DNA of 64,000 bases from Syntrophaceae bacterium (GTDB lineage: Bacteria; Desulfobacterota; Syntrophia; Syntrophales; PHBD01), in NCBI GenBank assembly GCA_013177825.1, contig JABLXX010000010.1:62001-126000 (forward strand). The letters are read 5' to 3'. The notes beneath the pieces are model-generated. The model searched no databases. It saw only the letters and a list, made by a program, of their open reading frames with translations, and was not told the origin of the DNA. Below are positions 1 through 64,000 of the stretch, one piece after another (position 1 is the first letter of the stretch; every line of letters starts with the position of its first letter). The translations under genes were made by a program, and so were the position numbers.

Positions 1-2
1 TG

Positions 3-467
3 TTTGATGCGGGGTGCCAGTCGATGCTCCTGGACGGAGACACGGTCCGCCATGGACTCTGCGGGGATCTCGGCTTTTCGGCAAAGGACCGCACCGAGAA
101 CATTCGCCGAGCAGGCGAGGTGGCGAAGCTCTTTTTTGAAGCTGGCAAAATCGTGATCTGTACTTTCATCTCCCCATTTGCCGAAGACCGGGCATTCGTA
201 CGCTCTCTTTTCCCGTCGGGCCGCTTCTTCGAGATTTTCGTCAAGTGCGACCTTGATGTTTGTAAAAGGCGCGATCCGAACGGTCTGTACGGGAAGGCCA
301 TGGTGGGAGAGATCAAGGAGTTTACCGGGATTTCTTCCCCTTACGAGGAACCGCAGCACCCCGAGTGTGTGGTAGAGACCGATCTGCACAGCGTTGAAGA
401 TATTGTCGGTGCACTTTTGAGACAACTTGAAAAGGACGGGATCATCGAAAGGATCTATCTTAGTTAA
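3..467 (+). CDS. cysC: Adenylyl-sulfate (APS) kinase, 5' end cut by the window
   Basis: The reading frame is open to the left edge, so the gene starts outside the window; the in-frame ATG at 24 is internal. The visible part begins just before the LDGDxVRHGL motif typical of APS kinases, continues through the FISPFAEDR segment, and has the family's C-terminal layout (CDLDVCKRRDPNGLY, then FTGISSPYEEP). The P-loop (GLSGSGKST-like) must lie upstream. APS kinase phosphorylates adenylyl sulfate to PAPS, the sulfate donor for sulfotransferases. Placed about 3 kb before a sulfotransferase gene in the same gene run, it probably supplies PAPS for sulfation of a polysaccharide rather than for general sulfate assimilation; that role is inferred from context. 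Confidence 0.93.
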   Translation, partial: FDAGCQSMLLDGDTVRHGLCGDLGFSAKDRTENIRRAGEVAKLFFEAGKIVICTFISPFAEDRAFVRSLFPSGRFFEIFVKCDLDVCKRRDPNGLYGKAMVGEIKEFTGISSPYEEPQHPECVVETDLHSVEDIVGALLRQLEKDGIIERIYLS

Positions 468-487
468 TCAATAGAGGGGAATAGAAA

Positions 488-1606
488 ATGGAACAGATAT
501 ACATGGCCGGTCCATGGATCACCGAGCACGAGATTCGTACGGTAGAAGACGCCATGCGCAACGGGTGGTATGAACATGCTTACGATTACTGTGAGGCCTT
601 CGAGAGGGAATTTGCGAAATATCATGATCGAAAATACGCCCTGATGACGCCTAACTGCACATCAGCCATCCACCTGCTCCTTAGAGGCTTGGATATCCAG
701 GACGGCGATGAGGTTATCATACCGGAATGCACCTGGATTGCCACCGCGGCGCCCGTAAGTTACCAGAGAGCAAAACCCGTGTTCTGCGACATCGATCCGG
801 ACCACTGGTGCCTGGATCCCGCGTCGGCGGAAAAGTACATCACTTCACGGACCAAGGCGCTGATTTTTGTCGATCTCTTCGGCAACATGCCCCATATTGA
901 ACGCATCGAGGAACTCTGTATGAAACGTGGCATTCACCTCATCGAGGATGCCGCGGAGGCTCTGGGAAGCACCTACCGGGGCGTGCGGGCGGGTAAATTC
1001 GGTGTGGGGTCTGTCTTCAGCTTCCATCGGACCAAGACCATCACCACCGGCGAGGGGGGAATCCTCCTGCTTGATGATGACCGGCTCTTTGAGCGGTGCA
1101 AGTTCCTCCGGGACCATGGCCGCGTGGAAGGCATTCCATATTATAACTCGGAAGTGGCCTTCAAATACATGCCCTTCAACGTACAGGCAGCCCTTGGATA
1201 TGCCCAGTTCCAGCGACTCCAGGAACTGGTGGACAAGAAGCGTGAGATATACCGCCTATACAAGGAGAAACTGCAGGATATCCGGGATCTTCAATTTAAT
1301 GACGAGCGAGAGGGAGTTTATAACAGTGTCTGGATCACAGGCCTTGTTTTCGGCCGCAGCCACAATATTTCCAAGCGGGAGGCCATTGCGCGCCTTGAGA
1401 CGCTGGGCGTTCCATCAAGGCCTTTCTTCTATCCCCTGACATCGCTCCCGGCCTATCCAGAATATAGCGAGGATGAATTCCGGCAGCGGAATCCCGTAGC
1501 TTACGATATCGCCTCCCGGGGAATCAATCTACCCGGAGCACTGAACCTGACAGAGGAGCAGATCGATTTCGTCTGCAGCGGGATCAGGAAAATTCTCTCA
1601 CCATGA
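488..1606 (+). CDS. DegT/DnrJ/EryC1/StrS-family sugar aminotransferase
   Basis: PLP-dependent enzyme that aminates a keto sugar on a nucleotide carrier. The 372-residue length fits the family. Asp154 in the IEDAAEA motif should contact the pyridine nitrogen, and Lys183 in HRTKTITTGEGG is the expected Schiff-base lysine. Because the lysine is present, this is an aminotransferase rather than a ColD-like 3-dehydratase, which carries His there. The sequence resembles perosamine-synthetase-type members, but the substrate is not settled. It begins 21 bases after the APS kinase, with a GGGGA Shine-Dalgarno, and overlaps the next gene by ATGA, so the genes are probably co-transcribed and translationally coupled. 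Confidence 0.92.
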   Translation: MEQIYMAGPWITEHEIRTVEDAMRNGWYEHAYDYCEAFEREFAKYHDRKYALMTPNCTSAIHLLLRGLDIQDGDEVIIPECTWIATAAPVSYQRAKPVFCDIDPDHWCLDPASAEKYITSRTKALIFVDLFGNMPHIERIEELCMKRGIHLIEDAAEALGSTYRGVRAGKFGVGSVFSFHRTKTITTGEGGILLLDDDRLFERCKFLRDHGRVEGIPYYNSEVAFKYMPFNVQAALGYAQFQRLQELVDKKREIYRLYKEKLQDIRDLQFNDEREGVYNSVWITGLVFGRSHNISKREAIARLETLGVPSRPFFYPLTSLPAYPEYSEDEFRQRNPVAYDIASRGINLPGALNLTEEQIDFVCSGIRKILSP

Positions 1607-2646
1607 GCGAACACAAAAGGAAAGGGGCGGATTCAATGGCAAAAAAGCGGAGTTTCAAGGTCCCCAGCCTAAAAGGCTTGAGGGTTCTGGTGACGGGAGG
1701 ATTGGGATTCATAGGGAGCAATCTTACTCGCCGCTGCCTTGAGCTGGGAGCCCGTGTGACTGTCTTCGATTGCCTTGATCCTCGTTCCGGCGGGAATTTG
1801 TTCAACGTCCGGGATATCAAGGACGATATTGATCTCTATTTTTACGATATTCTCACATTTGAGAATGTCTGCCAACATATCATCAACAAGGATATTGTGT
1901 TCAACTGCGCAGCATCGACCTCTCATCCTTTCTCCATGCGGGAGCCATGGATCGATCTCGATGTGAACAGCCGCGGCGTGATTAATCTCCTGGAAGCCAT
2001 CCGGCGTTTCAACCCGGACGTGAAATTCATTCATCTGGGCACGAGCACCCAGCTTGGCCGGCTCCATTATCAGCCTGCCGATGAAAACCATCCAGAGTTC
2101 CCCGCAGATATTTATTCAGCCAACAAGAGCGTGTCTGAGAAGTTTGTCCTTATCTATGCTACGGCCTATCAAATGAGGGCATCCGTCATCCGGCTGTCCA
2201 ACGTCTTCGGACCCCGAGCCAGCATTCACAGTTCAGATTTTACATTCAACAACTATTTTGTCGGTCTTGCCCTCCAGGGCAAGGAGGTAACTGTTTTCGG
2301 AGATGGAAGTCAGAAGAGGAATGTAATCTTTGTGGACGATGCCGTATCTGCCCTCATTCTTGCCTCCCGCAGCGATGCTGTAGATGGCCAGACCTGGTTC
2401 GTCGTAGGAGACGAGCATTACAGTGTCGCGGATATTGCACGGGCGACGGTAGAACACATAGGGTCCGGCCGGGTTCGGTTCGTCGAATGGCCGAAAGGGA
2501 AGAAGGCAATAGACGTCGGCGACGCGATACTCAGTAATCAAAGGTTCAAGTCGATCATACCCTGGGCCGCCCAGGACACCCTGGGAAGCGGACTGATCAA
2601 GACGAGGGAATACTACCGGGACTGCCTGGCAGCCTACCTGAGGTAA
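1603..2646 (+). CDS. NAD-dependent epimerase/dehydratase (extended SDR)
   Basis: Nucleotide-sugar modifying enzyme. Residues 31-38 carry the TGGLGFIG dinucleotide-binding loop, and Tyr171/Lys175 (YSANK) form the SDR catalytic pair, with a Ser/Thr-rich GTSTQ strand before it. A VFGPR segment and an FxDD-like VDDAVSALI region follow, as usual in UDP-glucose-4-epimerase-like proteins. The start chosen overlaps the aminotransferase stop by ATGA; an internal ATG at 1636 would remove an 11-residue polar leader and is also possible. The exact substrate cannot be read from sequence. The neighbours (aminotransferase, second SDR, sulfotransferase) point to making an amino or deoxy sugar for the same glycan. 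Confidence 0.9.
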   Translation: MSEHKRKGADSMAKKRSFKVPSLKGLRVLVTGGLGFIGSNLTRRCLELGARVTVFDCLDPRSGGNLFNVRDIKDDIDLYFYDILTFENVCQHIINKDIVFNCAASTSHPFSMREPWIDLDVNSRGVINLLEAIRRFNPDVKFIHLGTSTQLGRLHYQPADENHPEFPADIYSANKSVSEKFVLIYATAYQMRASVIRLSNVFGPRASIHSSDFTFNNYFVGLALQGKEVTVFGDGSQKRNVIFVDDAVSALILASRSDAVDGQTWFVVGDEHYSVADIARATVEHIGSGRVRFVEWPKGKKAIDVGDAILSNQRFKSIIPWAAQDTLGSGLIKTREYYRDCLAAYLR

Positions 2647-2651
2647 AAATA

Positions 2652-3620
2652 ATGCGCTTTGTCATCACGGGAGCACTCGGCCATATAGGATCCTTCCTGA
2701 TCCGGGAGTTGCCCCGGGCATTCCCGGATTCGGAAATCCTCATGGTTGATAACCTGAAGACGAACCGATACTGTTCCCTTTTCAACCTTCCCCGTGAAGG
2801 GCGATATCGCTTCCTCGAGGCGGACGTCCTGAGTGCGGATCTTCCGGCTGTGTTTGCAGGGGCCGATGTGGTGATTCACCTGGCCGCCGTTACGGACGCC
2901 GCTGCGAGTTTCTCCAACCCGGAAGAAGTGGAGCGGGTCAATTACCGGGGAACCGTAATGGTGGCAAAAGCCAGCCTCGCCGCAGGCTGTTCTCTGATTC
3001 ACATGTCTTCAACAAGCGTCTATGGGACGCAAGCACAGGTTGTTGACGAGGATTGCTCCCCTGAGGAGCTGCAACCACAGAGCCCTTACGCGGAAGCCAA
3101 ACTCAAGGAAGAAGCGGTCCTACGGGAATTGGGGAACTCCGGCTCCCTGCGTTTCATCACCCTGCGCAATGGAACCATCTGCGGGATTTCTCCAGGGATG
3201 CGCTTTCATACAGCAGTCAACAAGTTCTGCTGGCAAGCTGTCACCGGTCGGCCTATCACGGTGTGGAGAACTGCCCTGCACCAGAAACGGCCCTACCTGT
3301 GCTTGAGCGATGCCGCGGAAGCGATTGTTTATGTCATTCGCCATAACCTCTTCGATGGGAAGATCTACAACGTCCTGACGGACAATCTGACGGTTCAGCA
3401 GATTATCCATTACATCGAGAGAGACATCCCCCACACTCGGATCGAGTATGTCGATTCGCCCATCATGAACCAGTTGTCCTACGAGGTATCCAGTGCCCGC
3501 TTCTGTGCCCTGGGCTTTGCATTTAGCGGGAAACCGGAAGAATCCATCCGCGATACGATTTCGATGCTGGCTGCGGCGGGAGGATACGGGTCAATCGAGC
3601 ACGTTCGGGAGCAGAGATGA
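2652..3620 (+). CDS. NAD-dependent epimerase/dehydratase (extended SDR)
   Basis: Second SDR-type sugar-nucleotide enzyme, 322 residues. GALGHIG at residues 7-13 is the cofactor-binding loop, and Tyr146/Lys150 in SPYAEAK are the catalytic pair; SSTSVYG precedes them. It starts 5 bases after the previous stop and overlaps the sulfotransferase start by ATGA. With its neighbour at 1603 it could act in sequence (dehydration, reduction or epimerisation) on one nucleotide sugar, but neither substrate is identifiable. It is not a Gmd-type dehydratase, since the GxxGQDG and GILFNHES motifs are missing. Confidence 0.89.
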   Translation: MRFVITGALGHIGSFLIRELPRAFPDSEILMVDNLKTNRYCSLFNLPREGRYRFLEADVLSADLPAVFAGADVVIHLAAVTDAAASFSNPEEVERVNYRGTVMVAKASLAAGCSLIHMSSTSVYGTQAQVVDEDCSPEELQPQSPYAEAKLKEEAVLRELGNSGSLRFITLRNGTICGISPGMRFHTAVNKFCWQAVTGRPITVWRTALHQKRPYLCLSDAAEAIVYVIRHNLFDGKIYNVLTDNLTVQQIIHYIERDIPHTRIEYVDSPIMNQLSYEVSSARFCALGFAFSGKPEESIRDTISMLAAAGGYGSIEHVREQR

Positions 3621-4537
3621 TATACAAGGTTATTCACATTGGAGCGAACAAAAGTGGTTCCACGACCCTGCAGCGAAAGGTTTTTCCCTACAGCAGTAGA
3701 CTGGTTTACATGGGCGAAGACGGGGAAGGATATGAAGATTATCGGGACATCGTAAACTCCCTTGTGACCGATGACGATATCTACTTCCGCTTCGAGCAGG
3801 CCCGGGCTTTGTTCGACCGTTTTCTCTCCCTGGCTGAGGGTAAGACTTTTCTCTATTCCAACGAGGACATCATGACGAGCCGCACTCCGGCTTTGTGCGC
3901 ACAACGACTGTACAGGCTCATGCCTGACGCGCGGATTCTGATGGTCGTGAGGAACCAACTGACGGCAATCCCCTCCTGGTATGCGAACCATGGGGCTTAT
4001 CTTCGTCATGTGCCCCGCTGCTATTTCAGACGCTATGTGTCTTTCGATAGCTGGATGGATTACTGTACAAACTTCATCCGCTACAGTCCCATCGACGGGT
4101 TCTTCTATCACCGGATTGCCAGCCTCTATGCCTCCCTGTTTGGCCGGGAGAATGTCCATGTCCTCCTTTACGAGGACTTCGTGCATCGTCGGGAGAAATT
4201 CATGAAGGATCTCTGCCGCATCCTCAGAATCGATGCAGACGACGCGCTGAGGCGTCTGGAGGGAGGAAGGGAGCGAAGACGCAATACGGACAGGGAGTTG
4301 AGATACCATCGTTTCCGCGACGGTTTTTTCCGGTGTATCCCCCTGAGCCGCTACGCCCCCTTCGGTAATGCGCTCAAGAGGGTATGGGCAGACTATTTAG
4401 AGAAGGGGCCTCCGGCGGATGGATTCATGTCGGATGCTTGGAGGAAACGGATCATCGAGCTTTACCGTGACGATAACTCAGGACTGGCAAGCGAGTATGG
4501 CCTTCCTCTGCGGGATCACGGATATCCGATGGATTGA
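3617..4537 (+). CDS. Sulfotransferase family protein (PAPS-dependent)
   Basis: The N-terminus HIGANKSGSTTLQ (residues 7-19) matches the 5'-phosphosulfate-binding loop of PAPS sulfotransferases, which is a P-loop variant, and ILMVVRNQLTAIPSWY further on matches the 3'-phosphate-binding region (Arg, then Ser). The 306-residue length is normal. The protein should transfer sulfate from PAPS to a sugar hydroxyl. It would act at the cytoplasmic face, as there is no signal peptide or membrane segment. The APS kinase at the left edge of the window would make the donor. The ATGA overlap with the preceding SDR gene indicates coupling. The acceptor is unknown; a residue of the O-antigen or exopolysaccharide is the simplest guess. 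Confidence 0.86.
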   Translation: MIYKVIHIGANKSGSTTLQRKVFPYSSRLVYMGEDGEGYEDYRDIVNSLVTDDDIYFRFEQARALFDRFLSLAEGKTFLYSNEDIMTSRTPALCAQRLYRLMPDARILMVVRNQLTAIPSWYANHGAYLRHVPRCYFRRYVSFDSWMDYCTNFIRYSPIDGFFYHRIASLYASLFGRENVHVLLYEDFVHRREKFMKDLCRILRIDADDALRRLEGGRERRRNTDRELRYHRFRDGFFRCIPLSRYAPFGNALKRVWADYLEKGPPADGFMSDAWRKRIIELYRDDNSGLASEYGLPLRDHGYPMD

Positions 4538-4583
4538 CGGCGGCCTGCCAGTTCAGTCAAACGAAAAGCGAGGTAACAAGAGA

Positions 4584-5336
4584 ATGTCAGAGAAAAAACT
4601 ATATACCCGCCAAGAGTTTGAGGAAGTGCGGCGCAACGGCGCCAGGGAAATGATGGCGGACAAGCAGTTGGTCCATGATGCACTCGACGTCAAGGTCCGG
4701 GCAGGCCGCTATTTCTGGGTTCATCAGACGACTTGGCTTGGAGAACCCATTCTGCAACTTCCCCAGGATATGTTTGCAATCCAGGAAATCGTTTTCCGAA
4801 CCCGTCCTCGTTACATCATCGAACTGGGGGTGGCTTGGGGCGGTTCGCTGCTGTTCTATTCATCCTTGATGCAGATTCTCGGTGGGGATCGGATTGTCGG
4901 TGTCGATATCTTCGTTCCGGACGATCTCGTGGAACGCTTGAAATCACACGGACCGATTTCAGAAAGGATCACCCTGCTGCAGGGATCCTCCGTAGAGAAA
5001 GATACGGTCGAACGGATAAGAGAAATCGTCGGTCCGTCGAGAGACGTAATGGTAATCCTCGATTCGCATCATTCCCATGACCACGTCTTGAAGGAATTGA
5101 GACTTTACTCCCCGTTGATCGGGAAGAACCATTATCTCGTCTGTTCCGATACAGTCATCGAATACCAACCCGCAGCGGACTACCGGCCTCGCCCTTGGGG
5201 AAAAGGAAACAACCCCAAAACCGCCCTTGACGAATTCCTCAATGAAAACGACCGGTTCATAATGGATCGGGAGGTCGACGACAAGCTTCTCTTCACTTGT
5301 ATCCCGGGTGGGTACTTGAAATGCTGTAGGGATTGA
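4584..5336 (+). CDS. CmcI-like cephalosporin hydroxylase / sugar O-methyltransferase family protein
   Basis: The sequence has a Rossmann-type start (YIIELGVAWGGSLLFYSS) followed by VGVDIF and VILDSHHSHDHVLKEL, the layout of the CmcI / rhamnosyl O-methyltransferase family. Members are class I SAM-dependent methyltransferases despite the name 'cephalosporin hydroxylase', and many sit in polysaccharide loci. The frame is open upstream to 4419, but I chose ATG 4584 because residues before it overlap the sulfotransferase and look non-native, and an AGG-containing purine stretch lies about 8-12 bases upstream. Predicted 250 residues. A likely role is O-methylation of a sugar in the same glycan. Confidence 0.82.
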   Translation: MSEKKLYTRQEFEEVRRNGAREMMADKQLVHDALDVKVRAGRYFWVHQTTWLGEPILQLPQDMFAIQEIVFRTRPRYIIELGVAWGGSLLFYSSLMQILGGDRIVGVDIFVPDDLVERLKSHGPISERITLLQGSSVEKDTVERIREIVGPSRDVMVILDSHHSHDHVLKELRLYSPLIGKNHYLVCSDTVIEYQPAADYRPRPWGKGNNPKTALDEFLNENDRFIMDREVDDKLLFTCIPGGYLKCCRD

Positions 5337-5343
5337 GTGCGGC

Positions 5344-6336
5344 ATGTCTTCTGTGAAGCCGCTTTTTTCGATTGGTGTCACGGCCTATAATCGGAATGAT
5401 TTGCTGCGTGAGAGTCTTCATTCTCTTCTGATGCAGGAATTTGCTGACTTTGAAGTCATTGTAGGGAATGATTACCCTCCGTCACCGATTTCCAGCGAGA
5501 TTTTGGGAATCGAAGATTCCCGGATCCGTCTGGTCAATTATCCGGAAAACATCGGTCCTATCAACAACGCAAACACCTTGCTGGCCATGGCCAAGGGAAG
5601 CTATTTCACATGGCTGGCCGATGATGACATTCTCCTTCCGAATTATCTTAAGGCAGTCTATGATGGATTGGGTACGAGTAACAATATATCCTGTGTCTTC
5701 ACATCGTACTGTCAGGGGGAACATCTTCCAGAAAACCTTGAATCCAAGATAGACAGGGTCGAACTGTTTGAGGGTTCCGACTTCTTGAATCGATACCTCC
5801 TGCGCGATTTTCGGGTTATTGGTAATTATGGTGTATTTGAAACAGAATGCCTGCGAGGCATTGGAGGCATGGTACATCTGGGTAACGGCTATTTTTCACC
5901 GTATTCGGACAATCTATTGGCGATTCAAGCGGGGCTTCTGAGTCACATTATGTTTATCCATGCAGATCTTGTCTTTTTCAGGACCCACGAATCGTCCTCA
6001 TCTTATGGGAATGCCAACATCGAAATATACAGGACTGCTCAGAGGGATCTCCTTTCCAAGAGCATTGATATTCTAAAGAATACCGGGGGAAATGGCGTTT
6101 TTCAGGTAAACCTCTTTCGGCTTCTCCAATGGTGTATTCTGGACTTTGAAAGCGTTGTCCGTAGGTCAGAAGCGATCGGCGTTCGTCAGGCTGGGGCTTA
6201 TCTGTCTTTTGTCAATCAATATCTGCCATATCTAAAAGGCTCCCCTTATTATGGGCAGACTCTCAGAATGGTATTGCGAATTATCATGAAATACGTAAGG
6301 GACTTTGTCCTCAGACCGAAACGGACGGGTGCGTGA
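5344..6336 (+). CDS. Family 2 glycosyltransferase
   Basis: GT-A fold inverting glycosyltransferase, 330 residues. The N-terminus FSIGVTAYNRNDLLRESLHSL is the usual GT2 opening, followed by FEVIVGNDYP and the metal/nucleotide-binding acidic run in WLADDDILLP (a DxD-like motif). No membrane segments, so it acts on lipid-linked sugar at the cytoplasmic face. Third codon positions here are visibly richer in A/T than in genes to the right, suggesting different ancestry for this stretch. It overlaps the next gene by GTGA. Donor and acceptor sugars are unknown. Confidence 0.88.
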   Translation: MSSVKPLFSIGVTAYNRNDLLRESLHSLLMQEFADFEVIVGNDYPPSPISSEILGIEDSRIRLVNYPENIGPINNANTLLAMAKGSYFTWLADDDILLPNYLKAVYDGLGTSNNISCVFTSYCQGEHLPENLESKIDRVELFEGSDFLNRYLLRDFRVIGNYGVFETECLRGIGGMVHLGNGYFSPYSDNLLAIQAGLLSHIMFIHADLVFFRTHESSSSYGNANIEIYRTAQRDLLSKSIDILKNTGGNGVFQVNLFRLLQWCILDFESVVRRSEAIGVRQAGAYLSFVNQYLPYLKGSPYYGQTLRMVLRIIMKYVRDFVLRPKRTGA

Positions 6337-7196
6337 TCGTTCGTTTCGTTCGAATGCTCAAGGCAAAAAGGGACCTTTGGAACCGGGACACTCGCATCCG
6401 GAGGTACGTTGCGTCCGATCGGAAGCCCTGGAGCATCGGGTATGGGGAATTCCGAGAAAAGACCATCAAAGAGTACTTGAGCGACAGAGATGTAATCCGT
6501 CGATTTCGGGATAAAAGCCTCCTGCCTTCCAAGTACGGGTATCGCCTTGATGAGAGGGTTATCGAACTCCCTTGGGTACTGGCCCGACTGAACCGTGCAG
6601 AGACGATGCTATTGGACGCCGGGTCCGCCCTGAATCATGATTACCTGCTTTCGCACGAAGCCCTGGAACGCAAGACGCTTGTTATCGTCACCCTTGCACC
6701 GGAGCAGACATTTCCATCACCCAGTGTCTCCTACCTATACGGCGATCTGAGGAAAACCATTATAAAGAGCGACTGTTTCGATGAAATCGTCAGCATCTCG
6801 ACCCTCGAACACGTCGGCATGAACAACACGCTTCTTTATACGAAAGATCAGGCGTTCGACGAGAGCAGTCCCCTGGATTTCGAAGCGGTGATTGTTGAAC
6901 TCAAGCGTCTGCTCAAACCCGGCGGCCGTCTTTTTATCACCGTGCCATATGGAGTTTATGAGAATCACGGCTGGCTGCAGCAGTTCGACCGGGCGATGGT
7001 GGAGAGGGTGCAGCGGGTTTTTGACGGCAGCAGCGCGGAGGTCTCCTATTACCGCTACAACGAGGACGGTTGGAACATCTCCACGGCGGAGGCCTGCGCG
7101 GACTGTCGGTATTTCGATATCCACCGAAAGTCCGATTACGATCCGGATTACGCCGCGGCGGCCCGGGCCGTCGCCTGCCTGGAACTGGTGAAATAA
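6333..7196 (+). CDS. Class I SAM-dependent methyltransferase-like protein
   Basis: A 287-residue protein with LLDAGSALNHDYLL (a motif I-like strand-loop), SIS/TLEHVGM in the middle and LKRLLKPGGRLFITVPYG, the post-motif III signature common in class I methyltransferases. The start is GTG at 6333, giving a GTGA overlap with the upstream glycosyltransferase; an ATG at 6354 is a weaker alternative. Its motif I departs from the usual GxGxG, so SAM binding is likely but not certain, and a non-methyltransferase role for this fold is possible. Context suggests modification of a sugar or lipid-linked intermediate. Confidence 0.74.
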   Translation: MIVRFVRMLKAKRDLWNRDTRIRRYVASDRKPWSIGYGEFREKTIKEYLSDRDVIRRFRDKSLLPSKYGYRLDERVIELPWVLARLNRAETMLLDAGSALNHDYLLSHEALERKTLVIVTLAPEQTFPSPSVSYLYGDLRKTIIKSDCFDEIVSISTLEHVGMNNTLLYTKDQAFDESSPLDFEAVIVELKRLLKPGGRLFITVPYGVYENHGWLQQFDRAMVERVQRVFDGSSAEVSYYRYNEDGWNISTAEACADCRYFDIHRKSDYDPDYAAAARAVACLELVK

Positions 7197-7202
7197 CACT
7201 TC

Positions 7203-8333
7203 ATGCGCGATCCCCTTCATCTCGTCGTCGACGGCATCATCTACCAGTCCCAGTCCACGGGAGGGATCTCCCGGCTGTTCACGGAGATCCTTCCCCGCAT
7301 GTGCGCACAGGACGAGGCGGTGGACATGACCCTGTTCGTTGTGGGGAACAGCAGCCAGGCGCTGCCGGTGCATCCGCGGATCCACCCCTTGCGGATTTTC
7401 GATCCGCAGCCGTTTCTCCGTCCGTCCTTCCTCTGGCGCTCCCTGGAGGAGCCCGCCCGGAAGGCCATGCTTCGTCTCCGGTTGGGCACCGGCCGCGGCA
7501 AGATATGGCATTCGACGTATTTTTCGGAACCGGGACGCTGGGAGGGGAGGCAGGTCTTCACCGTGGCAGACATGATCCACGAGCGATATCCGGAGCTGTT
7601 CGGAGGTCCGGGCGGCGACGCCTTCCGGGCCTTGCGGAAGCGCTGCGTTCTCTCGGCCGACGCCGTCCTGTGCATCTCCGAGGCGACCCGCAACGACGTC
7701 CGCGATCTGTACGACTGGGATTCCGACAGGCTCCACGTGGTCCACCTGGCCTGCAGCGATTTCTTCCGGCCTCTTCAAGACGAAGAGTCGGGGAACAGTC
7801 GATCCGGCGAAAGACCCTTTCTCCTCTATGTAGGTTCCCGAGCTCACTACAAGAACTTCGACAGACTCCTCCGGGCCTACAGCCGCTGGCCGATGAGGCG
7901 GGACTTGACGCTCCTCGTCGTCGGACCTCCCTGGACGCCCGGCGAGGTCGAATCCTTGCGGGTGCTGGGCATCTCCGATCATGTGCGCCTGTTCACGAAT
8001 GTCGACGACGAGGCCCTTTGCAGGCTCTACAACCGGGCCGCGGCCTTTCTCTACCCCTCCCTCTACGAAGGATTCGGCATTCCCCTGCTGGAGGCCATGG
8101 CCTGCGGATGTCCCGTGGTGGCTTCCCGGATCGCAACGACGGTGGAGATAGCCGCGGATTGTCCCATCTATTTCGAGGCTCTCGACGGGGATTCCCTGCT
8201 GTCCGCCCTCGATCAGGCGATGGAGGAGGGGCGAAATTCGCATCGCACCCGTGCCGGTCTTGCCCATGCCGGCGGGTATTCCTGGGACCGGACGGCCGGT
8301 GAAACGCTGCGCGTGTATCGGGGCCTCCAATGA
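7203..8333 (+). CDS. Family 4 (GT-B) glycosyltransferase
   Basis: Retaining glycosyltransferase of 376 residues. The N-terminus has a glycine-rich acceptor-side loop (STGGISRLFTE). LLYVGSRAHYKNFDRLL begins the C-terminal domain, and YEGFGIPLLEAMACGCPVVAS carries the E-x7-E nucleotide-sugar-binding motif of GT4 enzymes. It starts 6 bases after the methyltransferase-like gene. From this gene on, the coding sequence becomes distinctly G+C-rich. Likely extends the O-unit on undecaprenyl diphosphate; the sugar is unknown. Confidence 0.9.
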   Translation: MRDPLHLVVDGIIYQSQSTGGISRLFTEILPRMCAQDEAVDMTLFVVGNSSQALPVHPRIHPLRIFDPQPFLRPSFLWRSLEEPARKAMLRLRLGTGRGKIWHSTYFSEPGRWEGRQVFTVADMIHERYPELFGGPGGDAFRALRKRCVLSADAVLCISEATRNDVRDLYDWDSDRLHVVHLACSDFFRPLQDEESGNSRSGERPFLLYVGSRAHYKNFDRLLRAYSRWPMRRDLTLLVVGPPWTPGEVESLRVLGISDHVRLFTNVDDEALCRLYNRAAAFLYPSLYEGFGIPLLEAMACGCPVVASRIATTVEIAADCPIYFEALDGDSLLSALDQAMEEGRNSHRTRAGLAHAGGYSWDRTAGETLRVYRGLQ

Positions 8334-8367
8334 CAGCCGGACAGCGACGCCCCATGGGTTCTCCGCA

Positions 8368-9345
8368 ATGAAAAAGGCATTGATCACCGGCATCACCGGA
8401 CAGGACGGGGCCTACCTGTCCAGGTTCCTGCTGGACAAAGGGTATCGGGTCCTTGGCCTGGTGACCGATTACGACCGCTCGCAACTGGCCAATCTGAAGC
8501 AGGTGGGCGTTCTGGACCGTATCTCGCTCGTTTCGGGTGATCTCATGGACCTGGTGCGATTGAGAGATCGGATGGAGGATCTGCGGCCGGACGAGGTTTA
8601 TCACCTCGCCGCCCAGAGTTCCGTCGCCCAGTCTTTTCAGACCCCTGTCGATACGGTTACGTTCAACATCCAGAGCACCCAGCACCTGCTGGAGTCGATC
8701 CGCACCCTGGACCTGCCTGCCCGGTTTTACCAGGCCTCCTCCAGCGAGATGTACGGCCGGGTCAGGAACCTGCCGGTCATGGAAGAGTCGGTCTTCCATC
8801 CCGTCAGTCCCTACGCCATCTCCAAGGCGGCGGGCCACTGGCTGGCCGTCAACTACCGGGAGGCTTACGGACTCTTCTGCTGCTGCGGCATCCTCTTCAA
8901 CCATGAATCGGTGCTTCGGCCCCCCAACTACGTGACCAAGAAGATCGTTTCCGCGGCGGTCCGGATTTCACGGGGCTCCCGCGAAAAACTGACCCTGGGG
9001 AACGTGGAGATCCGCCGGGACTGGGGTTATGCCCCGGAGTACGTCAAATCCATGTGGCTCATGCTCCAGCAGGACGAGCCGGACGAATACGTCATCGCCA
9101 CGAGCGAGGCCCACAGCCTGCGCAGCTTTGCCGCCGCCGCCTTCTCCTGCCTCGACCTGGACTGGGAGGAGCACACCGTGATCGACCGGAGCCTCTTCCG
9201 GCCGTCCGACATCGACCTGATCTATGGCAATCCCGCCAAGGCCAGGAACAGGCTGGGCTGGGAATACGACATGACCTTCGATCAACTCGTCCGGCGGCTT
9301 GTGGAAGAGGAAATGGCCCACCAGGAAGAGATTCAGCCGGGTTGA
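8368..9345 (+). CDS. gmd: GDP-mannose 4,6-dehydratase
   Basis: Converts GDP-mannose to GDP-4-keto-6-deoxymannose, the precursor of GDP-fucose, GDP-rhamnose and GDP-perosamine. Diagnostic features: GITGQDGAYL at residues 8-17, Ser126/Glu127 in SSSEMYG, Tyr149/Lys153 in SPYAISK, and GILFNHES, which is close to invariant in Gmd. The open frame extends upstream to 8251, but the start at 8368 lies outside the preceding glycosyltransferase gene and gives a standard N-terminus and 325 residues. It overlaps the following gene by one base (TGATG). No GDP-fucose synthase (Fcl/WcaG) is evident in the window, although a fucosyltransferase-family gene lies at 15129. Confidence 0.92.
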   Translation: MKKALITGITGQDGAYLSRFLLDKGYRVLGLVTDYDRSQLANLKQVGVLDRISLVSGDLMDLVRLRDRMEDLRPDEVYHLAAQSSVAQSFQTPVDTVTFNIQSTQHLLESIRTLDLPARFYQASSSEMYGRVRNLPVMEESVFHPVSPYAISKAAGHWLAVNYREAYGLFCCCGILFNHESVLRPPNYVTKKIVSAAVRISRGSREKLTLGNVEIRRDWGYAPEYVKSMWLMLQQDEPDEYVIATSEAHSLRSFAAAAFSCLDLDWEEHTVIDRSLFRPSDIDLIYGNPAKARNRLGWEYDMTFDQLVRRLVEEEMAHQEEIQPG

Positions 9346-10565
9346 TGCCGAAGGCCATGGCAGACATCGCTTCCACGCCTTCGATACACGAGCTTCCCCC
9401 GCCTCCCCCGGGCCGGTCGGGCTGGCCCTGGACGGAGGGATGCCCGGCCCTTCCGCCGCTTCTGCCGGACGGTTCCCCCTGGCCCCGGATCAGCATTGTG
9501 ACGCCCTCCTTCAACCAGGGTATTTTTCTGGAGGAGACCATCCGCTCGGTCCTCCTGCAGGGGTATCAGAACCTGGAATACATCGTCGTCGACGGCGGCA
9601 GCACCGACGGCAGCATCGATGTCATCCGCCGCTACGATCCCTGGCTGGCCTTCTGGGCCAGCGAATCCGACGAAGGTCAGACGGATGCGATCCGGAAGGG
9701 AGTGCGGCAGTCGTCCGGCGAGATCCTGGCGTGGCTGAACTCGGACGATCTGTATTGCCCGGACGCCCTCAAGACCGCCGGAGCTTTTCTGGCCGCACAT
9801 CCGGGTACGGGACTCCTCTACGGTGACTGCGAGATGATCGACGAAGGAGGACGCGTGACGGGCAAATTCTCCGTCCGGCAGGGAGACCTGGCGGCGCTGC
9901 TCGGCGAGAACTATATCCCCCAGCCCAGTGCTTTCTGCCGCCGGGAGGCTTGGGAGGCTGTCGGGGGGCCCGATCCGGCCCTCCAGTACGTCATGGATTA
10001 CGACCTCTGGATCCGGCAGATCCTGAACGGTGTCCGGGCCTCCTATCTGCCGTCGGTTCTCTCCCGTTTCCGTTACCATGCCGTGTCCAAGTCCGGCGTT
10101 CTTTCCGTGGAATTCGGTTATGAGCTCCTGGACGTCCTGGACAGGATTTCCGTCTCCTGCCAGGACCCGCCGGTCCGCCGGGCGCTGCTGGAAGCCTACT
10201 CCCGGGCGTTCCGGACCATCCTTTCCCTTCACGAGCAGACGTCCTCCGATGAGCATCATCTCCACGAGGATTGGCTCCGGGTCTTGAAACGCTGGTCCGA
10301 TCACCTGGAGGATCGCCGGGCAGAGTACCGGCCTTTCGGCCGGCTGCCGGCAGACGGGTATTACGCCATCGGGAAGCATTACTGCCTGCTGGGGCGTATG
10401 AAGGAGGGAAGATCCTGTCTCCGGAAAGCCAGGGAAGTCGGAGGAAAGGCCTTCAACCGGGTCCTGCCGGCGCGGCTTGCCGCATCCCTGGGTGCTCGTT
10501 CCTTCCGCTGGTATCATGAAGGCTGTTTGGCTTTTTCCCGGGTCCTGACGGCCGGCAAGTCCTGA
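9345..10565 (+). CDS. Family 2 glycosyltransferase with long C-terminal extension
   Basis: The GT2 core starts at about residue 50 (ISIVTPSFNQGIFLEETIRS, then VVDGGSTDGS) with the acidic motif in AWLNSDDLY, followed by a region containing the MDYDLWIR motif frequent in this subfamily. The N-terminal 45 residues are proline-rich. Residues beyond about 270 form an additional, mostly helical domain of unknown role. The start at 9345 gives a TGATG junction with gmd and 406 residues; longer upstream readings overlap gmd and are not supported. The gene ends in another TGATG junction. Probably adds one sugar of the repeat unit. Confidence 0.88.
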   Translation: MPKAMADIASTPSIHELPPPPPGRSGWPWTEGCPALPPLLPDGSPWPRISIVTPSFNQGIFLEETIRSVLLQGYQNLEYIVVDGGSTDGSIDVIRRYDPWLAFWASESDEGQTDAIRKGVRQSSGEILAWLNSDDLYCPDALKTAGAFLAAHPGTGLLYGDCEMIDEGGRVTGKFSVRQGDLAALLGENYIPQPSAFCRREAWEAVGGPDPALQYVMDYDLWIRQILNGVRASYLPSVLSRFRYHAVSKSGVLSVEFGYELLDVLDRISVSCQDPPVRRALLEAYSRAFRTILSLHEQTSSDEHHLHEDWLRVLKRWSDHLEDRRAEYRPFGRLPADGYYAIGKHYCLLGRMKEGRSCLRKAREVGGKAFNRVLPARLAASLGARSFRWYHEGCLAFSRVLTAGKS

Positions 10566-11821
10566 TGGGCAAGCGCGTTCTCCTCTGTGCCGAGTGGTAT
10601 GCCCCCAGCGTCGGCGGCGTTCAGAAAGTGGTCCGGGAACTCGGCGAAGGACTGGTGCGGCGCGGCCATGATGTAACGGTGGCGACGACGAGCATCGACG
10701 GCCGCCCGGGCACATTGCCGGGCGGGGTTGCTGTCCGGGGCTTCGATGTCTCCGGCAACCTCGTCCTGGGAGTCCGGGGAGAGGCGGAGGAATACCGGCA
10801 GTTCGTTCTCGACGGCGGATTCGACGCGCTTCTCGTTTATGCCGCCCAGCAGTGGACGTTCGACGCCCTCTGGCCGATCCTTCCGCAGGTTCAGGCCCGC
10901 AAGATCCATGTCCCCTGCGGGTACTCATGCCTGTACGAGCCTTCCTATGAAGACTACTTCCGCCGGATGCCCGATATTCTGCGGCAGTTCGACCACCTGG
11001 TCTTCAACGCCACGGATTATCGGGATATCCAGTTTGCCAGGGAAAACGGTCTGGAGCGGTTTTCCGTCCTTCCGAACGGGGCCAGCGAGAGGGAATTCGC
11101 CGTCAGCCCCGTTCCGGACCTGCGGCAGCGGCTCGGCATCGCTCCCGAAGCCTTCGTTCTCCTCTCCGTGGGTTCGCCGCCTTTTGCCAAGGGGCATGCC
11201 GAGGTGGCCCAGGCCTATGCCCGGGCTTCTTTTCCCTTTCCCACGTGTCTCGTTCTCGACGGCCGCTACGAGCGGCGGTACCATCCCCCGGCCCAGAACC
11301 GGAGAGACCGGGTCCGGCTGCACCTGCGGGGCGTCCTGAAAAGGATCCTTCGCGGGCAGGAAAATCCCGCGCAACAGCTCCTGCTGGCCTGTCAGTCCAT
11401 ACGCCGGCAACGGGGGAAACAGGTGGTATTCACCGACCTCCCCCGGGAGGAAATGGTTGCCGCTTTCTTTGCGGCGGACCTGTTCGTCTTCGCGTCCCGG
11501 GTCGAATATTCCCCCCTGGTCCTCTTCGAGGCCGCCGCTGCGGGACTGCCGTTTCTCACGGTACCCGCCGGCAACGCCGATGAGATTGCAAGATGGACCG
11601 GGGCCGGGGAGATTGTCCCTGCCGAGCGGGACCGGGTTGGAAACACGCGCGTCTCTGTGGACGTCCTCTCGCAGGCCATGGCCGACCTGGCGACGGACAG
11701 GGAAAGATTGGGCATGCTCGGGCGGAGGGGACGGGAAAACTGGAAGCGGAATTACACCTGGGAAACGATTGTCGGACGCTATGAAGAACTCCTCTGTCCG
11801 GGCGGTCCCGGGAGGCTGTAA
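10565..11821 (+). CDS. Family 4 (GT-B) glycosyltransferase
   Basis: A 418-residue GT4-type enzyme. The N-terminus (LLCAEWYAPSVGGVQKVVREL) is the acceptor-domain loop typical of GT4; SVGSPPFAKGH begins the nucleotide-binding half, and SRVEYSPLVLFEAAAAGLPFL is the E-x7-E region. Its start overlaps the stop of the preceding glycosyltransferase (TGATG), so translation is likely coupled. There is no signal peptide or transmembrane segment. Donor and acceptor cannot be assigned. Confidence 0.88.
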   Translation: MGKRVLLCAEWYAPSVGGVQKVVRELGEGLVRRGHDVTVATTSIDGRPGTLPGGVAVRGFDVSGNLVLGVRGEAEEYRQFVLDGGFDALLVYAAQQWTFDALWPILPQVQARKIHVPCGYSCLYEPSYEDYFRRMPDILRQFDHLVFNATDYRDIQFARENGLERFSVLPNGASEREFAVSPVPDLRQRLGIAPEAFVLLSVGSPPFAKGHAEVAQAYARASFPFPTCLVLDGRYERRYHPPAQNRRDRVRLHLRGVLKRILRGQENPAQQLLLACQSIRRQRGKQVVFTDLPREEMVAAFFAADLFVFASRVEYSPLVLFEAAAAGLPFLTVPAGNADEIARWTGAGEIVPAERDRVGNTRVSVDVLSQAMADLATDRERLGMLGRRGRENWKRNYTWETIVGRYEELLCPGGPGRL

Positions 11822-11830
11822 GGAGAAAGC

Positions 11831-12553
11831 ATGAAGATTCTCGTCATGTGCGGGGGGCGCGGCCGGCGCCTGGGGAAGCTCACGGACCGGGTTCCCAAGC
11901 CCCTGGTCTGTCTCAACGGGAAGACCATCCTGGAACTCAAGATCGAGGAATATTTGCGGCAGGGTTGCCGGAATTTCATCTTCTGTACCGGATACCGCGG
12001 GGATCTCATCCGGGAGGCGGTCCGCCGGTATGAGGACCGGATCGACGCCGTATTCTCCGATGCCGGGGAGGAGGCAGGCATCCTGGAGCGCCTCTGCCAT
12101 GCCAGGGAGCTGTTCGACGACCAGGTCTTCATGACCTACGGGGACACCTTCACCAACCTGTCCCTGGCAAAGCTGCTCGCGTTCCACGAGGAAGGGGGCC
12201 ACGAGGCCACCCTGGTCACGGCCCCCATTCAGAACCCCTTCGGGCTGGTGGAGTTCGACGGCCGCAACCGGGTGACCAGCTTCCGGGAGAAGCCGGTCCT
12301 GAAGTACTACATCGGTCATGCGGTGGTCCGGAAATCGGCCCTCCGGTTCGTGCCTGACGAGATCCGCCGCATGAGGGACGGGGAGGGCCTGGTGGCCTTT
12401 TTCAAGATCCTGATGGCCATGGAAAGGCTCGGGGCTTATGAGCACACGGGGCTGGAGATCAGTTTCAACACTCCCGACGAGCTGAAAATGGCAGAAGAGA
12501 AACTCTGTCAATTCTATACGATGTCCGAGGTGGAGGATGGTCTGGAAGGATAA
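11831..12553 (+). CDS. Sugar-phosphate nucleotidyltransferase
   Basis: Activates a sugar 1-phosphate with an NTP. The start MKILVMCGGRGRRLGKLT has the GGxGxRL nucleotide-binding signature and is followed by PKPLV; MTYGDTF holds the metal-binding Asp of the core. Length is 240 residues. It resembles the short nucleotidyltransferases of heptose-1-phosphate guanylyltransferase or glucose-1-phosphate cytidylyltransferase type, but the base specificity cannot be read. An AAGGAGA Shine-Dalgarno lies just upstream. Its 3' end overlaps the following SDR gene by 17 bases, suggesting a pathway pair that activates a sugar and then modifies it. Confidence 0.84.
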   Translation: MKILVMCGGRGRRLGKLTDRVPKPLVCLNGKTILELKIEEYLRQGCRNFIFCTGYRGDLIREAVRRYEDRIDAVFSDAGEEAGILERLCHARELFDDQVFMTYGDTFTNLSLAKLLAFHEEGGHEATLVTAPIQNPFGLVEFDGRNRVTSFREKPVLKYYIGHAVVRKSALRFVPDEIRRMRDGEGLVAFFKILMAMERLGAYEHTGLEISFNTPDELKMAEEKLCQFYTMSEVEDGLEG

Positions 12554-13517
12554 GAGCGTTCTGGTGACGGGAGGGGCCGGGTTCATCGGTTCCCATTTGA
12601 CGAAGCGGCTGGTCCGGCTGGGAGCCCGGGTCTCGGTCCTGGTGAAATACCGGAGCATCATCGACAATGTCCGCCTGAGCCCGGTCTGGGACGACATCCA
12701 GGTGATCGAGGGGGATCTCAGAAACATCGATTCCCTGAAGCCGTTCCGCGACCAGTCTTATGACACGGTCTTTCACCTCGCGGCTTACAACCACGTCGGG
12801 GACAGCTTCCTGCACGTGAACGAGGCCCTCATGTCCAATGCCGTGGCGACGGCCAACCTCCTGGAGTCCGCCCCCGAATTTGGGCGATTCATCTACATTT
12901 CCTCCTCGGAGGTCTACGGCTACCAGACGGCGGTTCCCTTTTCGGAGGGTTTCACGCCGTTTCCCATCTCGCCGTATGCCATCGGCAAATATGCGGGGGA
13001 GCTTTACGCCCGGATGAAACGGCACGTCACGAACCAGCCCATCGTCTGTGTGCGGCCCTTCAACACGTTCGGTCCCTACCAGAGCGAGCGGGCCGTGATC
13101 CCCGAACTGATCGGCCGCTGCCTCCGGGGGCTTCCCGTGGAGACCACGGAGGGCATCCAGACGCGGGAGTTCAACTACGTGGACAACATCGTCGATGCCT
13201 TCGTAATTGTCGCCGGGATGCCCGTTCCTCCGGAGGACCAGGTCGTCAACATCGGCTCCAACCGGGAGATCGCCATCCGGGACCTGGTCCGCCGGATCCA
13301 CGAGGCAACGGGCTCGAAGTCGGAGCTCCGGATCGGCCATCTCCCGAACCGTCCCACGGAGATCTGGCGCATGTGCGCAGACAACGAGCGGGCCGCCGAA
13401 TGCCTCGGCTGGACCCCCCGGGTCACCTTCGAAGAGGGGCTGGAGCGGACGGTTGCATGGTATCGGCGGTACCTGGACGTGTTCCATCAGCCCCGGTCCG
13501 CCCTCAACGAGCTGTGA
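12537..13517 (+). CDS. NAD-dependent epimerase/dehydratase (extended SDR)
   Basis: Residues 12-18 GGAGFIG bind the cofactor; SSSEVYG and Tyr147/Lys151 in SPYAIGK form the active site. RPFNTFGPYQSERAVIPELI and REFNYVDNIVDAF are strongly like dTDP-glucose or CDP-glucose 4,6-dehydratase and UDP-glucuronate decarboxylase relatives. The GTSEVYG-type Thr/Ser and Glu suggest a dehydratase-like member, but the exact reaction is uncertain. The start lies within the end of the nucleotidyltransferase gene (17-base overlap), which implies coupled expression. Length is 326 residues. Confidence 0.86.
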   Translation: MVWKDKSVLVTGGAGFIGSHLTKRLVRLGARVSVLVKYRSIIDNVRLSPVWDDIQVIEGDLRNIDSLKPFRDQSYDTVFHLAAYNHVGDSFLHVNEALMSNAVATANLLESAPEFGRFIYISSSEVYGYQTAVPFSEGFTPFPISPYAIGKYAGELYARMKRHVTNQPIVCVRPFNTFGPYQSERAVIPELIGRCLRGLPVETTEGIQTREFNYVDNIVDAFVIVAGMPVPPEDQVVNIGSNREIAIRDLVRRIHEATGSKSELRIGHLPNRPTEIWRMCADNERAAECLGWTPRVTFEEGLERTVAWYRRYLDVFHQPRSALNEL

Positions 13518-13533
13518 TGCGGGTGCACCCTGC

Positions 13534-14397
13534 ATGAGAATCGGGATCACCGGATCGCAGGGCTTCATCGGCGGGTTCCTCTCCCGTTTCCTGTCCGGGG
13601 ACGGGCACGACGTGATCCCCCTGGACGCCTTCACCCGCCGTTCCACGAATGAGAAAAACCGGAACGATTTCCCCTGCGGGCTGGATTGGGTCCTCCATTT
13701 CGGCGCCTCCACGTCGATTCCCAGGAGCTTCGAGGACCCGTTGGCAGTATATGCCAACAACACGGGATCCACGCTGCTCGCTCTGGAGATCGCCAGGCTC
13801 TCCCGTGCCCCCTTTCTCTTCATGAGTTCCTATGTTTACGGTCGGCCGCAGTATCTCCCCATCGACGAGTCCCATCCCGTCGAGGCCCTGAATCCTTACA
13901 TGGGGAGCAAGATCGCCGGCGAGGTGATCAGCCGGCAGTGGGGTGGCCTGACAGGCATTCCCGTCATCGCCCTTCGCGGCTTTCTGATCTACGGGGACAG
14001 CCGGTCGCCGGGGCGCCTGATCCCGGACCTCCTGGATTCGGCGAGGCGCGGAACCCCTTTTGTGCTCAAGGACCCAGCGCCCCGGAGAGACTACCTGTAC
14101 ATCCGGGATTTTGCCGCCCTGGTCCGGGCGATCCTTTCTACGGAGCCCGTACCGGCGGGAACGTACAACGTAGGCGGTGGCGAGACCCACAGCAACCTGG
14201 AGGTGGCCGGGCTTTTCCGGCTGCTTTCTCCGACGCCTTTTTCGCTGGAGATCGCGGACCTGCCGAGAAGAAACGACGTCGATGACATCTCCGTGGACAT
14301 TCGCCTCGTGAAGCGGGCATTCACATGGGAGCCCCGCTATTCTCTTGAGGAAGGGATCAAGGAGCTTCTGTCCGACCCCCGGCAGGAGGCGTTCTGA
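13534..14397 (+). CDS. NAD-dependent epimerase/reductase (extended SDR)
   Basis: Short SDR of 287 residues: GSQGFIG at 7-13, then Tyr122/Lys126 in NPYMGSK. The length and the LRGFLIYG and RDYLYIRDFAALV segments fit 4-keto-reductases or 4-epimerases. ATG 13534 is chosen because the canonical Rossmann start MRIGITG follows immediately; the open frame upstream lies inside the previous gene. Together with the preceding nucleotidyltransferase and SDR it could complete synthesis of a 6-deoxy sugar nucleotide. The product is unknown. Ends in TGATG with the next gene. Confidence 0.84.
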   Translation: MRIGITGSQGFIGGFLSRFLSGDGHDVIPLDAFTRRSTNEKNRNDFPCGLDWVLHFGASTSIPRSFEDPLAVYANNTGSTLLALEIARLSRAPFLFMSSYVYGRPQYLPIDESHPVEALNPYMGSKIAGEVISRQWGGLTGIPVIALRGFLIYGDSRSPGRLIPDLLDSARRGTPFVLKDPAPRRDYLYIRDFAALVRAILSTEPVPAGTYNVGGGETHSNLEVAGLFRLLSPTPFSLEIADLPRRNDVDDISVDIRLVKRAFTWEPRYSLEEGIKELLSDPRQEAF

Positions 14398-15122
14398 TGG
14401 TCGGAAGCGTCGTGAACCGGATCCGTGCCCTGTTGGGTCATCCTCCGGGGGAAGCCATGGTGAATGCCTCGTGCCGCGAGTTCGAGGTGAACAAATGGGT
14501 TCTGTCGGAGTTCATCCTGCGGGAGCTTGTTCCCGTTGTCGGAATTCACCCGTTTCCGCTCGACGAACTGCTGCTGATGACCGGCGCCGTGTGCCGCTGC
14601 CGTCCCCGGCATATCTACGAATGGGGGACGAACATCGGCACGTCGGCGAGGATTTTCTTCGAGACGGCCCGGCGTTTCCGCCTGCAAACGGAGATCCATT
14701 CCATCGACCTGCCGGACGACACGGATCATGTGGAACATCCTCGCAAGCGGCGGGGAATCCTGGTCCGGGGCCGGGAAAACGTCCGGCTCTACCAGGGGGA
14801 CGGCCTGGAGGTTTCCCTCCGCCTCTCCCGTGACCTGGACCCGGGGACTCCCCTCCTTTTTTTCCTCGACGGAGATCACGGCTACGACTCGGTTTCCAGG
14901 GAACTGAATGAGATCATGGAGAAGCGGCCGGGGGCATCCATTCTCATACACGATACATTCAATCAGTCATCCGAATCCGGTTACAACACAGGCCCGTGGC
15001 GGGCCGTCAAAGACGCCCTGCGGGCTTTCCCCGGGCGCTATGCCCGCCTTTCCACGCAGGCCGGGCTACCCGGCATGACCCTTCTCGTTCCCGATGCAGC
15101 CGGATCGGCCGGGAAGGAATAG
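14397..15122 (+). CDS. Class I SAM methyltransferase (CmcI/Methyltransf_24-like)
   Basis: A 241-residue protein. HIYEWGTNIGTSARIFFETA is the SAM-binding loop with the G-x-G pattern, EIHSIDLPDD supplies the acidic motif II residue, and LLFFLDGDHGYDSVSREL matches the DGxHxYxxVxxDL motif of the family. It resembles the gene at 4584 in organisation but not in close sequence. It probably methylates a sugar hydroxyl or a linked group. Translationally coupled to the SDR gene before it through TGATG. Confidence 0.8.
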   Translation: MVGSVVNRIRALLGHPPGEAMVNASCREFEVNKWVLSEFILRELVPVVGIHPFPLDELLLMTGAVCRCRPRHIYEWGTNIGTSARIFFETARRFRLQTEIHSIDLPDDTDHVEHPRKRRGILVRGRENVRLYQGDGLEVSLRLSRDLDPGTPLLFFLDGDHGYDSVSRELNEIMEKRPGASILIHDTFNQSSESGYNTGPWRAVKDALRAFPGRYARLSTQAGLPGMTLLVPDAAGSAGKE

Positions 15123-15128
15123 CCGGCG

Positions 15129-16010
15129 ATGGTGATCGTACGCCTGAACGGGGGGCTCGGGAATCAGCTGTTCCAATATGCGGCGGGCCGAATGCTGGCC
15201 GATTTCCACCGGACGGAGCTGAAGCTGGATCTGAATGCCTTTCACGCCGGTCAGGGGCGTACCTACCGTCTGAATCACTTCCGGATCCGGGAAAGCGTTG
15301 CCGACGAGGAGGAAATCGACGCCCTCTGCGGACCGCCCCGGAATTCATTCCGGGGGATTGCCTTTCGCTTCCTTCAGAGGTTGAAGCCGTTCCATCGGCG
15401 TTCCATCTTCCACGAAAGGCATATCGGACGCTACGATCCGGACATCCTTAAAACTCCGAAGAGCGTTTATCTCCGCGGATACTGGCAGAGTGAAAAGTAT
15501 TTTCTGCCCGTCGCCGACGCCATCCGGAGAGAAGTCGTCGGGACGGAACCCCCGGACGCCCGTAGCCGGGACCTGAAGGCGGAAATCCTCCGGACCTCCT
15601 CTGTGAGCGTCCATGTGCGCCGGGGGGACTACGTGACGGACCCTGCGGCACGCGAGGTCCACCGTCTCTGCGACGATGATTATTACCGGCGCTGTGTGCG
15701 GTTCCTGGAGGACAGGGTGGAGGATCTCCACTGTTTCGTCTTTTCCGACGAGCCCGAGTGGGTGCGGCGGAACCTGGACCTGGGGAGGCCGTCCGTCGTG
15801 GTGGATCACAACGGCGGGGAGAAGGACTACGAAGACCTGCTTCTCATGAGCCGGTGCCGTCACCACATCATCGCGAACAGCAGTTTCAGCTGGTGGGGTG
15901 CCTGGCTGAGCGGATATCCCGAAAAAATCGTTCTGGCACCGCGAAGCTGGTTCCGGGCGGGCACCCTGGAGGAGACCGACATCGTTCCGGATTCCTGGAT
16001 CAGGATGTAG
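15129..16010 (+). CDS. Family 11 glycosyltransferase (alpha-1,2-fucosyltransferase type)
   Basis: Strong GT11 signatures: GGLGNQLFQYAAG at residues 8-20 and HVRRGDY at 162-168, the motif that binds GDP-fucose in alpha-1,2- and alpha-1,6-fucosyltransferases. The C-terminal ANSSFSWWGAWL is also family-typical. Length is 293 residues. The donor is expected to be GDP-L-fucose, which fits gmd at 8368; a dedicated GDP-fucose synthase was not found in the window, so another gene or another GDP-sugar may be used. Cytoplasmic enzyme acting on the growing lipid-linked unit. Confidence 0.92.
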   Translation: MVIVRLNGGLGNQLFQYAAGRMLADFHRTELKLDLNAFHAGQGRTYRLNHFRIRESVADEEEIDALCGPPRNSFRGIAFRFLQRLKPFHRRSIFHERHIGRYDPDILKTPKSVYLRGYWQSEKYFLPVADAIRREVVGTEPPDARSRDLKAEILRTSSVSVHVRRGDYVTDPAAREVHRLCDDDYYRRCVRFLEDRVEDLHCFVFSDEPEWVRRNLDLGRPSVVVDHNGGEKDYEDLLLMSRCRHHIIANSSFSWWGAWLSGYPEKIVLAPRSWFRAGTLEETDIVPDSWIRM

Positions 16011-16065
16011 CGAAGCACATGATTTTAAAGGATCGCAAACGGAAGAGGACAGGGGAGCAAGGGGA

Positions 16066-16989
16066 ATGAGGGCTCTCGTACTGGGCGGCAACGGCTTCAT
16101 CGGATCGCATCTTACGGACCGGCTGCTTATGGAAGGCCACGACGTACGGGTGTTCGACAAGTACGAAGAGCGCTGTCGGCCCCCCCTGCGCGGGGTGGAT
16201 TATCACCTCGGCGATTTCGGCAACCGCGGCCTCCTGGCGGAGGCTCTCCGGGACCGGGAGGTAGTTTACCACCTGGTCTGGAATACCGTGCCGAAGACCT
16301 CCAACGACGACGCCTTCTTTGACGTCTCCTCCAACCTGGCGGACACCTTGTTTCTTCTCGAGGAATGCGTCCGCCGGGAAATCGGCCGGATCGTCTTCAT
16401 CTCCTCGGGGGGGACCGTGTACGGGAATCCCCGGAGCCTGCCCGTTTCCGAGGAGAGCCCCACCGAGCCCCTTTGCTCGTACGGCATCACGAAGCTGGCG
16501 GTGGAGAAATACCTGGCCCTGTACCGCCATCTGCACGGGCTGGAATACGTGATTCTCCGGCCCTCCAATCCCTACGGCATCCGGCAGAATCCGCTCGGGT
16601 CCCAGGGGGCCGTCTCGGTTTTCCTCTGGCGGCTGGCCCGGGGGGAATCCCTGGATATCTGGGGAGACGGCAGCGTCGTCCGGGACTACGTGTTCATCGG
16701 GGACCTGGTGGACGGCATCTACCGGGCCTCCGTCTCCCGGACGCCGTCCCGGATTTTCAATCTCGGCAGCGGCCGGGGGATTTCCCTCAATCAATTGCTG
16801 TCGGTGATCCATACCGTTACCGGGAGGGAGGCGGCCGTCCGCTACAGCGGCGGGAGACGATTCGACGTGCCGGAGATCTATCTCGACATCGAAAGGGCAA
16901 GGCGTGAACTGGGATGGGAACCCGTGACCACCCTGGAGGAAGGCATCGGGCGGACCTGGAGGCAGGTCCTGGAGGCCTGCCGGTCGTGA
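16066..16989 (+). CDS. NAD-dependent epimerase (UDP-glucose 4-epimerase-like SDR)
   Basis: Residues 7-13 GGNGFIG form the Rossmann loop, SSGGTVYG and Tyr139/Lys143 in CSYGITK the active site, and ILRPSNPYG plus RDYVFIGDLVDGIY the substrate domain, in a 307-residue protein. In this family the YGITKLxVEKYL segment is typical of 4-epimerases such as GalE/GNE-type enzymes. Which hexose or hexosamine it converts is unknown. It starts 55 bases after the GT11 gene and overlaps the next glycosyltransferase by GTGA. Confidence 0.88.
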   Translation: MRALVLGGNGFIGSHLTDRLLMEGHDVRVFDKYEERCRPPLRGVDYHLGDFGNRGLLAEALRDREVVYHLVWNTVPKTSNDDAFFDVSSNLADTLFLLEECVRREIGRIVFISSGGTVYGNPRSLPVSEESPTEPLCSYGITKLAVEKYLALYRHLHGLEYVILRPSNPYGIRQNPLGSQGAVSVFLWRLARGESLDIWGDGSVVRDYVFIGDLVDGIYRASVSRTPSRIFNLGSGRGISLNQLLSVIHTVTGREAAVRYSGGRRFDVPEIYLDIERARRELGWEPVTTLEEGIGRTWRQVLEACRS

Positions 16990-18002
16990 GTCTGCCGAAG
17001 GTAACGGTCCTGATGCCGGTCCACAACGGCCTTCCCTACCTGGAGCGGGCCGTGGACAGCATCCTGCGCCAGACTCACCCAGAGTTCGAGCTTCTCGTCA
17101 TTGACGATGCGTCTACCGACGAAAGCGGCGACATCCTGTCCGCCATGCGGGATCCGAGGATCCGGCTCGTCCGGCATGAAAAGAACATGGATCTGGTCGC
17201 GACGCTCAACGAAGGGCTGGGCCTGGCGCAGGGGGAGTATGTCGCCCGGATGGACCAGGACGACATCAGCCTGCCGGAGCGCCTGGAGAAACAGGCGGCG
17301 TTCCTGGACCGGCACAGGGACGTGGGCATCGTGGCGGCGGGAGCGAGGCTGATCGACGAGCGGGACCGTCCCGGAGCCGTCCTGCCGCTCCTGACAGGGC
17401 ATGATCTCCTCCGCTGGTCTTTCTGTTTCGGCTGCCCGATCGCCCATGCGGGCGTGATGATGCGCCGTTCCCTGATCCTGGAGGTGGGAGCCTATCGCGA
17501 AGAGGCCTTCCGCTGCGAGGACTATGACCTCTGGACCCGTGCGGCTGGAAAAACCAGGCTGGCGATGATCCCGGAAGTGCTCCTGCACCTGCGTCGGCAT
17601 GCCTCGAGCATGACACGCGTCTGGCCGGAGGACAACGTCCGGAATGCCCTGCGCGTTGCGTCGGCCCATATCCGGACAATCCTGGGCGAGGAGCCGCCGC
17701 CGGGGGTGCTCCGGACCCTCTGGCTTCAGGAGGTCAGGAACCCCGCCGAAGCGACGGCGGCAGCGGACTGGGTCGGCCGCCTCTGTGATGCAATGCTGTC
17801 CGATCCTTCCCTGGCTTTCGTGGAAAGAAGGGGAATCCGTCTCGACGCCGCGGCGAGGCTGTTCATGCTTTTCGCAAGGGGGATTTCGCATCCGGCCTTG
17901 TGGCCGGCGCTGGGCCGGTCCCTGAAGATGGACCCGCTGGTGATCGCCCGGCAGGCGTGGTCGGTGACGCAGCGGCATTTCCCCGGGATGGCGATTTCAT
18001 GA
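16986..18002 (+). CDS. Family 2 glycosyltransferase
   Basis: GT2 enzyme of 338 residues. VTVLMPVHNGLPYLERAVDS opens the GT-A fold, VIDDASTDES follows, and RMDQDDISLPERL holds the acidic motif; EDYDLWTR is the conserved acceptor-side segment. The start is GTG at 16986, which overlaps the upstream stop as GTGA and begins two residues before the conserved strand. An upstream ATG at 16914 lies in the epimerase gene and would add a non-conserved leader. It ends with ATGA overlap into the next gene. Confidence 0.9.
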   Translation: MSLPKVTVLMPVHNGLPYLERAVDSILRQTHPEFELLVIDDASTDESGDILSAMRDPRIRLVRHEKNMDLVATLNEGLGLAQGEYVARMDQDDISLPERLEKQAAFLDRHRDVGIVAAGARLIDERDRPGAVLPLLTGHDLLRWSFCFGCPIAHAGVMMRRSLILEVGAYREEAFRCEDYDLWTRAAGKTRLAMIPEVLLHLRRHASSMTRVWPEDNVRNALRVASAHIRTILGEEPPPGVLRTLWLQEVRNPAEATAAADWVGRLCDAMLSDPSLAFVERRGIRLDAAARLFMLFARGISHPALWPALGRSLKMDPLVIARQAWSVTQRHFPGMAIS

Positions 18003-19171
18003 AACGGAAGATCCTGGTCTGGCCGTCCACCTATCCCACGGAGGCGTCCTTCGTCAGCGGCATTTTCACCAAGGAGCAGGCCGAGGTCCTCTCCAGGCGT
18101 TACGACGTGGCGGTTGCCCTGGCGCGGGTCCCCAGCTGGAGGAGGATGCTGAAGGGGCAGGACCGGCCCCGAACGATGGAGGGAACCCACAACGGTCTCC
18201 CCATGTTTCGCCAGGAAGCCATCGCCCCGCCGCGATCGTTTCTCCTGCGCGTGATGTTCTATCGAATGCTGGCGGAAAAGCTCTTCGTCCGGGTGATGGA
18301 CCGCTGGGGTCGGCCGGATCTCATCCATGCCTACATGGTCTATCCCGCCGGATGGACGGCCGTCCGCATTGCAGGCAGGCACGGCATTCCCGTCGTTCTG
18401 ACCGAATACACGGGACCGTTCTCGGTGCACCTGGAAACGCGCCTGCAGCGGCGCCTGGTCCGGGAGACCCTCGATTCCTGCCATCACCTCGTGACCGCCA
18501 GCCCGGGGCTGGCGAGGGAGATCGAATCGTTCCGGCCGGTGAGGAACGTCTCACCCCTCGGGATCATGGTGAAGTCCGCGTTCTTCGTTCCACCTGCGGA
18601 AGCCCGGACTCCCGGCCCGCGCACCCGGTTCCTGACGGTTGCGCTCCTGGATCCGGCCAAGGGGATCCACAACCTCGTGGAGGCGCTTCACTTGCTGGAG
18701 CTGAGGGGCTTGAAGAACTGCGAGCTCTGGATCGGCGGGGACGGCCCGGCCAGGGCCTCGCTGGAGGCGCAGGCGAGGCGCCTGGGGGTGGAAAGCCGCT
18801 GCCGCTTCCTGGGGATGCTCAAACCGGACGAGGTCCGCAGCTGGATGCAGCAGTGCGACGTCTTTGTCCTGCCCAGCCTCGTGGAGACGTTCGGTGTGGT
18901 TATCGGGGAGGCCATGGCCTGTGGGAAGCCGGTGATCGCAACCCGATGCACCGGTCCGGAGTTCATCATTACGAAGGAGAACGGCCTGCTGGTTGAAATA
19001 AACGACAGCGGGGATCTCACCGCAGCCATGGAAAAGGTCCTGACGGGCGGCGTCCGTTTCGATACGGCGGCCATCCGCAGGAGCGTCACGGACCGCTTCG
19101 GCGAGGAGGTTTACCTGGAAAACCTTTCGCGGATTTATGAATCCGTGCTGGCCGAAAAAGGCGGCTGCTGA
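17999..19171 (+). CDS. Family 4 (GT-B) glycosyltransferase
   Basis: The protein begins with KILVWPSTYPTEASFVSGIFTKEQAEVL, a loop common in GT4 enzymes, and the C-terminal half has LWIGGDGPARASLEA and SLVETFGVVIGEAMACGKPVIAT with the E-x7-E motif. ATG 17999 gives an ATGA overlap with the preceding GT2 gene and 390 residues; upstream extension would lie inside that gene. Likely adds a sugar to the repeat unit at the inner face of the cytoplasmic membrane. Confidence 0.9.
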   Translation: MKRKILVWPSTYPTEASFVSGIFTKEQAEVLSRRYDVAVALARVPSWRRMLKGQDRPRTMEGTHNGLPMFRQEAIAPPRSFLLRVMFYRMLAEKLFVRVMDRWGRPDLIHAYMVYPAGWTAVRIAGRHGIPVVLTEYTGPFSVHLETRLQRRLVRETLDSCHHLVTASPGLAREIESFRPVRNVSPLGIMVKSAFFVPPAEARTPGPRTRFLTVALLDPAKGIHNLVEALHLLELRGLKNCELWIGGDGPARASLEAQARRLGVESRCRFLGMLKPDEVRSWMQQCDVFVLPSLVETFGVVIGEAMACGKPVIATRCTGPEFIITKENGLLVEINDSGDLTAAMEKVLTGGVRFDTAAIRRSVTDRFGEEVYLENLSRIYESVLAEKGGC

Positions 19172-19178
19172 GCCGGAT

Positions 19179-20990
19179 ATGTGCGGCATTGCCGGAATCA
19201 TAAACAAGGATCCCGTCCCCACCGGGACGGAGACGCTGCGGGCCATGATGGAGGCCATGGGCCATCGCGGTCCCGATGATGAGGGGATCTATTCGTCCGG
19301 GCAGCTGAGTCTGGGCCACCGGCGCCTGTCCATTATCGACCTGTCCCCCGCCGGACGCCAGCCCATGCGCTTCCGGGACCTGGTGATCATCTACAATGGC
19401 GAAATCTATAACTATTTGGAGCTGCGGCAGGAACTGGAGAGCCTGGGGCGAAGGTTCGAGACCGGGACGGACACCGAGGTGATCCTTCAGGCATTCGATG
19501 CCTGGGGGGATGAGTGCCTGCAGCGTTTTACGGGGATGTGGGCCTTCGCGATTTTCGATGAAGCAAAGCGGGAGATTTTCCTTGCCCGGGACCGCTTCGG
19601 CATCAAGCCCCTCTATTACCGGGACGGCGAAAAGCGTTTCCTTTTCGCCTCGGAAATAAAGGCGATCCTGGCCGGGGGCGTTACCGCCCGTATGAACGAA
19701 CAGCGCCTCATCGAATACCTGGTGGTGGGGATCACCGACCATACGGAGGAGACCTGTTTCGAGGGCATCCACCAGCTCCTGCCCGGATGCTGGATGCGCA
19801 TCGACCTACTGTCCGGACGGATCAGGGGACAGCGGTATTATTATCCGGCGGACCGGGCGGTCACGCCGCCTCCGACCGGCGACGATTTCGCCGCCGCCCT
19901 GAAGCGTTCCGTTCACCTGCACCTTCGCAGCGATGTTCCCGTCGGGACGTGCCTTTCCGGGGGGCTCGACTCTTCCGTCGTGGCAGCCCTGGCGGCAGCC
20001 ATGAACCGGGAGAACGGCAACAGCCGCTTCGACGCGGTCACGGCCCGGTCGGAAAACCCGGAAACGGACGAAACCCCGTATGCCCGGCAGGTCGTAGGAC
20101 ATTGCGGCCTCCGGTGGCATGTTGCCGCTCCCGGTTACGAGGATTTCGCCGGGCACATTGAGGCATGCCTGTGGTTTCAGGAGGAGCCGGTCGGCAGTCC
20201 ATCCGTTTTCATGCAGTACTGGGTCATGAAAAAGGCGAAGGAGGCGGGCCTGAAGGTCATGCTGGACGGCCAGGGAGGCGACGAGACTCTCCTGGGGTAC
20301 GAGCGGTACTACATCGCGTACTTCCTGGAGCTTTTGCGGAAAGGACGCCTGCGGGACCTTCTTCGCGAATATATCCTGGCCGTCCGGAATTCACGCATGA
20401 GCTTCTGGTGGTTTCTCGCGTCCGTCGGCTACTTTTCCTGTTATCCCCTGCGAAGGTCCGTCCTCAAGCGGCGGTCCCGTTTCCTGAAGCGGGAAGCGCT
20501 GGCCCGATCCTATCCCCTGATCCGCAGCCTGTCCCGGGATTTTTTCCGGCTCCGGGATCTGCAGATCACGGAGATCATGGGACAGCAGCTTTCCCATCTG
20601 CTTCGCTACGAGGACCGGAACTCCATGGCCTTTTCCATCGAGGCCAGGGTTCCCTTCATCGAGGCCGACTGCGTCCGCACGGCCCTGGACCTGCCGGCCG
20701 CCGAGAAGATCCGGGAGGGGTACACGAAGTATCCGTTGAGAAAGCTGGCGGAGGAAATCCTGCCCGGGGAAATCGCCTGGCGGCGCAACAAGATCGGATT
20801 CGAGGCGCCTGCCGATTTGTGGCAGAAACGGCATCAGGCAGTCATGCAGGCTGAGATCGATCGCTCATGCGTGCTCAACAGGATTTGCAATCGGATTCCC
20901 GACCTCGGAACTTTGAATACCGAGATGCAATGGCGTCTTTATAACATCGCCATCTGGGAGAGGATGTTCGATGTCTCATCACAGGACTGA
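19179..20990 (+). CDS. asnB: Asparagine synthase (glutamine-hydrolysing)-like amidotransferase
   Basis: A 603-residue AsnB-type enzyme. Cys2 of MCGIAG is the nucleophile of the class II glutaminase domain (about residues 2-200, with HRGPDDEG, HRRLSIIDLS and YNGEIYNY). The synthetase domain carries the SGGLDSS ATP-binding loop near residue 262 and LLGYERYY farther on. ATG 19179 is required to place Cys at position 2. In polysaccharide loci, AsnB homologues such as WbpS are thought to amidate uronic acids; its position between glycosyltransferases and the O-antigen polymerase favours that over asparagine supply, but the sequence cannot decide. Confidence 0.9.
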   Translation: MCGIAGIINKDPVPTGTETLRAMMEAMGHRGPDDEGIYSSGQLSLGHRRLSIIDLSPAGRQPMRFRDLVIIYNGEIYNYLELRQELESLGRRFETGTDTEVILQAFDAWGDECLQRFTGMWAFAIFDEAKREIFLARDRFGIKPLYYRDGEKRFLFASEIKAILAGGVTARMNEQRLIEYLVVGITDHTEETCFEGIHQLLPGCWMRIDLLSGRIRGQRYYYPADRAVTPPPTGDDFAAALKRSVHLHLRSDVPVGTCLSGGLDSSVVAALAAAMNRENGNSRFDAVTARSENPETDETPYARQVVGHCGLRWHVAAPGYEDFAGHIEACLWFQEEPVGSPSVFMQYWVMKKAKEAGLKVMLDGQGGDETLLGYERYYIAYFLELLRKGRLRDLLREYILAVRNSRMSFWWFLASVGYFSCYPLRRSVLKRRSRFLKREALARSYPLIRSLSRDFFRLRDLQITEIMGQQLSHLLRYEDRNSMAFSIEARVPFIEADCVRTALDLPAAEKIREGYTKYPLRKLAEEILPGEIAWRRNKIGFEAPADLWQKRHQAVMQAEIDRSCVLNRICNRIPDLGTLNTEMQWRLYNIAIWERMFDVSSQD

Positions 20991-21059
20991 TCCGCGGCTC
21001 TCTCAATTCGCCCGCAGCCCGTACATTACAGGCACCGAAAAAATGATCGAACGGATGGA

Positions 21060-22331
21060 ATGAGGATGACCGATCCGTTGAAAGGTATGCATGTTTATGC
21101 AGCACAGACGTTTTTTTCTTTTGAATTCGTGTTCCTCTTATTTCTCTTTGCGGGGTGCTACAAGGCCCGTCCCTGGCTGCAGTGGGTTCCCGTCGACTTG
21201 ACGGCATTTTTCTTTGCCGTGAGTGTTGCCGTGGGGGCGTTCATCCTGGCGCGAAAAAAGGTTCGTTTTTCCCGGGACGCTCTCATTGTGGTCGGCATGG
21301 GCGGTCTCCTGTTTCTCTATGCCGCCGTGAGTTTGACCTGGTCTCCAGGTGTGCTCTATGCCGGGAAGAAGGCTCTGTATCTCTGCACCCTTACATGTTG
21401 GCCCCTGGTTGCCGCAGCCTTGATTGTCGCTGACAGTGCTCGGCGGGTCCGATATTTCCTGGGAGGCCTTTCCTTCTTCGCCCTGTGGTTTGGCATGGAA
21501 TCTCTCTTTTCGTTTTTCCAGTCCTCAGACCAGAGGCTTTGGGCGATCGGCGTTGCCATAGACGGCGCCGACTACATTTCAATCGGAAGGATCATCAGTC
21601 TGGGGGCAATCTCCATCTATGGCTACTATATGCTGCTTGCCGACTCGGGTCTCTCCCTATTCCTGTCACTGGCCCTTCTTTGTTGTTTCGTTTTCGTATT
21701 GATGATTCTGGGAGGCCGAGGACCTCTTCTGGGGATGATCGTTTCTTTTTCCCTGATCCCGATTGCAGGATGGAAGAAGGGCTCTCCGTTCCATCTATGG
21801 AACAGAAAGCATGTCTTCCTGATTTTTCTTGCGATTCTGGCTGCCGCTATCCTGGCTGGCTATATGGTGACTCACAGTTCACTCATGCCGACCATCAGAA
21901 GGACGTATTACCTGTTTGCCGGCATAGGGGAGAGTCCGCTGCTTCGGCTGGATTATTATTGGAGAGCGTTAAGACTATGGGCGGAGATGCCGATCCTGGG
22001 ACATGGGCTCGGTAGTTGGCCCTTGTTGGTCGGTCTTGGGGACATCAAAGAGTATCCTCACAACGTCATTTTGGAGCTTCTGGTGGAGCTTGGCCTGGTG
22101 GGTTTTCTTCTGTTTCTGGCCATTTCCTTGAAGGCGCTGTATCAAAACGGGTCTTTGAAGGCGATTCAAAGCGCTCCGATCCGAATGATTTTGTTGATGA
22201 TCTTTGTTGATCTGTTTGTGAACGCCCTTTGCTCGGGCGACCTTTCGGATAACAGGCTTCTGTTTGCTGCTGCGGGCATGCTTGTGATGAGAGACGGCCA
22301 TCACACGGATCCGACCGGCGCTCCAGGATAG
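21060..22331 (+). CDS. O-antigen polymerase/ligase family membrane protein (Wzy/WaaL type)
   Basis: A 423-residue protein with about ten hydrophobic segments. The central LILGGRGPLLGMIVSF segment and the later GHGLGSWPLLVGLGDIKEYPHNVILELLVELGLVG region match the Wzy_C domain, in which an Arg-containing periplasmic loop and a conserved His-Asn pair (PHN) are typical. It should either polymerise O-units or ligate glycan to lipid A-core in the periplasm. Codon usage is less G+C-rich than its upstream neighbours. A second protein of this type lies at 33365; one may be Wzy and the other the ligase, but sequence alone does not tell which. Confidence 0.85.
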   Translation: MRMTDPLKGMHVYAAQTFFSFEFVFLLFLFAGCYKARPWLQWVPVDLTAFFFAVSVAVGAFILARKKVRFSRDALIVVGMGGLLFLYAAVSLTWSPGVLYAGKKALYLCTLTCWPLVAAALIVADSARRVRYFLGGLSFFALWFGMESLFSFFQSSDQRLWAIGVAIDGADYISIGRIISLGAISIYGYYMLLADSGLSLFLSLALLCCFVFVLMILGGRGPLLGMIVSFSLIPIAGWKKGSPFHLWNRKHVFLIFLAILAAAILAGYMVTHSSLMPTIRRTYYLFAGIGESPLLRLDYYWRALRLWAEMPILGHGLGSWPLLVGLGDIKEYPHNVILELLVELGLVGFLLFLAISLKALYQNGSLKAIQSAPIRMILLMIFVDLFVNALCSGDLSDNRLLFAAAGMLVMRDGHHTDPTGAPG

Positions 22332-22371
22332 AACGAGGAGACGGCGTCACACATGAGATGAGAAAAACCAA

Positions 22372-23802
22372 GTGAAGCTGTCCGACTTTGTCCATCATGT
22401 TTTCACGGTTGGTTTGGGAAGTGCTGGTGCTTTTTTCTTTAATATTGCTGTAATCCCGCTTATTACACGCCTCTATGCGCCGGAGGCTTACGCGGGATGG
22501 GCCCTGATGATGAGTACCGCCATTCTCTTCAGCTCCATTGCAACGTTGCGCTTCGAACTTGCCCTGGTTCTTCCCAGGTCCGACAAGGAGGCTTCGAATC
22601 TCTTCGTTATCTGCCTGGCTGTTTCGTTGCTCGTTGCTGCGGCCTCCGGTCTGCTGCTGCCGTTGTTCCAGGACGAGCTGATTGGCAGCGGGTTCCGCCA
22701 GGAACTGAAGCATTGGTTGTTATACATATCCTATCTTGTCGCAGTGGCGGGATTTTACCAGGCATGCCTGCACTGGTGTGTGAGAAAGAAGGAATTTCAA
22801 TGGTACGCGATGATGCAGTTACTCTTGCCTCTGATTGTGTGCCTGGTGCAAATCGTAATGGCCATGACTGGCCGGAAGGACTCCTCGGGCCTGATCATCG
22901 GGACTTTGGCCGGCCAGTCTGTGGTGATTATTCTCATGCTTGCATTGATATCGGGTAAATATGGACGCGCTATCGCCCGCAGTGTCTCATGGGCGGAAAT
23001 CCTGCATTTGTTTTCTCGCTACCGTGTCTATCCGACTCACATGACGCCTTACACCCTGATAGGGACGTTTCGCGAGCGGGTTCCGTATTTTCTGCTTGCC
23101 GGGTATGCCAGCAAGGAAAGCCTCGGATTTTATGGATTGTCTTCACGGGTGATCAATGTTCCCAATAGCCTTCTCAGCAGCGCCATACGGCCTGTCTTTT
23201 TCCAGAGCGGGGCATCCGCGGGCTTGGAAGCTCTGGAAGGGAGATTGAAGACACTTCTATATACAATCTCCATTTGTGCCATTCCCTTCTGGGTTCTCTT
23301 CCTGTTTCACGCCGAGACCCTGTTCGCGTTGTTTTTCGGCGAAGCCTGGCGTGAGGCCGGTCTCTACGCCGCCGTTCTTTCAGCTCCCATCATTCCGAGA
23401 CTGCTCGGCAATTGGATGGATCGTTCATTTGACGTTCTTGGCCGTCAGCGCCTCCTGTTCAAGCTGGATTTTGTCTCATCCGTCATCGTCATCGGGTTGT
23501 TCACGCTGGTGATGGTCGTACTGGAGAACATTCTTCTGGCAATCGTTTTGCAATCGCTGATTTTAACAATTTACCACTTCTATCTTCTCCATGTCATTTT
23601 CAGCGAGGCTGATTTCAAGAAACTGAACCTGATGGGCCTGCTGAAGCTCCTTGCCGGTTTGACAGCTGTTTCGGGAGCACTCAGCTGCATCTGTATGGTG
23701 TTGCTCAATCCGTTTGCTGCGATTGTTGTGAACGGCACGGTCATCATTCTTTGTATGGCCGTTTACGTATCCTGCTCCGGCTTGTTTGCAGAAGGGATGT
23801 AG
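22372..23802 (+). CDS. wzx: Wzx-type polysaccharide flippase
   Basis: A 476-residue polytopic membrane protein with the MOP/Wzx layout of about twelve to fourteen helices. The N-terminus has VGLGSAGAFFFNIAVIPLITRLYAPEAYAG, a typical flippase opening, followed by the LRFELALVLPRSDKEA loop found in this family. The start codon is GTG at 22372. Its role would be to flip lipid-linked O-units to the periplasm for Wzy. Base composition is lower in G+C, as for the gene before it. A second flippase gene occurs at 27516. Confidence 0.87.
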   Translation: MKLSDFVHHVFTVGLGSAGAFFFNIAVIPLITRLYAPEAYAGWALMMSTAILFSSIATLRFELALVLPRSDKEASNLFVICLAVSLLVAAASGLLLPLFQDELIGSGFRQELKHWLLYISYLVAVAGFYQACLHWCVRKKEFQWYAMMQLLLPLIVCLVQIVMAMTGRKDSSGLIIGTLAGQSVVIILMLALISGKYGRAIARSVSWAEILHLFSRYRVYPTHMTPYTLIGTFRERVPYFLLAGYASKESLGFYGLSSRVINVPNSLLSSAIRPVFFQSGASAGLEALEGRLKTLLYTISICAIPFWVLFLFHAETLFALFFGEAWREAGLYAAVLSAPIIPRLLGNWMDRSFDVLGRQRLLFKLDFVSSVIVIGLFTLVMVVLENILLAIVLQSLILTIYHFYLLHVIFSEADFKKLNLMGLLKLLAGLTAVSGALSCICMVLLNPFAAIVVNGTVIILCMAVYVSCSGLFAEGM

Positions 23803-23803
23803 C

Positions 23804-24421
23804 GTGATCGTCATCGTCGACTATGGGGTGGGGAATCTCGGATCGCTTCGGAACATGCTGAAGAAGATAGGCCAGGAGGCGCTGATTTCCCAGGATCCGC
23901 AGGCCGTCGGGAAGGCCGACAAAATCATCCTGCCGGGGGTGGGGTCCTTCGATCACGCGATCAGCAACCTCCGCTCGACGGGGCTGATCCCTGTTCTGAG
24001 CGAATGCGTGCTGAACCGGAAAATTCCCATCCTCGGAGTCTGTCTGGGCATGCAGCTCATGACCGGCGGGAGCGAGGAGGGTGAACTCCCGGGGCTCGGC
24101 TGGGTGGATGCGGAGACCGTGCGTTTCCGGTTCGACGAATCCCTTCGGCATCTGAAAGTGCCGCACATGGGATGGAACACGATCCGGGTGCGGGGGCGCG
24201 GGCTGCTTTTCGAGGAGATGGCGGAGGGAAGCCGGTTCTATTTCGTCCACTCCTACCATGTGAGATGCCGGGCAGAATCGGACGTCCTGGCGACGACGGA
24301 TTACGGAGGCGATTTCGTATCCGCGTTCGCGCGGGAGAACATCGCCGGGGTGCAGTTCCACCCGGAGAAGAGCCACCGGTTCGGCATGCGGCTCCTGCAG
24401 AATTTCGCGGAAAAATGCTGA
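23804..24421 (+). CDS. hisH: HisH-type glutamine amidotransferase subunit of sugar amidation system (WbuY/HisH2-like)
   Basis: Class I glutaminase of 205 residues. The start is GTG at 23804, directly after the flippase, giving MIVIVDYG, the standard HisH N-terminus. The catalytic triad is intact: Cys80 in GVCLGMQL, and His186 with Glu188 in QFHPEKS. It supplies ammonia through the HisF-like partner encoded next, with which it overlaps by 7 bases. Because the pair is followed by a WbpG/PseA-type amidotransferase within an O-antigen locus, the complex probably serves sugar amidation (acetamidino formation, as proposed for hisH2/hisF2/wbpG of Pseudomonas) rather than histidine synthesis. Confidence 0.92.
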   Translation: MIVIVDYGVGNLGSLRNMLKKIGQEALISQDPQAVGKADKIILPGVGSFDHAISNLRSTGLIPVLSECVLNRKIPILGVCLGMQLMTGGSEEGELPGLGWVDAETVRFRFDESLRHLKVPHMGWNTIRVRGRGLLFEEMAEGSRFYFVHSYHVRCRAESDVLATTDYGGDFVSAFARENIAGVQFHPEKSHRFGMRLLQNFAEKC

Positions 24422-25194
24422 TTACGAGAGTGATTCCCTGCCTGTTGCTCAAGGGCCATGGACTGGTCAAGACCGTCCGGTTCAAGGATCCAACGTACGT
24501 TGGAGATCCCATCAACGCCATCAAGATCTTCAACGAGAAAGAGGTGGACGAGCTCGTTTTCCTGGACATAACGGCAACGATTGAGAAAAGGCCTCCGCCC
24601 TACCAGGTTCTTTCGGAGATCGCCAGCGAGTGCTTCATGCCCCTGGCGTACGGAGGGGGAATCCGGAGCCTCCGGGAAATCGAGAAGATATTCAGCCTGG
24701 GGGTCGAAAAGGTTTGCCTGAACGCTGCAGCGGTGGAGGACCCAGACTTGGTCCGGGATGCGGCGAAGGCCTTCGGGAACCAGAGCATCGTTGTGTCCGT
24801 GGATGTGAAGAAGAGCCTGTTCGGAAAGTATGAGATATTCACCCACGGGGGGCGCCGGAACGCGAGGAAAGACATCCTGTCCCATGTCCGCCGGATGGAG
24901 GAGCTGGGGGCCGGGGAGCTTCTGCTCACCTCGATCGATCGGGACGGCACCCGGCAGGGATACGACCTGGACCTGATCGGGCGGGTGGCGGAAGCGGTCG
25001 GGATTCCCGTGATCGCCTGCGGGGGCGCCGGCGGCCTGAATGACATAACGGCGGCTGTGAAGAGCGGGGCCGCCGCGGCTGCGGCGGGAAGCCTGTTCGT
25101 GTTCCACGGCCGCCATCGGGCGGTTCTGATCAGTTATCCGTCCAGGAAAGAACTGGACGCGGCCTTCCCGACCGCTCCGGACAGGGAGAGATGA
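24415..25194 (+). CDS. hisF: HisF-like protein of sugar amidation system (WbuZ/HisF2-like)
   Basis: A (beta-alpha)8-barrel protein of 259 residues with clear HisF similarity: MLITRVIPCLLLKG, AYGGGIRS, LLTSIDRDGT and IPVIACGGAGG. Position 11, which is the catalytic Asp of the histidine enzyme, is Leu here, while Asp130 in SVDVKK is kept. This substitution and the C-terminal LFVFHGRHRAVLISYP are what I recall for the glycosyl-amidation branch (WbuZ). Cyclase activity in histidine synthesis is therefore doubtful, and an ammonia-tunnel role for the next gene product is more likely. ATG 24415 is required for the family N-terminus; longer readings overlap HisH. Confidence 0.9.
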   Translation: MLITRVIPCLLLKGHGLVKTVRFKDPTYVGDPINAIKIFNEKEVDELVFLDITATIEKRPPPYQVLSEIASECFMPLAYGGGIRSLREIEKIFSLGVEKVCLNAAAVEDPDLVRDAAKAFGNQSIVVSVDVKKSLFGKYEIFTHGGRRNARKDILSHVRRMEELGAGELLLTSIDRDGTRQGYDLDLIGRVAEAVGIPVIACGGAGGLNDITAAVKSGAAAAAAGSLFVFHGRHRAVLISYPSRKELDAAFPTAPDRER

Positions 25195-26322
25195 ATGGAA
25201 AGACCTTATCAGATCTGCACGCACTGCATTATGGACACGTCAGACCCGGAAATTTCGTTCGACGGGCAGGGGCGCTGCAACCATTGCCGGAATTACGAGG
25301 TTCGCGTGGCCTCGGAGGTGTTCCCGGGAGAGGAAGGAAAACGCCGGATCGCGGAGATGGCCGAACGGATCCGGGCCCAGGGGCACGGCCGCGACTACGA
25401 CTGCATCATCGGGGTGAGCGGAGGGGTGGACAGCACAATGGTGGCCTACACGGTCCGGAAACTGGGACTGAGACCCCTGGCCGTCCATTTCGACAATGGA
25501 TGGAACAGTGAACTGGCGGTGGACAACATCAAGAAGACACTCGACCGCCTGGGAATCGATCTCCAGACACACGTTGTGGATTGGGAGGAGTTCAGGGACC
25601 TTCAGCTTTCCTTTCTGAAGGCTTCCGTGGCGAACTGTGAGATTCCCACCGATCACGCCATCACGGCCCTCTTGTTCAACACGGCGGCGCAACACGGCAT
25701 CCGGTACATTTTCGGGGGCGGGAACGTCGCCACGGAGGGGATCCTCCCGTTCAGCTGGGGATACTACAACCAGGACCGGAAGCACCTGGAGGCGGTGCAC
25801 CGGCGCTTCGGCACGGTTCCCCTGAAGACCACGCCCAGGCTCAGCCTTTCCAGGTTCATCTACCTCGTCTTCGTCCGCGGGATCCGGCTCATTCCCATCC
25901 TGAACTACGTCGACTACAACAAGGCGGAGGCCATGAAGCTTATCCAGGAGGAGCTCTGCTGGCGCTACTACGGGGGAAAGCACTACGAATCCATCTTCAC
26001 CCGCTTTTTCCAAGGCTACATCCTGCCCGTCAAGTTCGGGTTCGACAAGCGGCGGGCCCATCTGTCCACCCTGGTCTGCTCGGGTGAGATGAGCCGGGAG
26101 GATGCGCTTCGGGAAATGGAAAAGGATCCGTACGGGAACGAGAGCCTCCTCCGGGAGGATCGCGAGTTCGTCATCAAGAAATTCGGCCTGACCGAGGAGA
26201 CCTTCGAGGGGCTGATGCACCTGCCCATCCGGTCCTACCGGGATTATCCGAATCATTCCTTCTTCCTGCACACTCTCAGGGACTTGCGGTCCCGCTTCAA
26301 GAAGGTGGCCACGGCCGCCTGA
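25195..26322 (+). CDS. wbpG: N-acetyl sugar amidotransferase (WbpG/PseA/WbuX-like)
   Basis: An ATP-pyrophosphatase-type enzyme of 375 residues. SGGVDS at 75-80 is the PP-loop. CTHC at 8-11 and CNHC at 28-31 form a likely zinc site at the N-terminus, as in this family. Further conserved segments are FGGGNVATEGILPFSWGYYNQD and NYVDYNKAEAM. It should convert an N-acetyl group to an acetamidino group using ammonia from the HisH/HisF pair encoded just upstream; the start is immediately after the hisF stop. Residues made this way in other species include 2-acetamidino-fucose and acetamidino-uronic acids; which applies here is not known. Confidence 0.92.
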   Translation: MERPYQICTHCIMDTSDPEISFDGQGRCNHCRNYEVRVASEVFPGEEGKRRIAEMAERIRAQGHGRDYDCIIGVSGGVDSTMVAYTVRKLGLRPLAVHFDNGWNSELAVDNIKKTLDRLGIDLQTHVVDWEEFRDLQLSFLKASVANCEIPTDHAITALLFNTAAQHGIRYIFGGGNVATEGILPFSWGYYNQDRKHLEAVHRRFGTVPLKTTPRLSLSRFIYLVFVRGIRLIPILNYVDYNKAEAMKLIQEELCWRYYGGKHYESIFTRFFQGYILPVKFGFDKRRAHLSTLVCSGEMSREDALREMEKDPYGNESLLREDREFVIKKFGLTEETFEGLMHLPIRSYRDYPNHSFFLHTLRDLRSRFKKVATAA

Positions 26323-26336
26323 GGCTCCTCATCACC

Positions 26337-27479
26337 ATGAACGTACATATATATCCCACCCCGTTCCGGAACGAGAGCCGGATTCTCAAGATCACGAGGA
26401 GCCTGAAGGAGGCGGCCGCGTTCGACCGGATCCGGATCATGGCCACCTGGGAGGAAGGGCTTGCGGAAGAAGAGGACCTGGACGAGACGCGAAGGGTCGT
26501 CCGCATCCGGAGGCGGATCGGGGAAGGGAGGAACGGAACCTTCTGGAAAGCTGCCCGGGTCGGGGAGTGGTCCTGGCGGGTCATGCATTCCCTTCGGGAA
26601 GAGAACATTGATTGTGTGAATGCCCACAGCCTTTCGGTTCTCCCGCTCTGCGTACTCCTGAAGCGGTCCAAGGGATCGAAGCTGATCTACGATACCCATG
26701 AGCTGGAAACGGAGACAGCCGGTTCCACGGGCATCCGCAGGGTTCTGGCCCGCTGGGTCGAGCGTGTCCTGATCCGCGAGGCGGATGCCGTCATCGCGGT
26801 CAACGATTCCATCGCCTCCTGGTACCGGCGTGCCTACGGGTTGAAACGGGTCTGGGTTGTAAAGAACGTCCCCTATCGTCCGGATTCCGCCCCCATGAAG
26901 ACGGCAATGCTTCGCGACGCCTGTGGCGTCGGAGGGGAGGCGATTCTTTTCCTTTACCAGGGGGCCATGGTGAAGGATCGGGGGATCCGCCGCCTTCTGG
27001 ACGTTTTTTCCAGGCTTGACGAAGGCAGGCATCTTGTCTGCATGGGATTCGGGGAAGACGTCGATCTGGTGCGGAGCTTTGCCCGGAAGCATCCGAACAT
27101 TCATTACCACCCCGCCGTTCCCCCATCCGAGGTTTTCCGCCATACATGCGGCGCCGACGTGGGGGTCCACCTGATTGAAAACACGTGTCTCAATCATTAC
27201 TATTGCCTTCCCAATAAAATCTGGGAATACCTGAACGCGGCCCTCCCCGTCGTCGTGAGCGACCTCCCGGAGATGGCGCGGGTGGTGGACGGCTGCGGAT
27301 GCGGCTGGAAGTGCGGTCCCTCCGACGACGAGGCATTGAAGCTCATCGGCGGGATCACCGTGCAGGACGTGCAGGAAAAGAGGGAACGGGCCCTGGAGGC
27401 CGGATACGGATTCGGCTGGCATGTGGAAGAAAGGGAATTGCTCGATGCCTATCGGACACTCGGCTTCATCGGCCGTTGA
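26337..27479 (+). CDS. Family 4 (GT-B) glycosyltransferase
   Basis: A 380-residue protein. YDTHELETETAG and ADAVIAVNDSIASWY are typical of GT4 N-terminal domains; FLYQGAMVKDRGIRRLLDVF begins the second half and NKIWEYLNAALPVVVSDLPEMARVV replaces the usual EGFGxxxxE motif, as in a subset of capsule and LPS enzymes. It starts 14 bases after the amidotransferase. Probably transfers the amidino sugar or its neighbour; this is inferred only from position. Confidence 0.84.
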   Translation: MNVHIYPTPFRNESRILKITRSLKEAAAFDRIRIMATWEEGLAEEEDLDETRRVVRIRRRIGEGRNGTFWKAARVGEWSWRVMHSLREENIDCVNAHSLSVLPLCVLLKRSKGSKLIYDTHELETETAGSTGIRRVLARWVERVLIREADAVIAVNDSIASWYRRAYGLKRVWVVKNVPYRPDSAPMKTAMLRDACGVGGEAILFLYQGAMVKDRGIRRLLDVFSRLDEGRHLVCMGFGEDVDLVRSFARKHPNIHYHPAVPPSEVFRHTCGADVGVHLIENTCLNHYYCLPNKIWEYLNAALPVVVSDLPEMARVVDGCGCGWKCGPSDDEALKLIGGITVQDVQEKRERALEAGYGFGWHVEERELLDAYRTLGFIGR

Positions 27480-27515
27480 GGATTCGGACAGGCTCCTCCG
27501 AGGATGGACTGAACC

Positions 27516-28814
27516 ATGCTGAGACTCTGGGACCGGTTTTTCGGGCGCATGAGACGAAAAGCCTTTTTCGCCCACACCGTGACGATGATGGGCGGGACGG
27601 CGGTTGCGCAGGTGATAACCCTTCTCGGGACCCTGATCCTCGCCAGGTTTTATCTTCCCTCCCATTTCGGTGTTTTCTCCATGTTCGCCGGTTTGGTCTC
27701 CCTGGTCAGCGTCTGGTCGTCCTTCCGATATGAAATCGCCGTAACGCTGCCGGAAAAGGACGAGGATGCTGCGGCTCTTGTCCAGTTCTCCCTGCTGATT
27801 GTTTGTTCCGTGAGCCTCGTCACCCTGGTTCTGGTGATCGCCGCCGGCCGCTGGCTGCTCCCGGTAAGCCGCATTCAGGATCTGCATCCATGGCTGCCCC
27901 TGCTGCCGCTGTGCATCCTGCAGGTCGGCTCCTACAACACCTTGTACAACTGGTGCCTGAGAGGTCGGCGTTTCCCGGGGATCGTCCTTGCCCGGACGGC
28001 GAAATCCCTGTTCACGGTTTTGGGGCAGTTGATCGCATATCTGGTCGTTGCACTGCCCGGCGGCGGCCTGATCTGCGGCTATGCAATCGGTCTCGCGGCC
28101 GGTCTGGGACCCATTCTAAAACGATCCAAGGTGGTCATTGCCAGCGACATCCGGTGGTCCAGGATGCTTCCTGTCGCGTCCCGGTACGCCGATTTTCCGA
28201 AAAAGGCCGGTATAGGTGCTTTTCTTGACACGGCATCCGCACAGATTCCGCTGATTGTGCTTCCCGTCATTTTCTCCTCTCATGTCGGCGGATCCTTCGC
28301 CGTGGCCGACCGGCTGTTCCGGGGCGCGGTGGACTTTTTCAGCGTGACGCTGGGGCAGGTGTTTTACCAGCGGGTTGCAAGCCTCCGGCGCGACCACGAA
28401 GAGACCACCTCCCTGCTCTTGAAAACCTGGAAACTGCTCTTCGTGTTTTTCATCGGTCCCAGCCTGCTGATGCTGTTCTTCGGCAGGGAAATCTTCCTCC
28501 TGCTCCTGGGGTCGGGATGGAGCGAAGCGGGGGAGTATGCCGCGATTCTCTCCATCGGCTTCATCGGGCAGCTTGTGGTCTCCCCGACGAGCCTCGGCCT
28601 TATGGCATTCGAGAAACTCAACCTGCTGCTCGGCTGGCAGGTGCTGTCCTTCCTGACGATGATCACCGCCCTGTTGCTGGGGTTTTTCTTCTGGCGCCAG
28701 GACATCAAGTCTTTCCTGTGGTTCTGGTCCTGCAAGGAAGCGGTTATTTATCTGCTGTACGGGGCGATCCTCTACCGGATCCATCAGAGACACGAGGAGT
28801 CTCTGTCTGTATAA
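27516..28814 (+). CDS. wzx: Second Wzx-type polysaccharide flippase
   Basis: A 432-residue polytopic protein: AHTVTMMGGTAVAQVITLLGTLILARFYLPSHFG at the start, the SFRYEIAVTLPEKDEDA loop, and paired hydrophobic helices throughout. The SxRYExAxxLP loop is shared with the flippase at 22372, so the two are related, but they are not close copies. Having two flippases suggests two repeat-unit types, or one flippase for a separate glycan. It is followed by genes for nucleotide-sugar modification and the initiating transferase. Confidence 0.87.
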   Translation: MLRLWDRFFGRMRRKAFFAHTVTMMGGTAVAQVITLLGTLILARFYLPSHFGVFSMFAGLVSLVSVWSSFRYEIAVTLPEKDEDAAALVQFSLLIVCSVSLVTLVLVIAAGRWLLPVSRIQDLHPWLPLLPLCILQVGSYNTLYNWCLRGRRFPGIVLARTAKSLFTVLGQLIAYLVVALPGGGLICGYAIGLAAGLGPILKRSKVVIASDIRWSRMLPVASRYADFPKKAGIGAFLDTASAQIPLIVLPVIFSSHVGGSFAVADRLFRGAVDFFSVTLGQVFYQRVASLRRDHEETTSLLLKTWKLLFVFFIGPSLLMLFFGREIFLLLLGSGWSEAGEYAAILSIGFIGQLVVSPTSLGLMAFEKLNLLLGWQVLSFLTMITALLLGFFFWRQDIKSFLWFWSCKEAVIYLLYGAILYRIHQRHEESLSV

Positions 28815-28838
28815 ACATTCATCGACAAGGAGCGTATC

Positions 28839-29822
28839 ATGATTCAAGTCGCCCAGATCGGTGTGGGGTACTGGGGCCCCAACCTGCTGCGCAACCTGAT
28901 TGCGAACCGGCGCTGCCGGGTGAAGGCCGTAGCGGAATTGTCTGCGGAGCGCCGCAATTACGTTCAATCCCTGTATCCGGCTGTTGCGGTGACGGACCGG
29001 GTGGAGGATGTCGTCGGAGACCCGGAGGTGGACGCGGTGATCGTGGCCACCCCAGTGGCAAGCCACTACGACCTTGCCATGGCGGCGCTGGATGCGGGAA
29101 AGCATATCCTCGTGGAAAAGCCCCTGGCCCGGAGCGTGGCGGAGGTTGAGGCCATCGGCCGTCTGGCGGAGGAGCGAAAACGGGTGGCCATGGTCGGCCA
29201 CACGTTCCTCTACAATGCCGCGGTCCGATACGTGAAGAAACTGATCGATGACCGGGAGATCGGCGACATCCGCTACATCTACAGCCAGCGCCTGAATCTG
29301 GGAAGGATCCGCTCCGACGTGGACGCTCTCTGGAATTTTGCCCCCCACGACGTCAGCATCATCCAATACTGGCTGGGCGACCCCGAGCCGGTTTCGGTGG
29401 TGAAGCGGGGGGTGGACTTCATCCAGCCGGGGATTGCCGACGTCGTCTTCATGAACATCCACTATCCCGGGAAAATCATGGCCAATATCCACGTCAGCTG
29501 GCTGGACCCCGGCAAGGTGAGGTGCATGACCGTCGTGGGTTCCCGGAAGATGGTCGTGTATGACGACGTGGCGGAAAACAAGATCGCCGTTTATGACAAG
29601 GGGATCGACCGCAAGGCCGTCCTGGGGGAGAACATGGATTACGATGGTCCTTCCTATCCGACCTTCAGCCTCCGGTCCGGCGATATCCTGATCCCGAAGA
29701 TCGACTTCCAGGAGCCCCTGAAGGTGGAGATCGACCACTTTCTCGACTGCATTGAAAGGGGTACGCCCTGCCTGACCGGCATCGACCACGCCCGAAAGGT
29801 CGTGGAGATCCTCTCGTCGTGA
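28839..29822 (+). CDS. Gfo/Idh/MocA-family sugar dehydrogenase (WbpB/WlbA-like)
   Basis: NAD-dependent oxidoreductase of 327 residues. GVGYWGPNLLRN near the N-terminus is the Rossmann loop, VEKPLARS contains the catalytic Lys of EKP, and HDVSIIQYWLG the catalytic His region. An AAGGAG ribosome site lies 7 bases before the ATG. In several O-antigen loci this family (WbpB/WlbA) oxidises C3 of UDP-GlcNAcA, feeding a DegT aminotransferase and a hexapeptide acetyltransferase, both present here at 32128 and 31701. That pathway assignment is inferred from the gene set, not proven by residues. Confidence 0.87.
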   Translation: MIQVAQIGVGYWGPNLLRNLIANRRCRVKAVAELSAERRNYVQSLYPAVAVTDRVEDVVGDPEVDAVIVATPVASHYDLAMAALDAGKHILVEKPLARSVAEVEAIGRLAEERKRVAMVGHTFLYNAAVRYVKKLIDDREIGDIRYIYSQRLNLGRIRSDVDALWNFAPHDVSIIQYWLGDPEPVSVVKRGVDFIQPGIADVVFMNIHYPGKIMANIHVSWLDPGKVRCMTVVGSRKMVVYDDVAENKIAVYDKGIDRKAVLGENMDYDGPSYPTFSLRSGDILIPKIDFQEPLKVEIDHFLDCIERGTPCLTGIDHARKVVEILSS

Positions 29823-29846
29823 TGGCATCCTGACAGGGGAAAAAGC

Positions 29847-31088
29847 GTGAAGATCGTTTACCTCCATCAGTACTTCGTGACGCCCGACATGCCCGGAGGA
29901 ACCCGCTCCTATGAAATGGGGCGCCGGCTCGTCGAGGCCGGCCACGAGGTCCATATGATCACCTCCGATCAGTCGGGGCGCTTCGATGCGTCTGAAGGGT
30001 GGCGCATTACGGAGGAAGCCGGCATCCACGTTCATTGGACGACGGTTCCTTATGGAAACGAGATGCCGTACGGGGAGAGGATCAAGGCTTTTTTCCTCTT
30101 TGCCTGGCGATCGGCCAGAGAGGCGGCGCGCGTTGGAGGGGATCTGGTCTTTGCCACGAGTACACCCCTGACGATTGCGCTTCCCGCCGTGTATGCGGCG
30201 AAGCGCTGCGGCATCCCGATGGTTTTCGAGGTTCGCGATCTGTGGCCCGCGGTTCCCATTGCCCTCGGAGCGTTGAAAAATCCGCTGAGCCGCTGGCTGG
30301 CACGGCGACTAGAGCGATTTGCATACGGGAACGCTTCCCATGTGGTCGCGCTGGCCCCGGGGATGCGGGACGCCATCGTGGAAACGGGCTATCCGTCCGG
30401 GCAGGTCTCCGTGATTCCCAACGGGGCCGATCTCGATCTGTTCGATGTGCCGCCGGAGGAGGGAAAGCGCCTGCGGAGCCTTCATCCGTGGCTGCAGGGC
30501 CGGCCGCTGGTCCTCTTTGCCGGGACGCTGGGCATGGCGAACGGAGTCGATTACCTGGTGCGGCTGGCATCTGCCGTACGCATGCTCGATCCGGAAATCC
30601 GCTTCCTGGTGATCGGCGGAGGAAAAGAGGTGGAGCGGGTCCGGGGCATGGCCCGGGAGCAGGACGTTCTGGAGAAGAATTTCTTCATGATGAACGCCAT
30701 CCCCAAGCGGGAAGTTCCCGCCTGGCTGTCGGCATCGGATCTTGTTACAGCCCTTTTCACGGGTCCGAAGATTGTCTGGAAGGATGCGGTCCAGAACAAG
30801 TTTTTCGATGCCATGGCGGCGGGGAGGCCCATCGTCAACAATTTCGACGGGTGGCAGTCCCGGCTTGCCGAGGAGCACGGAGCGGGGCTCATCCTTCCTG
30901 CCGATGACATTCCCGAGGCCGCCCGCCTGCTGACCGGTGCCATCCGCAACCCGGAATGGATGGAAAAAGCCCGAAGCGCGGCCGGGAAGCTTGCCCGGGA
31001 GCTGTTTTCCAGGGAGCGGCTTGCCCGGGAACTGGAGCGGGTTTTGATGTCCGTCCGGAGTGGCCATAAGGCCGGGGACAACGTCTGA
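29847..31088 (+). CDS. Family 4 (GT-B) glycosyltransferase, WbuB-like
   Basis: A 413-residue enzyme. KIVYLHQYFVTPDMPGGTRSYE followed by MITSDQ is characteristic of WbuB-type transferases, which act early in O-antigen assembly next to a PglC/WcaJ-type enzyme. VFEVRDLWPAVPIALGALKNP and LFAGTLGMANGVDYLV are further family segments. The start is GTG at 29847 after a GGGGA purine site. It ends in a TGATG junction with the phosphoglycosyl transferase gene, which supports the view that it adds the second sugar onto the product of that enzyme. Confidence 0.9.
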   Translation: MKIVYLHQYFVTPDMPGGTRSYEMGRRLVEAGHEVHMITSDQSGRFDASEGWRITEEAGIHVHWTTVPYGNEMPYGERIKAFFLFAWRSAREAARVGGDLVFATSTPLTIALPAVYAAKRCGIPMVFEVRDLWPAVPIALGALKNPLSRWLARRLERFAYGNASHVVALAPGMRDAIVETGYPSGQVSVIPNGADLDLFDVPPEEGKRLRSLHPWLQGRPLVLFAGTLGMANGVDYLVRLASAVRMLDPEIRFLVIGGGKEVERVRGMAREQDVLEKNFFMMNAIPKREVPAWLSASDLVTALFTGPKIVWKDAVQNKFFDAMAAGRPIVNNFDGWQSRLAEEHGAGLILPADDIPEAARLLTGAIRNPEWMEKARSAAGKLARELFSRERLARELERVLMSVRSGHKAGDNV

Positions 31089-31711
31089 TGCAACCGGGGG
31101 CGGCGCATTACTGCAAACGCGCGATGGATCTGGCCATCGGCGGATGTGCGTTTGTTCTGGTCCTTCCGGTCATGGCCCTGATCGCCCTCATGATCCTCCG
31201 GACCCTTGGCCGGCCGGTCCTTTTCCGGCAAATCCGCCCGGGACTGAACGGGAAGCCCTTCGGTCTTTACAAGTTCCGGACCATGACGGACGCGAGGGAC
31301 GGGGAGGGGCGCCTCCTGTCCGACGAGGAGCGACTGACGGCATTCGGCCGGTTTCTGAGATCAACATCTCTTGACGAACTCCCCGAACTCTGGAATGTGC
31401 TGCGGGGTGACATGAGCCTGGTGGGGCCGAGGCCCCTTTTGACGGCTTATCTGGATCGCTACGACTCCGAGCAGAAGCGCCGGCACCACGTGAAGCCCGG
31501 GCTGACCGGCTGGGCGCAGGTGAACGGGCGGAATGCGCTGACGTGGGAGGATAAATTCCGGCTGGACGTCTGGTATGTGGACAACCGCAACCTGTTGCTT
31601 GACCTGAAGATTCTCTTCATGACCCTGGGAATCGTTCTCAGGAGGGAAGGCATCAGCCAGGAAGGACACTGTACAGCGGAGGAATTCAAGGGGAGCAGGC
31701 ATGAAGACTGA
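31088..31711 (+). CDS. Small monotopic phosphoglycosyl transferase (PglC/WbaP C-terminal type)
   Basis: Bacterial sugar transferase family, 207 residues. One N-terminal hydrophobic re-entrant helix (about residues 13-38) precedes LYKFRTM and the Asp96-Glu97 dyad in STSLDELPELWNVLRGDMSLVGPRPLL. The dyad's Asp forms the phosphosugar enzyme intermediate in PglC. The KPGLTGWAQVNGRN block is also present. It should start the O-unit by moving a sugar 1-phosphate from a UDP-sugar to undecaprenyl phosphate. Given the WbpM-type dehydratase at 34739, the sugar may be a 6-deoxy-4-keto or diamino product. Overlaps the next gene by 11 bases. Confidence 0.92.
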   Translation: MQPGAAHYCKRAMDLAIGGCAFVLVLPVMALIALMILRTLGRPVLFRQIRPGLNGKPFGLYKFRTMTDARDGEGRLLSDEERLTAFGRFLRSTSLDELPELWNVLRGDMSLVGPRPLLTAYLDRYDSEQKRRHHVKPGLTGWAQVNGRNALTWEDKFRLDVWYVDNRNLLLDLKILFMTLGIVLRREGISQEGHCTAEEFKGSRHED

Positions 31712-32141
31712 AAAAGACCGCTTTGCCGACTGGCAGTATCCGGAAATTGAGGAGGGCAAGCCCACAAAGTACCATTGGCTGGTCCGGCATGTTCCGGGGC
31801 TTCGCCTTGGGTACCGGACGGACATCGGGGCCTTTACGTATATCAATGCCGTCCGCGGCGTCGTCATCGGAGACGAGGTCCAGATCGGATCGCACTGCTC
31901 CATTTATTCCGTTTCCACGATCGACGACAAGGCCGGGGAAGTCCGGCTGGACCGGAACTGCCGGATCGGGAGCCACTCGGTCATCATGCCCGGTGTCCAC
32001 ATCGGGGAGAACGCCGTCGTTGCGGCCTGCAGTTTCGTCAATCGGGACATTCCGGCCGACGTTGTCGCCGGGGGAGTCCCGGCAAAAGTGCTGCGGAAGT
32101 TGCCGCCGCGCGGGAAAGAGGGGGAAAATGGGAAAGGCTGA
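31701..32141 (+). CDS. Left-handed beta-helix (hexapeptide) acyltransferase
   Basis: A 146-residue protein with hexapeptide-repeat character: IGAFTYINAVRGVVIGDEVQIGSHCSIYSVSTID, then IGSHSVIMPGVHIGENAVVAACSFV and VAGGVPAKVLRK, the usual C-terminal closure of LbH acetyltransferases. His residues in the coil (IGSHC, IGSHS) are plausible catalytic bases. It probably N- or O-acetylates a sugar nucleotide made by the DegT aminotransferase encoded next, with which it overlaps by 14 bases. In WbpD-type pathways this gives a 3-acetamido group; O-acetylation is also possible. Confidence 0.85.
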   Translation: MKTEKDRFADWQYPEIEEGKPTKYHWLVRHVPGLRLGYRTDIGAFTYINAVRGVVIGDEVQIGSHCSIYSVSTIDDKAGEVRLDRNCRIGSHSVIMPGVHIGENAVVAACSFVNRDIPADVVAGGVPAKVLRKLPPRGKEGENGKG

Positions 32142-33348
32142 TCGTCTTGCGGTGGAGGGCGGGCATGCGGTACGGCATGTCCCATACCCGTCCTGGCCTG
32201 TTTATGATGATGACGAGGTGATGGCCGCAACATCCGTTCTCCGTTCCGGCCGGGTGAACTATTGGACCGGCGAGGAAGGACATATCTTTGAGAAGGAATT
32301 TGCCTCGTATGTTGGCACCGGGTATGCGGTGGCCATGGCCAACGGAACGGTTGCACTGGACAGTGCGTTTCGGGCCCTGGGAATCGGTGCCGGTGACGAG
32401 GTCGTCGTAACGCCCCGGACGTTCATTGCCTCGGCCAGCGCGTTTATCCTCCTGGGGGCAATCCCCGTTTTTGCCGATGTGGATCCCGACAGTCAGAACA
32501 TAACGGCGGAAACCATGGCGCGGGTCGTCACTCCCCGGACGAAGGCGGTCCTCGCCGTGCATCATGCCGGATGGCCCTGTGAAATGGATCCGATCATGGA
32601 TATGGCCAGGGATCGATGCCTTTGGGTGGTCGAGGACAGCGCCCATGCCCACGGCGCTCTTTATCGGGGCAGGAAAACAGGCTCTTTCGGGGATGTGGCC
32701 GCCTTTTCCTTCTGTCAGGACAAGATCATGACAACGGCCGGGGAAGGCGGGATGGTTACCACCGGCAAGGAGGAGATCTGGTCGGCAGTCTGGTCGTTCA
32801 AGGACCATGGGAAAAGTTTTTGGCCCGCGCACGAGAAGCATCATCCTCCCGTTTTCAGGTGGCTTCACGATTCCTTCGGATCCAATTACCGGATGACCGA
32901 GCTGCAGGCTGCAATCGGCCGGATCCAGCTGAAAAAACTTGATGGCTGGCTCGGGAAAAGGGAGCGCAACGCCCGCTATCTCTCGGATCGCCTCGCCCAT
33001 GTGCCGGGCCTGCGTGTCGTTGTTCCCCCTCCTCACGTCCGGCATTCCTACTACAAGTATTATGTGTTTTTGATTCCCGAGATGCTGAAGGATTCCTGGG
33101 ACCAGGAGCGCATCATCACGTCGGTGACAGCCGAGGGTGTGCCCTGCTTCAGCGGCACCTGCGGTGAAATCTACATGGAAAAGGCCTTTATCGATACGGG
33201 CCTGGTTCCCCGGGACAGGCTTCCCGTGGCGGAGCGGCTGTCGGAGACGAGCCTCATGTTTCCCGTTCACCCGACGCTGGAAACGGACGATCTCCAGGAC
33301 ACCGTCATGGCGGTGGAGAAAGTGATGCGCCATGCCGTCAGGGCATAA
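32128..33348 (+). CDS. DegT/DnrJ/EryC1/StrS-family sugar aminotransferase (WbpE-like context)
   Basis: PLP enzyme of 406 residues. Asp170 in VVEDSAHA and Lys199 in FCQDKIMTTAGEGG are the cofactor-binding residues, and SNYRMTELQAAIG is strongly conserved in the family. ATG 32128 is chosen since the family N-terminus starts shortly after; upstream extension would overlap most of the acyltransferase gene. With the Gfo/Idh dehydrogenase (28839) and acyltransferase (31701), it could form the C3 amination steps to a 2,3-diacetamido uronic acid. The lack of a UDP-GlcNAc 6-dehydrogenase in the window leaves this open. Confidence 0.9.
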   Translation: MGKADRLAVEGGHAVRHVPYPSWPVYDDDEVMAATSVLRSGRVNYWTGEEGHIFEKEFASYVGTGYAVAMANGTVALDSAFRALGIGAGDEVVVTPRTFIASASAFILLGAIPVFADVDPDSQNITAETMARVVTPRTKAVLAVHHAGWPCEMDPIMDMARDRCLWVVEDSAHAHGALYRGRKTGSFGDVAAFSFCQDKIMTTAGEGGMVTTGKEEIWSAVWSFKDHGKSFWPAHEKHHPPVFRWLHDSFGSNYRMTELQAAIGRIQLKKLDGWLGKRERNARYLSDRLAHVPGLRVVVPPPHVRHSYYKYYVFLIPEMLKDSWDQERIITSVTAEGVPCFSGTCGEIYMEKAFIDTGLVPRDRLPVAERLSETSLMFPVHPTLETDDLQDTVMAVEKVMRHAVRA

Positions 33349-33364
33349 ACGTCAGGCCATTGCA

Positions 33365-34645
33365 ATGAACGACAGGAACCCGGCACAATCCCCTGTTGCG
33401 GATAACGGAGCGAGGATAACCAGAGCGATACAGTGCACGGTACTGGTTCTTCTGGCGGTTTACGTTTTCATCAATCCGTTTCCGCGAAAGACGGCCATTG
33501 AGCTGATCACATTTTACTCGTCCACGCTTATGGTCGCCATCCTTTCGCTGACCGGCAGGATGAAGCTGAACTTCAGGACACCTCTGACGATTCCGCTGCT
33601 CCTGTTCGCCTTCTGGGGATTCCTGGGGCTTTTTTCCGCCTTGGACGTGAAGAACAGCATTCATGACTACTATGCCCACCTTCTCTGTTTTCTTGTCTTG
33701 TTCTTCCTGATCTTCAACGTATTCGACACAAAGGAGAAACTGATTCTCCTGCTCCGCCTGACCGTTGTCTCGGGCCTCCTCTTTTCTGCCGGCCTTCTCG
33801 TTTATTACTATGGCATCGCCCGCTATCCCCTGACGGAGCGGCTGGGCATGTACATTCCCTACCTGGAGTTCAATCCAGGGTTTCTGACTTATACAACCCT
33901 GTTCACGGTGTTCCTGTCTCTCGGATTCCTGAGGCTGAAAAGCGACGGTGCGTACCGGTACCTGTACCTGTTCGGTGTGATTGTCTCGGCGGCGGCGTCG
34001 GTTTTGAGCGGGGCGCGGGCGGCGTTTGTCGGTGCGCTCGCCCCGGCGTGGGTGTTCCTGCCCCGGTTGCGGAAGAACCTGCTTCCGCTGTTTGTCATCC
34101 TCATCGCGGGCGTGCTGATGTTTTCATTCGTTCCCAGCGTGAGGGACCGCATGTCCCTCAAGGCTCTGGCCGGCGAGTCCAGGGTCAAGATTGCCATGAT
34201 CTCCATCGAGCTGCTCAAGGACTATCCCGTCTTCGGGATCGGCTACGGGATGCAGACATACGGAAACCGGCAGTATGTGGATTTGGCGAAATACAACGCA
34301 AGGTTGCCGGAGAAATACCGGCAGCATCATGAAGGCGGCATCTTCTGGGGCGCGACGCACAATTCCTACATGGACGTCGCCGTCCGTACCGGCCTGGTGG
34401 GGCTCGTCCTGTGGCTGTATGTTCTGGTTGCTGCGTTTCGAACGAGCATCGGGCTGATGATGAAAGGGGAGGACCGGGAAATCCGGCACCTGGGTGTCAT
34501 CCTGACGGCGTCGCTGACGTGCATCACGGTCCTTGACCTGTTCATGGACTCGGCCTTCGGTCCGCAACTGACGATTCATTATGTCCTGTTTGGAATGATT
34601 GCCGTTCTGTGGCAATGTCAATCACGGGAAAGGGAACACTCCTGA
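33365..34645 (+). CDS. O-antigen ligase/polymerase family membrane protein (WaaL/Wzy type)
   Basis: Polytopic membrane protein (426 residues from ATG 33365; an earlier in-frame ATG at 33332 lies within the aminotransferase gene). About ten hydrophobic segments occur. SGARAAFVGALAPAWVFLPRLR is the Wzy_C arginine region, and a long periplasmic loop has GYGMQTYG and ATHNSYMDVAVRTGLVGLVL, with the HNSY-type motif of WaaL/Wzy proteins. Its closeness to the heptosyltransferase and WbpM genes makes the ligase role attractive, while the protein at 21060 might be Wzy; this is a guess. Confidence 0.85.
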   Translation: MNDRNPAQSPVADNGARITRAIQCTVLVLLAVYVFINPFPRKTAIELITFYSSTLMVAILSLTGRMKLNFRTPLTIPLLLFAFWGFLGLFSALDVKNSIHDYYAHLLCFLVLFFLIFNVFDTKEKLILLLRLTVVSGLLFSAGLLVYYYGIARYPLTERLGMYIPYLEFNPGFLTYTTLFTVFLSLGFLRLKSDGAYRYLYLFGVIVSAAASVLSGARAAFVGALAPAWVFLPRLRKNLLPLFVILIAGVLMFSFVPSVRDRMSLKALAGESRVKIAMISIELLKDYPVFGIGYGMQTYGNRQYVDLAKYNARLPEKYRQHHEGGIFWGATHNSYMDVAVRTGLVGLVLWLYVLVAAFRTSIGLMMKGEDREIRHLGVILTASLTCITVLDLFMDSAFGPQLTIHYVLFGMIAVLWQCQSREREHS

Positions 34646-34738
34646 AGACAGGACCAATCGACGTCGCTCAGCAAATTGTATTGTAATGTCAATATGTAAG
34701 GAAGTGGCAGGCACCGATCGCCCCGACCGGCAACATTT

Positions 34739-36643
34739 ATGCGAAAACAACTCAAAAATCCCCGATTCTTTGTGAAGCTGGCAATCGACGGCGCCCTGTT
34801 CGTCGCGGCGCATATCATTGCCTACCTGTTCCGGTTTGAATTTTTCATCGATCAAACCAGGCTGGTGCATATCAAAATGGTGCTTCCCTGGCTGATCCCG
34901 TTGAAAATCATCGTATTTTACAGGCTGGGTCTCTATCACGGCATGTGGCGCTATACCAGCGTCCGCGATTTCTGGCTTCTTGCAACCGGAACGGCCATGA
35001 CGACACTCGTCTCCATCGCGGTCGTTTTTCTTCTGTATCGGGACGAGAATTTTTCCCGGGCGGTTTTCCTGATGGACGGAGGGCTGACGTTTATGCTGGC
35101 GGGCCTGCACCGTCTCCTTGTCCGGTCCTATTACATGACTCAGGCTCGGGCGGGGAACGGCCGCGCAGACGGGGCCGCCGCTGCGAGGCCGCCCCGGAAC
35201 GTCCTGATCGTGGGAGCAGGAGATGCGGGGGAGAAGATCCTGCGAGAGATCAACGAGAACGAGCAGATTCATTACCGGGTGTCCGGGTTCATCGACGACG
35301 ACCCGCATAAGCAGGGGCGTTCCATCCACGGCGTCTCCATCCTGGGAACGGTGGCGACGATTCCGTCCCTGGTGATGCGCCATGACATCGAGGAAATCCT
35401 TATCGCCACGCCGTCAGCCACAGGGGAGCAGATGCGGCGGATCGTGGACGTCTGCAAGGAGTGCAACGTTACGTACAAAACCCTTCCGGGTATCGGGGAG
35501 ATCATCGACGGCCGAGTCAGTGTCAAGATCCTGCGGGACGTGAGCTACGAGGACCTGCTGGGCCGGCCCCCGGTCCACCTGGACGTGACGGGTATCCGGA
35601 ATTACCTGGCCGGCCGGACGATCCTCGTTACCGGATGCGGCGGGTCGATCGGCTCCGAGCTCTGCCGCCAGCTGGTCCGGTTCGAGCCGGGACTGATCGT
35701 GCTTCTGGACGCTTCGGAGGCAAACCTTTTCCAGATTCAGATGGAGATGGAGAACGAGCTGACCTTCCGGCGGTATGAGCCTGTTCTGGGACAGGTGCAG
35801 GACGAGGCCCTCTTGCGCTCCGTCCTGGAAACGTACCGTCCTCATGTGGTCTTTCACGCCGCCGCCTACAAGCACGTTCCCATGCTGGAGTTGAACCCGT
35901 GGGAGGCCGTCTTCAACAACATCCAGGGAAGCAGGACGGCAATGGAGACGGCCGTCTCCTTCGGTGTGGAACGGTTCGTCCTGGTCTCCACCGACAAGGC
36001 CGTCCGGCCCACCAACGTCATGGGGGCCAGCAAGCGGGTCACGGAACTGATTCTCCAGGCTCACCAGGGAACGGACACCCGGTTCCTCTCCGTCCGTTTC
36101 GGCAACGTGGTCGGTTCCTCCGGATCGGTCATTCCGCTGTTCCGGCGCCAGATCGAGCACGGCGGGCCCGTTACGGTGACCCATCCCGACGTGACGCGCT
36201 TCTTCATGACGATTCCCGAGGCAGCCCAGTTGATCATCCAGGCCGGCGCCATGGGGGAGGGCGGGGAAATCTATATTCTGAAAATGGGAACGCCCGTACG
36301 GATCATCGACATGGCCCGGGACCTGATCCGCCTGTCGGGAAAGGAGCCGGACCGGGACGTCCAAATCGTTTTCACGGGGCTCAGGGATGGCGAAAAACTG
36401 CACGAGGAACTGATCACCGAGGGAGAAGGGATCGTTCCCACGGGCCACGACAAGATCCTGGTCCTCCGGCCCGATCCGGACCCGGAGCGGGAAACGGATC
36501 CGGAGGCATTCCGCCGGAGGCTCTATGGCGAGATCGAGCAGCTCTGCGAAGCCGCTTCGCGGCACGACGCTCCGGAGATCCGGCGTCTTCTGCACGGCAT
36601 CGTTCCCGAATACGCCCCCCAGGATTCAAGGAGCGTTCTTTGA
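34739..36643 (+). CDS. WbpM/CapD/FlaA1-type nucleotide-sugar 4,6-dehydratase, membrane-bound
   Basis: A 634-residue protein. Four N-terminal transmembrane helices (to about residue 125) are followed by a first Rossmann-like domain (VLIVGAGDAGEKIL, near 152) and the catalytic SDR domain (ILVTGCGGSIGSELC, near 295). The active-site triad is of the Ser-Met-Lys type reported for WbpM: Ser417 in VSTDKAV, Met428 and Lys432 in NVMGASKR, with Met in place of the usual Tyr. It should dehydrate UDP-GlcNAc to the 4-keto-6-deoxy product, starting QuiNAc, FucNAc or bacillosamine-type sugars. No strong Shine-Dalgarno is visible upstream. Confidence 0.93.
   Translation: MRKQLKNPRFFVKLAIDGALFVAAHIIAYLFRFEFFIDQTRLVHIKMVLPWLIPLKIIVFYRLGLYHGMWRYTSVRDFWLLATGTAMTTLVSIAVVFLLYRDENFSRAVFLMDGGLTFMLAGLHRLLVRSYYMTQARAGNGRADGAAAARPPRNVLIVGAGDAGEKILREINENEQIHYRVSGFIDDDPHKQGRSIHGVSILGTVATIPSLVMRHDIEEILIATPSATGEQMRRIVDVCKECNVTYKTLPGIGEIIDGRVSVKILRDVSYEDLLGRPPVHLDVTGIRNYLAGRTILVTGCGGSIGSELCRQLVRFEPGLIVLLDASEANLFQIQMEMENELTFRRYEPVLGQVQDEALLRSVLETYRPHVVFHAAAYKHVPMLELNPWEAVFNNIQGSRTAMETAVSFGVERFVLVSTDKAVRPTNVMGASKRVTELILQAHQGTDTRFLSVRFGNVVGSSGSVIPLFRRQIEHGGPVTVTHPDVTRFFMTIPEAAQLIIQAGAMGEGGEIYILKMGTPVRIIDMARDLIRLSGKEPDRDVQIVFTGLRDGEKLHEELITEGEGIVPTGHDKILVLRPDPDPERETDPEAFRRRLYGEIEQLCEAASRHDAPEIRRLLHGIVPEYAPQDSRSVL
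36628..36633 (+). promoter_or_regulatory. Ribosome binding site AAGGAG that sets a TTG start
   Basis: AAGGAG lies 6 bases before TTG at 36640, inside the end of the dehydratase gene. This decides the start of the following oxidoreductase gene at a rare TTG codon, which overlaps the dehydratase stop as TTGA. Confidence 0.7.
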
Positions 36644-37791
36644 GGGACTGTTTTTCCGCCACCGTCATCGGCGCCGGGGTTGTGGGTCTCGCCGTGGCGG
36701 AGCGGCTGTCCCGGGAGTACCGGGACGTCCTGCTCCTGGAGAGGCATGAATCCTGCGGCCGGGAAACCAGCAGCCGGAACAGCGAGGTCATCCATGCCGG
36801 CATTTACTACCCGGCGGGTTTTGTGAAGGCGGCCCTCTGCCGGGAAGGAAACCGCCTGCTTTACGAGGCCTGTACGGAGTGGCGGGTGCCGCACCGGCGG
36901 GTGGGCAAGATGATCGTTGCCGGCGGTGACGAGGACGGCGAGGAACTCCACCGGCTTCGCGACCAGGCGGAGAGAAACGGCGTCATGAACCTCCGCTTTC
37001 TGACCCCCCGGGAGATTCGGCGACTGGAGCCGGCCGTGCGGGCCCGGGAAGCCCTGTTTTCTCCCTCCACGGGAATCGTCGATTCCCACCGGTTCATGCA
37101 GGCACTCCTGTCGCGTCTGCAGACGACGGGAGCCACCGCGGCGTTCCGGTCGGATGTCACGGCGGTCCGGCCGGACGGAGATGGCTTCGACGTGGAGATC
37201 AACGGCGGCGAGTACCGGTTCCGGACGAAGGTTCTGGTCAACTCCGCCGGGCTCGCTTCCGACCGGCTGGCCGCCATGGCCGGCATCGACGTGGATGCTG
37301 CCGATTACCGCCTCAAGTACTGCAAGGGGTCCTATTTCTCCGCTTCTGCTGCTCCCCGGTTGAAGCACTTGGTTTACCCCGCTCCGGACCGGGGAAAGGA
37401 AGGACTCGGCATTCACGCCACGGTGGATCTGGCGGGGCGGGTCCGCTTCGGGCCCGATGTCCAGTACGTAGAGCGGATTGATTATGACGTTGACGAGGGC
37501 CTCCGAAGCCGTTTTCATGAGGCCATCCGGCGTTATTTGCCCGGGCTTCCGGCAGAGGTCCTCCAGCCGGATATGTGCGGCATCCGGCCCAAACTCCAGG
37601 GGCCCGGTGAGCCGTACCGGGATTTCATCATCCGCGAGGAGAGCGACCGCGGCTTTCCGGGTCTGGTGAACCTGGTGGGGATCGAGTCCCCGGGCCTGAC
37701 GGCCTCCCTGGCCATCGGCCATCGCGTGGCCTCTCTGGCGGAGCCGTTTCTCGAAGGGTTCCAAAACACAAGGAAAAGGGGACTGGTTTAA
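36640..37791 (+). CDS. FAD-dependent oxidoreductase, LhgO (L-2-hydroxyglutarate oxidase)-like
   Basis: DAO-superfamily flavoprotein of about 383 residues. ATVIGAGVVGLAVAERLS is the FAD-binding GxGxxG loop; SSRNSEVIHAGIYYPAGFVKAALCREG and KYCKGSYFS are typical of L-2-hydroxyglutarate dehydrogenase/oxidase relatives, and VGIESPGLTASLAIG closes the FAD site. The start is TTG, supported by AAGGAG and by conservation beginning just after. Enzymes of this group oxidise L-2-hydroxyglutarate to 2-oxoglutarate. Its location between WbpM and a heptosyltransferase gene is unexpected; the function may be unrelated to LPS or may act on another 2-hydroxy acid. Confidence 0.86.
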   Translation: MRDCFSATVIGAGVVGLAVAERLSREYRDVLLLERHESCGRETSSRNSEVIHAGIYYPAGFVKAALCREGNRLLYEACTEWRVPHRRVGKMIVAGGDEDGEELHRLRDQAERNGVMNLRFLTPREIRRLEPAVRAREALFSPSTGIVDSHRFMQALLSRLQTTGATAAFRSDVTAVRPDGDGFDVEINGGEYRFRTKVLVNSAGLASDRLAAMAGIDVDAADYRLKYCKGSYFSASAAPRLKHLVYPAPDRGKEGLGIHATVDLAGRVRFGPDVQYVERIDYDVDEGLRSRFHEAIRRYLPGLPAEVLQPDMCGIRPKLQGPGEPYRDFIIREESDRGFPGLVNLVGIESPGLTASLAIGHRVASLAEPFLEGFQNTRKRGLV

Positions 37792-37821
37792 ATCTGTCCC
37801 CTTTTCCGCTCTTTTCCGAAT

Positions 37822-38931
37822 ATGCTGATCCGCGAACGACATAAAATCCCCGGCGACCCGTGCCGCATTCTCGTGATCCAGCTGGGCGATATCGGCGACA
37901 TCGTGTGGACATGGCCCGCGCTGGCTGCAATCCACGGCAGGTTCCCCGCGGCGGAGATGAGCCTTCTTGCAAGGAAGGGACGGGGCGGGCTCCTGGAGGC
38001 GAACCCGCTTCTGCGTGAAATCATAGAGGTGGTTCAGCCTCGGGGAGGCGGGATCGCGGTCCTGTCCGCCCATGCCAACTTCCTGGCGAGCCTCCGGCGC
38101 CGTCGCTTCGACATGGCCGTCGACCTGCGGGGGGACGAGCGGGGAGCCTTGCTGGCCTGGAGCACCAGGGCCCCGGTGCGGATAGCCCTCGCTTACGGCC
38201 GCAACGATGTTCCCTTCTGGCGGAACCGGATGTTTACGCACCTGGCGGCCGCCCCGCTGCCGGGCAAAGGGCCGTTCCGGGGGCCGGCGGAGCAATCTCT
38301 GGATGTCTTGCGGCCCTTCGGGATCGACATCGAGGGGGATCTGCCGCCTTTTCCCGTTCCCCCGGTCATCGCGGAGCGGGTGGATCGCCTCTTCAGGGAA
38401 GAGCGGATGGACATGGAACTCCCCTGGGTGACCATCAGCCCTTATTCACGCTGGACTTACAAGGAGTGGGGCCAGGAAAAGTGGATCGACCTGATCCGAT
38501 GGTTCCGGGAGCACTGGGGCGCGGGGACCGCTATCGTCGGCTCCGTCGAAGACCGGGACAAGGCGGATGAGCTGCTGCGGGGCGGTGGAGATCACATCCG
38601 GAACCTGGCGGGACGAACGTCGCTCGCGGAACTGGCGGGAGTCATCGCCCGAAGTGTACTGCACGTAGGCGTCGACACCGGCGGCCCCCATCTGGCCGCC
38701 GCTCTGGGCCTGCCGACCGTGACGATCTACGGCCCTTCCTTCGGGGAGGCATGGGCGCACCCGGGTCCGCGGCACCGGACGGTCTTTCCCGACCGGGACT
38801 GCGTTCCCTGCCGGAAAATCGGCTGCGACAACTCGCACCGCAGTGAATGCCTGGAGGAGCTCGGGCCCGAAAAAGTCCGGAAGGCCGCAGGGGATTTGAT
38901 AGCGAGTCTGGGATTGATTTCCCGTCACTGA
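37822..38931 (+). CDS. Family 9 glycosyltransferase (ADP-heptose:LPS heptosyltransferase type)
   Basis: GT-B inverting transferase of 369 residues. ILVIQLGDIGDIVWTWPALAAI is the N-terminal GT9 signature, and HVGVDTGGPHLAAALGLPTVTIYGPSF near the C-terminus is the donor-binding D-[ST]-GxxHxAAALGxPTxxLFGPT block. A cysteine cluster close to the end (CVPCRKIGC) is seen in some family members. It should add heptose (or a related sugar) to the LPS inner core at the cytoplasmic face, indicating that the upstream locus belongs to LPS. It ends the locus and is followed by a strong terminator. Confidence 0.89.
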   Translation: MLIRERHKIPGDPCRILVIQLGDIGDIVWTWPALAAIHGRFPAAEMSLLARKGRGGLLEANPLLREIIEVVQPRGGGIAVLSAHANFLASLRRRRFDMAVDLRGDERGALLAWSTRAPVRIALAYGRNDVPFWRNRMFTHLAAAPLPGKGPFRGPAEQSLDVLRPFGIDIEGDLPPFPVPPVIAERVDRLFREERMDMELPWVTISPYSRWTYKEWGQEKWIDLIRWFREHWGAGTAIVGSVEDRDKADELLRGGGDHIRNLAGRTSLAELAGVIARSVLHVGVDTGGPHLAAALGLPTVTIYGPSFGEAWAHPGPRHRTVFPDRDCVPCRKIGCDNSHRSECLEELGPEKVRKAAGDLIASLGLISRH

Positions 38932-38987
38932 AACGGGCGGGCAGGGGAGCAGAAAACAGGAAATAGGGAACAGGGAACAGAACAGAA

Positions 38988-39021
38988 AGCCCACGCCGGG
39001 CACCCGGCGTGGGCTTTTTTT
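38988..39021. terminator. Strong intrinsic terminator between convergent genes
   Basis: Arms at 38988-39000 (AGCCCACGCCGGG) and 39003-39015 are perfect 13-base complements with a minimal loop (four-base loop if the innermost pair opens), followed by a run of seven T on the plus strand. On the minus strand the hairpin follows the stop codon of the lipoprotein gene and a short T tract, so it may work both ways. Confidence 0.9.
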
Positions 39022-39442
39022 ATGGCGTGGACTTTTTCAGGTTGTCCTCAATCCGCTCGTGGATCAGGCGGGTTCCCAGGGTATCACCGATCAGGCCCAC
39101 CAGCACCGAGACGGACGTCCGGTCCCGGGAAATGTAATCGATCATGATCATGACCTCGTCACCGCTCACCCGGCCCTTGATCGAGCCGGAGGCGATGCCG
39201 CGGTCCGGGACGACGTCCGTGGCCTTGATCTGGGCCATCGTCTTTTCCGCGGCCGTCCAGACCCGATCATAGGAGTACGGGTAGTCGGCGCCCAGTTTCC
39301 CGTCAATCACGACAAACCGTCCGGAGCGGACGCCGACAATCCGGTCCTTCACCTCGATGGTTGAGGCGGTATAGCAGCCGCTGAAGGCCAGGAGGGCCAG
39401 GGCGGTAAGGCAGAACGAGATTGTCCGTCGGTATCCGTACAT
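39020..39442 (-). CDS. Small lipoprotein, DUF3568-like
   Basis: A 140-residue protein with an N-terminal signal of lipoprotein type: MYGYRR, a hydrophobic stretch and the lipobox LAFSGC with Cys23. The ATG at 39442 has an excellent GGAGGA ribosome site 5 bases away; reading further upstream adds a polar segment that would destroy the signal. The mature part (YPYSYDRVWTAAEKTM, later GDEVMIMIDYISRDRTSVSV) resembles DUF3568-type proteins, whose function is unknown to me. Probably anchored in a membrane facing the periplasm. Confidence 0.8.
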   Translation of the reverse strand: MYGYRRTISFCLTALALLAFSGCYTASTIEVKDRIVGVRSGRFVVIDGKLGADYPYSYDRVWTAAEKTMAQIKATDVVPDRGIASGSIKGRVSGDEVMIMIDYISRDRTSVSVLVGLIGDTLGTRLIHERIEDNLKKSTP

Positions 39443-39593
39443 TTTGTCCTCCGTGATCCCGTAGCGGGACAGGCATCGCCACTCGCGCTCCGCATCTCCG
39501 CTGAAGATGCATTCCGGACCAAGAAACGAACGTCCTGAATCGCCCTTCATTCTACCGAATGGCGGCTGGACTGTCAATTCAAGCGAGGGTTCG

Positions 39594-40445
39594 TCAGTTC
39601 AGGTTCAGGGCCATGGCGAAGGCGCCCGCCACGGCATAGAGGAGACAGAGGACGGTAAGTCCCGCAAGAACGGCCCCCAGTGCGCGGTGAACCGCCGTTT
39701 CGGGTCCCCGGTCCCGGTGGCCCGTCAGGAATGCAACGCCGATCCCGGCCAGGAGCCCGCCGCCGTGGGCCCAGTTGTTGATGCCCGGCAGGAGGAGGCC
39801 GAACACGGCGAGTCCCACGATCCAGCCCATGGCCTGCCGGGAGATCATCTCACCCAGGAATCCCCCCCGGCTCTTGCCGTAATACAGGATCGCCCCGATG
39901 AGTCCGCATAGGCCCGCGGAGGCGCCGATGGTGAACGGGACGCCTGCCAGGAGGGACAGGAGAAATCCGCCGATCCCGCTCGCCAGGTAGATGATCCAGA
40001 ACCGCCAGAATCCGAACTGGCGCCACACGAAGGGGCCCAGTTGGGTCAGGGCGGCCATGTTGAAGAAGATGTGGAGGAGGCCGCCGTGCAGGAAGGAGGC
40101 CGTCAAGAGGGTCCACCAGCGCCCGTACGCCAGGATCGGCACCGTCCCGGTGGCCCCCAGGTAGAACAGGCTGGTCTCGGAGGGAGACAGGAACGAGAGC
40201 GGGTTCAGGGAGAATCCCAGGGAGGACGGATTCAGCAGGAGCGACAGCAGGAACAGCGCCACGTTGGAAAACAGCACGATCCGAACGGGATCCAGGGCTC
40301 CCGATCCAAGACGTCCCAGCAGGGCGGCTACCCGGCGCGTGCCGGGCCGCGACAGGCCGCAGTGCGGGCAGACCGGCTCGTCCCGGCTGATGAGGCGGCG
40401 GCACTGGGGGCAGAGAATCGCTTTTTTCTCGTCATCCTTCATCAA
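39594..40445 (-). CDS. Rhomboid-family intramembrane serine protease with N-terminal zinc ribbon
   Basis: A 283-residue protein. The N-terminus has CPQC at 12-15 and CPHC at 26-29, a four-cysteine zinc ribbon. The rhomboid domain follows with about six helices, including HGGLLHIFFNM (His120, His125, Asn129), the nucleophile Ser176 in GASAG and the base His227 in NWAHGGG. It should cleave membrane proteins within the lipid bilayer; substrates are unknown. It lies 7 bases downstream of the TraB-family gene on the same strand, suggesting co-transcription. Confidence 0.92.
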   Translation of the reverse strand: MMKDDEKKAILCPQCRRLISRDEPVCPHCGLSRPGTRRVAALLGRLGSGALDPVRIVLFSNVALFLLSLLLNPSSLGFSLNPLSFLSPSETSLFYLGATGTVPILAYGRWWTLLTASFLHGGLLHIFFNMAALTQLGPFVWRQFGFWRFWIIYLASGIGGFLLSLLAGVPFTIGASAGLCGLIGAILYYGKSRGGFLGEMISRQAMGWIVGLAVFGLLLPGINNWAHGGGLLAGIGVAFLTGHRDRGPETAVHRALGAVLAGLTVLCLLYAVAGAFAMALNLN

Positions 40446-40452
40446 AGGCCTC

Positions 40453-41631
40453 TCACAGCGGCTGGAAGATGAACTTCATCACCACCGGGATGGCGACAAA
40501 GGTCCCGATGGAGGTCGTCAGGTTCACGACGGCCACCAGGATCAGGAGCCGGGTGATCTTGTTGCGGAAGAATCCCCGGAACGAGGTGATGTCGTCCTTC
40601 AGGTCCAGAAAATCCCGAACCTGCGGTTTCCGCAGGGTCGCCTCCACGAGTCCGGCTACCCAGCCCGTGGCGATGAGGGGGTGGAGTGTCGCGATCGGGG
40701 CGGAGAGGGCGGAGGCGAGGATCGTGAAGGGGTGGGACAGCATCAGCAGGGCCCCGGCGCTGGCGCAGACGGCGGTGATGCCGGACCACCAGAGGATCAT
40801 GGCGAGGCTGGTGCGGGCGCCCGACGCGAAAAAACCGCCGACGAACAGGGCGAGGATGGCAAGGGGAAACAGCCAACCGACCGTGCGGGCCAGCCAGCCC
40901 CTCGGGGGGATCTGTTCCAGTTCCGCCAGGTCTACCGGCTGGTCGATGTTCTCCAGGATGCCCTGGATGTGTCCGGCCCCGACGACGGCCACGATGCGCT
41001 CTCCCGGGGCGGTGCGGATCCGGGAGGCCAGGTAGCGGTCCCGCTCGTCGATCAGAATGGTCTTCACCTGGGGGAGCTTCTCGCTGATGGCCTGGAGCGC
41101 CACCTCCAGCATGTCCCGCTCCTTGAGCTTTTCGATCTCTTCCTCGGTGATCTCTTCCGTATAGAAGAGGGATACGAGGACCTCCGACATCAGGTTCGCC
41201 TTTTTCCAGAATCCCAGGCTGCGCCAGGTCCGCGTCAGGGTGATGCGGACCTCCCGATCCGCCAGGACCACCCGGGCGCCCGTTTCTTCCGCCTTCGCAA
41301 CGGCCCGGATCATCTCCTCGCCGGGCTGGATGTTGAAACGCTGGGCGATCTTCTTCTGGAAGGAGGCCAGGAGGAGCTGGGAAAGGAGAAGGGACGTCCG
41401 CTTCTCCCGGATGACCTTGACGATGTCCGTTTCCTGCCACTTGTCCTTCTGTTTCAGGGCGTCGAACCGGGGCTGGCAGAGTTCCACGCAGACTGTGTCC
41501 GGCTTCACCTCGTCCAGGACCTGCTCCACCAGTTCGGCGCTTTCCCGGGACACGTGGGCCGTCCCGACCAGGATCATTTCCCGCCCTTCGTGATGGACGC
41601 GGTGGACATGGGGGTGTTCGAGAGGATTCAT
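40453..41631 (-). CDS. TraB/PrgY-family membrane protein
   Basis: A 392-residue protein. MILVGTAHVSRESAELVEQVLDEVKPDTVCVELCQPRF is the hallmark of the TraB family, with the GTAHVS and ExC residues thought to form a metal site; AVVGAGHIQGI is the second conserved block. The last 140 residues contain about four hydrophobic helices, so the catalytic-like domain is membrane-tethered. ATG 41631 is chosen because the conserved N-terminus begins about 18 residues later; a much longer open frame upstream has no conserved features. TraB relatives have been linked to peptide-pheromone control and proteolysis, but the activity here is unproven. Confidence 0.87.
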   Translation of the reverse strand: MNPLEHPHVHRVHHEGREMILVGTAHVSRESAELVEQVLDEVKPDTVCVELCQPRFDALKQKDKWQETDIVKVIREKRTSLLLSQLLLASFQKKIAQRFNIQPGEEMIRAVAKAEETGARVVLADREVRITLTRTWRSLGFWKKANLMSEVLVSLFYTEEITEEEIEKLKERDMLEVALQAISEKLPQVKTILIDERDRYLASRIRTAPGERIVAVVGAGHIQGILENIDQPVDLAELEQIPPRGWLARTVGWLFPLAILALFVGGFFASGARTSLAMILWWSGITAVCASAGALLMLSHPFTILASALSAPIATLHPLIATGWVAGLVEATLRKPQVRDFLDLKDDITSFRGFFRNKITRLLILVAVVNLTTSIGTFVAIPVVMKFIFQPL

Positions 41632-42047
41632 GGCTTTCCGGTTGTTTGATGTGGGAAACCGCATGGGATCCCAAAGGCGACTGTCAATACCAGCAATCTC
41701 CCGGGATGTAAAGGGGCTTGCGTCGCAAGAATCCTGTAAGGGTAAGAGGTCGGATCTGTTTTTTGACACAGTCCGAGGCGCGGGGGCTGTCACGGGGGCT
41801 TCCGCCGTCGCGGAAGCTTTTCCGCATAAGCCATTTCTTGATTGAATGAATGAAGCGATGGAAAAGCTTCCCAATGCTCCTCTGGAACGCCCCGGCCGCA
41901 CCCCCGCGAACATCGGGGAGGGGGGCTTTCGAACCAGGGGGCAGACTTCCTTAAAAAATGAAAAAAAGATCTGATTCATTTTGCGGTGAGCTTGTCTTTC
42001 ACTGGGAATCCTGACATGAGAGGAAAAACGGAGCGGAGAACGGCGCA
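41632..42047. other. Divergent intergenic region
   Basis: Separates the minus-strand TraB/rhomboid pair from the plus-strand RNA methyltransferase. It contains a perfect 8-bp hairpin with loop CGTC at 41798-41817 followed by four T on the plus strand, which has no obvious gene to terminate. A TTGACA hexamer (minus strand) lies about 50 bases before the TraB gene, but without a good -10. No coding sequence is supported. Confidence 0.4.
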
Positions 42048-43262
42048 ATGACGCGGAACGGGAAGACCGGGAATGGCATCCGGATGACCATCGACGCGGT
42101 GGCATTCGGCGGGGACGGGGTCGGGCGCCCGGACGGTCTGGTTACCTTTGTCCCCTACACGGTGGACGGCGACGAGGTCGTGGCGGACGTGACGGAGCGG
42201 CGGAATCACTATGCCCGGGCGGTCCTGCGGGAGGTCCTTTCTCCGTCACCCCGGCGGGTCGAGCCGGATTGCGTGTATTACGGCCGGTGCGGGGGCTGTT
42301 CGCTCCAGCATGTCCGGTACGGTCATCAGTTGACCATCAAGGAACGCCATGTCGCGGAGTCTTTTGCCCGGATCGGGCGCTTTATGGACCTGCCCCTGCA
42401 ACCCGTCATTCCCTCCCCGCTGGTCTTTTCCTATCGCGGCCGGGCGGAGATCCACGTGCAGTACGGAGGTGGACGGAAGACGAAGGCGGGCTTCATGGAG
42501 CGGGGGAGTCACAACGTGCTGGATGTGGACCGGTGCCTCCTTCTGGCGGACAGCGTCAACGAGTCCCTGCCGCTGCTCCGGCGCTCGCTGGAAGAGCGGA
42601 GGAACGGGCCTGTCCGCCGGGAGGAGCGTCTGCTCTGGTCCGCTCCGGGGCATGGATCTCCGAACCGCGGAAATCCGGCGCTGCCCGGCCGGGGGCACAT
42701 TCATCGGGTTGTCAAGGGAGTCCTGCTGTCCGTTCCGGATCGAGGTTTCTTCCAGGCCAACGAGTCCCTGGTGGACACGCTGGTAGACGTTGTCCTGGAA
42801 CTGGCGTCCCCTTCCCTTGACGAAGCGGTTCTGGACGCCTATTGCGGCTCCGGCCTCTTCTCCCGGTTTCTGGCGCCTCGGGCGGGATCCGTCTTCGGCA
42901 TCGAACAGGATCGGGCGGCGGTTGCCTGTGCCCGGGAAAACCTCCTGCGGGACGGGTTTCGCGAGGCTCATTTTCATGCGGGGGACGTGGCGGAGGGATT
43001 GCGCGATGTCCTGAGCCGCCGGCATCGGATCGACGCTGCAGTTCTGGATCCGCCCCGGACCGGGTGTTCCCGGGAGGTCCTGGAAGCCCTTGTGGATCTG
43101 GCCCCGAGGCGAATCGTCTATGTCTCCTGCAACCCGGCGACCCAGGCTCGGGACGCCCGATTTCTGGCGGATCGGGGATTCGTCATTGCGGCGCTCCAGC
43201 CACTGGACATGTTTCCCCAGACCTCTCACATCGAGACGGCGGCGCTGTTTGAGGCGGTCTGA
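42048..43262 (+). CDS. rlmD: 23S rRNA (uracil-5-)-methyltransferase, RlmD/TrmA family
   Basis: A 404-residue RNA m5U methyltransferase. An N-terminal TRAM-like domain (about residues 10-65, including AFGGDGVGR) is followed by cysteines 75, 81 and 84 (C-x5-C-x2-C in CVYYGRCGGC), which with a later Cys in DVDRC bind an iron-sulfur cluster. LDAYCGSGLFS is the SAM-binding motif, and Cys361 in YVSCNPATQARD is the catalytic cysteine. RlmD (RumA) acts on U1939 of 23S rRNA; RlmCD and TrmA variants share these features, so the exact target is uncertain. No strong promoter found upstream. Confidence 0.9.
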   Translation: MTRNGKTGNGIRMTIDAVAFGGDGVGRPDGLVTFVPYTVDGDEVVADVTERRNHYARAVLREVLSPSPRRVEPDCVYYGRCGGCSLQHVRYGHQLTIKERHVAESFARIGRFMDLPLQPVIPSPLVFSYRGRAEIHVQYGGGRKTKAGFMERGSHNVLDVDRCLLLADSVNESLPLLRRSLEERRNGPVRREERLLWSAPGHGSPNRGNPALPGRGHIHRVVKGVLLSVPDRGFFQANESLVDTLVDVVLELASPSLDEAVLDAYCGSGLFSRFLAPRAGSVFGIEQDRAAVACARENLLRDGFREAHFHAGDVAEGLRDVLSRRHRIDAAVLDPPRTGCSREVLEALVDLAPRRIVYVSCNPATQARDARFLADRGFVIAALQPLDMFPQTSHIETAALFEAV

Positions 43263-43361
43263 GAGGTGAGACGGGATCCTGAAAATTCGCCGGTTGTCGG
43301 GTCGGAATAGAAAGGTGGTTCTTCGCCTCGGATGGTACGGGAAAGCGGGCGGCAGGCCGTT

Positions 43362-44126
43362 TTACAATGAGAGGAGCATGTCGTCCCGGGCGGCGAGGGT
43401 CTCCGCGAAGATGCGACGGGCCGCGGCTTCCGACTCATCCCGTTCCCGGAAGGTCGGATATGTCCAGGCTTCGAAGTGGACCAGAACCAGCCTGCGGGCT
43501 CCTGCCTCCAGTGCGATCCGGGCCGCCGTTTCCGGATTCAGGTGGGGCCAGTCCTCGTTTCCCTGCCCGCTCCGGTAGGCGCATTCGGCGATGAGGAGGT
43601 CGGCGCCGCGGGCCAGAGACAGGGCGTTTTCGCAGTAACCGGTATCGGGGCAATAGGCCACGGTCAACCCCTCCGCCTCGATGCGGAACCCCAGCGTAAT
43701 TCCGGTGTGTCGCAGAGGAAGAGCCAGAAGCGGAAAGGGAATCCGGCCCAGATCGTCCGGCAGTTCCAGGACATCCACCGGATAGGATAAGTCCGCCAGG
43801 GGGATGGTGAATGGTGCATTCACGAGGACGTTCAGCGTTTGCCTGGATCCATCAGGGCCTGCAATGATCAGGCCCTTGGGGAAACGGAACTTGGCGAGGG
43901 TATGAAGGCCCGCCACGTGATCCAGGTGGAAGTGGCTGAGGAGAAGGACCGTTGAATTTTCCGGTTCCGCGGCCAGGTAGCGGTCGGCCTTCGCGATGCC
44001 GTATCCTGCGTCGAGCAGGATCTCCCAGTGGTCCGTGCGGATCAGGGTGCAGATCGTGTTGCCCGTTTCCGTGTCATACCAGCCGTTCGTTCCCAGGAAA
44101 TGAATGTCCATAGGGTTTCCGGTCAC
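43362..44126 (-). CDS. MBL-fold metallo-hydrolase (RNase Z-like fold)
   Basis: A 254-residue metallo-beta-lactamase-fold protein. SHFHLDH at residues 64-70 is the zinc-binding motif; further metal ligands are probably His in LPLRHTG, Asp in YCPDTGYCE and His in LVLVHFE. The start is GTG at 44126, overlapping the stop of the upstream small gene as GTGA; ATG 44111 is an alternative. It resembles small RNase-Z-like or phosphodiesterase-like hydrolases, but the RNase Z exosite is not evident, so a precise substrate cannot be given. Confidence 0.86.
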   Translation of the reverse strand: MTGNPMDIHFLGTNGWYDTETGNTICTLIRTDHWEILLDAGYGIAKADRYLAAEPENSTVLLLSHFHLDHVAGLHTLAKFRFPKGLIIAGPDGSRQTLNVLVNAPFTIPLADLSYPVDVLELPDDLGRIPFPLLALPLRHTGITLGFRIEAEGLTVAYCPDTGYCENALSLARGADLLIAECAYRSGQGNEDWPHLNPETAARIALEAGARRLVLVHFEAWTYPTFRERDESEAAARRIFAETLAARDDMLLSL

Positions 44127-44425
44127 GAATCTCCGAGGATCGCTTTTCGGGCCTCCTGGAGCACTTCGAAGCGGAAGGCCGGGTAACCGGGGATCGTCTG
44201 GTTCAGGTATTTGTGCAGGTACTGCGTGTCGAAGAGGATCATCCTTTCATATTCGGCGACTTTCCCGATCGGTTCAAGCTGGCGGTGGACCGCTTCGTGA
44301 TAGAAGGCTTCGATGCGAACGGCGTAGTCGTCCACCAGCTTCCGGAGCGAAGCCTCGTCCAGGTCCTTCAGCCTGCCGCGGGCCTTCAGATCCTCCACCC
44401 AGTGTTCCGCTGTTTCCTTGAACAT
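44123..44425 (-). CDS. Conserved-looking hypothetical protein, 100 residues
   Basis: Soluble, mainly helical small protein (MFKETAEHWVEDLKARGRLKDLDE at the start), with no signal peptide, membrane segment or cysteines. I do not recognise the family. The start at 44425 has a GAGGAAG ribosome site; a longer reading begins at 44467 but lacks one. It sits between a small cysteine-rich gene and the MBL hydrolase, with a GTGA overlap to the latter, so the three are likely one operon. Confidence 0.68.
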   Translation of the reverse strand: MFKETAEHWVEDLKARGRLKDLDEASLRKLVDDYAVRIEAFYHEAVHRQLEPIGKVAEYERMILFDTQYLHKYLNQTIPGYPAFRFEVLQEARKAILGDS

Positions 44426-44456
44426 GTTTCTTCCTCTGATCTCGGGGACGGGTCGG

Positions 44457-44666
44457 TCAATCCGCATCGGCGGAGCGCTGCGTTCCCTTCTTCCGATCGG
44501 CTCCGCCGGCGGTCTCCAGGAAGGGAAGCGGCATCTGCCTCCACAGCAGAAGGCAGCGCCGGCAGCGCGGCCTTTTCAAGGCACGGGCCTGACAGGCCTC
44601 GACGGCGATGAAGTACCCGTGACTTTCGCACCAGCGGCTGGTTTCAGAGGTTTGCAGTCGTTCCAT
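44457..44666 (-). CDS. Possible small cysteine-rich protein, 69 residues
   Basis: Supported by a GGAG ribosome site 5 bases before ATG 44666 and by position 31 bases upstream of the next gene on the same strand. The sequence has CESHGYF, EACQARAL and CRRC, giving Cys at about 13, 25, 35 and 38 with His16, which is compatible with a small zinc-binding protein. The family is unknown to me. The tail is charged and polar. It could be a spurious frame; the spaced cysteines and context are the only evidence. Confidence 0.45.
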   Translation of the reverse strand: MERLQTSETSRWCESHGYFIAVEACQARALKRPRCRRCLLLWRQMPLPFLETAGGADRKKGTQRSADAD

Positions 44667-44754
44667 GCATGCTCCGCTTCGTCATCCCGGCCCGATCGAG
44701 GTTCATTCCTTTATCGGAGACTTTTTTGAGCAACCTATCAGGTAATCACCTTTC

Positions 44755-44878
44755 CAGGTTGTTCAAAAGGGGTTGGATGCGAGGCGCCCGAAATCCTGAA
44801 CCGCGAGTCCTACTCCGAGGTACGTCGAGCGGCGAAGGATGAGGGGAACGAAGCAGACGGTCCCTTTTCAACAACCTG
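44755..44878 (-). repeat. Inverted-repeat element (MITE-like), copy 1
   Basis: About 124 bases bounded by near-perfect terminal inverted repeats (AGGTTGTTCAAAAGGG at the left, the complement of GGTTGTTGAAAAGGG at the right). Its reverse complement aligns through most of its length with the element at 62441-62566, sharing TCTGCTKCGTTCCCC, ATTCGCC/CTTCGCC, TCGACGTACC and GCATCCAACCCCTTTTGA. A fragment resembling one end (TTTTGAGCAACCT) lies at 44726-44738. No coding capacity; probably a non-autonomous mobile or regulatory repeat. Confidence 0.75.
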
Positions 44879-44882
44879 TCAG

Positions 44883-44923
44883 AAAAAAAGCCCCGCTCGG
44901 TTCGTTATCTGTTCCAGGCGGGG
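44883..44923 (-). terminator. Probable intrinsic terminator of the desulforedoxin-like gene
   Basis: On the minus strand a stem of CCCCGC/GCGGGG with a loop of about 21 bases is followed by seven T. It lies about 40 bases after the stop of the gene at 44961. The long loop makes it moderate in strength. Confidence 0.65.
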
Positions 44924-44960
44924 ACTTTCTTTGTGTGATCGCTTCCGCAGTAATGAATGA

Positions 44961-45296
44961 TTACTTCTTGCTTTTGGCGACTGCTTTTTTTGCCGGTGCC
45001 TTTGGCGCCGCTGCCGCTTTTTTTGCGGCGGGTTTTTTTGCGGCAGGCTTGGCAGCGGGCTTGGCGGCGGCCTTCTTGGCTACGGCCTTCTTCGCGGCGG
45101 GTGCAGCTTTGGCAGCGGCGGCCTTGGCGGCGGGCTTCGGCGCCGCTTTTTTCGCGACGACGGCCTTTGCCTTGTTCATGGGTTTCCCCTGGCAGCACAG
45201 AATCTCTCCCACGCCGGTTCTGCCAAACTCATCCACCACAACGACCAAGCCGCAAACTTCGCAACGGAATTTATCTCCCTTTTTTGCCTTTGCCAT
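44961..45296 (-). CDS. Desulforedoxin-like domain fused to a histone H1-like Lys/Ala-rich tail
   Basis: A 111-residue protein in two parts. Residues 7-41 resemble desulforedoxin / the N-terminal desulfoferrodoxin domain: FRCEVCGLVVVVDEFG then EILCCQGKPM, with Cys12, Cys15, Cys34 and Cys35 in the C-x2-C ... C-C pattern that binds Fe(Cys)4 (or Zn). Residues 42-111 are almost only Lys, Ala and Pro with AAKK-type repeats, as in bacterial histone H1-like DNA-binding proteins. This suggests a nucleoid- or nucleic-acid-bound metal protein. It has an AAGGAGG ribosome site, its own promoter at 45364-45391 and a terminator, so it is probably monocistronic. Confidence 0.83.
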   Translation of the reverse strand: MAKAKKGDKFRCEVCGLVVVVDEFGRTGVGEILCCQGKPMNKAKAVVAKKAAPKPAAKAAAAKAAPAAKKAVAKKAAAKPAAKPAAKKPAAKKAAAAPKAPAKKAVAKSKK

Positions 45297-45363
45297 GCTT
45301 TATCCCTCCTTCATGGATATGCAGTTGCTTGTCCTGACAGGGTATCCGCGATCACTGGTATTT

Positions 45364-45391
45364 TCTATACGGAAAACGGTGAGTTTTTCAA
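45364..45391 (-). promoter_or_regulatory. Predicted sigma-70 promoter of the desulforedoxin-like gene
   Basis: On the minus strand TTGAAA (45391-45386) and TATAGA (45369-45364) are separated by 16 bases, about 70 bases before the start codon. The -35 hexamer overlaps the end of the upstream hydrolase gene. Confidence 0.55.
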
Positions 45392-46266
45392 GATGTTTTC
45401 GACTCCAGACACTGATGAATCATCGCTCTGATTTCAGCGGGCCTCTCCATGGGAACCAGATGTCCGGCTCCTTCGACGAGGCGATAGGAGCCGCGGGGGA
45501 AGCGGCCGGCGGCTTTTTTCAAATCGATGAAGGTGCGATTGTCGCTCTTCTCACCCTCGATCACGAGAACGGGACAGGACACCTTTTCCAGGAACGGCCA
45601 GGGATTCAGGCGATTTCCTCCCATGAACAGCGCCGCCTCCCGCCGGGGAGAACAGGCCAGCTGAAGGCCGCCCGCGTCGCTTTCCAGAAAGCCGTACCGT
45701 ATGTAAAGGTCCAGCATTTCCTCGTCCCAGGCCTCGAAGATTTTTCTGGAACGAAGATATTCCTTTGCCTCCGCCGCGTCGTGCCAGCCGTTCCTGCGCT
45801 TGATGGATTTGGAGGCCAGCGGGTGGTCTTCCACCCGCATGTTCATCCTGTAAATCTCGTCGGGAAGGAAGATCGGCTCGATCAGGACCAGCCCCCGGGG
45901 GGCGATTTCGAACATGGCGGCGGCGATGGTTATGATGGTGGCGCCCATGGAGTGGCCGATCAGGTACGGCCTGTCCAGGCCAAGCTGCCTTGAGAAGGCT
46001 GCCAGGTCCTCCGCCAGGGTTTCCCAGGGGAGCCCCCCTTCGTCGGGATCCGCCGGGCGATGGTCACAGAAATAAGGTGCCAGAACGCGGCAGGCCGGAG
46101 TCAGTTCCCGGGCGATGGGGTGCCACAGCCAGGGAAGGAAGCCTGTGGCGTGGAGCATGATCACGTCGGGCCCATTTCCTTCGTAGAAGAGATAATCAAG
46201 CCCAGCACCCCCGACGGTTTCCCTGCGGACCTCCGGGAAGGGGCCGCGGACTTCTCTTCCTGTCAT
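45388..46266 (-). CDS. Alpha/beta-hydrolase fold protein
   Basis: A 292-residue hydrolase. VIMLHATGF is the oxyanion-hole region, GHSMGA holds the nucleophile Ser106, and GAGHLVPMERP near the C-terminus contains the catalytic His; the acid is probably in VIEGEKSDNRT. There is no signal peptide, so it is cytoplasmic. The start overlaps the nitroreductase gene stop as ATGA, so the two are likely co-expressed. The substrate cannot be inferred; lipase, esterase and ring-cleavage-type hydrolases share this pattern. Confidence 0.87.
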   Translation of the reverse strand: MTGREVRGPFPEVRRETVGGAGLDYLFYEGNGPDVIMLHATGFLPWLWHPIARELTPACRVLAPYFCDHRPADPDEGGLPWETLAEDLAAFSRQLGLDRPYLIGHSMGATIITIAAAMFEIAPRGLVLIEPIFLPDEIYRMNMRVEDHPLASKSIKRRNGWHDAAEAKEYLRSRKIFEAWDEEMLDLYIRYGFLESDAGGLQLACSPRREAALFMGGNRLNPWPFLEKVSCPVLVIEGEKSDNRTFIDLKKAAGRFPRGSYRLVEGAGHLVPMERPAEIRAMIHQCLESKTS

Positions 46267-46934
46267 GACGCGCTTACCCAGGTGACGATTTCCCCCAGCT
46301 CCGCCCGTTCCCGGGGGAACCGGTTCAGTGGCGAATCATCGTCGGGCCAGCCGAGGGCCGCGCCCATGACGATCCGCTGCTCCTCCCGCACGGGGAGGAG
46401 TTTGCGGATCAGGTCCGGATAGCCGACAGAACAGGCCAGGATGCAGCTTCCCAGGCCCCGGTCCCTGGCCAGGAGGCAGATCGTCTGGAGAAGCAGGCCA
46501 CAGTCCAGCATGGCGTATCCCTCCGGCAGGCTGCGGTCGGTGCACAGGATCAGAAGAGCCGGGGCGTCGAAGAGGGAGAACATGCGCAGGGCATAATCGA
46601 GCCGCGCCTGCTTGTCCTCCCTCGGGATGGACTGGGCCTCCAGGACGCTCCGGCCGGTGCCCGTATAGCGACTCTTCAGAGTCTCCGGCCACTCTTGGGG
46701 CATCGGTGCCTCCGAGGCCATGGGAACGCCCTTGAGAAGGCTCTCCCGGTTCCCGGACCGGAAGGCCTCGAGAGCCTCGCCGGTGACGACAAAGATCTCC
46801 CAGGGCTGGGTGTTTCCCCAGGATGGGGCGTAGCGGGCATCCTGCAGGATTTCCTCGATCAGCTCCCGGGGGACCGCTTCCCTGCGAAACTGGCGGATAC
46901 TCCGTCTTTCCCGGACGGCGGTGCGAAGTTCCAT
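46263..46934 (-). CDS. Nitroreductase-family flavoprotein
   Basis: A 223-residue FMN-dependent oxidoreductase. The start VRERRSIRQFRREAVPRELIEEILQDARYAPSWGNTQPWEI is the signature of the family (RRSIRxF, then PSxxNxQPW). The C-terminal block GAALGWPDDDSPLNRFPRERAEL is also conserved. Members reduce nitro groups, quinones or enones with NAD(P)H, often as dimers. It begins 18 bases after the HtrA stop and overlaps the hydrolase by ATGA. Confidence 0.9.
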   Translation of the reverse strand: MELRTAVRERRSIRQFRREAVPRELIEEILQDARYAPSWGNTQPWEIFVVTGEALEAFRSGNRESLLKGVPMASEAPMPQEWPETLKSRYTGTGRSVLEAQSIPREDKQARLDYALRMFSLFDAPALLILCTDRSLPEGYAMLDCGLLLQTICLLARDRGLGSCILACSVGYPDLIRKLLPVREEQRIVMGAALGWPDDDSPLNRFPRERAELGEIVTWVSAS

Positions 46935-46951
46935 TGCGGCGCTATCTCCTC

Positions 46952-48376
46952 CTATTTTGCTTTCTGATTTTTCAGGGTGATGAAGAAGTTGCTTTCTCCA
47001 CGGCGAAAGAGGAACAGCAGCGAGTCTTCCTCCTTCACGCCCGCAGTTGCCTGCAGATAATCCTTCATCGACCGGATCTCCGTCCGGTTCACCCGGAGAA
47101 TAATGTCCTGCGGCTGAATTCCCGCTTCCTCGGCAGGGCTCCCCTCCGCCACCCGGGTCACCACGACGCCGGTCTTATCGGCCATTCCAAAGTGGCGCGC
47201 CATTTCCGGGGTGATCTCCTGGACGGTCATTCCGAACCGCTCGGTGCCCTTGCCGATGCGGGCGATTTCCCGGGCATCCTTGCGCTCACCGACCGTCGCT
47301 TCGACGGTTCTTTCCCGGCCGTCCCGGATGATCTTGAGGGCCACCCTCCGGCCCACCTGGAGGGTTGCCACGAGACGCAGGAGATCATGGGTGTTGCGGA
47401 CGGCCTTTCCGCCGACCTCGACGATCAAATCGCCCGTCTTGATGCCCGCCCGGTCCGCCGGCTCGCCCGGGAAGACGTCTCCCACCAGGGCCCCCTGCTT
47501 CCCGGTGATTTTCAGGCTGGCGGCCATCTCATCCGTCAGGTCCTGAACGGAGACGCCGAGCCAGCCGCGGGTGACCTTGCCCTTCGTCTTCAGGTCGTTG
47601 TAGATTTCCTTCGCCATGTTGACGGGGACGGCAAAGCCGATTCCCTGCCCCTGGGCGACAATGGCCGTATTGATCCCCACGACTTCGCCCTTCAGGTTGA
47701 ACAGCGGGCCGCCGGAGTTGCCCGGATTGATGGAGGCGTCCGTCTGGATGAATTCGTCGTAGGGACCCGCTCCGATGGAGCGCGCCTTGGCACTGACAAT
47801 CCCCGCCGTCACGGTCTGTTCGAGTCCGAAGGGATTTCCGATGGCGAGGACCCAGTCACCGACCCTGAGCTTGTCGGAATCACCCAGGAGGGCCGTCGGC
47901 AGGTCACCATTCGGCTTGATCTTGATGAGGGCGATGTCCGTGTTGGCGTCCCGGCCAACGATCTCCGCCGGGTATTCCTTCCCGCCGGCCAGTTTTACCA
48001 GGATCTTGTCCGCTCCGGCGATTACGTGGTTGTTGGTGAAGATGTAGCCGTCCCGGGAGATGATGAATCCCGAGCCGAGTCCCCGCTGGCGGTATTCCCG
48101 GTTCGGCTGGTCGCCGAAGAAACGCCGGTAGAAGTCATTGCCGAAGGGGTTCTGGGGCATGGCGCCGAACGGGCCGGTGCCGCCGCTTTTCACGGTTTTC
48201 GTTGTGCTGATGTTGACCACGGCCGGGCTGAGCCGTTCCGCCAGATCGGCGAAACCGCCGGACACAGCCCCGGCCGGCGCAGAAGCCGCGTCGACCGTTG
48301 CGGCAGGAATGCCGGGGGCGAAGAGAATCGCTCCGGCCAGGAACAGGCAGCACAGGAAATTTCTTTTGGTACGCAT
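46952..48376 (-). CDS. degP: Do/HtrA-family periplasmic serine endopeptidase
   Basis: A 474-residue protein with a signal peptide (MRTKRNFLCCLFLAGAILFA, cleavage probably near residue 30). The protease domain has the full triad: His117 in TNNHVIAG, Asp147 in TDIALIK and Ser221 in GNSGGPL. Two PDZ domains follow (starting about residues 275 and 385; GWLGVSVQDLTDEM and FGMTVQEITPEMARHFG). It degrades or refolds misfolded envelope proteins. A GGGAGG ribosome site precedes the ATG by 6 bases. Whether it is DegP- or DegQ-like cannot be told. Confidence 0.94.
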   Translation of the reverse strand: MRTKRNFLCCLFLAGAILFAPGIPAATVDAASAPAGAVSGGFADLAERLSPAVVNISTTKTVKSGGTGPFGAMPQNPFGNDFYRRFFGDQPNREYRQRGLGSGFIISRDGYIFTNNHVIAGADKILVKLAGGKEYPAEIVGRDANTDIALIKIKPNGDLPTALLGDSDKLRVGDWVLAIGNPFGLEQTVTAGIVSAKARSIGAGPYDEFIQTDASINPGNSGGPLFNLKGEVVGINTAIVAQGQGIGFAVPVNMAKEIYNDLKTKGKVTRGWLGVSVQDLTDEMAASLKITGKQGALVGDVFPGEPADRAGIKTGDLIVEVGGKAVRNTHDLLRLVATLQVGRRVALKIIRDGRERTVEATVGERKDAREIARIGKGTERFGMTVQEITPEMARHFGMADKTGVVVTRVAEGSPAEEAGIQPQDIILRVNRTEIRSMKDYLQATAGVKEEDSLLFLFRRGESNFFITLKNQKAK

Positions 48377-48463
48377 GTCAAGCCTCCCTGGGGTTTTGAT
48401 TTTCTTCCGCGGCCGGTGCGGCCGCGACGGCTTCCATCCATATCATATTCCGTTCCGGATCCC

Positions 48464-48515
48464 AAAAAAAACAGCCCCCGCGGGGGATCGAGCCGATCCA
48501 TTCCCCGCGGAGGCT
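48464..48515 (-). terminator. Strong intrinsic terminator after the selenoprotein gene
   Basis: On the minus strand a 13-bp stem (AGCCTCCGCGGGG with CCCCGCGGGGGCT, one G-T pair) and a 17-base loop precede eight T. It lies about 115 bases after the stop of the UGA-containing gene and before the HtrA gene, separating the two transcripts. Confidence 0.82.
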
Positions 48516-48630
48516 TTGTTCCGGATTGCCGATTATCCCGCTGTCTGCGGGAAGATCATACTTATGCGGTTCCCTTCTTCGGTCCTGCCAGTATCCGTCT
48601 CCGGACCCGCCTCCGGCGGATCTACACGCC

Positions 48631-48840
48631 TCAAGAGCCCCCGTAACCGACGCTGATCTTTTCCCCGTCCACGATCACCGGAACCTTGCGGGTTCCTCCG
48701 GTCAGCGCCAGCATTTCACGGAGCGCCTGAGGATCGGATCTCACGTCCATGTAGACCGCCCGGTTTCCGAAGGCCTCCCTGGCCCGGTCCGTGTACGGTC
48801 AACCCGCCTTGCCGAAGATGCGCACGGGCTGTCCGGCCAT
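48631..48840 (-). CDS. UGA-containing selenoprotein: glutaredoxin-like Sec-Pro-Tyr-Thr protein (UXX-star type)
   Basis: Reading from ATG 48840 gives 69 residues if the in-frame TGA at 48801-48799 is read as selenocysteine. Sec14 sits in GKAG-Sec-PYTDRA, the exact place of the redox-active Cys in glutaredoxin-like folds, and the frame continues with VYMDVRSDPQAL, KVPVIVDGEK and GYGGS, a thioredoxin-fold pattern with the cis-Pro (VPVIV). It fits what I recall as the UXX-star (seleno)protein family. A purine-rich GGAGGAAGGAG ribosome site lies 7 bases before the ATG, and a bSECIS-like hairpin follows the UGA. It starts 19 bases after the cyclic-nucleotide-binding gene, so the two are probably one operon. 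If the cell lacks SelB it would be a broken gene instead. Confidence 0.82.
48767..48787 (-). promoter_or_regulatory. Candidate bacterial SECIS hairpin
   Basis: Starting 14 bases after the U of the UGA codon, CCG-GGCC pairs with GGCC-UU-CGG (two-base UU bulge), enclosing the five-base loop AGGGA. The apical loop begins 21 bases downstream, with G at the second loop position, which agrees with the published bacterial SECIS rules as I remember them. Folding has not been computed. Confidence 0.5.
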
Positions 48841-48859
48841 CGTTCCGCTCCTTCCTCCG

Positions 48860-49345
48860 TCAGTACTCGGAAAGGTGGGAAAGCCCCCGCTCGCCCACGA
48901 GGATGATCCGCGTGTGATTGAGCCGCGATGCCAGGACCTTGCCGATGGATTTCATGACTTTGAAGCCCATCGTACAGTCCTCTTCCATCAACTCCCGGAG
49001 CTTCGGCGCGTCGATGGCGATAAAGTCCGATTCGTCGATGCATAGGGCTCCCAGGGTATAGATGAACGGGTTCACCACGGCAGACCAGCCCATGGACTCT
49101 CCCTTGGTGATGATGTCCAGCGTTACCTGGAGCGGCGGCTTGTGGGGCCCCACGTAGCTGTCCAGGACCAGGATGATCTTGCCCTTGGTTACGAGAAAGA
49201 GGTGTGCCGCGGGATCGCCTTTCTTGTACATCTGGGCTCCCGCCGGGTAGGCCTGTTCTTCTGCGATCGTTGTAAGTTTTTCCAGTTCCGCATCGGTGAA
49301 CTCTGAGAAGAAATCAAACTGTTTCAACTGGCCGGCTGAAATCAT
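48860..49345 (-). CDS. Cyclic nucleotide-binding-domain protein without DNA-binding domain
   Basis: A 161-residue protein containing a single cNMP-binding-like domain: FDFFSEFTDAELEKLTTIAEEQAYPAGAQMYKKGDPAAHLFLVTKGKI, then the phosphate-cassette region (ITKGESMGWSAVV), in which the usual FGE-x-AL and R-x-A residues are replaced. Binding of cAMP is therefore uncertain. There is no helix-turn-helix at the C-terminus. The start at 49345 has an AAAGGAGG ribosome site 8 bases upstream. Likely senses a ligand and modulates a partner; it is directly followed by the selenoprotein gene. Confidence 0.82.
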   Translation of the reverse strand: MISAGQLKQFDFFSEFTDAELEKLTTIAEEQAYPAGAQMYKKGDPAAHLFLVTKGKIILVLDSYVGPHKPPLQVTLDIITKGESMGWSAVVNPFIYTLGALCIDESDFIAIDAPKLRELMEEDCTMGFKVMKSIGKVLASRLNHTRIILVGERGLSHLSEY

Positions 49346-49527
49346 CGCATGGTCCTCCTTTCGCTGGATTCGATTCAATCATAGCAATGTTTTTTTTCGA
49401 AAGCCATCCCTTTCATGGGACCGTCCCGTCCGTCCGCCGGTATTGTCGTTTCATGGTCGATGTGTTAAAAGCGGTCACTGTCCCCGGGGATGCACCCGCG
49501 GCCGGTCGAGCCCCCACGGAGCAGCCC

Positions 49528-50877
49528 ATGTCCCCGATGAATCTCTGGATGGTCTGGATCGTCCTTCTGACGTCCGTTTCCGCCCCCACCGACCCGATTC
49601 AGGACATCCGGCGTCTGAAACAGGATCACGGCGTCTATCTGGAAGCCGTTTCCGCAGATGCCGCCCTCCTCTTGGCGGAGGAGCAGCATCTTCAGGATCG
49701 GCAATACAATGCCCGCTTCTTTTCGCCGTGGCACCGCACGAGCCCCCGTTATGCGCGGGAAGATGTGGAGGAGGAATTCCACGAGGGATTCGGGAAAACC
49801 GGGTTCGGGGAGAACAGACGGCCCCACGACCCGGCCTGGATTCGCCGGGTATGCGCCAATGCACAACTGGAGGCCTATCCCAATTCGGGCCGGCGGGCCA
49901 TCACCCTTGTCAATGCCAACATGCGGACCGTTCCCACGCAGAAACCCCATTTCCGCTCCTGTGGTCCCGATGCCTGCGACTATCCGTTCGACCGGTTCCA
50001 GCAGACCCTGGTCGCCGCCAATACGCCCCTGTGGGTATCCCATATGAGCGCCGACGGCGCCTGGCTCCTGGCGGAGACGGGATTCACCTACGGCTGGATT
50101 CCCGCCCGGGAGGCCGCCTGGGTGGACGACGCGTTCGTGCAGCGGTGGGAATCGGGGCGCTACGCGGCCGTGCTGCAAGACGAGACCCCTTTCTATTCCG
50201 TCAACGGCCGCTTCCTCTTCAATACGTCCCTGGGCATGATGTTCCCGGAGGAGGGACCGGTCGGCGGTCCGCATCTCGTCCTGGCGGCCGTCGCAGACGA
50301 GGAGGGTCGGGCCGTGATCCGGCAGGTTGTGCTTCCGGAGGAGGCGGCCGCGGCCAAGCCCCTGCCTCTGACCCGGAGGAACCTGGCCCGGGTGGCCAAC
50401 GTTCTGGTGGGACAGCCCTACGGATGGGGCGGGATGTACGAAAACCGGGACTGCTCCGCCATGATCCGGGACCTCTTCGCCCCTTTCGGGATCTGGCTCC
50501 CCCGAAACTCGAAGGACCAGGCCCGGGAGGGGGGACGCTGGGTCGACCTGTCCATGCTCAAGCCGGTCGAGAAGGAGCGGGTGATCCGGCGGGACGGCAT
50601 ACCCTATCTGACACTTCTGTACACGAAAGGACACATCATGCTCTATATGGGGGTACACGAAGACGACGTGCTGGTCTTTCACAACTTCTGGAGCGTCCGT
50701 ACGAAGGGAAAAGCTGGATTGCAGAGAAAGCGGATCGTCGGCCGGGCGGCCGTCACCACGCTCAGGCCCGGTGGAAATCGCTATGGCAAAGGGAAATACG
50801 GATACCTGAGGGGGCTCCTCGGCATGACATTCCTGACGGATCCGGCATCGATCCCGAAGGCGCAGGAGGAACGATGA
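49528..50877 (+). CDS. SH3-domain NlpC/P60 cell-wall hydrolase
   Basis: About 449 residues from ATG 49528, which has a GGAG site 6 bases upstream and starts a hydrophobic signal (MNLWMVWIVLLTSVSA). The N-terminal half (to about 280) contains the SH3b1-type segments found in multi-domain NlpC/P60 proteins (NTPLWVSHMSADGAWLLAETGFTYGWIP). The catalytic domain has Cys309 in YGWGGMYENRDCS, with His369 in TKGHIMLYMG. It should cut peptide bonds in peptidoglycan (gamma-D-Glu-diamino acid type). A longer start at 49387 is less likely. It ends in ATGA with truA. Confidence 0.86.
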   Translation: MSPMNLWMVWIVLLTSVSAPTDPIQDIRRLKQDHGVYLEAVSADAALLLAEEQHLQDRQYNARFFSPWHRTSPRYAREDVEEEFHEGFGKTGFGENRRPHDPAWIRRVCANAQLEAYPNSGRRAITLVNANMRTVPTQKPHFRSCGPDACDYPFDRFQQTLVAANTPLWVSHMSADGAWLLAETGFTYGWIPAREAAWVDDAFVQRWESGRYAAVLQDETPFYSVNGRFLFNTSLGMMFPEEGPVGGPHLVLAAVADEEGRAVIRQVVLPEEAAAAKPLPLTRRNLARVANVLVGQPYGWGGMYENRDCSAMIRDLFAPFGIWLPRNSKDQAREGGRWVDLSMLKPVEKERVIRRDGIPYLTLLYTKGHIMLYMGVHEDDVLVFHNFWSVRTKGKAGLQRKRIVGRAAVTTLRPGGNRYGKGKYGYLRGLLGMTFLTDPASIPKAQEER

Positions 50878-51791
50878 GACGCCCCTCACCTTCCCGAAGA
50901 AAAAAATTGCCAGTGCCCTCGCCGTCTAGAGCGGATGATCCGGGCATCATCAAATACCGCCTTGTCATCGAATACGACGGAACGGGCTACCGGGGCTGGC
51001 AGATCCAGGAGAATGCACGGACGGTCCAGGGAACCCTGATCGCGGCGGCCCGGGAACTTTTCGGAGGACCCGTGGAAATCCAGGGGTCCGGACGGACCGA
51101 TGCCGGCGTCCATGCCCTCGGGCAGGCGGCCCACCTGGTCGTTCCCCGAAAGATATCCCCGGACCGGCTTCGGCAGGGGCTCAACGATCTCCTGCCGTCA
51201 GGGATCTGCGTCCTCCGTGCGGAAGAGGCGGACCCGCGCTTCCATGCGCGAAGAGACGCTGTTTCCAGGAGCTATCTCTATGTCCTCTCCCGGGAGCGGA
51301 CCGCCTTCGGCAAACGATATGTCTGGTGGGTCCGGGACCGTCTGGATACGCGGGCGATGCAGTCCGCTGCCCAGGTTTTCGAGGGCTTCCACGATTTTTC
51401 CTCCTTCGCCGACCGCCGGATGGACGGGAAGACGTCCTCCCGGGTCAAGGTCGAGAGCGTGGAGCTTTGGGAACAGGGCGACCTGATCCTGTTCCGGGTA
51501 CGGGGTTCCCACTTTCTCTGGAAGATGGTGCGGCGCATGGTGGGAACCCTGGTGGAGGTGGGCCGGGGAAACCTGAGCGAGGCGGACCTGGGAAGGATGC
51601 TGGAGGAACGGTCGGATCTTCCGGCGCGGTTGACGGCCCCGCCGTCTGGCCTTTTCCTGGAGGAAGTCCTTTACGAAGGGGAGCGTGCTGTCCGGGAGGG
51701 GGAGCCGTCCCCGCTGCTTCCGGTCACGCTGAAGACCCTTTCCCGCGGGACGCAGAGCCGGTCGCGACGCGCGCCGGGGAAAGCCCGGTAA
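50874..51791 (+). CDS. truA: tRNA pseudouridine(38-40) synthase TruA
   Basis: A 305-residue protein. YRLVIEYDGTGYRGWQIQ is the TruA N-terminal motif, Asp76 in GSGRTDAGVHA is the catalytic Asp, and FLWKMVRRMVGTLVEVGRG is the conserved C-terminal block. The first 25 residues and the last 40 are extra, basic and low-complexity compared with the usual length of about 245-270. It converts uridines at positions 38-40 of the anticodon stem of tRNAs. ATG 50874 overlaps the NlpC/P60 gene by ATGA and has an AGGAGGA site, so the longer upstream frame is not the gene. Confidence 0.94.
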   Translation: MRRPSPSRRKKLPVPSPSRADDPGIIKYRLVIEYDGTGYRGWQIQENARTVQGTLIAAARELFGGPVEIQGSGRTDAGVHALGQAAHLVVPRKISPDRLRQGLNDLLPSGICVLRAEEADPRFHARRDAVSRSYLYVLSRERTAFGKRYVWWVRDRLDTRAMQSAAQVFEGFHDFSSFADRRMDGKTSSRVKVESVELWEQGDLILFRVRGSHFLWKMVRRMVGTLVEVGRGNLSEADLGRMLEERSDLPARLTAPPSGLFLEEVLYEGERAVREGEPSPLLPVTLKTLSRGTQSRSRRAPGKAR

Positions 51792-51869
51792 TTCAAGGCA
51801 GGAAGGGGCGCAGGCGTACCGGACTCCGGCCGGCTCCTTTCCGGCGGCCATGGCGAACGGAGGTGTCCC

Positions 51870-52229
51870 ATGGGATCCATTCTGGCGGACGGCGTGGTGC
51901 TCCTCCACGGGGCCTTCATCCTGTTCGCCGTCTTCGGCGGTCTCCTTGCCCTGAAGCGGCCGTGGTGGCGATGGATCCACCTGCCGGCCGTCGCCTGGGC
52001 GGCCCTGGTGGAGTGGGCCGGCTGGCCCTGCCCCCTGACGTTCCTGGAGGATTTCCTCCGGGGGACAGGGACGGGGCCGCCCCCGCCGGACTTCATCGAC
52101 CGGGTTGTCGGCGGGCTGATCTATCCGTCCGGTCTGACCCGGCGGCATCAGATCCTGCTGGGGTTTGCCGTGGTGGGGGCCAATCTTGCCGTATACGGGT
52201 GGGTGGCCTGGAGAAGAAGGAAACGGTGA
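51870..52229 (+). CDS. DUF2784-family membrane protein
   Basis: A 119-residue protein with about three hydrophobic helices: ILADGVVLLHGAFILFAVFGGLLAL, then WIHLPAVAWAALVEWAGWPCPLTFLE and HQILLGFAVVGANLAVYGW. The WGxxVExxGWxCPLTxLE pattern identifies DUF2784 (unknown function). A GGAGG site precedes the ATG. It follows truA by 78 bases on the same strand. Confidence 0.85.
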   Translation: MGSILADGVVLLHGAFILFAVFGGLLALKRPWWRWIHLPAVAWAALVEWAGWPCPLTFLEDFLRGTGTGPPPPDFIDRVVGGLIYPSGLTRRHQILLGFAVVGANLAVYGWVAWRRRKR

Positions 52230-52293
52230 AGGTTTGCTCAGCCCGAACTCCTGTGCCGGCCGGGCGTGTGGACCGCAGCCCGGCTGGCGGGAC

Positions 52294-52331
52294 GGCGATC
52301 CCCGAAGGCGGTCCGGTTTCCGGGGATCGGC
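52294..52331. terminator. Hairpin between convergent genes, possible terminator
   Basis: CGATCCCCG at 52296-52304 pairs perfectly with CGGGGATCG at 52321-52329 around a 16-base loop. It lies between the DUF2784 gene and the convergent ABM-domain gene. No clear T run follows, so intrinsic termination is uncertain. Confidence 0.4.
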
Positions 52332-52343
52332 CTCCGGAATCCG

Positions 52344-52679
52344 TCAACCGCCTTCCCATCCCTTGAAACCGCTCAGGGTTGCCGACGCCCGCCCCGGGTG
52401 ATAGTAGATCTCGTAGGACTCCTTCGCGCCGGAGAGGATCTCGATCCGCTGCCGGATCTCCGTCCGGATCGCCGAATTCACCCAGTTGTTCCAGTCCTCC
52501 AGGCTCTGCCAGGTGCTGATGACGAGGAATTCGTCCGGCGTGTCGATGCGCTGCAGGGTTTCCCCGGTGATGTAACCGGTCTGTACCGTGGCCCTGGAGC
52601 GGAGTTCCTTGATCAGGTTTATGATTTCGTCCCGCGTTGCCGGGGGCAATTTCCGCTTGATGAGAACTTTCAGGGACAT
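52344..52679 (-). CDS. Antibiotic biosynthesis monooxygenase (ABM)-domain protein
   Basis: A 111-residue protein of ferredoxin-like ABM fold: LKVLIKRKLPPATRDEIINLIKELRSRA, then YITGETLQRIDTPDEFLVISTWQSLEDWNNWVNSAIR, in which the central STWQSLEDWNxW block is diagnostic. It has an AAAGGAGG site 7 bases upstream. Such proteins include heme-degrading and quinol monooxygenases, but many have no known activity. Downstream of the FmdB-type gene on the same strand. Confidence 0.85.
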   Translation of the reverse strand: MSLKVLIKRKLPPATRDEIINLIKELRSRATVQTGYITGETLQRIDTPDEFLVISTWQSLEDWNNWVNSAIRTEIRQRIEILSGAKESYEIYYHPGRASATLSGFKGWEGG

Positions 52680-52815
52680 GGCCGGCCTCCTTTTGCCTGC
52701 CCCGGTCCCGGGGTGTCCTTCCGGATTCCGGATCCGAAGCGTAACGGGGGTGTCTTGTCCCTGACGCGCCGCCGTCCCGATGCCATCCGCCGCAGGCGGA
52801 CCGGGACGGGAGCCG

Positions 52816-52980
52816 TCAGCTCTTTCTGCTGGTCTTGGCGGTGAAGAGGGAGATCATCTGCTTGACCTTCCTGCCCTTGCACTTGGGGCAGGCGACCTTG
52901 GTCTTCCCGTGTTCCGAGATCCTCATGATCAGGGTGAACTTTTTCCCGCAGTTCTGACATTGATAATCGTATGTCGGCAT
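52816..52980 (-). CDS. FmdB-type zinc ribbon protein, 54 residues
   Basis: Translation from ATG 52980 begins MPTYDYQCQNCGKKFT and continues with VACPKCKGRKVKQMISLF. This is the FmdB regulatory zinc-ribbon layout: MPxYxYxCxxCG, then CPxC, with Cys8, Cys11, Cys31 and Cys34. The AAAGGAGG ribosome site is 9 bases upstream, and a good promoter lies at 53077-53105. The role of such small proteins is uncertain; they are proposed regulators. Confidence 0.87.
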   Translation of the reverse strand: MPTYDYQCQNCGKKFTLIMRISEHGKTKVACPKCKGRKVKQMISLFTAKTSRKS

Positions 52981-53570
52981 GCCTCAACCTCCTTTCCGCC
53001 GCCTTTTCCCCTGGAGACCGAAACCGAAATCTCCCCAGTCGATTCCAGTTGGAAAGATTATTTCTTGCTTTTGTCCATGATACTCCATTGGCCGGGTGAA
53101 ATCAAGAGGGATTCAAGGTTGTTACAAACTGCAGAGGGGGGCCGGGAAGGGCTGTGTGGGGAAGGGGAATCCCATGGTTACCTGCGGGTGCCGTTGCGCC
53201 GGCGACACCCGAAAGCCCGGAATGTCTTCCCGTACGGCCCGCCGGCCTGTTTCGGTTTCCTATGTTACAACTGGCATAATGGCTTGAAGTAAAAAAAGAA
53301 AATTGGCTTTACCGACCCTGTCCGGCATGATAAATTCACATATCTTTACAAACGGGCTCGCTTGTTTCGGGTGCTCCCTCTGCTCATCTCCTGATGACCC
53401 GTTTCACATACGGGCTCTGCGTCTCGGGAGAAAAGGAAGCATCCGAAGGCCGGCGGCGCGGTCTCAGCGGCAATTCTGCCAATCAAATCCCGGGTCCGGC
53501 GGACTCCGCGGACGCGGCGTGTCCGGGCTGTGTTTTAAAGAAAGAATACGACAAAGGAGGTAGTGTGCAT
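52981..53570. other. Divergent intergenic region
   Basis: Lies between the FmdB-type gene (minus) and the lipoprotein gene (plus). It holds the FmdB promoter and two short similar motifs, GTTACAAACTGCA near 53121 and GTTACAACTGGCA near 53264. An open frame covers the right half but lacks a ribosome site and homology. No further gene is supported; the promoter of the exported-protein cluster should be here. Confidence 0.45.
53077..53105 (-). promoter_or_regulatory. Predicted sigma-70 promoter of the FmdB-type gene
   Basis: On the minus strand TTGATT (53105-53100) and TATCAT (53082-53077) are separated by exactly 17 bases, about 100 bases upstream of the start codon. Confidence 0.6.
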
Positions 53571-54704
53571 ATGAGGAAGCAAAGCGTCTTCGTCCGTGGA
53601 ACCCTGCTCCTGGCGTTCCTGGTAATCCCTGCGCTGATGGGCGGCTGCGTCTACACCGGCGGATCGGCCATGGACACCCACAAGAAGGGCATGAGTTCCA
53701 TTACGGAAGAGGAGTACTTCGTTACCAAGAAACCCGTGGACAAGGCGTTCATTGGAGCGGCCTGGTCCCGGCAGTTCGGTCCCATCGAGGACCCGGCGAC
53801 GGAGAACATTCGCACCAAAAAGGAACGCTCCTTGAGCGGAATCCAGCAGGATTTCGCCTATAACCTGGGCATCGGACTGGGCGGACAGCTCGCAGCCGGC
53901 CCGCAGGCCGAGGTCGGGGCCGGGGGAGGCAGCGCCGAGCGGGCCAAGCTGTCGGGCCTGGAGATCATCTCACCCGTGACGCTGGCCGACATTCCCTTCG
54001 AACCGAAACTGGCCTATGTGACGGAGGCCCTCCGGCTTGCCAACTTCCGGATCAGCGACGAGAAAAGCAACAAGGCGGGAATCAACGTAGGCGCCGGGAC
54101 GGTGGTCGGCAGCGGCACAGCTACGGCGGAAGTCGGAACGGGGGCGCGCCGGGGTACGGAAGGCGACGGCCTCGTGGTTGCCTACAAGCTCCATATGATC
54201 GACCCGAAGAGTTTCGTGAAGCAGGATTCCGGAAGTGTTCCCCTCGTCCTGGACGGCGTCGTCGATTTCCCCAAGGCCCACATGCTGGCGAAGACACGCC
54301 TTCAGTTGATCGATCCGGGAGCCGGCCGCTCCCTGCCCCGGAATATTCTGTGGGCCTGTCCGAGGGCCGACGCCAAGAGCCGCGACATGGTGGCAGCCTG
54401 GATCGTGGAGCTGAGATCCACGGATCCGAAACGGCGAACCATGAACGTCGCCTTCCCGGCCTGGCCGGCCATTGAAGAGTGCCAGAACTACACAGGCGTC
54501 ATTCACTCCTTTATCGATCCCCTGACGGACAAGATCAACCGGCAGAAAATCAGCATCATGCTGGTTGATGCGGAAGTCACGGACAACCTGAAGCCGAAAA
54601 AGTGGGAGGCCCGTGTTTCCCTTATCGACGAGGCGTTCAACATCAAGATGGTCAAGCCGGCGGATCTGGAGACGCCGCGGCAGTCTTCCGGGCAGACCAA
54701 CTAA
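53571..54704 (+). CDS. Exported lipoprotein of unknown function
   Basis: A 377-residue protein. MRKQSVFVRGTLLLAFLVIPALMGGC is a lipoprotein signal with lipobox LMGGC (Cys26). The start is placed at ATG 53571 with an AAAGGAGG site 10 bases upstream; the open frame before it is unlikely to be translated. The mature part is glycine-rich in the middle (LGIGLGGQLAAGPQAEVGAGGGS) and has no motif I recognise. It is probably anchored to the outer membrane. It is the first of four consecutive genes for exported proteins. Confidence 0.82.
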   Translation: MRKQSVFVRGTLLLAFLVIPALMGGCVYTGGSAMDTHKKGMSSITEEEYFVTKKPVDKAFIGAAWSRQFGPIEDPATENIRTKKERSLSGIQQDFAYNLGIGLGGQLAAGPQAEVGAGGGSAERAKLSGLEIISPVTLADIPFEPKLAYVTEALRLANFRISDEKSNKAGINVGAGTVVGSGTATAEVGTGARRGTEGDGLVVAYKLHMIDPKSFVKQDSGSVPLVLDGVVDFPKAHMLAKTRLQLIDPGAGRSLPRNILWACPRADAKSRDMVAAWIVELRSTDPKRRTMNVAFPAWPAIEECQNYTGVIHSFIDPLTDKINRQKISIMLVDAEVTDNLKPKKWEARVSLIDEAFNIKMVKPADLETPRQSSGQTN

Positions 54705-54728
54705 TTCCGACATCCAAGGAGTGAAACC

Positions 54729-57227
54729 ATGAAGCGACACCCCTCGTTACGGTTGATCCTGTGGGTCCTGGCGGTGCTGGTCCTTACCGGCTTCGAGGCC
54801 TGGGCCAAGAAGCCGGAGGTGATCCGGCACGACGCTCAGTACCTGGACCGCCAGGTCTCCCTGAGCATCGAATGGCAGTCCTCCGAGCCGGTCGTTTCGA
54901 TCCGCGTGGCCGCCGGAAAGGAAGTCAAGGAAGTGAAGGTAGACGCTTATGACAACAAGAGGAACCCGCAAGGCTATTCCGGGGAGGTTTGCGTCGCCCT
55001 CCAGGCGGATCCTCTTATCAACCAGGAATCGGTTCCCTACACCATCCAGCTCGTCGACGATGTCGGACAGAGAAGCACCCTGGTGACGGGCAAGGTGGCC
55101 GTCCCCTCCACTTTCGGCAGGCCTTACGGGGATGATTCCTGGGGACGGGACCGGGTGGCCGGCGCGGGAATGCCCGCGGCCCAGCAACCCGACATGATCG
55201 ACAAGCTCCGTCAGGTAGCCCAGGTCCTCGATGCGCCGCCGTTCCTCGACGATGTCGTCGTGACCAATCCCAACACGGGGATCGTCACGTTCGCTTCGAA
55301 GGCAACGGACAACCTGGGACTGCGGGAGATCAACTTCCGCATCTTCGATGCTACGAACAAGCAGGTCGATACCCAGCAGATCTCCGCCACGGGAAAACTC
55401 TGGCAGGGAACCTCCCGGGACTTCAACCTGCCTCCGGGGAACTACAAGGTGATCGGCCAGGCCATCGACTCCGGCGGCAGCACGTCCTCGGAGCGGACCG
55501 CCTTCTTCACGATCGGGACGCCCAAGCCTGCAGGCCCCCAACCTCCGCAGCCACCCGTGGACGTAGCCACGGCTCTGACGGTGACGATCCTTCCCGCCGA
55601 TGTCCTGACGAAAGGCGCCCAGTGGCAGATCCCCGGCGGCGCCTGGCTGAACAGTACCGACAGCGTCAAGACGGGCCTCAAGACGGGCTGGTATGACGTG
55701 ACATTCAAGGATGTGACCGGCTGGAAGAAACCCGAAACCCTTAAGGTAAGCGTGGAAACCGGAAAGACAGCCACGGCGACGGGCACTTACGTCCTCGACA
55801 CGAGCTTCTCCAAGACCTGGACCACCAATGCCGACTTCGAATCCGGTACGCTGGTGGGCCTGGAAGACAAAACCATTCCCGACCAGCTCCAGCTCAGCAA
55901 GAGCATCTCCACCCTTCCCTTCATCTGGGTACCCAATTCCAACGAGGGGACCATCTCCAAGGTCGATTCCAAGACAGGCACCGAACTGGGTCGCTACCGG
56001 ACAGGCCCCGGGACCAACGGGAGCCCCTCCCGCACCACCGTGGACCTGAAGGGCAACTGCTGGGTCGGGAACCGCAACACGGGAACCGTCGTCAAGGTCG
56101 GCCTCAACGAAAACGGCCAGTGTGTGGACCGTAACAAGAACGGCACGATCGAGACCTCCACGGGCGCCACGCCCCTGGCCTGGGGTGCGGATGAGTGCGT
56201 CCTCCACGAGGTCGTCGTGATCACCGGCAGCGAGGGAACGTACAATCCCGGCGAGTACAAGGGCAGCTACAGCAGCGCTCCCGGTCCCAGGGGCATCGGG
56301 ATCGACGCGAACAACAACCTCTGGGCCGGAACCTACGGCACACACAAGTACTACAACGTGGACGGCGCGACCGGAAAAATTCTGAAGACGTATGACGTCC
56401 CGGGCCACAATCCCTACGGCGCCGTCGTTGATCCCCGCGGCATTGTCTGGTCCGCCGACCTGGCGAACAGCTACGTCGGGCGGCTCGATCCGGCCACCGG
56501 TGCATTCAGCAAAATCCAGACAGGCCAAACCTACGGCATGGGCATGGACAAGAACAACCATCTGTTCATAGCCGGCTGGTGCTCCAACACCCTGACCCGG
56601 GTCAACACGACCACCGGCGCGATCGAGTGGAAGAAGCCGACGGGCGACAGCTGCTCCCGCGGTGTCGCCCTGACCAGCGACGGCGACGTCTGGGTGGCCA
56701 ACTCAAGTTCCAACAATGTCTCCCGCTGGTCCAACGACGGCGTGAAGAAAACCACCATCGGTGGATTCAGCCATCCCACGGGAGTGGCCACGGACGCCGA
56801 CGGCAAGGTATGGGTCGTCGATTACGGCGATGCCTTCATCAAGCGGATCGACCCGGCGACGAACCGGGTGGATCTCGAGAAGTCGGTGGCCGGTCCCCAC
56901 TATGGATACAGCGACATGACGGGCATCGTAGCCCGTTCCGTCACCACCATGATCGGCACCTGGACGGCCGCTTACGACGCCAAGTCCGATGCGGCCAAAT
57001 GGAAGGCCGTCGCCTGGACGAGCACCGAGCCGGCCGGAACGTCCCTGAAGGTGAAGGTCCGCAGTTCCAAGGATGGGAAGGCCTGGTCGACTTGGGAGGA
57101 CGCCGCGAAGGGCGTGGATCTCAAGGCCACACCGGCGGGCCGATACCTCCAGGTGGAGGCGACGCTCCAGATCCAGTCGGGAACGGCGTCGCCGGTCCTG
57201 AGCGACCTGACCGTACAGGGGATGTAA
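54729..57227 (+). CDS. Secreted NHL/SMP-30-like beta-propeller protein
   Basis: An 832-residue protein with a signal peptide (cleavage near AWA, residue 26). Residues about 30-270 are beta-rich domains, including one with VTNPNTGIVTFASKATDN; about 285-360 resembles a PEGA-like domain (LTVTILPADVLTKGAQWQIPGG, then YDVTFKDVTGWKKPE). From about 390 there are repeated GIGIDANNNLWAG, AVVDPRGIVWSAD, GMGMDKNNHLFIAGW and GVATDADGKVWVVDYG units, the pattern of NHL or virginiamycin B lyase-type propellers. The last 100 residues form a small beta domain. AAGGAG lies 8 bases before the ATG. Enzymatic function is not evident; a surface binding role is possible. Confidence 0.85.
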   Translation: MKRHPSLRLILWVLAVLVLTGFEAWAKKPEVIRHDAQYLDRQVSLSIEWQSSEPVVSIRVAAGKEVKEVKVDAYDNKRNPQGYSGEVCVALQADPLINQESVPYTIQLVDDVGQRSTLVTGKVAVPSTFGRPYGDDSWGRDRVAGAGMPAAQQPDMIDKLRQVAQVLDAPPFLDDVVVTNPNTGIVTFASKATDNLGLREINFRIFDATNKQVDTQQISATGKLWQGTSRDFNLPPGNYKVIGQAIDSGGSTSSERTAFFTIGTPKPAGPQPPQPPVDVATALTVTILPADVLTKGAQWQIPGGAWLNSTDSVKTGLKTGWYDVTFKDVTGWKKPETLKVSVETGKTATATGTYVLDTSFSKTWTTNADFESGTLVGLEDKTIPDQLQLSKSISTLPFIWVPNSNEGTISKVDSKTGTELGRYRTGPGTNGSPSRTTVDLKGNCWVGNRNTGTVVKVGLNENGQCVDRNKNGTIETSTGATPLAWGADECVLHEVVVITGSEGTYNPGEYKGSYSSAPGPRGIGIDANNNLWAGTYGTHKYYNVDGATGKILKTYDVPGHNPYGAVVDPRGIVWSADLANSYVGRLDPATGAFSKIQTGQTYGMGMDKNNHLFIAGWCSNTLTRVNTTTGAIEWKKPTGDSCSRGVALTSDGDVWVANSSSNNVSRWSNDGVKKTTIGGFSHPTGVATDADGKVWVVDYGDAFIKRIDPATNRVDLEKSVAGPHYGYSDMTGIVARSVTTMIGTWTAAYDAKSDAAKWKAVAWTSTEPAGTSLKVKVRSSKDGKAWSTWEDAAKGVDLKATPAGRYLQVEATLQIQSGTASPVLSDLTVQGM

Positions 57228-57315
57228 CGCGAACAAAGGATTGATCGTCCGGTCCCGGCGGCCGGTGCCGCCGGGGCTGGACTTCTCCGGAACGAGACGA
57301 TAAGGAGGAGGTACA

Positions 57316-57669
57316 ATGAAACGATTCTTCTATCCGGGACTGATGCTGGTGTTCCTGCTGGCCGCCGGTCCGGCCCTGGCCCAGGGGCTTTCCGCCGGCA
57401 CGTATGTCATGAACAGCGGGGGCATGCAGGTGACGATGGAGGTCAATGCCCTGCCCGACGGAAAGTACTTCATTAATGCCAATGGGAGCGGAGGCGGGAA
57501 AAACTGCCGCATCGGGGACCTGGGGGAACTGCGGGGCGGAAGCCTCGTCCTTGGTGTCTGCGAAATGGGAATCCGTATCGGCGGGGATGGCTTTGATCTC
57601 CAGGACTCCAGGGGATGCGCCCAATGCGATCAGGGAGCTTCCGTGTCCGGGCATTACGTGAAGAAATAA
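57316..57669 (+). CDS. Small secreted protein of unknown function
   Basis: A 117-residue protein with a clear signal peptide ending in ALAQ (about residue 22) and a strong AAGGAGGAGG ribosome site. The mature part is Gly-rich and has four cysteines (KNCRIG, VCEMG, GCAQCDQG), which could form two disulfides. I do not recognise a family. It lies between the propeller and the LPP20-like gene in the same run, and is probably co-expressed with them. Confidence 0.8.
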   Translation: MKRFFYPGLMLVFLLAAGPALAQGLSAGTYVMNSGGMQVTMEVNALPDGKYFINANGSGGGKNCRIGDLGELRGGSLVLGVCEMGIRIGGDGFDLQDSRGCAQCDQGASVSGHYVKK

Positions 57670-57703
57670 CCGAACATTCTGAAGAAGCGGAGGTGGTCGA
57701 TTC

Positions 57704-58648
57704 ATGAAAAAGATCCTGTCAGCCTTCTGTCTGTCTTTCCTGGTTGCCCTGTTCCTCATTCCGGCGGACCTTGTTGCCCAGGACTCCGGAAGAGGGGAAA
57801 TCAACTGGGTGCAGGGATATATCAGCGCGACCGGACATGGCGCTTCCACTCGAGGGAGCTTGGCCCAGTCCCGGCCCCTGGCGAGGCGTGCCGCTGTCAG
57901 TGACGCCCAGCGCAACCTGCTGGAGATCGTGAAGGGAGTAAAGATCGACTCGTCCACTACGGTCGAGAATTTTGTCGTATCCTCTGATGTCATCCGGGCT
58001 CATGTGAACGGGGTGGTCAAGGGCGCCCATGTCGTCAAGGGGTCGGAGAAATACGAACCCCAACCAGACGGATCGCTTCTCGCATCGCTGGAGATGAGGA
58101 TCTGCATTACGGGAAACTGCGGGGCCTCCCGCTCCTCCCTGGTTCAGGCCTTGGGGGTCGATCGGATCAAGCCGCCGGCATACGTGCCGCCACCGGCACC
58201 GCCTCTTCCTATTCCACCACCACCTTCTGCCGTGTCGCCGGCACCGCCGGCATCGGCTCCCCCGCCGAAACCTGCCTATACCTGTGACCTGACGAAGTCC
58301 GTAACGGGTCTGGTCATCAATCTCGAAGGACTTCCCTTCGAACGGGTGCTGCTTCCGGTGGTCGTCGTGGAGGACGGGCAGACCGGCCTGTTCACCGTTT
58401 ATTCAGCCAAAAACGTGAAACCGGCGGTGGTCCGCACCTTCGGCGTCGTCCGTTATGCCGACTCGGTGGATCATGCCCTGAAGGGAAATCCGCAGATCGG
58501 CGCCAATGTCCTGGTTGTTCCAGCATCGGCGATTACGAAGGAAAACATGATCGTCATCAAGAGCAATGATCGTCGCGTTATCTTCGAGACGACCTGCCAC
58601 GGCAACGACTATCTGGCGGATGCCAAGGTCGTGATTGCCAACCAGTGA
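57704..58648 (+). CDS. Exported LPP20-like protein with proline-rich linker
   Basis: A 314-residue protein. The signal peptide ends near LVAQ (residue 26). Residues about 55-125 (LARRAAVSDAQRNLLEIVKGVKID, then TVENFVVSSDVIRAHVNGVVKGAHVV) match the LPP20 domain, found in lipoproteins and flagellar-related proteins, but no lipobox Cys is present here. A proline-rich linker (about 153-190) separates it from a C-terminal domain of unknown type that resembles the C-terminal halves of other LPP20 proteins. It ends the exported-protein cluster and is followed by a hairpin terminator. Confidence 0.83.
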   Translation: MKKILSAFCLSFLVALFLIPADLVAQDSGRGEINWVQGYISATGHGASTRGSLAQSRPLARRAAVSDAQRNLLEIVKGVKIDSSTTVENFVVSSDVIRAHVNGVVKGAHVVKGSEKYEPQPDGSLLASLEMRICITGNCGASRSSLVQALGVDRIKPPAYVPPPAPPLPIPPPPSAVSPAPPASAPPPKPAYTCDLTKSVTGLVINLEGLPFERVLLPVVVVEDGQTGLFTVYSAKNVKPAVVRTFGVVRYADSVDHALKGNPQIGANVLVVPASAITKENMIVIKSNDRRVIFETTCHGNDYLADAKVVIANQ

Positions 58649-58666
58649 TATTTTCGGGTTATGGAT

Positions 58667-58698
58667 GGAGGGGCCCCCGTCGGGAGCCCCTCCGTTTT
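58667..58698 (+). terminator. Intrinsic terminator of the exported-protein cluster
   Basis: GGAGGGGC at 58667-58674 pairs with GCCCCTCC at 58686-58693, with further CCC/GGG pairing in the loop, followed by GTTTT. It lies 18 bases after the last stop codon. Confidence 0.75.
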
Positions 58699-58752
58699 GC
58701 CTGCAATCCCAAACGGATCGACACCTTTTTCCCTTCCAAATTCCCTGTCCGA

Positions 58753-58766
58753 CACAATATATTGTG
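58753..58766. promoter_or_regulatory. Perfect 14-bp palindrome upstream of smc
   Basis: CACAATATATTGTG is a perfect inverted repeat about 105 bases before the smc start codon, in a locally A+T-rich stretch with a possible TATAAA -10 (58768-58773). It may be an operator for a dimeric repressor; the binding protein is unknown. Confidence 0.4.
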
Positions 58767-58870
58767 GTATAAATCCCTACTAGCCCTTCTAATAGTATTT
58801 TTGCTTTACAAGCGGGATGGCATTTGTTAGATTCCGCCCACCGGGAATCCTCCCGGACAGCGGAATTGTT

Positions 58871-61800
58871 ATGAGACTTCAACGACTTGAAATAACGGGC
58901 TTTAAATCTTTCCGGGATCGGGTGGTCCTCGATTTCTCGGCGGGGATCAGCGGCGTCGTCGGACCCAACGGCTGCGGCAAAAGCAACGTCGTCGACGCCG
59001 TCCGGTGGGTCATGGGCGAGCAGCGGGTGAAGGCCCTCCGGGGCCGGAAGATGGACGACGTGATCTTCAACGGGAGCGAGGAGTCCGCCCCGGTGGGCCT
59101 GGCGGAAGTCACCATGGTTCTGGCCGACGACGGCCGCAGCTTTCCCGAGCCCTACGAGGCCATGAGCGAGGTGAGCATCACCCGGCGGATCGTCCGTGAC
59201 GGCGACAGCGAATATCTCATCAACAAGGTTCCCTGCCGCCTCCTGGATGTCCGCGAGTTCTTCCTGGGCACCGGGGTCGGCGTCCGGGGCTATTCCATGG
59301 TGGAGCAGGGGAGCGTCTCGAGCCTCGTGGAAGCCAGGCCGGAGGAGCGGCGGCAGTTCATCGAGGAGGCGGCGGGCATCTCCAAATTCAAGAGCCGCAA
59401 AGAGTCGGCCATCCGGAAGATGGAGTCGACCCGTCAGAACCTGACCCGAATGAACGACATCATCCGGGAGGTGAAGACGCAGCTGAATGCCATCTCCCGG
59501 CAGGCAAGACGGGCCGAGCAGTACAAGGCCCTGCGGAAGGAGATCCGGGAGGGCGAAATTGTCCAGATGCTGCAGGCCTATGCGGATCTGACGGCCCGGA
59601 ACACGACACTGGAGGAGGCCCGAAGCGCCGCCCGGGAGAAGGAGGAAGATCTCCGGGGAAAGCTCGGCGTTTCGGAGGCGGCCTGGGAAGCAGCCAAGAC
59701 GGAGGCCGTGGCCCGGGAAGGGGACCTGAACCGCCTGCAGGAGGCCCTCTACGAGCTTCGGAACGTCATCTCGTCCAGGGAGCAGTCCGTTGCCTTCCAG
59801 CGCCAGCAGACGGAGGAGCTGACCCGGCAGCGGGAGCGGGAGACCGAAGAGATCGGACAGCTTTCCTGCCGGGTGGAGGAGTTCCGGCGCGAAACCGGTG
59901 CGGGAGAGGTCCTCGAACAGGAACTGTCGGACGAGATTCTCCATGCTGAGGCTGACCTGCGGGATCTCCAGGAAGCGCTGGAGGAATACCGTCAGCAGGA
60001 TCGGTCGGCCCACCGCGAACTGGAGGAAAGGAAAGTCCAGTTCATAGAGCTGATCAAGGAAAAGACGACCGCCAGGAATCGGCTGACGGCCCTGCAGAAG
60101 AGCCGCGAAGACCTGGAGCGCCGGGAGGCCCGGGACAGCCGGGAACTGGAGGAGCAGACGCGGCGTAGGGAACAGCTCCGGGATACCCTGGCGGGCCTTG
60201 CCGCCGGACTGGCCGAGGACGAGGGGAATCTGGACGACCTGATCATCCGGCGGGGGGATGCCTCCGACGAGATGAAGCGCGCCCGCCGGGAATTGGAGGA
60301 GACGGACGAACTCATCACGGAGCGCAAAGAGGAACTGGGGCGTCGTTCTTCCCGGCTCCAGTCGCTGCGGGAGTTTTACGAGGGATACGAGTGGTGCGGC
60401 GAGGGAACCCGCGTCCTTTTGGGGGGAAGGCAGGAAAAGGCGCCGGATGGTCTTCCCCGGGAGTCCTTCCTCGGCCTCGTGGCGGATTACATCGATGTGC
60501 CCCGGGACTATGAAGCGGCGGTGGAGGCCGTGCTGGGCGAGAAGCTTCAGTACATCCTCGTGAAGAACCAGTTCGACGGCGTCAAGGCCATCGATTACCT
60601 CAAGAGCGGCGCATTCGGACGGTGCAGCTTCGTCCCCGTCGAGATCCGCAACTATGTCGACGGCGGCGGTGCGACCCCGGTCCATCTCCAGGAGACCGTG
60701 CGGCTCCTCGACGTCGTCCAGGTCCGCGACGACTTCCACGATGTGGCTTCCTGCCTGCTGGGAGACGTCCGGGTCATCGCCGACCTGTACCGGGGCGTGA
60801 ACCTGTGGAGGCAAAACGGCTTCCGGGGAACCTTTGTCACCCGGGACGGGGATCTCATCAGCCCCCACGGGGTCGTGACGGGGGGCGTCGCCTCGGGCGG
60901 GGAGCGGAGTCCCCTGCGGAACAAGCGGGAGATGGCGGAGCTGGAGGCGGAGGTTCAGTCCCTGGAAGATGCAATCTCCGATGCGATGGACCGGAAGAGG
61001 GAATTCACATCGCTGATCGCCCAGTGGGAAGAGGAACTCGTCCGGCTGCGGGGCGAGGTTCACCGGATGGAGATCCAGATCAACAGCCGGCGGAAGGACC
61101 TGGAACGGTATGAGGACGAGTCCCGGCGCATCGATCAGCGGCTCCGGGTCCTGGGTTTCGAGCGGGAGCGCCTCCAGGCGGAGGAGCAGGAACTCGCCCG
61201 GCAGATGCAGGAAATGCAGGCCGAGGTCGTTTCTTGGGAAGCCCGAGAAAAGTCCATGAGCGACGAGATGGCGGGCATCCAGAGCCGGTGGGACGGGATC
61301 CGGGCCGACCTCGAGGAGCGGGAAACCCTCCTGACGAACCGGAAGGTCGCCATGGCGTCCCTCCAGCAGCGCCGGGAGGCCAACGAGCGGACGCTGGAGC
61401 GGCTGCATCGCTCCCTCGATCAGACCGTCCGGGATCTCGAGGCCCGGCAGGCGGGCGTCGAGACGGCCGCCCGAAAGCTGGCGGAGCATGCCGCCCGGAT
61501 CGAGGAAGACACGGCTTCCCTGACCGCGTCCTATCAGGAAATGGAGACCCTGGAAGCGGATCTCGGCGGCCGGCGGGAAGTCCATCGCAGGCATGAAGAG
61601 GACCTGCGCGCCCTGGAGGAAGCCATGCGGGTTCTCAAGGGGCAGCTCGAGGAGGCGGCGCGGGGGACAGGCGACTGCGAGCTGGCATGCCGCGAGATCG
61701 CCTTCCAGATGGAATCCCTCAAGCAGAACCTGCAGGCCCGGGACCAGGACGAAGTGGCTCGCCTGCTCGAATCGTTCCGGCCGCTGGAAGAGGAAGCCCT

Positions 61801-62443
61801 CCGGGAACTGCAGGAGAAAATGGAGAGGAACCGCCGGACCCTGGAAGGGTTCGGAGAGGTGAACCTGCTGGCCGACGAGGAGTATGCCCAGCTGAAGGAG
61901 CGATTTGACTTCCTGACCGCCCAGGCGGAGGATCTCCAGAAGTCGCTGGACATCCTCCAGCAGACCATCACCCGGATCAACCGCATTTCCAGGCAGCGGT
62001 TCGCCGAGACCTTCGAGGCAGTGAATGCCTGCTTCCGCTCCGTTTTCTCCCGTCTCTTCCCCGGCGGCCGGGGGGAGCTCCGCCTCACCGACGAGACGGA
62101 CATGCTCGAGACGGGGGTGGACATCGACATCCAGGTCCCGGGCAAGCGGACCCAGAACATCACCCTCCTCTCGGGCGGGGAGAAGTCGCTCGCCGCCATC
62201 GGGCTGATCTTCGCCATCATCCTGCATCGGCCTTCCCCCTTCGTGATCCTCGACGAAGTGGACGCCGCACTCGACGACGCCAACATCTCCCTCTTCAACC
62301 GCCTGGTCCAGGAGATCGCCGCCTCGTCGCAGATCATCATGGTGACTCACAACAAGCGGAGCATGGAAGTGGCCGGTAGCCTCTACGGCGTAACCATGCA
62401 GAAGCAGGGGATATCGACCGTCGTCTCCGTGAATCTCCAGTAG
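58871..62443 (+). CDS. smc: Chromosome segregation ATPase SMC
   Basis: A 1190-residue protein, the usual length for bacterial SMC. MRLQRLEITGFKSF starts the head domain, with Walker A GPNGCGKSN at 31-39. Long coiled coils (about 170-500 and 690-1010) flank a hinge (about 505-680). The C-terminal head has the ABC signature LSGGEKS near 1100 and Walker B FVILDEVDAALDD near 1123. It condenses and segregates DNA with ScpA/ScpB. ATG 58871 is used because upstream in-frame sequence would add 18 residues before the invariant start. The stop codon TAG is the first three bases of a repeat element. Confidence 0.96.
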   Translation: MRLQRLEITGFKSFRDRVVLDFSAGISGVVGPNGCGKSNVVDAVRWVMGEQRVKALRGRKMDDVIFNGSEESAPVGLAEVTMVLADDGRSFPEPYEAMSEVSITRRIVRDGDSEYLINKVPCRLLDVREFFLGTGVGVRGYSMVEQGSVSSLVEARPEERRQFIEEAAGISKFKSRKESAIRKMESTRQNLTRMNDIIREVKTQLNAISRQARRAEQYKALRKEIREGEIVQMLQAYADLTARNTTLEEARSAAREKEEDLRGKLGVSEAAWEAAKTEAVAREGDLNRLQEALYELRNVISSREQSVAFQRQQTEELTRQRERETEEIGQLSCRVEEFRRETGAGEVLEQELSDEILHAEADLRDLQEALEEYRQQDRSAHRELEERKVQFIELIKEKTTARNRLTALQKSREDLERREARDSRELEEQTRRREQLRDTLAGLAAGLAEDEGNLDDLIIRRGDASDEMKRARRELEETDELITERKEELGRRSSRLQSLREFYEGYEWCGEGTRVLLGGRQEKAPDGLPRESFLGLVADYIDVPRDYEAAVEAVLGEKLQYILVKNQFDGVKAIDYLKSGAFGRCSFVPVEIRNYVDGGGATPVHLQETVRLLDVVQVRDDFHDVASCLLGDVRVIADLYRGVNLWRQNGFRGTFVTRDGDLISPHGVVTGGVASGGERSPLRNKREMAELEAEVQSLEDAISDAMDRKREFTSLIAQWEEELVRLRGEVHRMEIQINSRRKDLERYEDESRRIDQRLRVLGFERERLQAEEQELARQMQEMQAEVVSWEAREKSMSDEMAGIQSRWDGIRADLEERETLLTNRKVAMASLQQRREANERTLERLHRSLDQTVRDLEARQAGVETAARKLAEHAARIEEDTASLTASYQEMETLEADLGGRREVHRRHEEDLRALEEAMRVLKGQLEEAARGTGDCELACREIAFQMESLKQNLQARDQDEVARLLESFRPLEEEALRELQEKMERNRRTLEGFGEVNLLADEEYAQLKERFDFLTAQAEDLQKSLDILQQTITRINRISRQRFAETFEAVNACFRSVFSRLFPGGRGELRLTDETDMLETGVDIDIQVPGKRTQNITLLSGGEKSLAAIGLIFAIILHRPSPFVILDEVDAALDDANISLFNRLVQEIAASSQIIMVTHNKRSMEVAGSLYGVTMQKQGISTVVSVNLQ

Positions 62444-62566
62444 GCTGCTGAAAAGGGGTCATCTGCTGCGTTCCCCTTGTCATTCGCCATTCGACGTACC
62501 AAGGGGTACGCCTTCATGGCTCATGACTGCGGGAGCCTTGCATCCAACCCCTTTTGAGCAGCCTTA
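62441..62566 (+). repeat. Inverted-repeat element (MITE-like), copy 2
   Basis: About 126 bases with terminal inverted repeats TAGGCTGCTGAAAAGGGGT and ACCCCTTTTGAGCAGCCTTA (mismatches at one or two places), containing GCGTTCCCCTTGTCATTCGCC and CGTACC. It is bounded by TA on each side, which would fit a TA target-site duplication. Its first three bases supply the smc stop codon. It aligns with the reverse complement of the element at 44755-44878. Confidence 0.78.
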
Positions 62567-62580
62567 GTAAGCGGAACGAG

Positions 62581-62632
62581 TAGGCTGCTGAAAAGAAGCC
62601 GTCTGCTTCGCTTCTCTCATCCTTCGCCGATC
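62581..62632 (+). repeat. Truncated inverted-repeat element, copy 3
   Basis: TAGGCTGCTGAAAAG, then CCGTCTGCTTCG and CTCATCCTTCGCCG, match the left half of the other two copies; CCGTCTGCTTCG and CTCATCCTTCGCCG are closest to the copy at 44755. The right half and terminal repeat are missing. It lies 14 bases after copy 2, so two elements are nested or tandem here. Confidence 0.65.
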
Positions 62633-63033
62633 AGCATATTGTATACCGTATTCTAACGTGTACAGAAGTTACGTCCTGACAATTCACGTTATTCTTACCC
62701 GTGCATCGAGCAGTTTGAGTAACGTTTCCCTGGAATCCCACCTCCGCCCTGGGGCGACAACCATCCCAGGCAAACACTGGTCAAATCCAGTTTTGCAAGG
62801 TTCTTCCCATCCCGCCGGCACCTAATCCTGCTTAAGCAATAAAACCGTAATTTCAAGACATTGCATTCCACCCGGACATCGTTTATTCCGCCTTCTATCA
62901 TGCGAGGGCCGGTTTCCGTTCGTTTGGTCCGCGCCTGATCAACTTGCCCTCACAGCCATCGCATTTTCCAGCAGCACAAAAAGGCTTCCGCAGGCCTGTC
63001 CTGCAAAATTTCCGAGAGGAGACGATTGCCGAA
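62633..63033. other. Intergenic region with no supported gene
   Basis: About 400 bases between the repeats and the last gene. A 68-codon minus-strand frame (62901-62695) has no ribosome site or recognisable family. No riboswitch, tRNA or strong hairpin was recognised by eye. The promoter of the downstream gene is probably here, but no convincing -35/-10 pair was found. Confidence 0.4.
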
Positions 63034-64000
63034 ATGGGGATTACCGGGATGAAGCGTTGCCTGTCGATTTTTGCGTGGATGTCCGTATTGCTGCTTTTCG
63101 CGTCTTCCGCCTGGGGCGCCTGCAGCGGGGAGCGGATCGGATACGAAACGCAGCAGATGCTGGTCGGGGCCTCGCAGGCACTGACGGTCGTCGGGGCCAG
63201 GCCGGATGCGGTGTACCGCTGGAGGGTCGCCTCGGGCGGCGGGACCCTCTCGTCGACGACAGGGACATCCGTCGTGTACACGGCTCCCTCCTCGAATCCA
63301 AACTGCGAGAACAATCCGGCGATCAGCCTCTCGGCGGACGGCGCCGTCTGCAATACCTTGCAGATCGCCGTATCCGCACTCCAGATCGACGGAGGGGCCT
63401 TTTTTGAAGCACGGACCTTTTCCAAAACAGCATGCACGCACTCGATCTACAAACGCCCATACAACTGTTATGGTTCTTCTTCACCGGAATGGTCGGCGTG
63501 CGACGGCTGCGACTGCAATCCGGGATGGCCGACGGCCTGCAACTGCAACGGGGCTTTTTTTTGTACGGCTGATCGTGTCTACGCCCGCTGCACTGCAAAC
63601 TCCGCCTGCGGTTCCTGGAACGGGGTGACGATTGCCTGTAGTGGGTATACGGACATCCGGACGGCCGCCCAGAAAGCGAAAGGCTGCTGCCCCGCGGCGC
63701 TCCTGCCGGCGGAGCCTCCGCCCCCGGCCTGTGACGTGGCCGTAACCTCCTTCGGCGGGACCTCGACCGCCGTCGACGTCCAGAACGGGGGGCGGGTGGT
63801 CTTTTCCGGGACGGTCGCCTCATCGGATCCTGTCTCCTGGACGGTGACCGTGGCGGGGAAGAAGATCGGGGAGGGGAGCGGCCTCACCGTGTCGGTCCCC
63901 TGGGACGGTCGGCTGGACGGACAGGTCGCGGAGATCGGCAAGACCCATCCGGTGAAGCTCGTGGCGGTGACGGCCGACGGCCGGTGCAGCGCCGAGGGGG
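63034..64000 (+). CDS. Cysteine-rich secreted protein, 3' end cut by the window
   Basis: Translation from ATG 63034 stays open for 322 codons to the right edge. A signal peptide (KRCLSIFAWMSVLLLFASSAWG) is followed by beta-rich, Ig-like sequence (VYRWRVASGGGTLSSTTGTSVVYTAPSS), then a stretch with many cysteines (ACDGCDCNPGWPTACNCNGAFFCT, later KGCCPA) and a second beta-domain with TVTVAGKKIGEG. The ATG at 63049 is an alternative start; GAGGAG lies upstream of both. Such N-terminal parts occur in large surface proteins, for example RHS/YD-repeat types, but the rest is outside the window and the family is not identified. Confidence 0.78.
   Translation, partial: MGITGMKRCLSIFAWMSVLLLFASSAWGACSGERIGYETQQMLVGASQALTVVGARPDAVYRWRVASGGGTLSSTTGTSVVYTAPSSNPNCENNPAISLSADGAVCNTLQIAVSALQIDGGAFFEARTFSKTACTHSIYKRPYNCYGSSSPEWSACDGCDCNPGWPTACNCNGAFFCTADRVYARCTANSACGSWNGVTIACSGYTDIRTAAQKAKGCCPAALLPAEPPPPACDVAVTSFGGTSTAVDVQNGGRVVFSGTVASSDPVSWTVTVAGKKIGEGSGLTVSVPWDGRLDGQVAEIGKTHPVKLVAVTADGRCSAEG

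Follow-up and report, generated by a model that had tools for sequence, protein, structure and literature searches.

A small glutaredoxin-like selenoprotein gene with two selenocysteine codons and a SECIS-like hairpin beyond its stop codon in a Syntrophaceae bacterium

Introduction

Does a TGA inside a very small reading frame end translation, or is it read as selenocysteine (Sec), and where does the protein then end? This question is raised by a locus on the minus strand of a 64,000-nucleotide stretch of DNA from a Syntrophaceae bacterium (the window, meaning the whole stretch that was analysed). The first-pass annotation, made from the letters alone, had proposed a hidden gene for a complete 69-residue glutaredoxin-like, thioredoxin-fold protein, with Sec at TGA 48801-48799 in the context GKAG-U-PYT and a stop 55 codons later. 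We find that the flagged gene is real, and that it encodes a tiny glutaredoxin-like selenoprotein of a catalogued family with two selenocysteines.

In the parts available to us, a 2026 review (PMC13188914) lists this family as “Distant Grx-like protein 1”, with the motif UxxT and two Sec, and suggests that the Sec of UXX-star proteins may bind metal or unknown substrates. The same parts place bacterial SECIS elements in coding regions and give a rule for them: the apical loop is small, has G as its first or second base, frequently with G or U next, and lies 16–37 nt after the UGA. In engineered E. coli constructs, an untranslated bacterial-type SECIS is described as serving a C-terminal Sec (PMC3834832, available in part). 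The available portion of the main text of PMC2398784 does not name the family under the label searched.

Gene structure and family membership

The gene and its signals are as follows; genes of the UxxT type are those with Thr or Ser at the last motif place.

48622..48840, minus strand: UXX-star family 1 selenoprotein gene, 72 residues plus TAG, two Sec codons (translation with TGA as Sec; NF041114, 103 bits, profile positions 1-70 of 70)
48799..48801, minus strand: TGA, codon 14, Sec at the redox position, U-P-Y-T (Sec 68, Cys 8 in 76 UxxT-type genes)
48631..48633, minus strand: TGA, codon 70, Sec of the C-terminal Sec-Gly-Val-stop (TGA in 75/75 readable UxxT-type genes)
48622..48624, minus strand: TAG, true stop, codon 73 (direct reading and translation; TAA in the same-genus relative L010)
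48848..48858, minus strand: purine-rich ribosome-binding site GGAGGAAGGAG (direct reading of the sequence)

Translated from the ATG at 48840, the product reads MAGQPVRIFGKAGUPYTDRAREAFGNRAVYMDVRSDPQALREMLALTGGTRKVPVIVDGEKISVGYGGSUGV, with Sec in the contexts GKAG-Sec14-PYT and GYGGS-Sec70-GV. The purine-rich ribosome site (48858-48848), the frame open beyond TGA 48801-48799, and the cis-Pro loop (an R-K-V-P-V motif with the expected cis-Pro) all agree with what had been proposed. The proposed length does not: the TGA that had been taken for the stop, at 48633-48631, is the second Sec codon, and the frame continues through TGA-GGC-GTG-TAG (48633-48622), the Sec-x-x-stop ending of UXX-star family 1, to give 72 residues ending Sec-Gly-Val. 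The corrected end adds three residues, among them the best conserved residue of the protein.

The 72-residue form matches the NCBIfam model NF041114, “UXX-star selenoprotein family 1”, at 103 bits over its whole length (curated cut-off 72 bits), while a form ending at codon 70 scores 98.8 bits (E 1.5e-28), the last two residues raising the score to 103. In addition, the Pfam Glutaredoxin model (PF00462) is matched at E 1.8e-7 with 31.7 bits (curated cut-off 22.9), in keeping with the original fold assignment, and codons 14-17, U-P-Y-T, form the UxxT redox motif with Sec. The window gene shares with UXX-star family 1 the profile match over the full length, the UxxT motif, both Sec, and the Sec-x-x-stop ending; there is no essential difference, and the gene is a member of this already catalogued family, which has curated NCBIfam models and is in print. 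It was therefore “hidden” for ordinary gene calling only.

An AlphaFold model built with 14 sequences (pLDDT 94.2, pTM 0.83) has the order strand, helix, strand, helix, strand, strand, with two-residue strand segments at 52-53, immediately before Pro54, and at 70-71. The complete Glutaredoxin (PF00462) fold with its C-terminal helix was not found in the model, which has four strands and two helices only; the product as modelled is a shortened glutaredoxin-like protein, with a confident glutaredoxin fold without the last helix. Foldseek ranked glutaredoxins and NrdH-redoxins at the top for this model (best E 2.3e-3, with no match at E 1e-3 or better), and a sequence profile search of the product found glutaredoxins at a best E of 8.1e-6. 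Fold, active-site place, and cis-Pro loop are common to the window protein and to glutaredoxins and NrdH-redoxins (PF00462; Grx3, NrdH), but the window protein lacks the last helix, has a motif without Cys, and carries Sec at residues 14 and 70, the latter close to the C-terminus. YruB-type glutaredoxins (TIGR02196) and the weak matches L190 and L193-L196 are similar in length and core sequence, yet their motif is CxxC-like, a C-terminal helix region is present, and the C-terminal Sec codon is missing.

Could both TGAs be nonsense mutations in a decaying or spurious frame? Within the window, nothing but the TGAs themselves points that way, and one relative, L067, looks broken by a TAG. The 103-bit match to NF041114 argues against decay, as does the same-genus relative L010, which keeps the frame and both TGAs, and whose 33 nucleotide differences from the window gene fall 4/3/26 on codon positions 1/2/3; judged from these sequences, the frame of the window gene is under protein-level selection. 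An alignment search at E 1e-12 also found the gene's relatives in 109 of the 395 genomes sampled from the phylum, and the comparative data already contradict decay, which we consider hardly conceivable.

Selenocysteine-decoding machinery

If the TGAs are read as Sec, the organism should carry the machinery for it, as the first-pass annotation implied. In the window’s own genome (4.2 Mb, 25 contigs), we found tRNA-Sec at 73.8 bits with the anticodon TCA, selB at 363 bits, selA at 605.7 bits, and selD at 391.7 bits, each above its curated cut-off and together forming a Sec-decoding system; a second tRNA-Sec search match scored 47.9 against a cut-off of 47. In 14 control genomes, the tRNA-Sec search matched in all 14 and exceeded the cut-off in five, selB and selD matched in all 14 and exceeded it in two each, and selA matched in four and exceeded it in one. 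The selD of the same genome (L050, C2:171816-172742) has an in-frame TGA of its own in the context RGAG-U-ACK; this is a second, independent Sec-type gene, and by its sequence, the selenophosphate synthetase itself looks like a selenoprotein.

Across the class, selA was present in 137 of 155 genomes, and in 91 of the 92 of high quality. Because selA is nearly universal there, its association with UXX-star genes over the class is uninformative. NF041114 matched in 109 of the 155 genomes and above the cut-off in 65, seven of which are without selA, and all seven are listed as less than 90% complete.

None of the observations that the first-pass annotation had named as counting against Sec decoding (no selB or selC, no homologues aligning through the UGA, a recent nonsense mutation) was made: selA, selB, selC, and selD are all in the genome, and relatives align through the TGA with Sec or Cys at position 14. 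TGA 48801-48799 is almost certainly decoded as Sec, and Sec decoding of the gene is well supported by computation, through homology, machinery, codon conservation, covariation, and fold. Gene and machinery together confirm a working Sec system in the lineage.

Codon conservation among homologues

Codon usage was counted in fetched loci, which are a subset of all matches. After removal of identical cores, 117 sequences were tabulated, of which 88 are of the UxxT type, 76 of them from genome searches and 12 from a related-locus search whose pattern required Cys at position 14. That search returned 18 named loci; four repeated cores already in the set, and another two, L129 and L130, lack the C-terminal codon, being ordinary CPYC glutaredoxins. 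The 12 retained loci are from Pelotomaculum and other Firmicutes, Nitrospirae, Planctomycetes and Brocadiia, Acidobacteria, Deltaproteobacteria, and a Proteobacterium.

Of the 76 genes from genome searches, 68 have Sec at position 14 and 8 have Cys. All 75 of these genes whose C-terminal codon could be read have TGA there, never TAA or TAG; the same codon is TGA in 12/12 of the loci from the Cys14 search as well. The residues after it are mostly Gly-Val, and the terminator two codons on is mixed (TGA 38, TAA 25, TAG 12; n = 75). Only Sec14 had been recognised in the first-pass annotation; it is the C-terminal Sec that is invariant.

These counts bear directly on whether TGA14 alone encodes Sec, with TGA70 an ordinary stop after 69 residues. 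TGA is indeed the commonest terminator in UxxT-type genes (38/75), and the form ending at codon 70 already lies above the NF041114 cut-off. A plain stop would, however, show the same mixture at codon 70 as is seen two codons later, so an invariable TGA beside a mixed terminator argues that codon 70 is not a plain stop, as do the mostly Gly-Val residues past it and the covarying hairpin at SECIS distance that follows (see below). We rejected the 69-residue end on the TGA usage and that hairpin, and regard it as very improbable.

Exceptions were sought among the 38 matches of the E 1e-12 search that show no or one TGA; two of these (G060, G067) are the tabulated L074 and L095, and the tails of the other 36 were read by eye. 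In none of these 36 was the C-terminal Sec replaced by Cys. Nineteen end Sec-x-x-stop, five have three residues after the TGA (L166, L169, L170, L172, L186), five have longer tails (L162, L163, L181-L183), one (L188) runs off its contig, five are ordinary CxxC-like glutaredoxins without the C-terminal Sec codon (L190, L193-L196), and one (L191) is degenerate; one of the 36, L176, has Gly at position 14. From the codons, then, the two sites are asymmetric: Cys can take the place of Sec14, and no UxxT-type gene examined has Cys in place of the C-terminal Sec. We did not meet this asymmetry in the literature passages covered.

A further 29 tabulated relatives are outside the UxxT type, and none of the 20 UxxC rows among them (UPFC, UPHC, UPYC) has a U-x-x-stop ending, which leaves a C-terminal Sec unproven for this sister type. 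Many have a tail such as GGIPLFGGTU with a stop some codons later, and their last TGA may end the protein or may encode Sec ahead of a longer tail. In the UPFC sister type (L076, L079, L081-L088, L090, L093-L095, L099, L100, and others), the last TGA is conserved and the stop is not two codons on.

Two minor observations concern the fate of such genes. One locus, L134, holds two tandem UXX-star genes (G507:C16:100059-100271 and 100484-100696) with two TGAs in each. Some relatives look broken, namely L067, with an internal TAG directly before its C-terminal codon, the degenerate copy L191, and L192, with a frame change, and the gene thus seems dispensable at times.

SECIS-like hairpins

Two SECIS-like hairpins, absent from the first-pass annotation, accompany the Sec codons:

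48771..48785, minus strand: SECIS-like hairpin for codon 14, loop AGGGA, within the coding region (family comparison)
48604..48622, minus strand: SECIS-like hairpin for codon 70, 8 bp stem, loop GGA (z -2.29; 8/8 pairs vary on both sides, 44 aligned genes)

In line with the published loop and distance rule, the loops begin 18 nt past UGA14 and 16 nt past UGA70. The first base of the codon 70 hairpin is the final G of the TAG stop, which puts the hairpin in the 3′ untranslated region. An Rfam scan of 48500-48900 gave no match up to E 5 at either hairpin, a result that is uninformative because bacterial SECIS elements are very variable, according to the parts available of PMC13188914.

The hairpin at the C-terminal site is regular across the family. 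Stems of at least 5 pairs are present in 91 of 98 rows, with loops mostly of 3-5 nt, and the distance from the UGA to the middle of the hairpin is 23.9 ± 1.5 nt; in most rows, the loop has G first and then G or T. Covariation was assessed in 44 of 47 order-level rows, with the window replacing its own copy (L009) and the near-duplicates L011, L036, and L062 left out. In this set, 85.2% of cells are paired, compared with 65.0% after shuffling, and all eight pairs change on both sides, compared with 6.5 in shuffles (12 of 500 shuffles reach 8). The cells changed on both sides number 85 against 29.9 in shuffles (0/500 reach 85), and versions with a slid partner reach at most 49.7% paired and at most 26 such cells. 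By comparison, 269 further stop codons of these loci are followed by weaker stems (nominal p 3e-36); they end open frames of at least 200 codons, among which antisense frames may be included. Tested one row at a time, 37 of the 47 hairpins are better than shuffles at the 0.05 level; the 10 that are not include the same-genus L010.

This hairpin might also be a transcription terminator or another 3′ element rather than a SECIS. Its place past the stop would suit such an element, whereas the published rule puts bacterial SECIS elements in coding regions (PMC13188914, in the parts available). In the window, no run of T follows it, and a separate hairpin with a T run stands about 100 bases further on (read by eye). 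The loop, mostly G and then G or T, and the narrow range of distances from the UGA in the 91 of 98 rows with a stem of at least 5 pairs speak against a terminator, and on these grounds and the missing T run, we rejected the terminator reading, which seems most unlikely.

The hairpin after codon 14 needs the family for its recognition: taken alone, the window copy does not differ significantly from shuffles (z -0.55). Across 39 of 41 Sec14 rows, a hairpin with the loop AGGTC, AGGG-, or similar has 97.4% of cells paired compared with 92.9 shuffled, and only 2/5 pairs change on both sides, a slight covariation because the codons are conserved, which accounts for most of the pairing. More telling is the comparison by residue, in which the rows are related and the Cys set is partly from other phyla: 60 of 72 Sec14 genes can form all five stem pairs, compared with 6 of 30 that have Cys or Gly at position 14 (nominal p 3e-11 for pair counts), and GG occupies loop positions 2-3 in 63/72 against 9/30. 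The commonest loop is AGGTC (44/72).

Proposed decoding and its significance

Taken as a whole, the gene is very probably a 72-residue member of UXX-star family 1 with two Sec, each UGA directed by its own SECIS-like hairpin. At both UGA14 and UGA70, the ribosome would insert Sec by means of SelB and tRNA-Sec, under the direction of a separate bacterial-type SECIS for each codon, with a loop beginning 16–18 nt downstream; the predicted SECIS of UGA14 would lie inside the coding region, and that of UGA70 past the stop codon, unlike the usual bacterial arrangement. A similar arrangement is known from the available parts of a study on rat thioredoxin reductase engineered in E. coli (PMC3834832), in which a C-terminal Sec is inserted via a SECIS beyond the stop, as in the window gene, and the construct’s SECIS loop, AGGTC, is the commonest codon 14 loop in the Sec14 genes examined. 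The UXX-star arrangement differs in being natural, and in having a second Sec upstream in the same small gene.

The 3′-UTR SECIS and the Sec/Cys asymmetry of UXX-star family 1 are described here. We think it probable that UXX-star is a natural bacterial system with a dedicated 3′-UTR SECIS, that Sec-UGA and stop-UGA stand nine bases apart before the same hairpin in 38 of 75 genes, and that the invariant C-terminal Sec marks a selenium-only function for which Cys is no substitute. If this is true, such Sec-UGA/stop-UGA pairs are a natural test of the precision with which SelB measures distance. The family is catalogued; what remains of interest is that the C-terminal Sec does not vary, that its SECIS would lie past the stop, and that Sec and stop UGAs stand so close together.

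Function and genomic neighbourhood

Sec14 would open helix 1 in the model, and Sec70 would be the third residue from the C-terminal end. We infer that the strand segments 52-53 and 70-71 pair, and that the tail folds back beside the cis-Pro loop, near residue 14. Given that Thr17 leaves the U-P-Y-T motif without a resolving Cys, Sec70 is the natural partner, and our tentative first choice is a diselenide or selenenylsulphide redox pair, Sec14-Sec70 or Cys14-Sec70.

Two genes flank the selenoprotein gene on its own strand:

48860..49345, minus strand: stand-alone cyclic-nucleotide-binding-domain protein, upstream (PF00027; just upstream in 28/47 loci)
46952..48376, minus strand: HtrA/DegP-type protease, downstream (Trypsin_2 and PDZ domains; in 14/47 loci)

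Neighbours were counted by targeted searches in 47 order-level loci with flanks of 1.5 or 3 kb, some of them truncated where the contig stops, which makes the counts lower bounds. A divergent NlpC/P60 protein is found in at least 29 of the 47 loci, a rubrerythrin-like protein downstream in at least 20, an arginine-decarboxylase-like protein, presumably that labelled PvlArgDC, in at least 20, and an alpha/beta hydrolase in at least 19. This set hints at a stress role and proves nothing.

With the same gene and decoding, residues 14 and 70 may instead be a ligand pair, both selenols binding soft metals or metalloids (mercury, arsenic, copper) rather than forming a redox pair. A metal-binding role for Sec in UXX-star proteins is suggested in the available parts of PMC13188914, and of the UxxT-type genes examined, none replaces the C-terminal Sec with Cys. 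The glutaredoxin fold with cis-Pro in the AlphaFold model, the exchange of Sec and Cys at the catalytic place, and the rubrerythrin-like neighbour in 20 of 47 loci speak against metal ligands, and no metal-resistance genes were seen among the named neighbours of the 47 loci. Metal binding is our second choice, a possibility that we hold with some doubt.

In a same-genus relative (L070:2468-2935), a rubrerythrin-like gene stands between the selenoprotein gene and HtrA, and in the window, these two genes are only 245 bases apart (48377-48621), so the rubrerythrin-like gene has been lost or moved here. Further along the minus strand of the window, a small open frame (44961-45296) has, as read by eye, a Cys-pair N-terminus and a long Ala/Lys-rich, histone-H1-like tail.
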